Assembly: GCA_020429045.1 (NCBI GenBank)
Contig: JAGQLS010000012.1
Coordinates: forward strand, 1-35,930
Reading direction: 5' to 3'
Length of the DNA stretch: 35,930 nt
Source of the DNA: Candidatus Woesebacteria bacterium
GTDB lineage: Bacteria; Patescibacteriota; Microgenomatia; UBA1406; GWC2-37-13
The notes below the pieces were generated by a model. That model was not told where the DNA came from, did no database searches, and saw nothing but the letters and a program-made list of their open reading frames with translations. Both the position numbers and the translations under genes were made by a program. Positions 1 through 35,930 of this stretch are shown here, one piece after another. The stretch's first letter is position 1. Every line of letters starts with the position of its first letter.

Positions 1-106
1 TTTCCTTCACCATACGTCGAATGACTGACATGTTTAAAGTGTGGTCTATCGCCAGTTGTGTCGCTAAGTGTCACTTTAGAATTTATCGGTGTTTATAGAG
101 GGGGAA
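1..106. other. Window edge beyond the rpoD terminator; no gene recognised
   Basis: I see no convincing coding region, RNA gene or repeat here. A small plus-strand frame from 58 runs antisense through the end of rpoD and shows no family features. Confidence 0.5.
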
Positions 107-143
107 GACAAAAAGCGCCCAAGGTGTTCCCACCTTGGGCGCT
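107..143 (-). terminator. Intrinsic terminator of rpoD
   Basis: A perfect 13-bp inverted repeat lies at 114-126 and 131-143 with a 4-nt loop. Read on the minus strand it is followed directly by a run of five T (complement of 110-114, then a T-rich stretch). It begins about 30 nt after the rpoD stop codon and is the clearest Rho-independent terminator in the window. Confidence 0.9.
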
Positions 144-172
144 GACTGAACAGGTGTTAAGCTGCGTTATGG

Positions 173-1258
173 TTAGAGATAATCGCGCAGATTGTGTGCC
201 AGACGTGGATGACGCAAACGACGCAGCGCTTCTTTTTCCAACTGTCGAATACGCTCGCGAGAGAGACCAAACTTATTGGCGATTTCTTCCAGCGTGTGCG
301 GTTCACCGCCGCCGAGGCCAAAGCGCAGGCGCAGAATATGGCTCTGACGTGGGGTTAGTTCGCTGAGTACTTCTTCAATTGTTTCTTCCAGGAGGTGTTG
401 TGTTGCTGATTCTACAGGACTGGGGGTGTCCTGATCTTCTATGAAGTCGCCAAATTCACTATCGCCATCATCACCAACAGGTCGTTCCAGGGCGATAGCG
501 TGCTGACTGGCATCCATCATGCCCCGAATGGTTTCTTCCGGCAGGTCCATCTCCGCAGAGATTTCTTCAACCGTTGGCCGCCGCCCCTGTTTCTGCTCAA
601 GATTCTGAGCAATGCGGTACATCTGGCGGATGCGTTCCGTCATGTGCAGCGGAATGCGGATTGTGCGCGTCTTTTGGGCGAGCGCGCGCGTAATTGCCTG
701 ACGAATCCACCAGGTTGCATAAGTTGAGAATTTGAATCCACGCCGCCAGTCATATTTTTCAACGCCTCGAATGAGTCCTTTGTTGCCCTCTTGGATAAGA
801 TCAAGAAATGAAAGTCTACGACCTAAATATTTTTTGGCAATCGAAACAACGAGGCGGAGATTGGCTTTGGTGAGTTGTTCTTTTGCAGACATATCTCCTT
901 TTTCGTAGCGTTTTGCTAGGTCTATCTCCTCTTCAAACTTAAGAAGCGGCGTGCGTCCGATTTCTTTCAAATATTTTTTGATGGGGTCAAGCGAATCTCT
1001 ATGACTTTTTCCCACAAGTCGTACGAGTTCTTTCTCGAGTTCTTCGGCGCTTTTGGTGGCGTCGGTTTCGTCACGCGAAGAAATGGTTTCGAAAATGTCG
1101 ATTCCTTCTTTGAATGCAGTATCAAAAAAATGATCAATCTCTTCGACGTGATCCTCGGGTTCTGGAAAAATAATGAGAATGTCATCTTGGACGAGAAAGC
1201 CATCATCCTTTCCTTGCTTGAGTAATTCTTTGATGTTTTTGGGGAGTTTATTCATCAT
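173..1258 (-). CDS. rpoD: Primary sigma factor (sigma-70 family, RpoD/SigA)
   Basis: Housekeeping sigma factor that directs RNA polymerase to -35/-10 promoters. The 361-aa product has a short acidic N-terminus with little region 1.1. Region 1.2 ([16 protein letters not shown]) lies near residue 92. Region 2 follows, with [22 protein letters not shown] and the melting/-10 segment [17 protein letters not shown]. Region 3 comes next, and region 4 carries the -35 helix-turn-helix [20 protein letters not shown]. It lies 14 nt downstream of dnaG, as in the classic dnaG-rpoD operon, but also has its own -10 box just before the start. ATG 1255 is an alternative start. The 3' half (173 to about 720, regions 2.4-4) is much richer in GC and uses different codons from the 5' half, suggesting a mosaic gene or an assembly join; the product is nonetheless complete and in frame. 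Confidence 0.95.
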
Positions 1259-1266
1259 GGCTGTAT

Positions 1267-1272
1267 ATTGTA
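1267..1272 (-). promoter_or_regulatory. -10 box of an rpoD promoter (near-leaderless)
   Basis: TACAAT on the minus strand directly follows the dnaG stop codon and ends 8 nt before the rpoD ATG at 1258. No good -35 box is visible. It matches the spacing seen at many other genes here, so rpoD may be transcribed separately from dnaG. Confidence 0.5.
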
Positions 1273-3048
1273 CTAATTTTCAAGATGTTTTTCCACGTAT
1301 TCTTGACCTTGGGTAATGAGTTTCTGCAATCGTTCTTTAAAAAAAGCATATCGCTTTTCTCCTTGTGCGGTTGTGTCCTTGGAATAGAGTGCTGAGTGGT
1401 ATTTGCTGCTTTCTACAAGTACATCATACAAAATTTTCGCGGTCTGTGTACCTTTGTCTGCAGGATAACCCGAAATAAAAAGAAATGTTTCATCGCTTAT
1501 AGATAAGAGTTCGTTTGGTAATATTTTGGCAAATTGTCGGTAGTCAAATGTTTTTTGTTTTGATACATACAGATGGAATACTTCATACAAACGTTTGAGT
1601 GCAGGAATAGTGAAATCTTCTTCGTCAAACAACCGCTGCATAGCCAGGTCGATGGAAGCGGGACGTGCGTGTTGAAGGAGAAAGCTCATGAGATATTTTT
1701 GCAACAATTCGTAGCGTGTCAATTCTGATCCTTTTTTTCGATGATGGACAATGGTGACTTGTTTCTTTTTCTTTTTTTTGTACATAAGTTGTTTTACGGT
1801 TGATTCGGTGACATCAAGAATTCGTGCCAATCGCTTGACATAATGTTCCTGCACAATGGGGTTTCTAATATCTTTTATGTATTCTGCCATTTCATCGCCG
1901 ATGCGCTTCTTGTGAAGAGATGAGTGTTCGGGATATTTTGCAGTCACTCGATCGATGAGAAAATCGTATAGTGGTTGTGGATTCGTGAGCTCTTTCTTAA
2001 ATTGCGCCAAATCGTTGCGCGCTGCTTCGTCTGGATCTTTGCCTTTGGAAAATTGTACAACCTGGATATCAAAATCAAGCGCCTCAGCTTCGCGCACACC
2101 GCGCTTGACTGCTTCTTCACCGGCTGCATCGGTATCAAGCGCAAGAGTGATTGTTTGGGTGTAATGCTTGAGGATTTGTAGTTGCTCTTGGGTGAGTGCG
2201 GATCCTTTGATCGCCACGATGTTGCTTATGCCGTGTTGATAGGGCGTAATCATGTCAAATTCGCCCTCCGCAATATAGACATTGTTTTGTTTACGAATGG
2301 CTTCTTTTGCAAGGTGTATCCCGAAAAGGCTTTTTCGTTTTTGATATACTGCGGTTTCAGGAGAATTGATGTACTTTGGCGATTTTGGATCGTCTTTGAG
2401 GAGTCGTCCTGAAAAACCGATAATGTTTGTGCGTGCATCGCGGATCGGGAATATGATGCGGTTGCGAAAGCGATCGTATATTCTCCCGTTTTTACTTTTT
2501 ATGGACACTCCCGCAGTTATGATCTGGGGCTCGGTGAATTTCCGTTTTTCTAAAAATTTCGTGAGTGAGTGCCACGAAGCTGGCGCGTATCCGAGTTCAA
2601 AGGTTTTGATAATTTTATCATTGATTCCCCGATCCAAGAGATATTGCTTTGCATGTTTTCCTTTCTCTGTTTCGTTGAGCAGGTATTGATAGAATTTCAT
2701 TGTGTATTCGTTTATGGTGTAAAGCGATTCTTTTTGTTTCCATTGTTTGTCTTCAAATTGTACGTTGGAAAGCTGCACGCCTGCGATGGGTGCAAGCTCT
2801 TTGAGTGCTTCATAAAACGTAATTCCTTCCCATTTCATAACAAACGATATGAGGTCGCCACCCTCGCCGCAGGCTCCAAAACAGCGCCAGATCTGCCGCT
2901 CGGGCGACACAACGAAAGAAGGCGTCTTTTCGTCGTGGAAGGGACAAACCGCCTTGAAATTGCGGCCAGCTTTTTTGAGTGACACAAATTGACCAATATA
3001 GTCTACAATGTCTATCTTATCTTTTATTGCTGTGACGTTATCTTGCAT
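1273..3048 (-). CDS. dnaG: DNA primase DnaG
   Basis: Synthesises RNA primers at the replication fork. The 591-aa product has the N-terminal zinc-binding domain (C35, H38, C56, C60), the DnaG core, and a TOPRIM catalytic centre with the EGEFD motif near residue 262 and LDTDAAG near residue 302. A C-terminal helicase-interaction region is more divergent. Length and domain order are normal for bacterial DnaG. One oddity is the second half of the zinc knuckle, which reads CFGAC (C-x3-C), where the family usually has C-x2-C. The gene leads the dnaG-rpoD pair and is divergent from the next gene across a short repeat-bearing intergenic region. No Shine-Dalgarno is evident before the ATG. Confidence 0.95.
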
Positions 3049-3071
3049 AGAGAAATAAAAAAGGTATATGA

Positions 3072-3113
3072 TGCTTTATTGATTGTGCTTTATTGATTGT
3101 GCTTTATTAATTT
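3072..3113. repeat. Three tandem 14-bp units between divergent genes
   Basis: The unit TGCTTTATTGATTG occurs at 3072-3085 and 3086-3099, with a degenerate third copy at 3100-3113. It begins 24 bp upstream of dnaG and lies where the dnaG promoter should be. It may be a protein-binding array or simply slipped-strand duplication. Confidence 0.8.
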
Positions 3114-3175
3114 CACGACGAACGAATTGATTTTCCTAATATCTAGAATCTAACAACTGATTATCTAATAAACTA

Positions 3176-3205
3176 TTGCGTACATAAGGCTCTCCATATT
3201 ATAAT
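3176..3205 (+). promoter_or_regulatory. Promoter of the PilM-like/LytR_C gene (leaderless)
   Basis: TTGCGT (3176-3181), an 18-bp spacer, and the consensus TATAAT (3200-3205). The -10 ends 6 nt before the ATG at 3212, so transcription should start at or next to the A of the start codon. Confidence 0.75.
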
Positions 3206-3211
3206 ACGTAC

Positions 3212-4723
3212 ATGCTCTATATTTTCATTGATACGAATAATATTCGCATCCTCCATCTTAAAAAAACGCTTCTTGGACAATACGAAACTTCTTTCACTAC
3301 AAAAAAGCTAGAAATTACCCTTTTGGAAAAGGGAAAACTTAACAACCTCGATGTCATCGCTTCAGCGCTCAAGGAATCGTTTGCACTTGTACCAACCGAG
3401 GCGCACAAGGATCATGATGTAACTCTTATTCTTCCACAGGAATCGTTTATCTTTTTCCGTGCCGACATGCCGCTTGATATAACGCCCGCAGTACTTGAGT
3501 CGTATTTGAAAGAAAAAGCACGCAGCCAAATGAACGCAGACATCGATAACAGCAACACGTCATATGTCATTCGTGAAAGCGAGCAACAGAAAAAAATCGT
3601 TCATTATGCGATTCATACCGATATCATCGACGATCTGCGACAAGCATTTGCCCTTCTTGATCTTAAAATATGTACCATCATCCCCGAACCCATGACGTAT
3701 TTCAAATTGTTTGAAAAAACATTGCGGCCAAATAAAAAAGAAAATATCTGGTATGTTTCATATGATCATAATAATTTGTCAAGTTATATTTATGACTCGT
3801 TTGGCCTGTTGGACGAAAAGCGTTGGGCACATGAGCTCAAAGACGATGAAGACGTACAAAAAGTATTGCATCATCAAGCGCAGGAGTACGAATCTAAAGG
3901 ACATAAATTGAACCGGCTCATCTTGTCCGGTAGACAATCGGAGGATATTCGACAGGATACGTTTACCAAAAATGTAGGGGTCTGGACGAATCCTTTGCAT
4001 CGTATCATTCCTCATTTTTATGCCCACTATGTCAAGATGTTGGTGAATGAAGGAAAAAGCGTGAAGGAACTGCCGGTTCTTGAGTACGACATGCTCATCG
4101 GTGCATTTATCTTCACCAACGAACACAAGGATTTTTCTCTGATGCATGGTGATGGTGAAAGTAAGTCAAATGGGTTCAGCAAAAAACGTACGTTTTCGTT
4201 GCCTGCTCTTCCGCTTGGCAAACTGTCCGGGCTCCCGTGGAAGACGATAGGAATATTCTTACTATCGTTTGGTGTTGCATTCGGCGCACTGTTTGGGGTT
4301 ATGAAAGCGGGTGTGTTGTCAGGAAGTAATTTCTCTCTACCGTCGATTTCGCTCCCTTCGTTTGCCAAAGCAACCCCGACACCAGAGCCACCAACTGCAA
4401 CTCCTAAACCGCCAAGCCCAACCCCCACCCCTTCGATAACTCGTGAAGAAATCAGAATCAAAGTGCTCAATGGCTCCGGTATCGCAGGCCGCGCAGCAGA
4501 AGTGAAAAGTTTTCTTAAGGAAAAAGGATATGTCGAGATCCTGACAGGCAATGCAGACAATTTTGATTTCGAGACAACGGTGGTGGAAGTGAAAGACGAT
4601 CCGGAGATTAAGCAATTTATACAGCAAGATATCGCATCGCAAGTTGCAAAACCGAAGTTTGAAACGTTAGACGATGCCGACGCGTCGGATATAATCATAA
4701 CGATCGGCACGGATTTTAAATAA
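3212..4723 (+). CDS. PilM-like membrane protein fused to a LytR_C domain
   Basis: 503 aa. Residues 1 to about 300 resemble, weakly, the actin-fold PilM/GspL-type cytoplasmic platform proteins of type IV pili; this part is tentative. One membrane helix follows at about 341-365 (KTIGIFLLSFGVAFGALFGV). Next is a proline/threonine-rich spacer at about 388-408, then a C-terminal domain starting IRIKVLNGSGIAGRAAEV that fits the LytR_C family (cell-envelope LytR/CpsA/Psr C-terminal domain). The protein therefore probably links a cytoplasmic assembly partner to the cell wall. No pilus genes are beside it. The start is fixed by a TATAAT box 6 nt upstream. Confidence 0.7.
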   Translation: MLYIFIDTNNIRILHLKKTLLGQYETSFTTKKLEITLLEKGKLNNLDVIASALKESFALVPTEAHKDHDVTLILPQESFIFFRADMPLDITPAVLESYLKEKARSQMNADIDNSNTSYVIRESEQQKKIVHYAIHTDIIDDLRQAFALLDLKICTIIPEPMTYFKLFEKTLRPNKKENIWYVSYDHNNLSSYIYDSFGLLDEKRWAHELKDDEDVQKVLHHQAQEYESKGHKLNRLILSGRQSEDIRQDTFTKNVGVWTNPLHRIIPHFYAHYVKMLVNEGKSVKELPVLEYDMLIGAFIFTNEHKDFSLMHGDGESKSNGFSKKRTFSLPALPLGKLSGLPWKTIGIFLLSFGVAFGALFGVMKAGVLSGSNFSLPSISLPSFAKATPTPEPPTATPKPPSPTPTPSITREEIRIKVLNGSGIAGRAAEVKSFLKEKGYVEILTGNADNFDFETTVVEVKDDPEIKQFIQQDIASQVAKPKFETLDDADASDIIITIGTDFK

Positions 4724-4812
4724 TCAAAAACAATCCCAGGTGGATGAAATAGTTTTGAGTTTATCTGTACAAACTCTTCATCATAGATTCCGTTTTATGA
4801 CGACTATTCTTT

Positions 4813-4847
4813 TTGACCCGTCAATCATTTTTTGGAATCAATATTAT
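4813..4847 (+). promoter_or_regulatory. Possible promoter/operator of the orphan gene at 4865
   Basis: A TATTAT -10 candidate lies at 4842-4847, 17 nt before the GTG at 4865. Upstream, TTGAC-CC-GTCAA (4813-4824) is a 5-bp inverted repeat that also looks like a -35 box, but 23 bp separates it from the -10, too far for a normal promoter. It could be an operator. Confidence 0.35.
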
Positions 4848-4864
4848 CACTTTTCTTTTTCACT

Positions 4865-5506
4865 GTGAGTGAAAGAGTAACTATTGTATACACAACCAAG
4901 GGGCCTATTTCTATTCAATTTCTTTCTCAAGAAAAAGGGCTGTTAACTCCGCAACAAGAATCAGTGCAGGAAACTACTCGACAAATAAGACGACACTGTT
5001 ACGAACAAGTAGAACTCCTTAGAGGAATTCCGCTGCTTGCGCTCACCGCCAGACAAAAAAACGGTTATTTTGCTGAGAATGAATGGGCTATTAGATATTG
5101 CGCTTTGCCTGTTTTGGTAAGACGAGGTGAATTTACAACCTTTGTTCACTTGCCAACCGGATTGATTGTTCCGCGATCACAATTGGGTTTGTTAAACGAA
5201 CAAACAGATTTTGCAAATATCGATTTGAAAATGCTGATGGCAGATGCAAAAACCGTTCTTAGATTGGCTCCTCACTTTCTTGACGACCCGCCAGCTGTGC
5301 TTGCAGCAAATCTTTATGGCGGCAGGTCGACGATTGAACAGTGGATCCGCCAACTTGAGATTGCTTTCCAACAACCATATCCAGCAGCGCGCTCTGGAGA
5401 TGTAGATTTGATAGAAAATGAATATCCCAACTTGCTCCAACATATTCAAAACATGATGCAACAGTTCCCAAAAAATCAAATAGATCATTTTCACATATTT
5501 GACTAG
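4865..5506 (+). CDS. Hypothetical protein (AT-rich orphan)
   Basis: I do not recognise this 213-aa protein. It is hydrophilic, has no signal peptide or membrane segment, and seems soluble and alpha/beta, with an N-terminal stretch (ERVTIVYTTKGPISIQFLS) followed by helix-rich sequence and a Gln-rich C-terminus. I prefer the GTG at 4865. The same frame opens with TTG at 4832, but that start precedes the best -10 box and would add a Phe-rich leader. Codons favour A/T endings more than in the core genes nearby. It stands alone between the LytR_C gene and another orphan with its own promoter. Confidence 0.6.
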   Translation: MSERVTIVYTTKGPISIQFLSQEKGLLTPQQESVQETTRQIRRHCYEQVELLRGIPLLALTARQKNGYFAENEWAIRYCALPVLVRRGEFTTFVHLPTGLIVPRSQLGLLNEQTDFANIDLKMLMADAKTVLRLAPHFLDDPPAVLAANLYGGRSTIEQWIRQLEIAFQQPYPAARSGDVDLIENEYPNLLQHIQNMMQQFPKNQIDHFHIFD

Positions 5507-5542
5507 TGTTATAACATTCGTATTTTGATTTTTTTTATCAAA
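5507..5542. other. Two small inverted repeats between orphan genes
   Basis: TGTTATAACA (5507-5516) is a perfect palindrome overlapping the end of the preceding gene. A second inverted repeat, TTTGAT/ATCAAA (5524-5529 and 5537-5542), has a T7 loop. Either could be an operator for the promoter at 5549, or a weak transcription end signal. Confidence 0.35.
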
Positions 5543-5548
5543 TAACGC

Positions 5549-5580
5549 TTGACGAAGAAGAAGAAGAAGAAGAGTAAAAT
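5549..5580 (+). promoter_or_regulatory. Promoter with a (GAA)6 tract as spacer
   Basis: TTGACG (5549-5554) and TAAAAT (5575-5580) are 20 bp apart. The interval from 5554 to 5574 is six GAA triplets plus GAG. The -10 ends 6 nt before the ATG at 5587. Loss of one triplet would give the optimal 17-bp spacing. Confidence 0.7.
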
Positions 5581-5586
5581 ATGCCC

Positions 5587-5985
5587 ATGGAACAAACAGA
5601 ACTACCTCCGCAAACAAACCCTTTAGAAGTTCAATTAATAGGCACATTTTCCATTGATAGTTTAAATACCTTTTCGGTAATAGATAAATATGATCCAAAT
5701 GTGTTGAATAGATCTGCTGGTGAGCCTTGGGAAGAAACGAAATATGATGGAGAATATACTGATTTTGTTATTACTGCTCCAGATATGAATGGAGAAATGA
5801 GTCGATATATTATACGAACAATTGGGAAGAATAACCACTTGGGACCTCAAAATGGTTGGCGAGTTGAACTCATTGAGATAGAAGGTCAACGATTAGGACG
5901 AATAATTAACCCCGATCATAAAAAATGGCCAACATTGCTTGGTCTAGTTGCAGAAGTTAACCCTGTAAGGCAAGACGCTATATAG
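5587..5985 (+). CDS. Hypothetical protein (AT-rich orphan)
   Basis: 132 aa, unrecognised, soluble, with no signal or membrane segment. It is rich in beta-strand-like stretches (YTDFVITAPDMNGEMSRYII, WRVELIEIEGQRLGRII) and may be a small all-beta domain. The first in-frame ATG (5581) abuts the -10 hexamer and could not be in the transcript; the second ATG (5587) lies exactly 6 nt after the -10, so I take it as the start of a leaderless mRNA. The gene is AT-rich and sits between another orphan and the 5S rRNA gene. Function unknown. Confidence 0.6.
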   Translation: MEQTELPPQTNPLEVQLIGTFSIDSLNTFSVIDKYDPNVLNRSAGEPWEETKYDGEYTDFVITAPDMNGEMSRYIIRTIGKNNHLGPQNGWRVELIEIEGQRLGRIINPDHKKWPTLLGLVAEVNPVRQDAI

Positions 5986-6049
5986 ACCGTTTTTATTATA
6001 TTGATTTTTTCTTTATCTTCAGTTTTTAATATCTTCATAACCTACGTAA

Positions 6050-6080
6050 TTGTTTATTTTCATAAAATTTGTGCTATAAT
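6050..6080 (+). promoter_or_regulatory. Promoter of the 5S rRNA gene
   Basis: A consensus TATAAT at 6075-6080 ends 6 nt before the predicted 5S 5' end (6087). A TTGTTT -35 candidate lies at 6050-6055, 19 bp upstream. This gives an internal ruler: -10 to first transcribed base is about 6-7 nt here. Confidence 0.65.
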
Positions 6081-6086
6081 AATCAT

Positions 6087-6209
6087 TGCTTGGTTATTTG
6101 TGCGATCTGGTACCAACTCTTCCCATCCCGAACAGAGTCTTGAAACGGATCAGCGCCGATGATACTCGCTCCAAATCGGAGAACGGGGAAAGTAGGTCAT
6201 AGCCAGGCA
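6087..6209 (+). rRNA. rrf: 5S ribosomal RNA
   Basis: The conserved 5S core is present: CCCATCCCGAACAG near 6123, the GAAAC and AGCGCCGATGATACT segments, and GGGGAAAGTAGGTCA near 6185. The terminal helix pairs TGCTTGGT (6087-6094) with GCCAGGCA (6202-6209), giving a 123-nt molecule. It stands alone: no 16S or 23S is next to it in the window, and it has its own promoter. A run of T follows the 3' end at once. Confidence 0.93.
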
Positions 6210-6217
6210 TTTTTTTA
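6202..6217 (+). terminator. T-run ending the 5S transcript
   Basis: The closing helix of the 5S RNA is followed by seven T (6210-6216). The rRNA's own terminal stem can therefore act as an intrinsic terminator. Confidence 0.6.
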
Positions 6218-6238
6218 TGGCTGCCTGTTGGTTTACAT

Positions 6239-6886
6239 TCACAAACCAAAACCTTGCAACATCTGTAAGAAGTCTCCTGAAGGCATTGCTGTTGTATTTG
6301 TGTCCGCACCCTCGACGAATGAAACAGATTTTGGAATCACAAACGGATCACCCTTGATAGGCTCTTTGAGACACGAAGAAAAAATCGCATTTAACGTTTC
6401 CGCCTGGATCCCGAAAGTCGCAGGAATCTCTTCAGCAATGTTTCCTAACATACCCGTTTGCGAAAACTGGTTATAATAATCCATATATTGCCCTATGCCG
6501 CACATTTTACTTCCTTCTTTCTCGTCTTCTTCCCATTTGTACAAACAATCATCAACCAGGCGAACATGCGAAAGGCGCTCTTCAGAATAGAAATCAACGG
6601 CAACTTGGCCGTCTTGGAAAAATGCCTGATCCTCTGTTCCGTCTGGTAGTTTGTGGAAACATGCAATTGGACCGGTAAGATCGAGCTTGCCACTCTCTGA
6701 GGCAATAAGGATGTCTGGAATAGTAAATTGGATCGTTGGTTCAGGGATCGGTGTAACTGTACCAGCATTAAGCTCGAGGGGAATAGAAGATTGATCTTGG
6801 ATACTTTTTCTATTTAAAAATCCATACAATGCGAAGATAAGGACAAACGTAGGAATGATGATAACGAGGCGAGAAATAAATTTCAT
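6239..6886 (-). CDS. Membrane-anchored exported protein of unknown function
   Basis: 215 aa. An N-terminal hydrophobic helix (residues 6-25, RLVIIIPTFVLIFALYGFLN) acts as signal anchor, and the rest is predicted outside the membrane. A Pro/Thr-containing spacer near residues 42-52 (GTVTPIPEPTIQ) leads to an extracytoplasmic domain. This has four cysteines, in IACFHK, DDCLYK, SKMCGIG and SSCLKE, possibly two disulfides. I do not recognise the domain. The gene converges on the 5S rRNA gene with 29 bp between them. Confidence 0.65.
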   Translation of the reverse strand: MKFISRLVIIIPTFVLIFALYGFLNRKSIQDQSSIPLELNAGTVTPIPEPTIQFTIPDILIASESGKLDLTGPIACFHKLPDGTEDQAFFQDGQVAVDFYSEERLSHVRLVDDCLYKWEEDEKEGSKMCGIGQYMDYYNQFSQTGMLGNIAEEIPATFGIQAETLNAIFSSCLKEPIKGDPFVIPKSVSFVEGADTNTTAMPSGDFLQMLQGFGL

Positions 6887-6892
6887 ATGTTT

Positions 6893-6901
6893 ATCTTACC
6901 A
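6893..6901 (-). promoter_or_regulatory. Extended -10 promoter of the gene starting at 6886
   Basis: On the minus strand TGG-TAAGAT is an extended -10 box ending 6 nt before the ATG at 6886. This again implies a leaderless transcript. Confidence 0.5.
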
Positions 6902-6922
6902 CGCACAGGTAATGACAACTGG

Positions 6923-8161
6923 TCAAAATAATTCTTCTTCCTGTTCTTTTGACTTTTTGTGGGACATATCGTTCTCTTCTCCATCGATAAGCTGTGGAGT
7001 ATCGTCATCATCAAACGATTTACCAATGATGCTTTGGAAATCTCCGCGCATACCGAACGTGTGATCAAGCGCCCGACGTAAATTCTGTTCTTCGCGCGCC
7101 CATTTCTTGTTAAACCAGCGTCGCTCTTTCTCGACTTCTTCCTGCATCTGCGAAAATGTTTCGACAATTGCCTCCATGCGGTGTTTGAAATCGGTGCTGT
7201 AGACGTACTCATAAAGTGCCTCCATTTTCCCTTTTTGGCCAGTCATGGCGGTTTTTACTTTGGCGATTTCCATAAGTTGGGTGCGCAGTGCATAGGCAAT
7301 GGGTATGATGTGCTCGAATCCGCACACCCACACCCCATCGATTTCACCAAAGTGTTTGATCTCGTCGGGGAGCTGAGCCGAAACAAGAACCGCAATCTCG
7401 GCGTGTACGGTGCGCTGGTCGCTTTTGAGTTTCGTTACCCACTGGCTGCTCCATGTTTTTGTACGTTTTGTCTCCCAGACGATTATGCCCGACGACGTGC
7501 CCGATCGCGTGCGCACATGTTGCACAATATCGGCACCCGATACACCTTTTGGCACCGGTTCAATCGTATCAAGCGGAAACTCGCGACCTAGTTCTTCTTC
7601 TATCGAAAGCTCAAGAACCTCGCCTTGTAACTGCTGTGAGCCTTGTTTGAGTTTGCGCTGGAGTTCCTCATTGGCTTTCATGGCATCATTTAGCTTCTTT
7701 TCTTTTTCCAAAAGTTGGAGTTTGAATTGTTCTTCGACGCGCTTTTGTTCTTCTTTACGCAGCTTTTCTTGCTGATCTGAAAATTTTTTCTCAAGTTCAC
7801 GCTCCTTGTCTTTTGCTGCGTCTTTGGTTGCGCGGATTTCTTTGGTCAGATCGAGAAGTTCCTTGTGCAGTTCATCGTTTTTCTTTTCTAAATCTTTGGC
7901 TTCTTCGGCCGACTCCTTGAGTTTGTATGCCATTTCTTTAGCGACTTTAACTTTCACTTTCTCTTCTGTTTGTTTTTGCATTTTCTCGATTTCTTCTTCT
8001 TTCCATTTTTTTGCCTTTTCGCGAAGGTCTTGCTTTTCTGCTTCTTGCTTTTTTTTGAGCGCTTCAATCTCGTTTTTGTACTGGTCGGCGATCTGGTGCG
8101 TTATAGCCTCGGTAAGAGGAATCTTTTTTTGGCAGTGTGGACAGGTGATGGAATCGTTCAT
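6923..8161 (-). CDS. DUF2130 family coiled-coil protein
   Basis: 412 aa. It opens with a zinc-ribbon-like CPHC at residues 7-10; no second CxxC is visible. A long, highly charged coiled coil covers about residues 25-205. The conserved DUF2130 core then begins with GEVLELSIEEELGREFP and includes GADIVQHV and IIVWETKRTKTWSSQW. The core is thought to have a PD-(D/E)xK-like nuclease fold, and the D...ExK residues (GAD; WETK) are visible, but its cellular role is not established. The tail is acidic and disordered. The gene is transcribed alone from a TACAAT box 7 nt before the ATG. Confidence 0.85.
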   Translation of the reverse strand: MNDSITCPHCQKKIPLTEAITHQIADQYKNEIEALKKKQEAEKQDLREKAKKWKEEEIEKMQKQTEEKVKVKVAKEMAYKLKESAEEAKDLEKKNDELHKELLDLTKEIRATKDAAKDKERELEKKFSDQQEKLRKEEQKRVEEQFKLQLLEKEKKLNDAMKANEELQRKLKQGSQQLQGEVLELSIEEELGREFPLDTIEPVPKGVSGADIVQHVRTRSGTSSGIIVWETKRTKTWSSQWVTKLKSDQRTVHAEIAVLVSAQLPDEIKHFGEIDGVWVCGFEHIIPIAYALRTQLMEIAKVKTAMTGQKGKMEALYEYVYSTDFKHRMEAIVETFSQMQEEVEKERRWFNKKWAREEQNLRRALDHTFGMRGDFQSIIGKSFDDDDTPQLIDGEENDMSHKKSKEQEEELF

Positions 8162-8168
8162 AGTGTGT

Positions 8169-8174
8169 ATTGTA
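8169..8174 (-). promoter_or_regulatory. -10 box of the DUF2130 gene (leaderless)
   Basis: TACAAT on the minus strand, ending 7 nt before the ATG at 8161. No strong -35 is visible at 17 bp. Confidence 0.55.
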
Positions 8175-8231
8175 GCAGAATGGTGTTATTATTCGAGCAA
8201 ATGAATGCAAAGAATGTCGAGAAAACGTTAG

Positions 8232-8699
8232 TTACGTCGTTATTTGATAAAGAAGTTTTGATATACATTCAACAGCAAATCGCCCATTCATTTTTTTAGG
8301 AATGTGCAAAAATTGATAGCGCGATGATAATTGATGGGAAGAAAGAAACTCCATAATATGGTAGGAAAAATAATTGCACCAACTCGTACCCATACCTTTG
8401 CCATAGACCGAATGTTCGTCAATGATGAAAATGGGTTTTATAATATACTTGTGATCTATCGAAAGTTGGGGGTTGATCGCACGAAGCCTGAACTTGTTTC
8501 TACACATTGTCTCGATACGCAATTTAGTTCCTCTGCCGGACCATAGACCCATACCGACAATGTATTGCGGTTTTTCTTGTTCTATTTTTCGCAAAAAATA
8601 TTTTAGGTTGTTACGAAACATGATCCATCTGAAATCGAGACAAGGTAATTGATACAAAATACGCGACGATTTATTTTTGAAAGCAAAACCGTAAATCAT
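8232..8699 (-). CDS. Peptidase C15 (pyroglutamyl-peptidase)-like protein, divergent
   Basis: 155 aa. Two segments recall the pyrrolidone-carboxylate peptidase fold: a central YIVGMGLWSGRGTKLRIET and a C-terminal GTSWCNYFSYHIMEFL...QFLHIP, where the family has its catalytic Cys in a CN motif and His shortly before the end. If this holds, the Cys-His pair is kept while the usual N-terminal TGFEPFG motif is reduced to YGFAF. The protein is shorter than the about 200-aa family norm. A TATTAT box 6 nt before the ATG supports both the gene and its start. The assignment rests on motif resemblance only. Confidence 0.5.
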   Translation of the reverse strand: MIYGFAFKNKSSRILYQLPCLDFRWIMFRNNLKYFLRKIEQEKPQYIVGMGLWSGRGTKLRIETMCRNKFRLRAINPQLSIDHKYIIKPIFIIDEHSVYGKGMGTSWCNYFSYHIMEFLSSHQLSSRYQFLHIPKKMNGRFAVECISKLLYQITT

Positions 8700-8705
8700 T
8701 TGAAG

Positions 8706-8711
8706 ATAATA
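8706..8711 (-). promoter_or_regulatory. -10 box of the C15-like gene (leaderless)
   Basis: TATTAT on the minus strand, ending 6 nt before the ATG at 8699. The -35 region is weak. Confidence 0.45.
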
Positions 8712-8777
8712 TTAACTCGTGCAGATAAAAAATGGTATTGATTTACAATAGAACGAATCAGGTTTTTTGATAACGAT

Positions 8778-9113
8778 TCACTTAAAAATCCCCAACACCG
8801 AGTTTACGATTGAAAGAAGGAAACTGAAGACGATAGCCCACATAAGATTTTCCACATGGAAACCAGAGACAAATCGATCAGTAAGGAGAATGAGTAAACC
8901 ATTGATAACCATTGAAAACAACCCTAACGTCAGCAGATTAATAGGAAGCGTAAGGATCTTGACAACCGGTTTGATGAAGGTGTTGATGACTCCCATGACC
9001 ACGGCAACAACCAAGGCACTCATATAACCATCAAGCTGCACATGTGGGTGCAAAAGATAGACCGTGATACCAACGGCCAAACTGTTTATGAGAAGTGACA
9101 CGATGATACCCAT
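8778..9113 (-). CDS. Phage holin family 4-type small membrane protein (YvlD-like)
   Basis: 111 aa with four hydrophobic helices: IIVSLLINSLAVGITVYLL, ALVVAVVMGVINTFI, ILTLPINLLTLGLFSMVING, and AIVFSFLLSIVNSVLGIF. The middle signature VINTFIKPVVKILTLPIN is typical of the widespread YvlD/phage-holin-4 family. These are chromosomal membrane proteins of unclear function, not evidence of a prophage. The gene starts 24 bp after the AlaX-type gene on the same strand and is probably read with it, although TGATACCAT just upstream could be an extended -10. Confidence 0.85.
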   Translation of the reverse strand: MGIIVSLLINSLAVGITVYLLHPHVQLDGYMSALVVAVVMGVINTFIKPVVKILTLPINLLTLGLFSMVINGLLILLTDRFVSGFHVENLMWAIVFSFLLSIVNSVLGIFK

Positions 9114-9137
9114 ACTTTCATGGTATCAGAATCTGTT

Positions 9138-9860
9138 TTATGTTTCTACTGTATAGTGCACAATGGTCTCGCCGCTCTGTCCGTCAATCACCGGAATAGT
9201 GATGCTTCCTAATTCTCCGGTCGTTTTAAGCTGAGTACCACCATCTGCAACAGCACCTACGCCCTCCAATCGGATGATGCGTAGCGGTTTATTCTTTGGC
9301 AAATAGGGTTGAAGATATATCGCTTCTTTTTGCAGTGCTTCAAATGAGGTGAACTCCCACGTGATAGGTACATTTTGTGCAACAAGTTCGTTCGCCTTTT
9401 GCTCAAGCTCCTGACGTATATCTTTGCCCACTGTTCCTTGATATTGAATAAAAAGTTTCTTGTTGTGGTCGCCTTTGTAAGGCATAAGCGGCGAAGGAGA
9501 ATACCCAAGCACATACATAGCAAAATCAACGACATGGCCGGCGGTGTGCTTTTTCATGTTGGTGTATCGTCTGTCCCAATTTATTTCTCCGGTTACCTTC
9601 GTGCCAACATGGGGCGCAGTCTGCGTTTTGAGATAGTGCCAAATATCGCCATCTTTCATCATGACTTGGTAGATTTGTGCAGACAACCCATCGCTTGACA
9701 GCATGCCCTGATCAGTCGCTTGGCCACCGCCCATGGGGTAAAATACTGTTTGATCTAGACGCACTCGATAATCCCCGTTTGGTTCCTGAACAACTTCTTG
9801 TACACGAGCCTCCATAGTTTTTTGATAGGAATCATCAAGATACAGTGGTTTTGTTTGCAT
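9138..9860 (-). CDS. Alanyl-tRNA editing protein, AlaX type
   Basis: 240 aa, related to the editing domain of alanyl-tRNA synthetase. Such free-standing proteins hydrolyse Ser- or Gly-mischarged tRNA(Ala). The N-terminal FYPMGGGQATDQG matches the AlaX/ThrRS-type substrate loop, and HTAGH in the middle supplies the first zinc pair (HxxxH). The second pair, normally CxxxH in CGGTH, reads DGGTQ here, so both of those metal ligands are missing. Either zinc is held differently or the enzyme has changed its chemistry. The gene is divergent from hicB, with overlapping promoters, and is followed by the small membrane protein gene. Confidence 0.85.
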   Translation of the reverse strand: MQTKPLYLDDSYQKTMEARVQEVVQEPNGDYRVRLDQTVFYPMGGGQATDQGMLSSDGLSAQIYQVMMKDGDIWHYLKTQTAPHVGTKVTGEINWDRRYTNMKKHTAGHVVDFAMYVLGYSPSPLMPYKGDHNKKLFIQYQGTVGKDIRQELEQKANELVAQNVPITWEFTSFEALQKEAIYLQPYLPKNKPLRIIRLEGVGAVADGGTQLKTTGELGSITIPVIDGQSGETIVHYTVET

Positions 9861-9887
9861 AAAAGATATGGTTGGGGTAAATGCTAA

Positions 9888-9918
9888 TTGGGACTATTGT
9901 ATCATAATATGCTATACT
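9888..9918 (+). promoter_or_regulatory. Promoter of hicB (leaderless)
   Basis: TTGGGA (9888-9893), a 19-bp spacer and TATACT (9913-9918), ending 7 nt before the ATG at 9926. Confidence 0.6.
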
Positions 9919-9923
9919 AACAA
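9896..9923 (-). promoter_or_regulatory. Promoter of the AlaX-type gene
   Basis: TTGTTA (9923-9918), a 16-bp spacer and TACAAT (9901-9896) on the minus strand leave a leader of about 30 nt before the ATG at 9860. It overlaps the hicB promoter on the other strand, so a HicB repressor bound here could affect both directions. Confidence 0.45.
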
Positions 9924-9925
9924 TC

Positions 9926-10189
9926 ATGAGAAACGATAAAATATTGAACTACAAAGTTGTTTTTGAAGAAAACGAAGAAGGTGGTTACACAGTCACAGTT
10001 CCTCAACTGCCCGGATGCATCTCGGAAGGAGATTCGTTTGAAGAAGCGAAAAAAAATATTACCGAAGCGATTCAAGAGTATCTAGAAAGTCTTGAAAAAG
10101 ATGAATTGAAAGACGCAATCTCTGCTCAATCTCAGTCCACATTCCTAGGAAACGTCTCTATTCGTTTCTCTTCTCTAAAATTTCATTGA
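9926..10189 (+). CDS. hicB: HicB-like antitoxin
   Basis: 87 aa. The N-terminal partial RNase H-like fold of HicB is clear: YKVVFEENEEGGYTVTVPQL, then PGCISEGDSFEEAKKNITEA. HicB neutralises the HicA mRNA interferase and usually represses its own operon, although no separate DNA-binding domain is obvious in this short form. It is followed 9 bp later by hicA. The antitoxin-first order differs from the common hicA-hicB order. Its promoter is leaderless and overlaps that of the divergent AlaX-type gene. Confidence 0.85.
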   Translation: MRNDKILNYKVVFEENEEGGYTVTVPQLPGCISEGDSFEEAKKNITEAIQEYLESLEKDELKDAISAQSQSTFLGNVSIRFSSLKFH

Positions 10190-10198
10190 AAAACTATT

Positions 10199-10411
10199 GT
10201 GCCCCATTTTCCAACAATTACAGCTAAAAAACTACTCAAAAAATACGACATGTATATTCACCACGAGCGCGGAAGCCATATAATCTTAAAATCATATATC
10301 GATTCTTCCGTACGAGTGACCATCCCGATGCATAATAAAAATCTTAAAAGAAAAACGACAAAATCCATTCTTAAACAAAGCGGATTACCTCTTTCTTTCT
10401 TAACTAAATAA
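10199..10411 (+). CDS. hicA: HicA-like mRNA interferase toxin
   Basis: 70 aa, the usual HicA size, with a dsRNA-binding-like fold. The motif ERGSHIIL around H27 carries the catalytic histidine, and IPMHNKNLKRKTTKSILKQS matches the C-terminal part of the family. The start is GTG at 10199. The toxin ends only 11 bp before prfB, so the module and the essential release-factor gene may share transcripts. Confidence 0.8.
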   Translation: MPHFPTITAKKLLKKYDMYIHHERGSHIILKSYIDSSVRVTIPMHNKNLKRKTTKSILKQSGLPLSFLTK

Positions 10412-10422
10412 TAATACCTATC

Positions 10423-11436
10423 ATGGACAATCTTAAAGAAGAGCTGGAGAAAAAACTTGAACAAATTGTTCAAAAAATACAACCTGAGGCAAAACGAAAA
10501 GAAATCAAAACCCTTGAGGCACGCACCTACGAACACGACTTCTGGGAAGACCACGAAACCGCTGCCGAAGTCATGAAGCGCATAAACGACATGAAAAAAG
10601 AAATCGACGACATCGAGATGATGCAGCTCCTGCTCATGGAAGACGAAATGGAAGAAGTAGAAACAATGATAAACGCATACGAAATACGCCTCTTTCTGTC
10701 GGGAGAGTTCGACGACAACGATGCGATCTTTTCGATCCATGCAGGTTCGGGCGGCACCGAAGCCATGGATTGGTCTGACATGCTCATGCGTATGTACATG
10801 CGCTTTTTCGATATGAAAGGGTGGAAATGGGAACTTGTCGATCAGATCCCAGGCGAAGAGGCTGGAATCAAAAGTGTCACCATGAACGTGCACGGACAAT
10901 ACGCCTACGGCTATCTCAAGTGCGAGGCAGGTACCCACCGTTTGGTCAGACAATCCCCTTTCAACGCCGACGCACTCAGACAAACCTCGTTTGCCCTAGT
11001 CGAGGTATTACCCATCATCAAAAATTATGAAATCGAAGTGAAAGACGAAGATTTGGATTGGCAATTTTTCCGATCCGGCGGACATGGAGGTCAAAATGTT
11101 AACAAAGTTTCAACCGCTGTGCGCTTGACCCACATTCCAACCAACATTGTAGTCACCTGTCAGCAAGAGCGCTCGCAACTGCAAAATCGAGAGACTGCCC
11201 TCAAAATCCTCAAAGCCAAATTGTGGCAACGCGAACAGGAAAAGCGAGAGAAAAAAATCGGTTCGTTCAAAAAGGAAACCAAAGCCTCGTGGGGGCAACA
11301 AATCCGATCGTATGTACTGCACCCTTACAAAATGGTCAAGGATTTGCGTACTGACTACGAATCCAACCAGCCGGAAAAAGTGCTTGACGGCGATATTGAA
11401 CCATTCATCGAAGCCTATCTAAAGACTTCTTCTTAG
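10423..11436 (+). CDS. prfB: Peptide chain release factor 2
   Basis: Terminates translation at UGA and UAA. The 337-aa product has the N-terminal helical domain, the RF2 stop-codon recognition tripeptide SPF near residue 177 (RQSPFNADALRQTSF), and the universally conserved GGQ near residue 223 (RSGGHGGQNVNKV), which triggers peptidyl-tRNA hydrolysis. The gene is in one frame: there is no CUU-UGA programmed frameshift near the start as in E. coli. It follows hicA closely. A TAATAA-like box 8 nt before the ATG (10409-10414) might be its own -10 but is weak. Presence of RF2 supports UGA as stop in this organism. Confidence 0.96.
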   Translation: MDNLKEELEKKLEQIVQKIQPEAKRKEIKTLEARTYEHDFWEDHETAAEVMKRINDMKKEIDDIEMMQLLLMEDEMEEVETMINAYEIRLFLSGEFDDNDAIFSIHAGSGGTEAMDWSDMLMRMYMRFFDMKGWKWELVDQIPGEEAGIKSVTMNVHGQYAYGYLKCEAGTHRLVRQSPFNADALRQTSFALVEVLPIIKNYEIEVKDEDLDWQFFRSGGHGGQNVNKVSTAVRLTHIPTNIVVTCQQERSQLQNRETALKILKAKLWQREQEKREKKIGSFKKETKASWGQQIRSYVLHPYKMVKDLRTDYESNQPEKVLDGDIEPFIEAYLKTSS

Positions 11437-11567
11437 ATTTCTTGCTATGATGATTTCGTGATTATTTGATGTATAGATTTGGTTACTTGTTCGTTGTAAC
11501 TTGTTGCTGATGAAACGTGACTTGTCTCTGCGTTCACTTTTCGCTTTAAACTTTCTTGCTTCTTTGG
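11437..11567. other. Intergenic region without recognisable elements
   Basis: About 130 bp of low-complexity T-rich sequence with loosely repeated GTAACTTGTT-like words. I see no terminator for prfB and no RNA gene. The promoter of the next gene lies at its right end. Confidence 0.4.
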
Positions 11568-11573
11568 TATCCT
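11565..11573 (+). promoter_or_regulatory. Extended -10 promoter of the gene at 11581 (leaderless)
   Basis: TGG-TATCCT is an extended -10 box ending 7 nt before the ATG at 11581. No -35 match is evident, as often with extended -10 promoters. Confidence 0.5.
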
Positions 11574-11580
11574 TATTTGT

Positions 11581-12090
11581 ATGGAAAAAACCAACAATAC
11601 TGCTCAATCAACCGAATCAAAAAAAGATCTCATCCACAGTATGGATGAATCTCCAAATAAATCTATGTCTCCATCTATGCCTAAAACTTTCAAACCTTCG
11701 ATGGTCGTTGTCGCAGTGATTGTAGCAAGTATCGTCCTTGGTAGCCTCACAGGCTACGGCATAAGCGTCTTTTCAAAAACTACAAGTGGTACAAACGGCG
11801 AAGGTCCTGGAAGCGGATCAGCCTATGTTCAGGGTGAAAAAAAAGCCGGCATCAAAGATGAAAAAGCATTCCCCGACAAAGCAACCGGCACGCTTGTTGA
11901 AGGCGGGCTCGATGGCGAGGGGAGCTTTCACCTCGAGCGACCCGGCGGCGAATCACAAAACGTATACCTGACATCTTCGACTGTCGATCTTTCCCAATTC
12001 CTCAAAAAAAAGGTCGAAGTGTGGGGACAAACATTCACCGCCGAGAAAGCAGGCTGGCTCATGGATGTAGGGTATGTTGAGGTAAAATAA
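11581..12090 (+). CDS. Hypothetical single-pass membrane protein with a small extracytoplasmic domain
   Basis: 169 aa. A Ser/Thr/Lys-rich cytoplasmic N-terminus (about 40 residues) precedes one membrane helix (SMVVVAVIVASIVLGSLTGYG). A Gly/Ser spacer follows, then a C-terminal domain of about 75 residues beginning ATGTLVEGGLDGEGSF. Its strand-rich pattern (FLKKKVEVWGQTF, GWLMDVGYVEV) recalls small OB-fold-like beta barrels; this is only a guess at fold. No known family is recognised. It sits upstream of ftsE with its own leaderless promoter. Confidence 0.65.
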   Translation: MEKTNNTAQSTESKKDLIHSMDESPNKSMSPSMPKTFKPSMVVVAVIVASIVLGSLTGYGISVFSKTTSGTNGEGPGSGSAYVQGEKKAGIKDEKAFPDKATGTLVEGGLDGEGSFHLERPGGESQNVYLTSSTVDLSQFLKKKVEVWGQTFTAEKAGWLMDVGYVEVK

Positions 12091-12165
12091 CCCGGAGTAA
12101 ATACAAATTCTTCATTTCGCTTTACATTGACACAATAAGTCTTGTGAATCTATCGCTCATCCTAG

Positions 12166-12194
12166 TTGGTAACTTTTCACTTTTTCGTTATACT
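12166..12194 (+). promoter_or_regulatory. Promoter of ftsEX (leaderless)
   Basis: TTGGTA (12166-12171), a 17-bp spacer and TATACT (12189-12194), ending 7 nt before the ATG at 12202. The upstream in-frame TTG at 12166 is part of the -35 box and cannot be the start codon. Confidence 0.75.
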
Positions 12195-12201
12195 AAATAC
12201 C

Positions 12202-12879
12202 ATGATCTCGTTCAAAGACGTTTCGGTCAAATACCCACTGGGAAACATAGCCCTTCATAACATCAATTTCACTCTTGAAGCGGGCACGTTTAGTTATCTT
12301 GTTGGACCATCGGGTGCTGGCAAGACAACGATATTGCGGCTCATCCTCGGAGAGCTCTTGCCCAGTTCCGGAACCGTCAAAGTCGACTCCTTCCAAATTG
12401 GCAACAAAAAATTCAAAGACACGGCAAAACTCAGACAAGTCATTGGTGTCGTGTTTCAGGATTTTAAGATTCTTGCTGAAAAAAATATTTTTGAAAATAT
12501 TGCCGTTGGTATGTATATCAAAGGATTTAACAAAGCGCACATCCAACAAGAAGTCATCGAGGCCCTCGAAGTCGTCGGGCTTCCGCAAAAGGCGCATCTT
12601 TTCCCGGCGCAACTTTCGGCAGGCGAACTCCAACGTGTCGCTATAGCACGGGCTATTGTTGGGAACCGCAAGATCATACTCGCCGACGAACCAACTGGCA
12701 ACTTGGATCCAAAGACTACGTGGGAAATCATGAAAATATTTAAAAATCTTGAGAAAGAAAAAACAATTTTGTTTGCCACACACAATACCGACATCGTCAA
12801 TTCGATGAAACGAAGAGTACTAGTCATAAGCGACGGTCAAATCACCAAAGATAAAAAGAAAGGAGGATACGAACTATGA
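12202..12879 (+). CDS. ftsE: Cell-division ABC transporter ATP-binding protein FtsE
   Basis: 225 aa. It pairs with FtsX in the FtsEX complex, which transmits ATP hydrolysis to periplasmic cell-wall hydrolases at division. All ABC motifs are present: Walker A GPSGAGKTT, the Q-loop near GVVFQDFKIL, signature LSAGELQRVAIARAI, Walker B IILADEPTGNLD, and the switch histidine in FATHNTD. The start is set at MISFKDVS by the promoter 7 nt upstream. The stop overlaps the ftsX start by 4 nt (ATGA). A hydrolase gene that fits as effector lies downstream of an inserted toxin-antitoxin pair. Confidence 0.93.
   Translation: MISFKDVSVKYPLGNIALHNINFTLEAGTFSYLVGPSGAGKTTILRLILGELLPSSGTVKVDSFQIGNKKFKDTAKLRQVIGVVFQDFKILAEKNIFENIAVGMYIKGFNKAHIQQEVIEALEVVGLPQKAHLFPAQLSAGELQRVAIARAIVGNRKIILADEPTGNLDPKTTWEIMKIFKNLEKEKTILFATHNTDIVNSMKRRVLVISDGQITKDKKKGGYEL
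12858..12866 (+). promoter_or_regulatory. Shine-Dalgarno of ftsX
   Basis: GAAAGGAGG inside the end of ftsE, with about 9 nt to the ftsX ATG. It shows that the ribosomes use an anti-SD for an operon-internal gene although many first genes appear leaderless. Confidence 0.75.
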
Positions 12880-13766
12880 ATAGTGTCTGGTCTTCGATGA
12901 GAAGAACGCCCTATCAAACATTTGCTTCGTTTTCTGTGCTTTTTTTTACACTTTTACTGTCTGGCCTGCTCTTTATTTCGCTTACGTTTTTGCAAAGTTT
13001 ATTGCAATACGTCGAGACACGGCCGCGGATCATTGTCTATTTCCAGATCACCACCAGCGAGGAGGATATTTTTGCCGTGCGCGACAAACTCGTAGAAACC
13101 GAAAAAACAAACGATGTGACATATGTATCAAAAGAAGATGCATACAAAATTTACAAAGATTTCACACAAAATGACCCGCTGCTTCTTGAGATGACATCTC
13201 CGGATATTCTGCCTGCGTCACTTGAAATAGACGCGAAACAACCAGAGTATCTTGAGGAAATCGTCAATTTTGTGCGCAAACAGCCTGGGGTAGACGAGGT
13301 GCAATTTCAAAAAGACATTGTCGACAATTTACTTCATCTGACTGCTCGTGTGCGGGTCACGACTGCTGTCTTTTTTACCTATCTCTTGTTTATGTCGATT
13401 ATCGTGCTCACGACAACAACGTCATTTAAAGTCGCGCTCAAAAAAGACGAAATTTCGCTGTTGAGTTTGCTTGGTGCTACCAAACGATTTATCCGTAAAC
13501 CGTTTATGAACGAAATTGTAACGCTCGGGCTTGTTTCGAGTGTGTTTGCAAATCTCATTCTTGTTTTGCTCTTGCTTTCTATGAATCCGTTTTTGTCTGG
13601 GTATTTTGCCGGGATTCACAGCCTGAACATGGCGTTTTTTAATTTTAATTTACAGATTTGGCCATTTAATCTGACGTACGCACTGCTTACGATCGGGGTT
13701 ACGACGGTTTTTAGCCTCCTTATCACATTTATCTCGAGCTTCTGGGCAACCAATAGATATTTATGA
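12876..13766 (+). CDS. ftsX: Cell-division permease-like protein FtsX
   Basis: 296 aa. Topology is standard: a first membrane helix (TFASFSVLFFTLLLSGLLFI), an extracytoplasmic domain at about 45-160 that would bind the wall hydrolase, and three more helices (TTAVFFTYLLFMSIIVLTTT; VTLGLVSSVFANLILVLLLL; YALLTIGVTTVFSLLITFI). FtsX does not transport; it relays the FtsE ATPase cycle to the hydrolase. The start overlaps ftsE by 4 nt and has a strong Shine-Dalgarno, AAAGGAGG, 9 nt upstream. This contrasts with the leaderless first genes of this window. Confidence 0.93.
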   Translation: MNSVWSSMRRTPYQTFASFSVLFFTLLLSGLLFISLTFLQSLLQYVETRPRIIVYFQITTSEEDIFAVRDKLVETEKTNDVTYVSKEDAYKIYKDFTQNDPLLLEMTSPDILPASLEIDAKQPEYLEEIVNFVRKQPGVDEVQFQKDIVDNLLHLTARVRVTTAVFFTYLLFMSIIVLTTTTSFKVALKKDEISLLSLLGATKRFIRKPFMNEIVTLGLVSSVFANLILVLLLLSMNPFLSGYFAGIHSLNMAFFNFNLQIWPFNLTYALLTIGVTTVFSLLITFISSFWATNRYL

Positions 13767-13773
13767 TAACGAT

Positions 13774-13802
13774 TTGACAAATACTTTTTGATACAATATA
13801 AT
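13774..13802 (+). promoter_or_regulatory. Exact-consensus promoter of the vapBC-like pair
   Basis: TTGACA (13774-13779), 17 bp, TATAAT (13797-13802): both hexamers match consensus exactly. The leader is about 23-29 nt. It contains the palindrome TTATCGATAA (13814-13823), a plausible operator for the AbrB-type antitoxin. Confidence 0.8.
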
Positions 13803-13831
13803 TTTACTTATTATTATCGATAAATAATCGT

Positions 13832-14038
13832 ATGAAAATTGTTACCGTATCTCCTAAATTTCAGGTAGTTATACCAAAAGATATAAGAAAACAATCTAAT
13901 ATAACTTCTGGTATGAAAATGGCAGTTGAGTATAAAAAAAATCAAATACGATTTATCCCTCTTGAACCTCTCCAATCAATGCGGGGTATTCTAAAAGGCA
14001 TTGACACGACGGTTAAACGTGAAAAAGACAGAATATGA
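13832..14038 (+). CDS. vapB: AbrB/MazE-type antitoxin (VapB-like)
   Basis: 68 aa. The N-terminal swapped-hairpin AbrB DNA-binding fold is evident in VSPKFQVVIPKDIRKQSNIT followed by GMKMAVEYKKNQIRFIPL. The C-terminal tail should wrap the toxin. It overlaps the PIN toxin by 4 nt. Its promoter is the only exact-consensus one in the window and has a palindrome between the TSS and the ATG, in keeping with autorepression. The pair is AT-rich and sits between ftsX and the hydrolase gene. Confidence 0.85.
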   Translation: MKIVTVSPKFQVVIPKDIRKQSNITSGMKMAVEYKKNQIRFIPLEPLQSMRGILKGIDTTVKREKDRI

Positions 14039-14412
14039 ATAATGTCGTTGATTCTTCTGCCTGGCTCGAATATTTTGCGGATACAAAATTTTCAAAACAC
14101 TTTGCAGATGTAATTCAAGACGTTGAACATTTAATTATTCCAACAATTTGTTTATACGAAGTGTATAAAATAGTTACTTTTCAAAGTGACGAAGAAAGTG
14201 CCCGCACGGTAATAGCGCATATGCAGCTTGGGAACGTTGTCGATCTAGACCAAACAATTGCTATTCAAGCTGCAGAAGCGAGTCGCACTTATAAGCTTCC
14301 GATGGCCGACAGTATCATACTCGCCACTGGATTATCATGTGACGCAACAGTTTGGACGATGGACATCGATTTTAAAGGTATACAAAATGTACGCTATATT
14401 GCCAAAAAATAA
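14035..14412 (+). CDS. vapC: PIN-domain ribonuclease toxin (VapC-like)
   Basis: 125 aa, typical VapC length. The acidic PIN active site is visible: D6 (VVDSSAW), E42 (LYEVYK), D92 (MADSII) and D110/D112 (TMDIDF). VapC toxins are Mg-dependent RNases, often cutting tRNA or rRNA. It overlaps the antitoxin gene by 4 nt (ATGA) and ends 50 bp before the next gene, which has its own promoter. Confidence 0.88.
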   Translation: MNNVVDSSAWLEYFADTKFSKHFADVIQDVEHLIIPTICLYEVYKIVTFQSDEESARTVIAHMQLGNVVDLDQTIAIQAAEASRTYKLPMADSIILATGLSCDATVWTMDIDFKGIQNVRYIAKK

Positions 14413-14427
14413 ACCGCTTCCCTCATC

Positions 14428-14456
14428 TTGATCTCGTCTGCAGTATCTCCTACAAT
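14428..14456 (+). promoter_or_regulatory. Promoter of the coiled-coil/C39-like hydrolase (leaderless)
   Basis: TTGATC (14428-14433), 17 bp, TACAAT (14451-14456), ending 6 nt before the ATG at 14463. Confidence 0.72.
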
Positions 14457-14462
14457 AACACT

Positions 14463-15674
14463 ATGAAAAAAATTGGGATATGCATCCTTATTTTTGCTAT
14501 CGTCATCCTTCCCTTATTCTATACTTCTTCTTTGCACGCTGAGGACACAAATGACGACCAGCAGAAAGCCGCTCTTGAGCAACAGATCAAAGAATACGAA
14601 GCAAAACTTACAGAAATCCGCAACGAGAAAAATACGCTCGCCTCGCAGATCGAGTACATGGACACGCAAATATACATAACTGGTTTGCGCATCAAAGAAA
14701 CGGAGGATAAAATAACCGAGACAGAAAAGGAAATCGACAAATTGGGCACGCGCATAGACGATCTTGACGGCTCACTCAGCAGATTATCGGAAACGCTGCT
14801 GGAACGCATTGTTGCAGGATACAAAAACAGGCAACTTTCTCTTTTTGACATCATCTTGGACAGCAACAATTCGTCGACCCTGATGAATAAGTTGAAGTAC
14901 TATAACGTAGCCCGCGATAGCAATCAAAAAGTTCTTTTGCAAGTGCAGGAGGCAAAATTGAATTATGAAGAGCAAAAAGATGTCCGTGAGAAAAAGGTCG
15001 AAGAGCTTGATGTGTTAAGCAAAGATCTTGTCGCGCAAAAAGCAAATCTTGCAGATCAGCAAGCTGCAAAAGAGCGCTTACTTGCCACAACAAAAAATGA
15101 TGAAGCAACATACCAAAGCTTATTGTCAGAAGCTAAGGCACAGTTAGCTGGTTTTTCAGGATTTGCTCAAAGTCAGGGAGGAGCTACATTATTGAATAAT
15201 CAAACAGTTTGTGATGATTGGGGTTGTTATTACAATCAACGTGATTCTGCTTGGGGTAGTAATTCGCTCAATGGAACACAGTATTCTCTAGCAAGTGACG
15301 GATGTTTAGTTACTTCAATGGCGATGATCTATACTCACTATAATCATAAAAGTGTTAATCCTCAGACAATCAATTCAGATTCATGGAATTTTGCTTCATA
15401 CTATCCTGCTTATTTAAATTTTACTATTAGAGCAGATGGAGTTATTTCAACTAGAGCACGTTCGGAAATTAATAATGAGCTTCAGAACGGAAAACCAGTG
15501 ATTGTCGGAATAAAATATGCAAATGGTGACACTCATTTTGTAGTATTAGTAGATTATAATGGTGGCAATTATTTGATGAATGATCCATTTACTCCAAACG
15601 GGCATAAAATTGAATTTACAAGCAAATACTCCTTAGGTAGTATTTATGTTGTTTATAAAATAAATGGGTTTTAA
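14463..15674 (+). CDS. PcsB/CwlO-like coiled-coil exported protein with a C39-like cysteine peptidase domain
   Basis: 403 aa. A signal peptide (residues 1-26, ending SSLHA) is followed by a long coiled coil (about 30-225) of the kind found in FtsEX-controlled hydrolases such as PcsB, CwlO and RipC. After a Gly/Ser/Gln linker comes a C-terminal domain (about 250-403) that looks like a C39-type papain-fold peptidase. It has YYNQRDSAWGS, C281 in ASDGCLVTS, H358 in DTHFVVLVDY, and N/D373-374 in MNDPF. Known FtsEX partners usually carry CHAP or NlpC/P60 domains, so this is a different catalytic head. The 3' part of the gene is clearly more AT-rich than the 5' part. The position two genes after ftsEX suggests the partner hydrolase, but this is inferred. 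Confidence 0.75.
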   Translation: MKKIGICILIFAIVILPLFYTSSLHAEDTNDDQQKAALEQQIKEYEAKLTEIRNEKNTLASQIEYMDTQIYITGLRIKETEDKITETEKEIDKLGTRIDDLDGSLSRLSETLLERIVAGYKNRQLSLFDIILDSNNSSTLMNKLKYYNVARDSNQKVLLQVQEAKLNYEEQKDVREKKVEELDVLSKDLVAQKANLADQQAAKERLLATTKNDEATYQSLLSEAKAQLAGFSGFAQSQGGATLLNNQTVCDDWGCYYNQRDSAWGSNSLNGTQYSLASDGCLVTSMAMIYTHYNHKSVNPQTINSDSWNFASYYPAYLNFTIRADGVISTRARSEINNELQNGKPVIVGIKYANGDTHFVVLVDYNGGNYLMNDPFTPNGHKIEFTSKYSLGSIYVVYKINGF

Positions 15675-15750
15675 TAGATAAAGGCTTCGTCAAATTCAAT
15701 ATGTGTGTAATTCTTCTTCAAAATTTTCTGTTAAGAATCATAAGTAATGA

Positions 15751-15756
15751 TATAAT
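15751..15756 (+). promoter_or_regulatory. -10 box of the surface protein gene
   Basis: Consensus TATAAT ending 9 nt before the ATG at 15766, so a leader of only 2-3 nt. The -35 region is weak. Confidence 0.5.
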
Positions 15757-15765
15757 TTTTTCATA

Positions 15766-17055
15766 ATGAGACTTCCAGTACTCACCTTTATTATTATACT
15801 CCTCTTAAATAACATTCTTTTCGTAAAAAAAGCGCACGCAATAGAAAATATTGTCCAAAATGGTGAATTTGAAGAAATGAATGAACATTGGGAAGAACAT
15901 AATGGGAACATAACGCTCGAGATTGTTAACAATGTTGTTCATGAGGGTACCCAATCGGCACAAATCACAAGCACGAGTACTGGCTCGTACGGTATTGAAC
16001 AAATCATTCCCAAAATTCAACCTTCACAGTGGTATGAAATAAGCGCGTACACCAAAATTCTTGACCCTCCAGATAAAACTTTTGTCAAAATAGCATGGTA
16101 CGCATCAGACGATGGGAGCGGATCCCAAATTTCAACCGACGAATCAATTCAACTCAGTACAGTCACAGATTGGTACAACCTCTCGTTTCAAACCCAAGCT
16201 CCCGATACTGCCCATTCCGCAGAAATGCGCTTGATTGTTGCCAATGGACAAAGTTATTTTGATGACGTCGCCATAATTCCTTTCACGCCACCCACTCCTA
16301 CCCCAACTACTATTCCCACACAAACTCCAACACCAACGCCAACTGCAACACCAACTCCCGCACCGGCAGACTACGACCATATCCTTATCAGCGAGGCGTA
16401 TGTCGCGCCAAACTCTGGGGAGCACGAATGGGTGGAGCTTTTTAATAACAATGATTTTACTGTACACCTAGAAGACTGGTATATCGACGATATCGCAGAT
16501 GCAGGTTCTGCCCCGATTGCATTTTCTTTAGATATGGAAGCAAAAAGCTACAGCGTGGTTGAACTTTCCTCGTCTATTTTCAACAATTCCGGCGACAAAG
16601 TAAGGCTTTTGAACACAGAACGCACAGAAGTCTACGCATTTGACTATGCAGAAAGCGAGAAAGGCTTGTCGTGGGGGTTGGAAAGCGTCGAAAGTACCGA
16701 TTTCTGTTTGCAGGAGCCAAGCAAAGAAACACAAAATAACGCTTGCATTACGAAGCAAACTGAAGACCTGGGGGAAGATGGTGAAAGTAATGATGAGGAC
16801 GAAAAAAATAATGTTGCTGTCGGCAGTGCTTCCCCGCAATCGTCGACAAAAATGGCGTATGGTCGATATGCTCAATCCTTTCCTCTGACAAGCTCGCATA
16901 TTTCTCCCACGTTGCAACCCTCAATCGTGCACAAGGAAACACGCTCTCAGCCTACTAAATCAACGTCGTTTCCCTTTGATGCTGCCGCGGGTCTGTATTC
17001 GCTTGCATCACTTGCCGCGATTTTTGTTAAAATAAAATCTCGCCTCCCTTTCTAA
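15766..17055 (+). CDS. Surface protein with carbohydrate-binding-like and lamin-tail domains
   Basis: 429 aa. A signal peptide (to about residue 25, KKAHA) is followed by a jelly-roll domain like CBM4/9 carbohydrate-binding modules (NIVQNGEFEEMNEHWEEHNG, then ...YFDDVAI, about 27-170). A Pro/Thr repeat linker covers about 171-203, then comes a lamin-tail domain (HILISEAYVAPNSGEHEWVE...FNNNDFTVHLEDWYI, about 205-310). A low-complexity acidic stretch and a C-terminal hydrophobic helix with basic tail (AAAGLYSLASLAAIFVKIKS) follow. The layout fits a wall- or membrane-anchored surface protein. LTD domains are often found on secreted or surface proteins, and the ligand is unknown. Confidence 0.75.
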   Translation: MRLPVLTFIIILLLNNILFVKKAHAIENIVQNGEFEEMNEHWEEHNGNITLEIVNNVVHEGTQSAQITSTSTGSYGIEQIIPKIQPSQWYEISAYTKILDPPDKTFVKIAWYASDDGSGSQISTDESIQLSTVTDWYNLSFQTQAPDTAHSAEMRLIVANGQSYFDDVAIIPFTPPTPTPTTIPTQTPTPTPTATPTPAPADYDHILISEAYVAPNSGEHEWVELFNNNDFTVHLEDWYIDDIADAGSAPIAFSLDMEAKSYSVVELSSSIFNNSGDKVRLLNTERTEVYAFDYAESEKGLSWGLESVESTDFCLQEPSKETQNNACITKQTEDLGEDGESNDEDEKNNVAVGSASPQSSTKMAYGRYAQSFPLTSSHISPTLQPSIVHKETRSQPTKSTSFPFDAAAGLYSLASLAAIFVKIKSRLPF

Positions 17056-17083
17056 TCATAAACAATTAAGGGACGCGTGAAAA

Positions 17084-17494
17084 ATGATGAAAAAAATTGC
17101 GACATTTTTGTATTATTGGCTCCCTCCCGTCCTTCTCATGTCGTTGATTTTTTTCCTCTCAACCAGACAAAATGTCAAAATTGTAGACGAATTCACCATC
17201 AATTTTATTTTTTTCAAAACCATGCACATGCTCGAATATGGATTGCTGTTTTTTCTTTTCTTCCGAGCGTTTTCATTTTCTTTCAAAAAAAAATACCGTG
17301 CCAAAACACTCCTTCTTGTGGCTATAGTATGCGCAATCGGCTATGGAGCAACAGACGAACTCCACCAACTCTTCGTGCCGACTCGACAAGGGACAGTGCG
17401 CGACCTTATCATTGACACCATTGGAATTCTTATTTGCTTTCGGTATACTAAAATTAACCTTACAAGATTAACAAAATTGAGGTTATTGCCATGA
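17084..17494 (+). CDS. VanZ-like family membrane protein
   Basis: 136 aa with four hydrophobic helices. The family signature is GYGATDELHQLFVPTRQGTVRDLIIDTIGI near residues 86-115. The N-terminal SLIFFLSTRQN and HMLEYGLLFFLF are also typical. VanZ proteins are linked to teicoplanin resistance in some firmicutes, but most chromosomal members have no known role. The start ATGATG at 17084 is preceded by AAGGGA 14 nt upstream, a weak Shine-Dalgarno. The stop overlaps the CAP-domain gene by 4 nt. Confidence 0.85.
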   Translation: MMKKIATFLYYWLPPVLLMSLIFFLSTRQNVKIVDEFTINFIFFKTMHMLEYGLLFFLFFRAFSFSFKKKYRAKTLLLVAIVCAIGYGATDELHQLFVPTRQGTVRDLIIDTIGILICFRYTKINLTRLTKLRLLP

Positions 17495-18357
17495 AACATA
17501 TCGTAGATACTATCCATCATTTTTTTATTCCAAAACACACAAACAATTATCGTGCAAAACTCCTGCACCATGATTTTCTAACCGTGTATCTCATAGCAGC
17601 TATTTTTCTCACGTTTTCTGTTGGACACTACAAAAAAACACATGGCAACATCTTAGGCTATGCTACAGATATTTCGGTCAACAAACTCTTTACCCTCACC
17701 AATGGAGAACGTACTGCAAACGATCTACCGACATTAAAACTGAATGACAAATTATCTGAAGCTGCGCGACAAAAGGCGAAGGATATGTTTGAAAAAAATT
17801 ATTGGAACCATTATGGCCCAGATGGTGAAACGCCATGGACATTTATTCTGTCTTCTGGATATCAGTACGAATATGCTGGGGAAAATTTAGCAAAAAATTT
17901 CTTGTTTAGCGACGGCGTGGTCAAAGCCTGGATGGATTCCCCTACTCACCGCGAGAATATGTTACGCCCGGAGTATACCGATGTCGGGTTTGCAGTGGTC
18001 AATGGCGTGCTCAACAACGAAGAAACAACGCTGGTTGTACAAATGTTTGGCAAACCACTCTATGCGCAAGAAACGACAACTGATACTCCCACAACGGAAA
18101 CGAATCAGCTCGTGCAGGCAAACAAACAAACTGCCGAAAGCGTTCTGGCAAACACCACTGCGCCAGTCTTTTATAACACCTATTTTGATTTGAACATTGT
18201 GTTTTTGAGCGTACTCATCCTTGCCTTATTTTTCGATGTGTATTTTGCAACAAAACTTAATATCATAAGATTACGGGGCAAAAACCTCATTCATATGTTG
18301 TTTTTGGGGTTCGTACTTTACGGTGCATTTATTATCATCCAAGGATCGATAACATAG
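17491..18357 (+). CDS. CAP/SCP-domain membrane protein
   Basis: 288 aa. One N-terminal membrane helix (FLTVYLIAAIFLTFSVG) precedes an extracytoplasmic CAP (SCP/PR-1) domain at about 60-190. The domain motifs are LTNGERTANDLPTLKLNDKL, NYWNHYGPDGETPW, the active-cleft stretch YAGENLAKNF, and MDSPTHRENMLRPEYTDVGF. Two more hydrophobic helices end the protein (IVFLSVLILALFFDVYF and IHMLFLGFVLYGAFIII). CAP proteins bind lipids or act on wall material, but the precise role is unknown. It is translationally coupled to the VanZ-like gene (ATGA overlap). Confidence 0.85.
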   Translation: MKHIVDTIHHFFIPKHTNNYRAKLLHHDFLTVYLIAAIFLTFSVGHYKKTHGNILGYATDISVNKLFTLTNGERTANDLPTLKLNDKLSEAARQKAKDMFEKNYWNHYGPDGETPWTFILSSGYQYEYAGENLAKNFLFSDGVVKAWMDSPTHRENMLRPEYTDVGFAVVNGVLNNEETTLVVQMFGKPLYAQETTTDTPTTETNQLVQANKQTAESVLANTTAPVFYNTYFDLNIVFLSVLILALFFDVYFATKLNIIRLRGKNLIHMLFLGFVLYGAFIIIQGSIT

Positions 18358-18405
18358 TAATCGTTAATATCTAATGAACTAATTATCTAAATTATCGACT
18401 TTATA

Positions 18406-18434
18406 GACTTTTATGACTTTTATCTAAAATCATG
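18406..18434 (+). repeat. Repeated pre-gene element, copy 1
   Basis: Contains GACTTTTAT twice in tandem (18406-18414, 18415-18423). The segment from TTATGACTTTTATCTAAA to the ATG recurs almost exactly before the gene at 19562. TATCTAA words also lie upstream (18368-18392). It probably contains the promoter of the gene at 18432. Confidence 0.7.
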
Positions 18435-18713
18435 AACCACTTTTTTCATCACATACACAAAGAAGTTAGAACTCATGCCTTCGACTACTTGCTGTTTATA
18501 ACAGCGGGGATCTTTTTCATCCTTGGATTACAATTGTTCCGCGGCGAACGATTGCTCGAGTTTATCCTCCTTTTGGCATTTGTCTCTTTTTATATCATCT
18601 GGGGTATTTATCATCACATCATCGAAGATTCACTTCACCTCAAGGTCATATTAGAATATATACTTATTGGGTTTACTATTCTTTTTTTGATTAAAATCAT
18701 TATTCTTCCATAA
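18432..18713 (+). CDS. Small membrane protein, unknown function
   Basis: 93 aa with three hydrophobic helices (YLLFITAGIFFILGLQLF, LEFILLLAFVSFYIIWGIYH, ILEYILIGFTILFLIKIIIL) and a His-rich N-terminus (NHFFHHIHKEVRTH). I recognise no family. The promoter and leader lie in a short repeat also found before the gene at 19562. The 3' end overlaps the promoter of the following nucleotidyltransferase gene. Confidence 0.65.
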   Translation: MNHFFHHIHKEVRTHAFDYLLFITAGIFFILGLQLFRGERLLEFILLLAFVSFYIIWGIYHHIIEDSLHLKVILEYILIGFTILFLIKIIILP

Positions 18714-18716
18714 ATT
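18687..18716 (+). promoter_or_regulatory. Promoter of the rmlA-like gene (leaderless)
   Basis: TTGATT (18687-18692), 18 bp, TAAATT (18711-18716), ending 7 nt before the ATG at 18724. The promoter lies inside the end of the preceding gene. Confidence 0.6.
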
Positions 18717-18723
18717 TGATACT

Positions 18724-19464
18724 ATGAAAGGAATTATTCTCGCAGGCGGACATGCAACACGCCTCAGACCACTGACAAAAATTACTTCAAAACAACTCCT
18801 GCCGGTTTACAACAAACCGATGATTTATTATCCTATCGAGACGCTTGTCAACGCGGGTATACAAGAAATCCTCATCATCATTGCGCCAGAATATGCCGGA
18901 CATTTCTTGAATCTGCTCGGGTCGGGCAAAGAATTCGGAGCAAAATTTACATACGAAATACAAGAGGAACCACGAGGACTGGCCGATGCATTCATTGTCG
19001 GCAAACATTTTATCGGTCGCGACAATGTAACCATGATTTTGGGAGACAATATTTTTGACCATGATTTTTCACACGAAGTGCAAAACTTCACAAGCGGCGG
19101 ACACGTTTTCGCCAAAAAAGTGCCAGATCCTCAGCGCTACGGCGTGGTGAAATTTGATGAAAATATGAAAGCTGTAGAAGTACAAGAAAAACCTACGGAA
19201 TTTTTGAGCGAGTATGCGGTGACAGGAATTTATGTTTTTGACAACCGCGCCGTTGAATTTGCCGAAAATGTCAGGCCCTCGGACCGCGGAGAAATCGAAA
19301 TCCCCGACCTGTACCGCCAATATCTGGAGCGTGGAGAACTGAAAGTTACGGTGCTTGATGGTATGTGGGAAGATGCAGGCACTTTTGATAGTCTGCTGCG
19401 GGTGAATAATCTCATGGCCATGAAAAACGGAGTGGAAAAAGAAACGTTGTTTGATTCTTATTGA
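18724..19464 (+). CDS. rfbA: Glucose-1-phosphate thymidylyltransferase-like nucleotidyltransferase (RmlA/RfbA)
   Basis: 246 aa. It would make dTDP-glucose from glucose-1-phosphate and dTTP, the first step towards dTDP-rhamnose and other surface sugars. The pyrophosphorylase motif is present (GGHATRLRPLTKITSKQLLP, then VYNKPMIYYPIETL), with the metal-site aspartate in ILGDNIF, the EKP loop, and WEDAGTFDSLL near the end. It is shorter than the about 290-aa tetrameric RmlA and lacks the C-terminal allosteric helices, as do several archaeal-type homologues, so regulation by dTDP-rhamnose may be absent. No other rml genes are in the window. Confidence 0.88.
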   Translation: MKGIILAGGHATRLRPLTKITSKQLLPVYNKPMIYYPIETLVNAGIQEILIIIAPEYAGHFLNLLGSGKEFGAKFTYEIQEEPRGLADAFIVGKHFIGRDNVTMILGDNIFDHDFSHEVQNFTSGGHVFAKKVPDPQRYGVVKFDENMKAVEVQEKPTEFLSEYAVTGIYVFDNRAVEFAENVRPSDRGEIEIPDLYRQYLERGELKVTVLDGMWEDAGTFDSLLRVNNLMAMKNGVEKETLFDSY

Positions 19465-19503
19465 CCTAAAACTTATAGCTTGTAACGTATAACGTGTAGT
19501 TTT

Positions 19504-19564
19504 TCCCTAAGATCTAATATCTAACAACTAACTATCTAAACTTATGACTTTTATCTAAATCATG
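19504..19564 (+). repeat. Repeated pre-gene element, copy 2
   Basis: Words TATCTAA or ATCTAA recur four times (ATCTAATATCTAA, ACTATCTAA, TTTATCTAA). TTATGACTTTTATCTAAA leads to the ATG at 19562, as in the copy at 18411. A third related but shorter stretch (ATCTAACAACTGATTATCTAA) lies at 3148-3168. Confidence 0.7.
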
Positions 19565-19816
19565 GACACTATACAAATACTATTACTCATCGTGCTCGTG
19601 CTCTCTACGATATTTCTGGCGATAATCGGCATCCAGCTCGTATTTGTACTACGAGAACTACGTGGCATCTTGAAAACCGTGCGAAAAGTAACTCAAGGAT
19701 TTGAAACCGTCAGTACCGGCCTTGAACAGGGCCTGGGCGAAGTCGGAGGATTTATAAACGGCATAAAAACCGTCATGAAAATTGTTGATTTGTCAAACCG
19801 CTCAAAAAATGAATAA
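19562..19816 (+). CDS. Small membrane protein with amphipathic helix (DUF948-like)
   Basis: 84 aa. One N-terminal membrane helix (QILLLIVLVLSTIFLAIIGI) is followed by a helical stretch with many Val/Gly (LRGILKTVRKVTQGFETVST). It resembles small DUF948-type proteins often paired with YtxH-like partners. The overlap of 8 bp with the next gene, which also codes for a small membrane protein, suggests that the two act together. Confidence 0.6.
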   Translation: MDTIQILLLIVLVLSTIFLAIIGIQLVFVLRELRGILKTVRKVTQGFETVSTGLEQGLGEVGGFINGIKTVMKIVDLSNRSKNE

Positions 19817-20021
19817 AACCGACAAACCAGAACAGTTTTGGTCAGGATTTAGCGCCGGTATGTTTGCTGGAGGGCTTCTTTTGTATGCGTTTGCCACAAA
19901 ACAAGGGCGCACAACAGTCAAAAAACTCTTAAAACAATCAGAAGACGTAGATGGTAATATAGAAAAAATCATTTTTGCTTTACAAAAAATTTCCAAGAAT
20001 AAAAAAAATATAAAAAAATAA
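19809..20021 (+). CDS. YtxH-like small membrane protein
   Basis: 70 aa from the ATG at 19809, overlapping the preceding gene by 8 bp. It has one glycine-rich membrane helix (FSAGMFAGGLLLYAFATKQG) followed by a basic helical tail (TTVKKLLKQSEDV...KKNIKK), like YtxH/gas-vesicle-associated small proteins. An in-frame TTG upstream (19782) would add residues from inside the previous gene and is less likely. Function unknown. Confidence 0.6.
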   Translation: MNKTDKPEQFWSGFSAGMFAGGLLLYAFATKQGRTTVKKLLKQSEDVDGNIEKIIFALQKISKNKKNIKK

Positions 20022-20049
20022 CGAAATTCCATTTTTTTTAGTCAACTGA

Positions 20050-20076
20050 CCACCACCAGAGGTGGTGGATATCTTT
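20050..20076 (+). terminator. Hairpin, probable terminator
   Basis: CCACCACC (20050-20057) and GGTGGTGG (20061-20068) form a perfect 8-bp GC-rich stem with a 3-nt loop. ATATCTTTTA follows, a moderate T-run. It lies 29 bp after the YtxH-like gene and before the next promoter. Confidence 0.6.
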
Positions 20077-20105
20077 TATGTGAATTATAAAAATTAATCG
20101 TATGG

Positions 20106-20111
20106 TATAAT
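20106..20111 (+). promoter_or_regulatory. -10 box of the orphan pair at 20120 (leaderless)
   Basis: Consensus TATAAT ending 8 nt before the ATG at 20120. A weak TGAATT lies 19 bp upstream. Confidence 0.55.
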
Positions 20112-20119
20112 TAAATTCT

Positions 20120-20365
20120 ATGAGTGATAAATTAAGACCTTATACTTTTTCTTTCCTTTTTCCCTCAAACCTTCAAACGTCATACGATCGTAGTATGCTA
20201 AATAAAGAACCTATTCAAGATCTGTCTACCCAAATAATGCAAGTACACCAACAAATTGCTCAAGCACATGAAGAAAAACGCCCTGGAGAGGTAATTCCTC
20301 TTATTAAAAAAAGACTTAGCCCTATGCAAAGCCCACCTTACATTACTTCTCAATATGCAAAATGA
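20120..20365 (+). CDS. Hypothetical protein (AT-rich orphan)
   Basis: 81 aa, soluble, no recognised domain. The middle is helical and Gln-rich (DLSTQIMQVHQQIAQAHEEK), possibly a short coiled coil. It overlaps the following gene by 11 bp (ATGCAAAATGA), which points to coupled translation and a shared task. The pair is AT-rich with A/T-ending codons, like the orphans at 4865 and 5587. Confidence 0.55.
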   Translation: MSDKLRPYTFSFLFPSNLQTSYDRSMLNKEPIQDLSTQIMQVHQQIAQAHEEKRPGEVIPLIKKRLSPMQSPPYITSQYAK

Positions 20366-21122
20366 ATTTGCATGGAATAATAATGATGTACCAGAAGGTC
20401 AACAACAAAATTTCACTCATTTAACATATGAAGGTCGTCCTGGAAACTTGCCTCATATAGGCTCTCCAGAATGGGAAAAGCGTATTGTAAACTTAGATGT
20501 TATCCCAGATGAATATAAAAATTTCTTAGTAGAACAGATTCGAACGAGAATGCGCATGCGACATGAATATAAAAGGGGTACTTTCCCTTTATTGTTACAA
20601 AATGCTTCTATCGGAGAAATAATTGACCTTCTTGAAGAAAATTTATTGAAGACTTTTGATTACCGTAACATACAAAAAATAGTTTCTCTTGCAGATTATC
20701 AATCTGACCATAAAGGTAGGGTGATTGGAAGCACTGGTGATGGCGAAACATACCAAGTACTTGCTTATTATCACGATACCCCATTTGATAATCCTGAAGC
20801 GGTCGGAATAGGTGGTAGAGCTCTAAGAATTCTCGGTCCAAGTGATAAGAATAATACAAATTATAATCCGCCTGTATACGCGGAAGTTTATTGGACTCAA
20901 ACTAAAGATCAACTACAAATAAGGCAATACGACCCTAACAATCCTCCTCACTTGTTGACGGAGATTGCTCTTAATTCCTGCCCCACAACTGCCGCTTATT
21001 CTGTAAATCTTACATATATTGATGCTGACGATTCACAACGCTATTTAGGTGACGATCAATCTCAAAAGATTATTGCGAACTTACTTACTGATATTAATGG
21101 AGCCATGGTTAAGGCTTTTTAA
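20355..21122 (+). CDS. Hypothetical protein (AT-rich orphan)
   Basis: 255 aa, soluble, unrecognised. The N-terminal third is helical (IPDEYKNFLVEQIRTRMRMR). The C-terminal half alternates strands and turns and is rich in Asn, Asp, Tyr and Pro (KNNTNYNPPVYAEVYWTQTK). No catalytic motif stands out. It is coupled to the 81-aa gene and ends 71 bp before the distal rpoB promoter. Confidence 0.6.
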   Translation: MQNEFAWNNNDVPEGQQQNFTHLTYEGRPGNLPHIGSPEWEKRIVNLDVIPDEYKNFLVEQIRTRMRMRHEYKRGTFPLLLQNASIGEIIDLLEENLLKTFDYRNIQKIVSLADYQSDHKGRVIGSTGDGETYQVLAYYHDTPFDNPEAVGIGGRALRILGPSDKNNTNYNPPVYAEVYWTQTKDQLQIRQYDPNNPPHLLTEIALNSCPTTAAYSVNLTYIDADDSQRYLGDDQSQKIIANLLTDINGAMVKAF

Positions 21123-21193
21123 ATATCGTTTTATATGAAAAATGCTTGAGTATCTTGCATTGTTTAATTCTCGCTTGATTATTAAAAGAGGTA

Positions 21194-21222
21194 TTGACAA
21201 AGATCTAATCATGTAGTATATT
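21194..21222 (+). promoter_or_regulatory. Distal promoter of rpoBC (P1)
   Basis: Consensus TTGACA (21194-21199), 17 bp, TATATT (21217-21222). Transcription would begin near 21229 and meet the hairpin at 21236 almost at once. Confidence 0.75.
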
Positions 21223-21235
21223 TGGTGTTTGTCCA

Positions 21236-21265
21236 CCCTAATACTTAATCATTAGGGCTTTTTTT
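21236..21265 (+). terminator. Terminator-like hairpin in the rpoB leader
   Basis: CCCTAAT (21236-21242) and ATTAGGG (21251-21257) form a 7-bp stem with an 8-nt loop. C and then seven T (21259-21265) follow. It lies between promoter P1 and rpoB, so it either attenuates rpoBC or ends a very short RNA. Confidence 0.7.
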
Positions 21266-21278
21266 GTTTATTTTAAAT

Positions 21279-21287
21279 TGTTATACC
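21279..21287 (+). promoter_or_regulatory. Proximal extended -10 promoter of rpoBC (P2)
   Basis: TGT-TATACC is an extended -10 box ending 9 nt before the rpoB ATG at 21297, downstream of the hairpin. It would give a transcript with a 2-3 nt leader. Confidence 0.45.
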
Positions 21288-21296
21288 CCTCATCAA

Positions 21297-24200
21297 ATGG
21301 CCAAAAAATCTATTTCCAACGATCAAACCCCTAAAAATATTCTTCTTGGCACCGAAGAACAATTTATAAAAAACTTTGATCTTATCGATGTTCAAAAACA
21401 ATCATGGAAACGATTTATCAACCACGACCTCAAATCCATCATTCAAGAATTTTTTCCCATCGAGGACTATACGGGGAAAAAACTCACCCTTCATTTCGAG
21501 GACATGATTTTCGGAGAAGCCAAATACCCCATAGAGCTTTGCCTCAAAAACAAACTTACCTACGATCAACCTGTCTACCTTCGACTTACGATCGAAAACA
21601 AAAAAACCGGTGTGACCAAGAGCCAAGACGTATATTTGTTCAATGCCCCGATTATGACCGATCGTGGTACGTTCATCATAAACGGCATAGAACGCGCAAT
21701 TATCAGTCAGATTGTACGGTCACCAGGTATGTATTTTACCGCCGAGATCGACAAAACAACCGGAATCACGTTGTACAATGCCGAGATTCGACCGTACGTC
21801 GGTTCGTGGATTGACATCGGCATAAACAAGCACGGCATTATTGAGATCAAAATCAACAAACGCCGCAAAATGTTTGCTTCTGTCTTTCTCAAACTCTTCG
21901 ACGGAGAAAGCAACACCGAACTGCTCAACTACTTTCACGACATGGATAAAGAACTTCTGGACAAATATATCACCCCCACGCTCAAAAAAGACAAAACATC
22001 AACTCGCGATGAGGCAGTGTTAGAGTTTTACCGAAAGGTCAAACCAGGCGAACCGCTTATTTTGGACAACGCCTACAAAACACTCAACGCGCTCTTTTTT
22101 GACCCGAAACGATACTCGTTAAGCGATGTCGGCCGATACAAAATCAACAAAAAACTTGGACTGAAAATAGAAAACACACCAGACCATTATTTACTGCAAA
22201 AACAAGATTTCATCGCAGGACTCAAATACCTTGTCGGTTTAACAAAAGGACAAGGAACATTTGACGACATAGATCATTTGGGAAACCGAAGACTACGAAC
22301 CGTCGGAGAGCTGGTCGGCATGTATGGAATCCGTGCCGGTATGATTCGTGTTGAAAAAGAAGTCAAAGAACGTATGAGTTTGATAACCAGCGACGTCAAC
22401 CCGTCTCCTGCGCAGGTGCTCAATAACAAACCACTCATAGCAACGGTCAATATTTTCTACAAAACAAGCCAACTTTCAACGATCGTGGATCAGACGAATC
22501 CTCTTTCAGAACTTGATAATCTGCGAAGAATTACGGTCGGTGGACCAGGAGGTATCGAAAAGCAACGCGCATCGTTTTCGATCCGCGACATTTCTTCATC
22601 TCAATATGGTCGTATCGATCCTATCCGTTCGCCAGAAGGTCCAAACATCGGCGTTGTGACATACATGGCTATGTATGCGCGCGTCAACGAGTACGGTTTC
22701 GTCGAAACACCATACAAAAAAGTAGTGCAAGAGAAAAAGGGAAACAAAACACACATGAAAGTAACCGATGTTGTTGATTATCTGCAAGCTGACGATGAAG
22801 AGAAATACTACATCACTGCAGCCGGAGTAGAAATTGATGAGAAAGGGTACATTGTCAACGATCGAGTAGTTGTCCGACACGAGGGAGAAGTTATCGAAGT
22901 CCCAGCCGAACAAGTAAACTATGTTGATGTTTCCCCAAGACAAGCGATCGGTATTTCTGCAGCACTCATTCCATTTTTACAAAACGACGATGCAAGCCGT
23001 GCCCTCATGGGAAGCCATATGCAATGTCAGGCTGTACCGCTGGTCAAAGCAGACGCACCTCTTGTGGGAACCGGCATGGAAGATGTCATCGCAACCGAGC
23101 TTGGGAGAACAATCAAAGCTCCAGAGGCAGGGACGATCGAATATGTCGATGGTACAACAGTCACAATGAAAGGGAAATCAGGAAAAAAACATACCTTTAC
23201 TTGTAACCGTTATGCCCGCACCAACAAAAATGTATCGTTTGATCAAAAACCAACAGTCATCCCAGGACAAAAAGTGCAAAAAGACGAACTTATTGTCGAC
23301 GGTCCATCAACCCAAGGCGGCAAACTCGCCCTTGGACACAATCTGGTTATCGCCTACACCTCGTTGCACGGTATGGGATACGAAGATGGATTTGTCATTT
23401 CTGAACGACTCCTCAAAGAAGATTTATTTACTTCAATTTCAAGCGAAGAGTATGTTGCTGACCTCGTCGACACCAAACTCGGACCAGAAGAACTCACGCG
23501 CGACTTACCCAATGTCCGTGAAGAAATACTGCAAAACCTTGATGAAGAAGGATTGGTTCTTTTGGGTACGCAGGTCAAAGGCGGCGATATCTTGGTTGGA
23601 AAAGTTGCACCAAAAGGCGAACGAGAACTTACCGCAGAAGAACGACTCTTGCGAGCAATTTTTGGTGAAAAAGCTAAAGATGTCAAAGACACATCGCTTC
23701 GTATGTCCTATGGCGATAAAGGAGTCGTGACCAACATCGATATCATTGACGCAAAAAAAGACCCCAATGAACTCGAACCCAGCATCATAAAACGCATTTT
23801 GGTACAAACTTCTCAGCTGAGGAAAATTTCTGTTGGAGACAAATTGGCAGGGCGCCACGGAAACAAAGGAGTTATTTCAAAGATCCTTCCTGAATATGAT
23901 ATGCCCTATCTTGCAGATGGGACTCCTGTTGATGTAATCATTTCCCCACTTTCTATCCTTGCTCGTATGAATTTGGGGCAACTGTTTGAAACTATTTTGG
24001 GGTGGATCGCGCTCAAAAACAATGCGCATATTTCTGTTCCCGTGTTTGAAAAAATCAAAGAAGATTTTATCACGAACGAAATGAACAAACTTGGGTTCCC
24101 AACAAACGGCAAACAAACATTGTATAGCGGTCGCACTGGTGAGCCATTCGATCGACAAGTGCTCGTGGGCATCGGCTACATCATGAAACTGATCCACATG

Positions 24201-24512
24201 GTGGAAGACAAATTCCACGCACGCTCGGTAGGACCCTACTCACTTGTGACACAACAACCTCTTGGTGGTAAGTCGCAAATGGGAGGTCAACGATTTGGAG
24301 AAATGGAAGTGTGGGCTCTTGAAGCACATCGTGTTCCGCATGTTCTTCAGGAAATGCTTACCATAAAAAGCGATGACGTGCGAGGAAGACAAAAAGCGTT
24401 TGAGGCAATCATTAAAGGCCTCGACATCCCTCAATCAAGCGTTCCGGAATCATTCCGCGTTCTTGGTAAAGAGCTCAACTCACTCGGGTTATCAATTGAC
24501 TATATTTCCTAA
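21297..24512 (+). CDS. rpoB: RNA polymerase beta subunit
   Basis: 1071 aa. Core subunit of RNA polymerase. Landmarks are the fork/rifampicin region near residue 400 (TSQLSTIVDQTNPLSELDN then LRRITVGGPGG), SPEGPNIG, and GDKLAGRHGNKGVISKI. The C-terminal clamp contact GGKSQMGGQRFGEMEVWALE and SDDVRGRQKAFEAI complete the set. The start is MAKKSISND at 21297; an in-frame upstream extension to 21264 would begin inside the T-run of the leader hairpin. Three rifampicin-contact positions differ from the sensitive consensus (E. coli Q513, H526 and S531 correspond to T, N and T here). rpoC follows after 9 bp. rplJ and rplL, usual upstream neighbours, are not here. Confidence 0.97.
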   Translation: MAKKSISNDQTPKNILLGTEEQFIKNFDLIDVQKQSWKRFINHDLKSIIQEFFPIEDYTGKKLTLHFEDMIFGEAKYPIELCLKNKLTYDQPVYLRLTIENKKTGVTKSQDVYLFNAPIMTDRGTFIINGIERAIISQIVRSPGMYFTAEIDKTTGITLYNAEIRPYVGSWIDIGINKHGIIEIKINKRRKMFASVFLKLFDGESNTELLNYFHDMDKELLDKYITPTLKKDKTSTRDEAVLEFYRKVKPGEPLILDNAYKTLNALFFDPKRYSLSDVGRYKINKKLGLKIENTPDHYLLQKQDFIAGLKYLVGLTKGQGTFDDIDHLGNRRLRTVGELVGMYGIRAGMIRVEKEVKERMSLITSDVNPSPAQVLNNKPLIATVNIFYKTSQLSTIVDQTNPLSELDNLRRITVGGPGGIEKQRASFSIRDISSSQYGRIDPIRSPEGPNIGVVTYMAMYARVNEYGFVETPYKKVVQEKKGNKTHMKVTDVVDYLQADDEEKYYITAAGVEIDEKGYIVNDRVVVRHEGEVIEVPAEQVNYVDVSPRQAIGISAALIPFLQNDDASRALMGSHMQCQAVPLVKADAPLVGTGMEDVIATELGRTIKAPEAGTIEYVDGTTVTMKGKSGKKHTFTCNRYARTNKNVSFDQKPTVIPGQKVQKDELIVDGPSTQGGKLALGHNLVIAYTSLHGMGYEDGFVISERLLKEDLFTSISSEEYVADLVDTKLGPEELTRDLPNVREEILQNLDEEGLVLLGTQVKGGDILVGKVAPKGERELTAEERLLRAIFGEKAKDVKDTSLRMSYGDKGVVTNIDIIDAKKDPNELEPSIIKRILVQTSQLRKISVGDKLAGRHGNKGVISKILPEYDMPYLADGTPVDVIISPLSILARMNLGQLFETILGWIALKNNAHISVPVFEKIKEDFITNEMNKLGFPTNGKQTLYSGRTGEPFDRQVLVGIGYIMKLIHMVEDKFHARSVGPYSLVTQQPLGGKSQMGGQRFGEMEVWALEAHRVPHVLQEMLTIKSDDVRGRQKAFEAIIKGLDIPQSSVPESFRVLGKELNSLGLSIDYIS

Positions 24513-24521
24513 AAAAACACT

Positions 24522-27500
24522 ATGGACGACAATCGCAACACGTTCGACTTTAGCGGACTCCGTATTCGCCTCGCATCCGAGGAAGATATTCTTGGATGGT
24601 CCCATGGTGAAGTCACAAAACCAGAAACGATAAATTATCGTACCTTCCGACCAGAAAAGGATGGATTGTTTGATGAACGAATTTTTGGTCCTTCACGCGA
24701 CTATCAATGTTACTGTGGTAAATACAAGCGCATACGATACAAAGGGATTATCTGCGATCGATGCGGAGTCGAAGTGACTTCTTCTGTTGTCCGACGCGAA
24801 CGCATGGGTCATATCAAACTGGCAACACCTGTTGCGCACATTTGGTACTTCAAAGGTACATCTTCTCCTCTGAGCACGCTCCTTGATATACCAACGCAAA
24901 CACTTGAGCGTATCGTGTATTATGCGCTTTATCTTGTTGTTAAGGTGAATAATGATCGGAGAAAAGAAGTGATAAAAGAACTCGAAGTTTTGAGAGAAAA
25001 AGAAATCAAAGCACAAGAAACGTGGTATGAAGAAGAAAAAAACAAACTCAAACAGCAATTTGATAAAGAGAAAGAAACAACGCAAAAAAAGATCACCAAT
25101 ACAGAACAGCGCGAAATCGCCATACAAGAAGTTGAGCTTAAGGAGCGTCACCGTTTCAAAAAGCTTTCTGATAAATATGTAGAACAAAAATCACAAAAGC
25201 TTGCTATATACGACCGACTCATCAAAGTGATAAAGAAGATCGCTCCTATGGACACGCTCGACGAAGAAGATTATCTTTTTTTGAAAGAATATGGTCTGGA
25301 AGATTTCGCAGAATTTGGTATGGGTGCAGAAGTTTTGCACGATTTGCTGCAAAAACTCAATCTTGAGGAACTCTTGAGTAAAACCATGAGCATGGCAGCA
25401 GATGCACGGGGCGAAAAAAGAAGTAAATTAAACAAAAAAATTCGCCTTATCGAATCGTTCGTCAAAGGGAACATTTCACCCAGCTGGATGATGATGACTG
25501 TTTTGCCAGTGATTCCTCCAGACTTGCGCCCTGTTGTACAACTCCCCGGTGGAAAATTTGCAACCTCTGACTTAAACGATTTGTACAGAAGAGTCATAAA
25601 CAGAAACATTAGACTCAGACAATTGCTAGATTTGGGTGCTCCGGAAATTATCTTACGCAACGAAAAGAGAATGCTCCAGGAAGCAGTCGATTCGCTCCTT
25701 GATTTACAAAAATCACGAGGACGAACTCGAACCCACAGGTCGGCAAAGACGCTTAAATCGTTGTCAGATATTTTACGAGGCAAACAAGGCCGATTCAGAC
25801 AAAATCTACTAGGAAAACGTGTTGATTATTCTGCCCGATCGACTATTATCGTTGGTCCAAACTTAAAAATAAATCAATGCGGCATCCCTAAAGAAATGGC
25901 GCTTGAACTATTCAAACCTCATTTATTACACGAGATCATCATTCGTGGTTTTGCGCCAAACATAAAAAGCGCGAAAACATTTTTAGAAGAACGGCATCCG
26001 GTTGTGTACGATATTTTGGAAGAAATCACCAAAGATCATCCCGTACTCTTGAACCGCGCGCCAACGTTGCACAAATTATCGATACTCGGATTTTATCCTG
26101 TGCTTATTGATTCTGGCGCGATTCAGCTCCATCCTACAGTCTGTGCCGGATACAACGCTGACTTTGATGGTGACGCTATGGGCGTATTTGTTCCTCTTTC
26201 AAACGAAGCAATAAAAGAAGTACAAGAGCGCATGCTTCCCTATCACAATCTGCTCAAACCAGCAGACGGGTCGCCAATCGTCATCCCAAACAAGGAAATG
26301 GCACTGGGTGTTTACTACATCACCACACTCAACAAAGATTTTGACAATGTCAAAGATGAAGATCGAAAAATATTTGCAACCAAAGAAGACGCCGTCAGCG
26401 CATACAATTTGGGGATTGTTAAACTTAGAGAGCCAATCTATGTGATGATTGACAGTACGGTTTTGAAAACCTCGGTCGGAAGAATTCTATTCAACGATAC
26501 TTTACCTGAAAAACTACAATTCATAAATAGTGACGTAACTGCAGCAGATATCAAAAATTTCATTGTTGAAGCTACCAAATTCATGACCAACAAAGAAGTT
26601 GGTGAAATTATCGACAAAATCAAAGACGTTGGATTCTGGGGTTCAACCATGGCTGGCGGTCTTTCGGTATCTATCTTTGATTGTAAGATGATCGAGGAAA
26701 AAGATACGCTTATCGAAAAAACCGAACAAGAAGCCAGCAAAATCCAAGATAACTTTAATCAAGGATTACTGACTCTTGAAGAAAAACGCCGGCTCACGAA
26801 TAAATTGTGGATTGACACAACCGAAGATCTTGCAGACAAAACGTGGGATATCATAACCGATGAAAACCCCGTAAAAATCATTATCAAGTCGGGTGGTGCT
26901 CGTGCTTCACGTGAACAACTCAAGCAACTTTCTGCTATCAAAGGATTGGTTGTAGACCCTATGGGTAAAATTATCGAAGTGCCTACAAAATCAAACTATC
27001 GCCAGGGCTTAAATATTTTTGAATATGTCATTTCTGCCCGCGGAGGACGCAAAGGTCTGACCGACTCGGCACTCAAAACTGCAGACGCAGGATATCTCAC
27101 CCGTAGACTGCACGACGTTGCTCACGACATGATCGTTCGCGAAGAAGACTGCGGCACAAACAAAGGGCTCACGATTTCTTCAAAAGGAGAACGTGGAGAT
27201 AAAATCCTCAAACGCATCGCCGGACGATTCACCCTTGAACCAATCATTGGAAAAAAAGGTAAAGTACTTATCGAAAAAGATACACTTCTTACCGAAGAAC
27301 ACATGCACGTCATTGAAAAGAACGAAATCGACCATGTTGTTGTTCGCAGCCCGCTCTTTTGTAAAGCAAAATTTGGCATGTGTGTCAAATGCTACGGCTC
27401 TGACCCGTCAACCACTAAACAGGTCGAGATCGGCGTACCGGTTGGCGTGCTTGCTGCACAATCTATTGGCGAACCGGGTACACAACTTACCATGCGTGTT

Positions 27501-28340
27501 CGACACTTCGGAGGTATTGTTATATCCGACGTGACGCAAGGTCTGCCGCGCGTTGAAGAACTTTTTGAAACACGCAATCCGAAAGTGGTTTCACCAATAA
27601 CCGAAGTTGATGGAAAAGTGAGCGTGAAAGAAGACAGCGAGCGCGACATGTTTGTTGTGCGCGTAACTTCAACAAACGACAAAGATGAATTTCAAGAATA
27701 TAGTATTCCCACCACGCAAAAATTGAAGGTACAAGATGGCGATTTGGTACCATCGGGTACACAACTTTCCGAAGGATACTTAAATATCAAAGATGTTTTG
27801 AGCATCCGTGGTATCGAATATGCACAATTGTATTTATTAAATGAAATACAAGCAGTCTATGAATCGCAGGGAATCGGTATTCATGATAAACATTTTGAGG
27901 TTATCATCCGAAAAATGAGCGACAAAGTAGTGATTGAAGATGAGGGCGATAGTGCATTCACCAAAAATGAAGTCACATCACGTGTACGGTTTGAAGAAGA
28001 AAACAAAAAGACATTGGCTGTCGGTGGTAAGCCTGCTGTCGGCAAGATTACCATCTTCGGCATCACTCGCGCCGCAATCTACACCGATTCGTGGTTGTCG
28101 GCTGCGTCGTTTGAACAAACAACCAACGTGCTCAGCAAGGCAGCGATCAAAGGTGAAATAGACTACTTGCTCGGGCTAAAAGAGAATGTTATAATTGGAA
28201 GACTTATTCCAGTCTATGACTTTTTAATAAATAAATATTATCAACAATTTCAAGCAACTTATGCCAACGATAAACCAACTGGTGCGCAAGAGCCGCAAGA
28301 AGAAAACGCGGAAGTCGAGAGCAGCAGCGCTCAAGAGTAA
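24522..28340 (+). CDS. rpoC: RNA polymerase beta' subunit
   Basis: 1272 aa. It carries the catalytic Mg triad NADFDGD. Zinc finger 1 is [20 protein letters not shown] near residue 66, and the second zinc site uses DCGT plus [13 protein letters not shown] long charged coiled-coil clamp segment is present at about 140-225. The residues after NADFDGD read AMGVF, where nearly all bacteria have QMAVH. The C-terminal 27 or so residues (from about YANDKP to AQE) are acidic, poorly conserved in type, and encoded by DNA that also encodes the start of rpsL in another frame, an 80-bp overlap. Confidence 0.97.
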
Positions 28341-28677
28341 CTATAACGCAATAAAACGGAGATACGTCAAAACAGAAAACCCCATCAAACGGGGCGTATG
28401 TACCATTGTCCGAACCATGACACCGAAAAAGCCAAACTCAGCGCTTCGAAAAGTAGCTCGTGTACGGCTTTCAAACGGCATGGAAGTGACTGCCTATATC
28501 CCAGGGATTGGTCACAATTTGGCAGAACACTCGGTGGTTATTGTTCGTGGCGGTCGTGTAAAAGATTTACCAGGAGTAAAATATCATATTGTCCGCAATA
28601 AACTCGATACCGAAGGAGTACAAAATCGTATGACGTCGCGTTCAAAGTATGGAACACGCAAACCTAAAAAATCATAA
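28261..28677 (+). CDS. rpsL: 30S ribosomal protein S12
   Basis: 138 aa. Sits at the decoding centre. The invariant start [15 protein letters not shown] fixes the initiation codon, and the core [40 protein letters not shown] and RSKYGTRKP are all present. The loop between ALKS and KRGVC has the longer firmicute-type insertion. The streptomycin-contact lysine in TPKKPNS and the lysine in GRVKDLPG are wild-type. The first 80 bp lie inside the end of rpoC. No Shine-Dalgarno is visible before the ATG, so the terminating rpoC ribosomes may not help either, since they stop downstream of it. Confidence 0.97.
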
Positions 28678-28723
28678 CGCAATAATTTTGCATTATGCAT
28701 TATAAATTTTCGCATTAATAACA
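28678..28723. repeat. Intergenic low-complexity linker rpsL-rpsG
   Basis: Contains TTGCATTATGCATTATAAAT, an imperfect duplication of GCATTAT. It resembles the linker before fusA at 29200-29236, which reads AATGCACAATGCTTAATTG and then ATAATTAATAATA. A -10-like TATAAA is included but is far from the GTG start. Confidence 0.5.
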
Positions 28724-29197
28724 GTGCCTCGACATCAATACAAAAAACGAACAATTCAATCAGACCCAATATATAATAGTTATGAAGTTGCAAAATTCAT
28801 AAACTATGTCATGGTCGATGGCAAAAGAACCGTCGGCGAGCGTATTGTATACACGGTTCTTGAGAATCTTAAAGCAGGAAAAAAAGATCCAATAATAACA
28901 CTCAACAAAGCAATTGCCAATGTTTCTCCCAATAAAGAAGTTAAACCTCGAAGGCTCGGGGGCGCATCATATCTCGTACCGATCGATGTGCGAAACGAAC
29001 GCAAGCTGTATCTTGCACTCAACTGGATTATTGATGCGGCAAAAGCACGATCAAACAAAGAATTTCATTCATTTGCAGACAAACTCACTGCAGAAATCAA
29101 GGAAGCTGCCAAAAATCAAGGAAAAGCGGCAGAAAAAAAAGCGCAGACCGAAAAGACAGCTGCTGCAAACAAAGCGTTTGCTCATCTTCAATGGTGA
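28724..29197 (+). CDS. rpsG: 30S ribosomal protein S7
   Basis: 157 aa. Primary binder of the 16S rRNA 3' domain and nucleator of the head of the small subunit. Conserved stretches are MPRHQYKKRTIQSDPIYNS, FINYVMVDGKRTVGERIVY, IANVSPNKEVKPRRLGGASY and the C-terminal KANKAFAHLQW-type end (NKAFAHLQW). A Lys/Ala/Glu-rich segment before the end (KNQGKAAEKKAQTEKTAAAN) is longer than in many S7. The start codon is GTG at 28724. Part of the reduced str operon. Confidence 0.97.
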   Translation: MPRHQYKKRTIQSDPIYNSYEVAKFINYVMVDGKRTVGERIVYTVLENLKAGKKDPIITLNKAIANVSPNKEVKPRRLGGASYLVPIDVRNERKLYLALNWIIDAAKARSNKEFHSFADKLTAEIKEAAKNQGKAAEKKAQTEKTAAANKAFAHLQW

Positions 29198-29238
29198 ACG
29201 TAATGCACAATGCTTAATTGATAATTAATAATATACAC

Positions 29239-31347
29239 GTGGCTCAACAACAACGACATATCATCACAAGAGACAGAAATGTTCCTCTTGATAAAATCAG
29301 AAACGTAGGCATCATCGCCCATATCGATTCTGGAAAAACAACCACTACCGAACGTATCCTTTTTTACACCGGTTCTTCGTACAAACTCGGCGACATCGAT
29401 GAAGGAGACACGCAGATGGACTGGATGGATCAAGAACGCGAACGTGGAATCACAATCGTTTCTGCCGCAACAACCACATTCTGGAAAGATGTACGCATAA
29501 ACATCATTGATACTCCAGGCCACGTCGACTTTACCGCAGAAGTAGAACGATCTCTCCGTGTTTTGGACGGTGGCGTTGTTATTTTCGACGCTGAAGAAGG
29601 AGTGCAGAGCCAATCAGAAACCGTATGGCGGCAAGCTGACAAATATAAAGTGCCGCGTATCTGCTTCATCAACAAAATGGACAAGCTTGGAGCAGATTTT
29701 TTCGCAACTTCAAAAGAAATCGAAGAACGACTCGGTGCTAATCCGGTCATCATGGTCTACCCTATCGGCAAAGAAGATGAGTTTGAAGGTGTTATTGACC
29801 TTCTTACCATGAAAAGTCTTATCTGGGGCAAAGACGAAACAGGCATAGAATATGACGTCAAGGACAAAATCCCCGACAATCTTAAGGATCTTGCACGTGA
29901 TCAACGTGCTCAAATGGTTGAAAAGATTGCAGAAACAGACGATGCGCTTCTTGAAAAATACTTAAACGGCGAGGAAATTTCTGTTGAAGAACTGAAAAAA
30001 GCCTTAAGAAAAGCAGTCATTGGCTACAAACTTATTCCAGTGTATGCGGGCACATCGCTTCGAAATAAAGGAGTACAACCAGTGCTTGATGCTATGGTTG
30101 ATTACCTCCCCTCACCTGTTGATTTAAAAGAAGTAAAAGGTGTCAAGCCTCATTCTGAAGGGGAAGTTGTAACAAGACAACTCACGCCCGATGAACATAT
30201 GGCTGCGCTTGCATTTAAGATTCAACTTGACCCACATGTGGGTAAAATCACCTACACGCGTATTTACTCGGGCACGATCAAATCGGGTTCATATGTATTC
30301 AATGTAAACAGTGGTAAACGAGAACGTGTTAGCCGTATCTTGCTCATGCACGCAAACCAGAGAGAAGAAATCGATACCGCATTTGCAGGAGAAATCGTGG
30401 CGCTTGTTGGACCAAAGGACACCAAAACCGGAGACACGATCGCCGATGAAGACCACCCAATCCTTTTGGAACAAATCACCTTTCCTGAACCAGTCATTTC
30501 CCTTGCTATTGAACCAAAAACCAAAGCCGATCAAGAAAAATTATCCTATGCCCTCCAGCGATTGTCAGATGAGGACCCAACATTTCAAGTCAAAGTCAAT
30601 CACGAAACAAACCAAACCATTATGTCCGGCATGGGAGAACTCCACCTTGAAATCCTCGTTGACCGTATGAAGCGCGAAATGGGTATGGACGCAAATGTCG
30701 GTAAACCCCAGGTTGCTTACAAAGAAACGATCAAAGACCATGCCGATGCTGAAGGGAAATATATCAAGCAAACTGGAGGTCATGGTCAATACGGACACTG
30801 TCTTATGAAGGTTGACCCGCTCGGCCGTGGCGAAGGATTCAAGTTCGTCAACGCCATCAAAGGAGGAGCAATACCCTCGGAATTTATTCCTTCTGTTGAA
30901 AAAGGTGTCAAGCAAGCTTTGGACAAAGGAATACTTTTGGGATTTCCCATGACCGACATCCAAGTCACGCTCTACGATGGAAGCTATCATGACGTTGATT
31001 CTTCTGATATTGCATTCCAAATTGCAGGCTCGATGGCATTGCAAAGTGCAGTTAAAAAAGCAGGACTTTTGCTCCTTGAACCGATCATGCGACTCGAGAT
31101 TACGGTTCCTGACGAATACATGGGTACCGCGATTGGCGACATCTCAAGTAGGCGCGGAAAAGTACAAGGAACGGAAAAGAGAAATCGGGTAAGTATCATC
31201 AAAGCGTTTGCGCCACTTGCTGAACTCTCAGGTTATGCAACGATTTTGCGCTCATTAACTGAGGGTCGCGGCGTATTTTACATGGAGCCTTCACACTACG
31301 AAATTGTGCCGGTCAACATCGTCTCAGCGATGCAAAATAACGGATGA
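29239..31347 (+). CDS. fusA: Elongation factor G
   Basis: 702 aa. GTPase that drives tRNA-mRNA translocation. G1 reads [14 protein letters not shown] (Ser where most EF-G have Ala), G2 RERGITI, G3 DTPGHVDF, G4 NKMDK, with domains II-V complete to [13 protein letters not shown]. The start is taken as GTG 29239 (VAQQQRHII); a TTG at 29218 in the same frame would add residues from AT-rich linker sequence. A TAATAT box lies 4 nt before the GTG. tuf does not follow; instead a convergent repair cluster begins after 16 bp. Confidence 0.97.
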
Positions 31348-31363
31348 TGATTTAGTGAAGATT

Positions 31364-32014
31364 CTACAATAATCCTGCTTGCTGAAGTTTCTGGCTTATG
31401 GGATCATCGCTGTAGTCTTTCTTGCGAGCTGGAGAATATGCTCTCCCATAGTCAACCAAGCGCAAACTAAAACCCGACCACTCTTCTTTTTCAAGAAGCT
31501 GCATGAGGTCTTGTTCTATTTTGCTCGGGTCATTTTGTTTTGTTAAGCCAAATTTTTGTGACAGACGACGCACGTGCGTGTCTACTGCCAAACCTTCGAT
31601 AACACCAAACGCGTTGCTCAACACCACATTTGCTGTTTTTCGCGCAACTCCAGGAAGCATGATCATCTCCTTCATGGTTTTGGGAAGCGTGTCATGGTAC
31701 GTTTCGTGGATGATTTTTGCAGTTGCAAGGATATTTTTTGCCTTGTTTTTATAAAACCCTGTGGAACGGATGTCTTGTTGAAACGTTTCTGTGTCGGCAT
31801 CAACGTAATCTTTCACTTTTGGATATTTTTTAAAAAGTGTCTTGGTTACGATATTGACGCGATTGTCTGTGCACTGGGCAGAGAGGATGACAGCAACCAA
31901 AAGTTCCCAGGGGTTAGAATAGTCGAGTGCGGGTTTTGCAACGGGAAAAAGCTTTTTAAGTTCTTGACAGATGACTTGTGCTCGTTTCTTGCGGATCTGT
32001 AGATCGTAGTTCAT
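31364..32014 (-). CDS. nth: Endonuclease III-like DNA glycosylase lacking the Fe-S cluster
   Basis: 216 aa. Removes oxidised pyrimidines and nicks the strand. The helix-hairpin-helix LPGVARKTANVV carries the catalytic lysine near residue 117, and VDTHVRRL the aspartate near 135. Early motif LSAQCTDNRVN is typical. The C-terminal end, where the family has four cysteines for a 4Fe-4S cluster, reads GRAYSPARKKDYSDDP: no cysteine is left. I place the start at the third codon of the longer frame (32014) because TACAAT ends 6 nt before it. The start lies inside the 3' end of the HD-domain gene, an overlap of 59 bp. Confidence 0.92.
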   Translation of the reverse strand: MNYDLQIRKKRAQVICQELKKLFPVAKPALDYSNPWELLVAVILSAQCTDNRVNIVTKTLFKKYPKVKDYVDADTETFQQDIRSTGFYKNKAKNILATAKIIHETYHDTLPKTMKEMIMLPGVARKTANVVLSNAFGVIEGLAVDTHVRRLSQKFGLTKQNDPSKIEQDLMQLLEKEEWSGFSLRLVDYGRAYSPARKKDYSDDPISQKLQQAGLL

Positions 32015-32825
32015 TTTCATATTGTACTACAGCAGCTTGATTTGCTTCAAGCCGCTGCTTCCAATCGGGCATAATATATTCAATCGCTTGTTGAGCAGGT
32101 TGTGTAAAACCATGCTTTATGAGCTTGTCAAATATCATTGTTTTCGTAAATCCCGTCATTCTTAATAAAGCTTCTGTGGAAAAGCTTTCATTCTGTGCTA
32201 TTTCAGCTTCTCGTATAATTGCGTGTGTGACTTGCACACCATGACCTTCATATGGAACATAATCTTGTATATTTATGCGTATGTATCTCTTCACATCTTC
32301 CACTCTCACTAAAAGCGTAGTAAATAGATCTGCCGTTTGTATAAACGATGCGAGTGGATGATCCGATACTACTTGCACGCCGTCGGACCTTTCGGGATCA
32401 ACTTTCGTTGCAAAAATGAGCTGTTTGATCTGTTCAAGATCGTCTGAAGTTTGTCCGTTGAGCGCAGCTGCTTTTTGTTGCATTGTTGCAACCGCTCGCC
32501 CTTCGTGACCTGGACCTTGTTCACAATCGTGCCACGCCGCAGCACACATTAGCAAACGTTTGTTTTGATCGTGCTCGTTAAGTGTTGCAAGAAAGCCTTG
32601 TCGAACTGCTACGTTATAAAGAAAAAGGGAAAGAAAACCAACAATTCGTGGATGAATATCGCCGCGATGATAGGGAAATCGCTCTTTGGGTACATTTTCT
32701 TTGCTTGTTTCTAACCCACACGAAACAATAGGATCAGAAAGAAACGTATTATATTCATCCACTGATAGTTGTTGTATACTATCTAAACTTGGGAATCTCA
32801 GCTGATCAGGAGTAATTAACGTCAT
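31956..32825 (-). CDS. HD-domain metal-dependent hydrolase
   Basis: 289 aa. The HD signature is visible: a histidine in YHRGDIHPRIVGF near residue 57, the HD pair in AAAWHDCEQGPGHEG near residue 98, and a downstream aspartate in IQTADLF near residue 165. The enzyme is probably a phosphohydrolase of nucleotides or related compounds; the substrate is unknown. It starts 6 bp after the mutY-like gene and is presumably cotranscribed with it. The last 20 residues (ENELRSTDPQETSTSHLSRT) are low-complexity and overlap the start of nth in another frame. Confidence 0.75.
   Translation of the reverse strand: MTLITPDQLRFPSLDSIQQLSVDEYNTFLSDPIVSCGLETSKENVPKERFPYHRGDIHPRIVGFLSLFLYNVAVRQGFLATLNEHDQNKRLLMCAAAWHDCEQGPGHEGRAVATMQQKAAALNGQTSDDLEQIKQLIFATKVDPERSDGVQVVSDHPLASFIQTADLFTTLLVRVEDVKRYIRINIQDYVPYEGHGVQVTHAIIREAEIAQNESFSTEALLRMTGFTKTMIFDKLIKHGFTQPAQQAIEYIMPDWKQRLEANQAAVVQYENELRSTDPQETSTSHLSRT
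32021..32050 (-). promoter_or_regulatory. Promoter of nth (leaderless)
   Basis: TTGAAG (32050-32045), 18 bp, TACAAT (32026-32021) on the minus strand, ending 6 nt before the ATG at 32014. It lies within the coding sequence of the HD-domain gene. Confidence 0.65.
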
Positions 32826-32831
32826 AAAATG

Positions 32832-33647
32832 TTATGGAGAAATCATATATTTCCCTTTTTTCTCTTGTACGAATCCTTCTTGATGTAATTCCTGAAGGAT
32901 TGGATATATTATACCTATAGTATACCCTAATTTGTCTGCAATTTCTAGTCTGTCAAGTTTGTTGGCAGCCAATAATTCTTTGAGTATTTTTCCACGCATT
33001 TGTCTGCGCGAACCTTCAAACTTGGATTGTTTTGTGTAGTGCTTACTTTTTCTGTTTGGATTAACAACGTGTTTCGGCAAAGTTGCTCCGTAATCCATAA
33101 GCGCGTAGTACCACTCGCGCGGGTTGTACTTGTCGATAATGTGTTCGATGAGGGGTACAATTTCTTTATCTGAAATGAGTACAGTATCCTCAAAAAAATG
33201 ATGAATGAATACCCGACGAATATTGGTTTCTATGAAAATCTGTGGCGTGTTGTAGATAAAGGTGACGATTGAACGGGCAGTTGCCGGACCAATCCCAGGA
33301 AAAGTTTCAAGAAGGGACGGATCGTCCGGCACGATATTGCGATGAGAAAATGAAATACGCTTTGCAATTTCTTGCAGATACTTAGCACGGCGATTATAGC
33401 CCATACCCTGCCATACGCTAAGTACATCGACAAATGACGCTTGCGCGAGTGTAGGAAAATCTGGAAATGTTTTCATAAAGACAGGATACTTTTCAAGCAC
33501 GCGGCTAACTTGTGTCTGCTGGAGCATGATCTCCGAGACAGCAATGCCATACGGCGAAATGGTTTCACGCCATGGGAGAATGCGTTTATGAGTAGCGTAA
33601 AAGTCCCACAGGTCTGCGTTAAATTTTTCAATCGCGGAAGCTTGCAT
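32832..33647 (-). CDS. MutY-like adenine glycosylase (HhH-GPD) lacking the Fe-S cluster
   Basis: 271 aa. Related to MutY, which removes adenine opposite 8-oxoguanine. RILPWRETISPYGIAVSEIM and LQQTQVSRVLEKYPVF match MutY, with E39 in the place of the catalytic glutamate. The HhH reads FPGIGPATARSIVTF. The catalytic Asp region is IETNIRR, so Glu stands where Asp is usual. The Fe-S loop is replaced by MDYGATLPKHVVNPNRKSKH with no cysteines. The NUDIX-like C-terminal domain is replaced by a short winged-helix-like segment (LDRLEIADKLGYTIGIIYPI). The start at 33647 is chosen because TATCAT ends 7 nt before it; the longer frame to 33698 would overlap cutA. Confidence 0.85.
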   Translation of the reverse strand: MQASAIEKFNADLWDFYATHKRILPWRETISPYGIAVSEIMLQQTQVSRVLEKYPVFMKTFPDFPTLAQASFVDVLSVWQGMGYNRRAKYLQEIAKRISFSHRNIVPDDPSLLETFPGIGPATARSIVTFIYNTPQIFIETNIRRVFIHHFFEDTVLISDKEIVPLIEHIIDKYNPREWYYALMDYGATLPKHVVNPNRKSKHYTKQSKFEGSRRQMRGKILKELLAANKLDRLEIADKLGYTIGIIYPILQELHQEGFVQEKKGKYMISP

Positions 33648-33654
33648 GTCTCCT

Positions 33655-33663
33655 ATGATACCA
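33655..33663 (-). promoter_or_regulatory. Extended -10 promoter of the mutY-like/HD operon (leaderless)
   Basis: TGG-TATCAT on the minus strand, ending 7 nt before the ATG at 33647. The AGGAGA that follows is only 2 nt from the ATG, too close to act as a Shine-Dalgarno. Confidence 0.6.
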
Positions 33664-33684
33664 TGCGTAGAGTTGTCGGAGAGC

Positions 33685-33996
33685 TTATCGCAATTCACTT
33701 TTGATCCAGTTAAAATACGCTTCGTTTGGATCTACATCTAGCTTGATGATACAAGGTACGTCAAAGGGGTGGATGCGTTCGACTTCTTTTCTCACTGTTT
33801 CACGCTTTTCCTTTATTGTTTTCACGATCAACACGTATTCGGTCTCGTCGGCGACCGTTCCATCCCACCAATATAGTGCATTGACCGGGAAAATGTTTGC
33901 ACACCCAATCATGCGTTTTTTAAGTAAGTGATTTGCTATTTTTTTCGCTTCTTCTGCTGATTCGTTGGTGATGTAAAGAAACACCATATTGTTCAT
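33685..33996 (-). CDS. cutA: CutA1-like divalent-cation tolerance protein
   Basis: 103 aa. CutA1 is a small trimeric protein with a ferredoxin-like fold, named for copper tolerance in E. coli; its general role is unclear. Motifs are FLYITNESAEEAKKIANHLL, MIGCANIFPVNALYWWDG, DETEYVLIVKT and HPFDVPCIIKLDVDPNEAYF. The start is probably ATG 33996; ATG 33987 is equally possible. A longer frame from a GTG at 34056 is unlikely because it adds non-conserved residues. It leads the repair cluster on the minus strand, 37 bp before the mutY-like gene. Confidence 0.9.
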   Translation of the reverse strand: MNNMVFLYITNESAEEAKKIANHLLKKRMIGCANIFPVNALYWWDGTVADETEYVLIVKTIKEKRETVRKEVERIHPFDVPCIIKLDVDPNEAYFNWIKSELR

Positions 33997-34116
33997 GGTG
34001 AATAAAAAATTTAATGGGCGGCGGTATGATCCGACGTCCTGGAGAAATTGTAGCACAATTTTGAAAGGATGCTGGATATGCCGTGTTATGTGATGTAAAA
34101 AAAATTTCTTTTGCCC

Positions 34117-34527
34117 TTATTTTCTTTTTATTTTTTTGTATGAGATTCCTGCTACACCACCGATCAATGCAACTCCAAGATTAGTTAATAAAGTATCTAC
34201 TTGCCAAGGAAGGTAATCCATGACATGGTTTGTTTCAGATAACCACCCACGAATATTTTCAAAAAAATGTCCGTGGGTTACTGCAAATAACCAAAGCAGT
34301 AACTGAGCAGTTAAGAGTGCTATCACGGGAATTAGAACATACCGCATTCCAAACCTTTTAGCGATGAAAAAACTAGGAAGTAATAGAGATACCATAATCA
34401 CAATGATGTCTCCAAATGAAAAATCTAGCAATACTTCTAAAAAAGTGATTAAGAAAAAACTGAATCCGTAAATCCCCAGAGATAGCAAATAACGGATGAA
34501 TGATTGTTTAATACTTCTACCTTTCAT
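34117..34527 (-). CDS. Membrane protein of unknown function
   Basis: 136 aa with four predicted helices (LLSLGIYGFSFFLITFLEV, IIVIMVSLLLPSFFIA, YVLIPVIALLTAQLLLWLFA, LLTNLGVALIGGVAGISY) and basic ends (MKGRSIKQ, YKKIKRK). No family recognised. It is flanked by intergenic DNA on both sides and has no clear promoter. It marks the start of the accessory right end. Confidence 0.6.
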   Translation of the reverse strand: MKGRSIKQSFIRYLLSLGIYGFSFFLITFLEVLLDFSFGDIIVIMVSLLLPSFFIAKRFGMRYVLIPVIALLTAQLLLWLFAVTHGHFFENIRGWLSETNHVMDYLPWQVDTLLTNLGVALIGGVAGISYKKIKRK

Positions 34528-34568
34528 ATTTAGTCAAAAGAAATTATTTTTTATTTCAAATAACATAG

Positions 34569-34648
34569 GGGATAAAAGAAGTTTTTCTGGAACGTAGTGG
34601 AAGAAAAATTTGGGAAAATTGCGAGCCGAGCAATTTTCCTTTTATCCC
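34569..34648. terminator. Nested hairpins, possible bidirectional terminator
   Basis: The inner stem GGAAAATTGC (34613-34622) and GCAATTTTCC (34630-34639) is perfect over 10 bp with a 7-nt loop, followed on the plus strand by TTTTAT. An outer repeat GGGATAAAAG (34569-34578) and CTTTTATCCC (34639-34648) is also perfect over 10 bp. On the minus strand the inner stem is followed by an AAATTTTTC tract, so it could end transcripts of the APH-type gene. Confidence 0.6.
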
Positions 34649-34711
34649 TTGGTATACGCCCTGACGACCGAAGGGAGAAGAGCGCAGCGGGGCGCGACTG
34701 AAAGGAGCGAG
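34649..34711. other. GC-rich non-coding stretch
   Basis: Purine-rich sequence of GAGCG/GAAGG-like words (for example CGACCGAAGGGAGAAGAGCG) unlike the surrounding AT-rich DNA. A similar style of sequence (CGAACGAAGCGATAGCGGAG) lies at 35788-35807. No gene seen. Confidence 0.5.
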
Positions 34712-34756
34712 TTTGAAAAAACAAACCGATCATAAAACTAATTTTAGCAATTTTAT
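34712..34756. repeat. Inverted repeat flanking the APH-type gene, left copy
   Basis: Block B TTTGAAAAAACAAACC (34712-34727) and block A ATTTTAGCAATTTTAT (34741-34756), separated by 13 bp. Both recur inverted at 35618-35666. Block A includes the stop codon of the gene. Confidence 0.8.
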
Positions 34757-35619
34757 ACTTTGAACACTTTTTTGAATTTCTTGTAGCCCTGTTCAAAGTT
34801 GACTGGTTTTCCCTGTAAGGAATTCTTCATGATAGAAAGCGGAATTCTTTTGAAATACAATTGCGACCTCTTTAACATTTGCTCGTCTTTCTTTCCAGAG
34901 TACAACTTGAAAACTTTTTCTACGAATTTAGTGCAATACTCAAATAAGCCGCTAAAATCAATTGCTGGATCTCCAAATGCGCGGTCGGAAAAATCAATAA
35001 TATTAACTTGATTATTTTTGCCATCCCAAAGAATATGTGCCCATGCCAAGTCATAATGAGTGAGCGCATTTGAATACTTGTGGCCGAGGGCGTCTTTTAG
35101 TTCAGCGAAGTATTCCTCAATAGCTTGGATTTCTTGTTTTTTGAGCCGAGGAAAAAGAAGTTTTTTTACGTCACGGACTAGAATTCTATATTCTTTTTCT
35201 TGATTTTCGGTTCGGACATTGTATTTGGCAATAATTGATTTTGGTGTGGTATGAAGTGTTGAGATAAATTCAGCTAGTTGTTTGGCAACAGTATCTTTTT
35301 CCGAGGCGGAAAGTCGGCGAAAGCGGGAAGCTGTAAGCTCTCGGCCACGTACCATATCATATCCAGCAATTGATTTATCTTTGGAGATATAGTTGTACTC
35401 CGGAATACCAACTTTGACTTTCTTTGTTAGGTAATGGAGCAATTGTATTTCATTCTCAAACTCTGCTTTGTATTCTTTATCTTTTGGAAAGCGAAAAATG
35501 ATTTTCTCATCAAGAACAATAATTACATGGTCAAAGCCATGAGTGAGAACGCGATATTTTTTCCACTTTAGTTGAGGAAAATCATTTTTGATCTTCTGTA
35601 TGAAGAATTCCGTTTTCAT
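34753..35619 (-). CDS. Aminoglycoside phosphotransferase (APH)-family kinase
   Basis: 288 aa. The kinase-like fold of the APH/choline kinase family is evident: an N-lobe strand with the ATP-site lysine region (IIFRFPKDKEYKAEFENEIQ), the hinge (AGYDMVRGREL), the catalytic loop THYDLAWAHIL near residue 188 (catalytic Asp kept, His in place of the usual Asn), and the metal-binding aspartate in NIIDFSDRAFGDPAIDF. Some APH(2'')-type enzymes have the same His variant. The substrate may be an antibiotic or a small metabolite; neither can be told from sequence. The gene lies exactly between two inverted repeats that reach into its start and stop codons, beside an attC-like site. Confidence 0.8.
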   Translation of the reverse strand: MKTEFFIQKIKNDFPQLKWKKYRVLTHGFDHVIIVLDEKIIFRFPKDKEYKAEFENEIQLLHYLTKKVKVGIPEYNYISKDKSIAGYDMVRGRELTASRFRRLSASEKDTVAKQLAEFISTLHTTPKSIIAKYNVRTENQEKEYRILVRDVKKLLFPRLKKQEIQAIEEYFAELKDALGHKYSNALTHYDLAWAHILWDGKNNQVNIIDFSDRAFGDPAIDFSGLFEYCTKFVEKVFKLYSGKKDEQMLKRSQLYFKRIPLSIMKNSLQGKPVNFEQGYKKFKKVFKV

Positions 35620-35666
35620 AAAATTGCTAAAATGTCTAAATATTTTAAAGGGTTTGTTTTTTCAAA
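35618..35666. repeat. Inverted repeat flanking the APH-type gene, right copy
   Basis: Block A ATAAAATTGCTAAAAT (35618-35633) and block B GGTTTGTTTTTTCAAA (35651-35666), separated by 17 bp. They are exact reverse complements of the left blocks. Block A includes the start codon of the gene. Confidence 0.8.
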
Positions 35667-35670
35667 TTTC

Positions 35671-35783
35671 GCTTAACGTTTAAGTATATCTGATGTTTGC
35701 CAAAATTCCTTTAAAAATCAATTAGTTTTTGGCAAATATGGGTCGAGCGAGGGCACGAGCGAGCCAGATATACTGTGTTAGGC
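35671..35783. repeat. attC-like imperfect palindrome
   Basis: The ends are GCTTAAC (35671-35677, fits RYYYAAC) and GTTAGGC (35777-35783, fits GTTRRRY), the outer boxes of integron attC sites. Inside are perfect 10-bp arms AGTATATCTG (35683-35692) and CAGATATACT (35765-35774), then a second perfect pair TTTGCCAAAA (35696-35705) and TTTTGGCAAA (35727-35736). A 28-nt asymmetric GC-rich insertion (35737-35764) lies on one side. The total of 113 bp is in the attC size range. No integrase gene is in the window. Confidence 0.5.
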
Positions 35784-35930
35784 GACCCGAACGAAGCGAT
35801 AGCGGAGTGAGAATGCAATGTGGCTTTAGCGTATTTCCAAGTCTCTTTTATCATTTGTTCGAGTGAAAAATTTTCGTTTTGGGCGAAGGGCAGAGGGGAA
35901 TTAAAGGGGTGAATGCCCGTAGTCCAAAAC
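35784..35930. other. Non-coding right edge
   Basis: No gene recognised. It contains a GC-rich GAAGCG/GGAGTGAG stretch just after the attC-like site. At the very edge is an inverted repeat GTTTTGG (35876-35882) / CCAAAAC (35924-35930), with GGGCA/TGCCC nested inside (35888-35892, 35914-35918). Confidence 0.4.

Follow-up and report, generated by a model that had tools for sequence, protein, structure and literature searches.

attC-like folded sites around a kinase gene point to a probable integron-type gene-capture system in Patescibacteria

A kinase gene between two attC-like sites

The window, which is the whole stretch of DNA that we analysed, is an entire contig of 35,930 bp (C3) from an assembly of 1.19 Mb in 58 contigs that is about 95% complete. 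An attC-like site (site 1) lies within about 145 bp of one contig end, next to a gene for an APH-family phosphotransferase. A second site (site 2) lies past the 3' end of this gene and has the same orientation as site 1, so the kinase gene is flanked by two same-orientation sites (Table 1).

Table 1. Features of the kinase cassette and its flanking sites in the window
Feature	Position	Strand	Basis or remark
attC-like site 1	35667-35787	-	Box positions, BLAST homologues, models R1 and R2, fold
Site 1 R'', GCCTAAC	35777-35783	-	
Site 1 stem-1 5' arm	35765-35775	-	
Site 1 one-sided hairpin segment, about 25 nt	about 35740-35764	-	
Site 1 remainder: variable stem 3, stem-1 3' arm, then spacer TTAAAC		-	
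Site 1 R', GTTAAGC	35671-35677	-	
3' end of preceding cassette	35788-35930	-	Leader motif at 35813-35838; contig end at 35930
attC-like site 2	34554-34661	-	R1 55.3 bits, E 6.6e-11; R2 61.3 bits, E 1.7e-10; fold
Predicted APH-family phosphotransferase gene of the cassette, 288 aa	34753-35619	-	Pfam PF01636 (APH), 7e-19
Terminal inverted repeat, start of kinase cassette	35651-35666	.	GGTTTGTTTTTTCAAA on +
Terminal inverted repeat, near end of kinase cassette	34713-34728	.	TTTGAAAAAACAAACC on +
G+C-rich leader between terminal repeat and site 2 R''	34662-34712	-	Like many other cassettes

An earlier note, made from the letters of the window, had described site 1 by its outer boxes (GCTTAAC and GTTAGGC), its paired arms and one-sided unpaired bases. 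On the plus strand the boxes lie exactly where the note had put them and the arms pair as described, but conservation reaches a few bases further than the boxes. The one-sidedness also holds, except that what is one-sided is a whole hairpin segment, not single extrahelical bases. The orientation, which the note had considered unclear, is minus. Read on that strand, the order of elements is GCCTAAC-A-CAGTATATCTG-(one-sided hairpin)-variable stem-CAGATATAC-TTAAAC-GTTAAGC.

Homologues of site 1 were found by BLAST in several other families of the class (best match 7e-13, to a contig with three copies, or five after a fuzzy scan). We used two covariance models. R1 is a consensus fold from fourteen copies with strong covariation, and its training set includes site 1. 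R2 was built from 89 sites that come only from integrase loci of other genomes, so that the membership of both window sites is independent of training. R2 matches site 1 at 72.5 bits (E 5.6e-13); the E-values of both models are rough. As single-stranded DNA, site 1 folds better than 200 of 200 dinucleotide shuffles on both strands (z of −3.5 and −5.4). A search of the region against Rfam gave a weak chance match and nothing else, and the strict pattern RYYYAAC/GTTRRRY is uninformative by itself, as by chance it gives 5 pairs on each strand of the window.

Site 2, which was first found with R1, is divergent: its stem-1 sequence differs from that of site 1, its three-way fold is alike, and its R'' is degenerate (GTATACC). 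The terminal repeats of the kinase cassette pair with each other at 16/16 positions and mark the two ends of the unit. However, only 1 of 3 bases matches between the R'' of site 2 and the R' at the cassette start (GTTAAGC). This counts against an intact unit, and because of this mismatch the unit may be decayed or composite. As for the kinase itself, which had been called a resistance-type gene, its APH family is supported by Pfam but there is no sign that it confers resistance, and the present evidence does not justify naming it a resistance gene.

The leader motif in the preceding cassette (AAAAATACGCTAAAGCCACATTGCACTCTC) is shared by five sites from four genomes and lies upstream of each, in the interval from the terminal repeat to R''. 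Besides the window, its places are upstream of sites 11 and 3128 in L038, 4513 in L039 and 1902 in L041.

An array and a truncated integrase in the same genome

Besides site 1, the same genome holds site 2 in the window, four sites on contig C22 and one lone site on C58. The C22 sites form an array, all on the minus strand, and are matched by R1 and R2 (L048, positions 6420-6621, 7137-7272, 7892-8001 and 8870-8991). Just upstream of this array, on the opposite strand, is an integrase remnant: a 68-codon open frame that breaks after a match to PF13495 (4e-8), the N-terminal domain of tyrosine recombinases. An attI-like sequence, ATCGTATATAAACCAGTTATACGCC, lies between the truncated integrase and the first cassette.

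The note had proposed a search for an integrase. This search yields the truncated tyrosine recombinase beside the C22 array, which is the sole relative that we found in this roughly 95% complete assembly; no intact integrase of the CPR clade turned up in it. Nor is there an integrase gene in the window, which we count against a gene-capture reading here. Two complete tyrosine recombinases, on C55 and C54, were considered as the integrase of this genome and rejected as ordinary Xer proteins. Because the integrase is truncated, the copy of the system in this genome is probably a relict and the kinase cassette is probably immobile; the truncation and the R''/R' mismatch together point to a decaying cassette.

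After the lone site on C58 (L002, 1625-2303) come a small helix-turn-helix gene and a PIN-like frame that is interrupted. Judged by eye, these genes are possibly a toxin-antitoxin cassette.

Intact loci across Patescibacteria

A search of named genomes for the integrase gave 80 loci, nearly all in Patescibacteria, which span Parcubacteria, Microgenomates, Peregrinibacteria, Gracilibacteria, Dojkabacteria, WWE3, CPR3 and others. All of the sites at these loci (89/89) are upstream of the integrase gene and opposite to it, although upstream sequence makes up 30% of the bases. Where at least 1 kb of upstream sequence is available, a site is present in 41 of 46 loci. The sites have a median spacing of 844 bp, with mostly single-gene cassettes in one orientation. 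Contig ends like the one beside site 1 are common in relatives: of the 80 integrase contigs, 33 end no more than 700 nt upstream of the integrase, which would be expected from repeat arrays that break the assembly.

For example, the genome G094 encodes a divergent integrase of 283 amino acids that adjoins an array of five sites. Integrases of this type are encoded divergently beside arrays in G002, G262, G361, G368, G181 (two), G396 and G323 (44-71% identity in alignment A3, in which the catalytic residues are conserved). The near-complete 867-kb contig JAKLDG010000001.1 (G761) carries a long same-strand array beside the integrase (28 kb, 18 matches), and integrase and sites are also found together in the single-contig genomes G701 and G529. 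Thus the suggestion that a CPR genome holds a gene-cassette array is upheld by the further sites, by the cassette structure around the kinase, and by intact integrase-attI-array loci in relatives.

Sites are present in at least 22 of 373 genomes of the class (R1) and at least 62 of 380 genomes of the phylum (R2), and these are lower bounds because the filters were strict. An integrase match and sites co-occur in 37 of the 380 phylum genomes, as compared to 8.6 expected (P = 2e-22, Fisher test).

Architecture of the sites

The cassette sites are hairpins of roughly 65-200 bp that form three-way junctions, with an unbroken stem 1, a one-sided hairpin and a variable stem. In the alignment of 89 sites, two-sided changes occur at 28 of the 32 pairs, and 88.8% of cells are paired (65.8% if shuffled, 27-43% with the partner slid); the alignment was fitted to the structure and so is biased towards it, but the controls are far off. 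The covariation and the fold suggest that the single strand is the substrate.

Stem 1 runs uninterrupted for 12-13 bp in 84 of 146 sites. A bulge on the 5' arm, which would be an extrahelical base, is found in just 1 of the 146; instead, the hairpin is inserted on the same arm. In 79 of the 146, the spacer is asymmetric, with 1 nt against 4 nt (A / AAAC), and it is below the usual length. The R''/R' core is conserved as AAC/GTT, and some sites have ATT. In the G761 array (C1, 257.5-285.8 kb), most R' boxes begin with ATT, whereas the R' of attI retains GTT; attI and attC therefore differ in the base that precedes the cut.

attI and the crossover signature

The attI site at the integrase, with the conserved sequence TTCGNATA-n-AGTTANNNGAAA, corresponds to half a site. 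At 26 of 38 loci, its R' matches the R'' of the first cassette. A cut between bases 1 and 2 of R' would leave the variable bases of each opening R' with the cassette that follows, and their partners would then be in the R'' that closes this cassette, not in the neighbouring R''. Indeed, the three variable bases of a closing R'' are a perfect match for the opening R' of their cassette in 49 of 80 cases (mean of 6.6 and maximum of 18 in 10,000 shuffles). The R'' bases pair perfectly with their own, adjacent R' in only 15 of 116 cases and with the next R' in 8 of 81. The match holds for 15 of 16 cassettes in the long JAKLDG010000001.1 array (17 of the 18 matches were used) and, on C22, for attI and the next two cassettes (3/3). 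About 40% of adjacent cassette pairs lack a perfect boundary match, which we count against the gene-capture reading. Still, these patterns are strong evidence that cassettes are cut and joined as units at this point in R'. The signature is that of an integron-type crossover inside R'; it does not indicate which strand reacts.

The ends of most cassettes also carry inverted repeats. They start right after R', are 10-21 nt long, and are perfectly complementary to the far end of their own cassette, where the second copy abuts R'' or is set off by a G+C-rich leader. Repeats of at least 10 nt are present in 55 of 84 cassettes (shuffled mean 2.9, maximum 7) and in 23 of 26 first cassettes. In contrast, the six class 1 cassettes that we checked have complementary ends of 5-7 nt only. 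Examples are at L048 6029-9751 (on C22), L038 and L235-L236, among others. Such a repeat would lengthen the hairpin at its outer end once the cassette is an excised circle; within an array, where neighbouring cassettes differ, it could not. The repeats may either favour insertion of circles or be a scar of how cassettes are made.

The integrase and its relation to known systems

The best match of the integrase in the PDB, both by sequence (1.6e-48) and by fold (3.6e-17), is IntIA of V. cholerae (IntI4, 2a3v). In the tree, the CPR integrases form a clade (support 97/89) that is apart from the housekeeping Xer proteins of CPR and is sister to IntI (92/85), a relation that is moderately supported and based on five canonical IntIs. 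IntIA is the closest solved relative, yet about 42 of its residues (the ALERKYP... region, I2) are missing in the CPR enzyme, which has 65 residues between the KDR motif and patch III instead of 107. The ability of IntI to use folded single-stranded sites is attributed to the I2 domain and to extrahelical bases. Archaeal IntIs are reported to have the I2 domain (PMC9668308). In canonical attC, two or three extrahelical bases lie on the R''-L'' arm, and the first of these decides strand choice (PMC2727003).

Canonical integrons (class 1, the Vibrio superintegron, archaeal) share with the CPR system a divergent integrase, attI, chromosomal arrays of same-orientation and mostly single-gene cassettes, the R''/R' core, the crossover inside R', a folded site and an asymmetric unpaired central spacer. 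The CPR system differs in having neither I2 nor extrahelical bases, in its three-way junction by way of a one-sided hairpin, in an R box that is sometimes ATT, and in its long cassette-specific terminal repeats. In length, absence of I2 and identity (30-40%), the CPR enzyme resembles archaeal XerA (5hxy, 4a8e) and XerA-like or IS91-associated plasmid recombinases. However, the plasmid recombinases fall outside the clade of IntI and CPR enzymes, and we saw no cassette arrays with them here.

A gene-capture system and its alternatives

Site 1 is very probably a folded recombination site, analogous to attC, of an integron-type gene-capture system of Patescibacteria. As judged from sequence patterns, the system would work as follows. 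A tyrosine recombinase related to IntI, encoded divergently beside attI, would cut after the G of the GTT in R' and would insert circular cassettes at attI, giving arrays that read away from the integrase. The cassette site would act as a folded single strand, with an R box, the spacer, stem 1 as the L box, the one-sided hairpin and the variable stem. The hairpin and the spacer asymmetry probably set the strand and the direction, as extrahelical bases do in canonical attC, and the terminal repeats, by lengthening the hairpin in the excised circle, may favour insertion.

Three other explanations have to be weighed. First, these could be pdif modules, moved by XerC/XerD at dif-like double-stranded sites with no folded single strand. 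Such modules likewise lie between core sites of a recombinase, the inverted half-sites of attI (TTCGTATAA ... TTANNCGAA) form a dif-like pair, and the integrase lacks I2, like Xer. This seems unlikely because the CPR sites are long folded hairpins with compensatory changes in their stems, not short conserved duplexes, and because they are linked to a dedicated integrase that is distinct from housekeeping Xer.

Second, and less likely still, CPR bacteria could have acquired a canonical integron, with an I2-containing IntI and ordinary attC sites. The AAC/GTT core, the divergent integrase, the array orientation and the crossover point all agree with this. However, I2 is consistently absent and extrahelical bases nearly so; none of the 380 phylum genomes has a protein above the cut-off of the integron-integrase model TIGR02249 (the CPR integrase scores 225 bits and the cut-off is 265); and a scan of class 1 and class 2 integron loci with R2 yields no match at E ≤ 10. 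For the same reasons, and because the site is branched, the terms attC and IntI that the note had used do not apply in their canonical sense.

Third, and least probable, the sites could be palindromic intergenic elements (REP, MITE or terminator-like) that are scattered in CPR genomes and unrelated to recombination, which would fit with their being palindromic, intergenic and repeated and with the GCTCGC low-complexity tracts that are common between genes here, but the linkage and boundary results already refute this: all 89 sites lie on the same side of a tyrosine recombinase gene and on the strand opposite to it, cassette starts match their own far ends, and there is a half-site at the integrase.

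Returning to the integron-type system, we see about an even chance that it is a separate, widespread CPR lineage, sister to IntI, which handles folded sites without I2 or extrahelical bases, obtains its polarity from the hairpin, and uses the terminal repeats to favour insertion over excision. If so, streamlined, host-dependent CPR bacteria would have a dedicated system for gene capture. With a sister lineage that lacks I2 and extrahelical bases and has the same boundary signature, the origin of integrons would also become open to direct tests. The system is likely to escape standard integron searches, and the sites could serve as a marker for accessory genes of CPR. We found no earlier report of integrons in Patescibacteria, CPR, Parcubacteria or Microgenomates in the open-access literature, so the novelty is provisional.

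The integrases of different CPR phyla also interleave in the tree (for example, Dojkabacteria with WWE3, support 100/99), which suggests transfer of the system between CPR lineages. The same integrase is found on contigs that were binned as Deltaproteobacteria, Pacearchaeota, Actinomycetota, Margulisiibacteriota and Micrarchaeota (L122, L130, L132, L177 and L180), which reflects either contamination or transfer beyond CPR.
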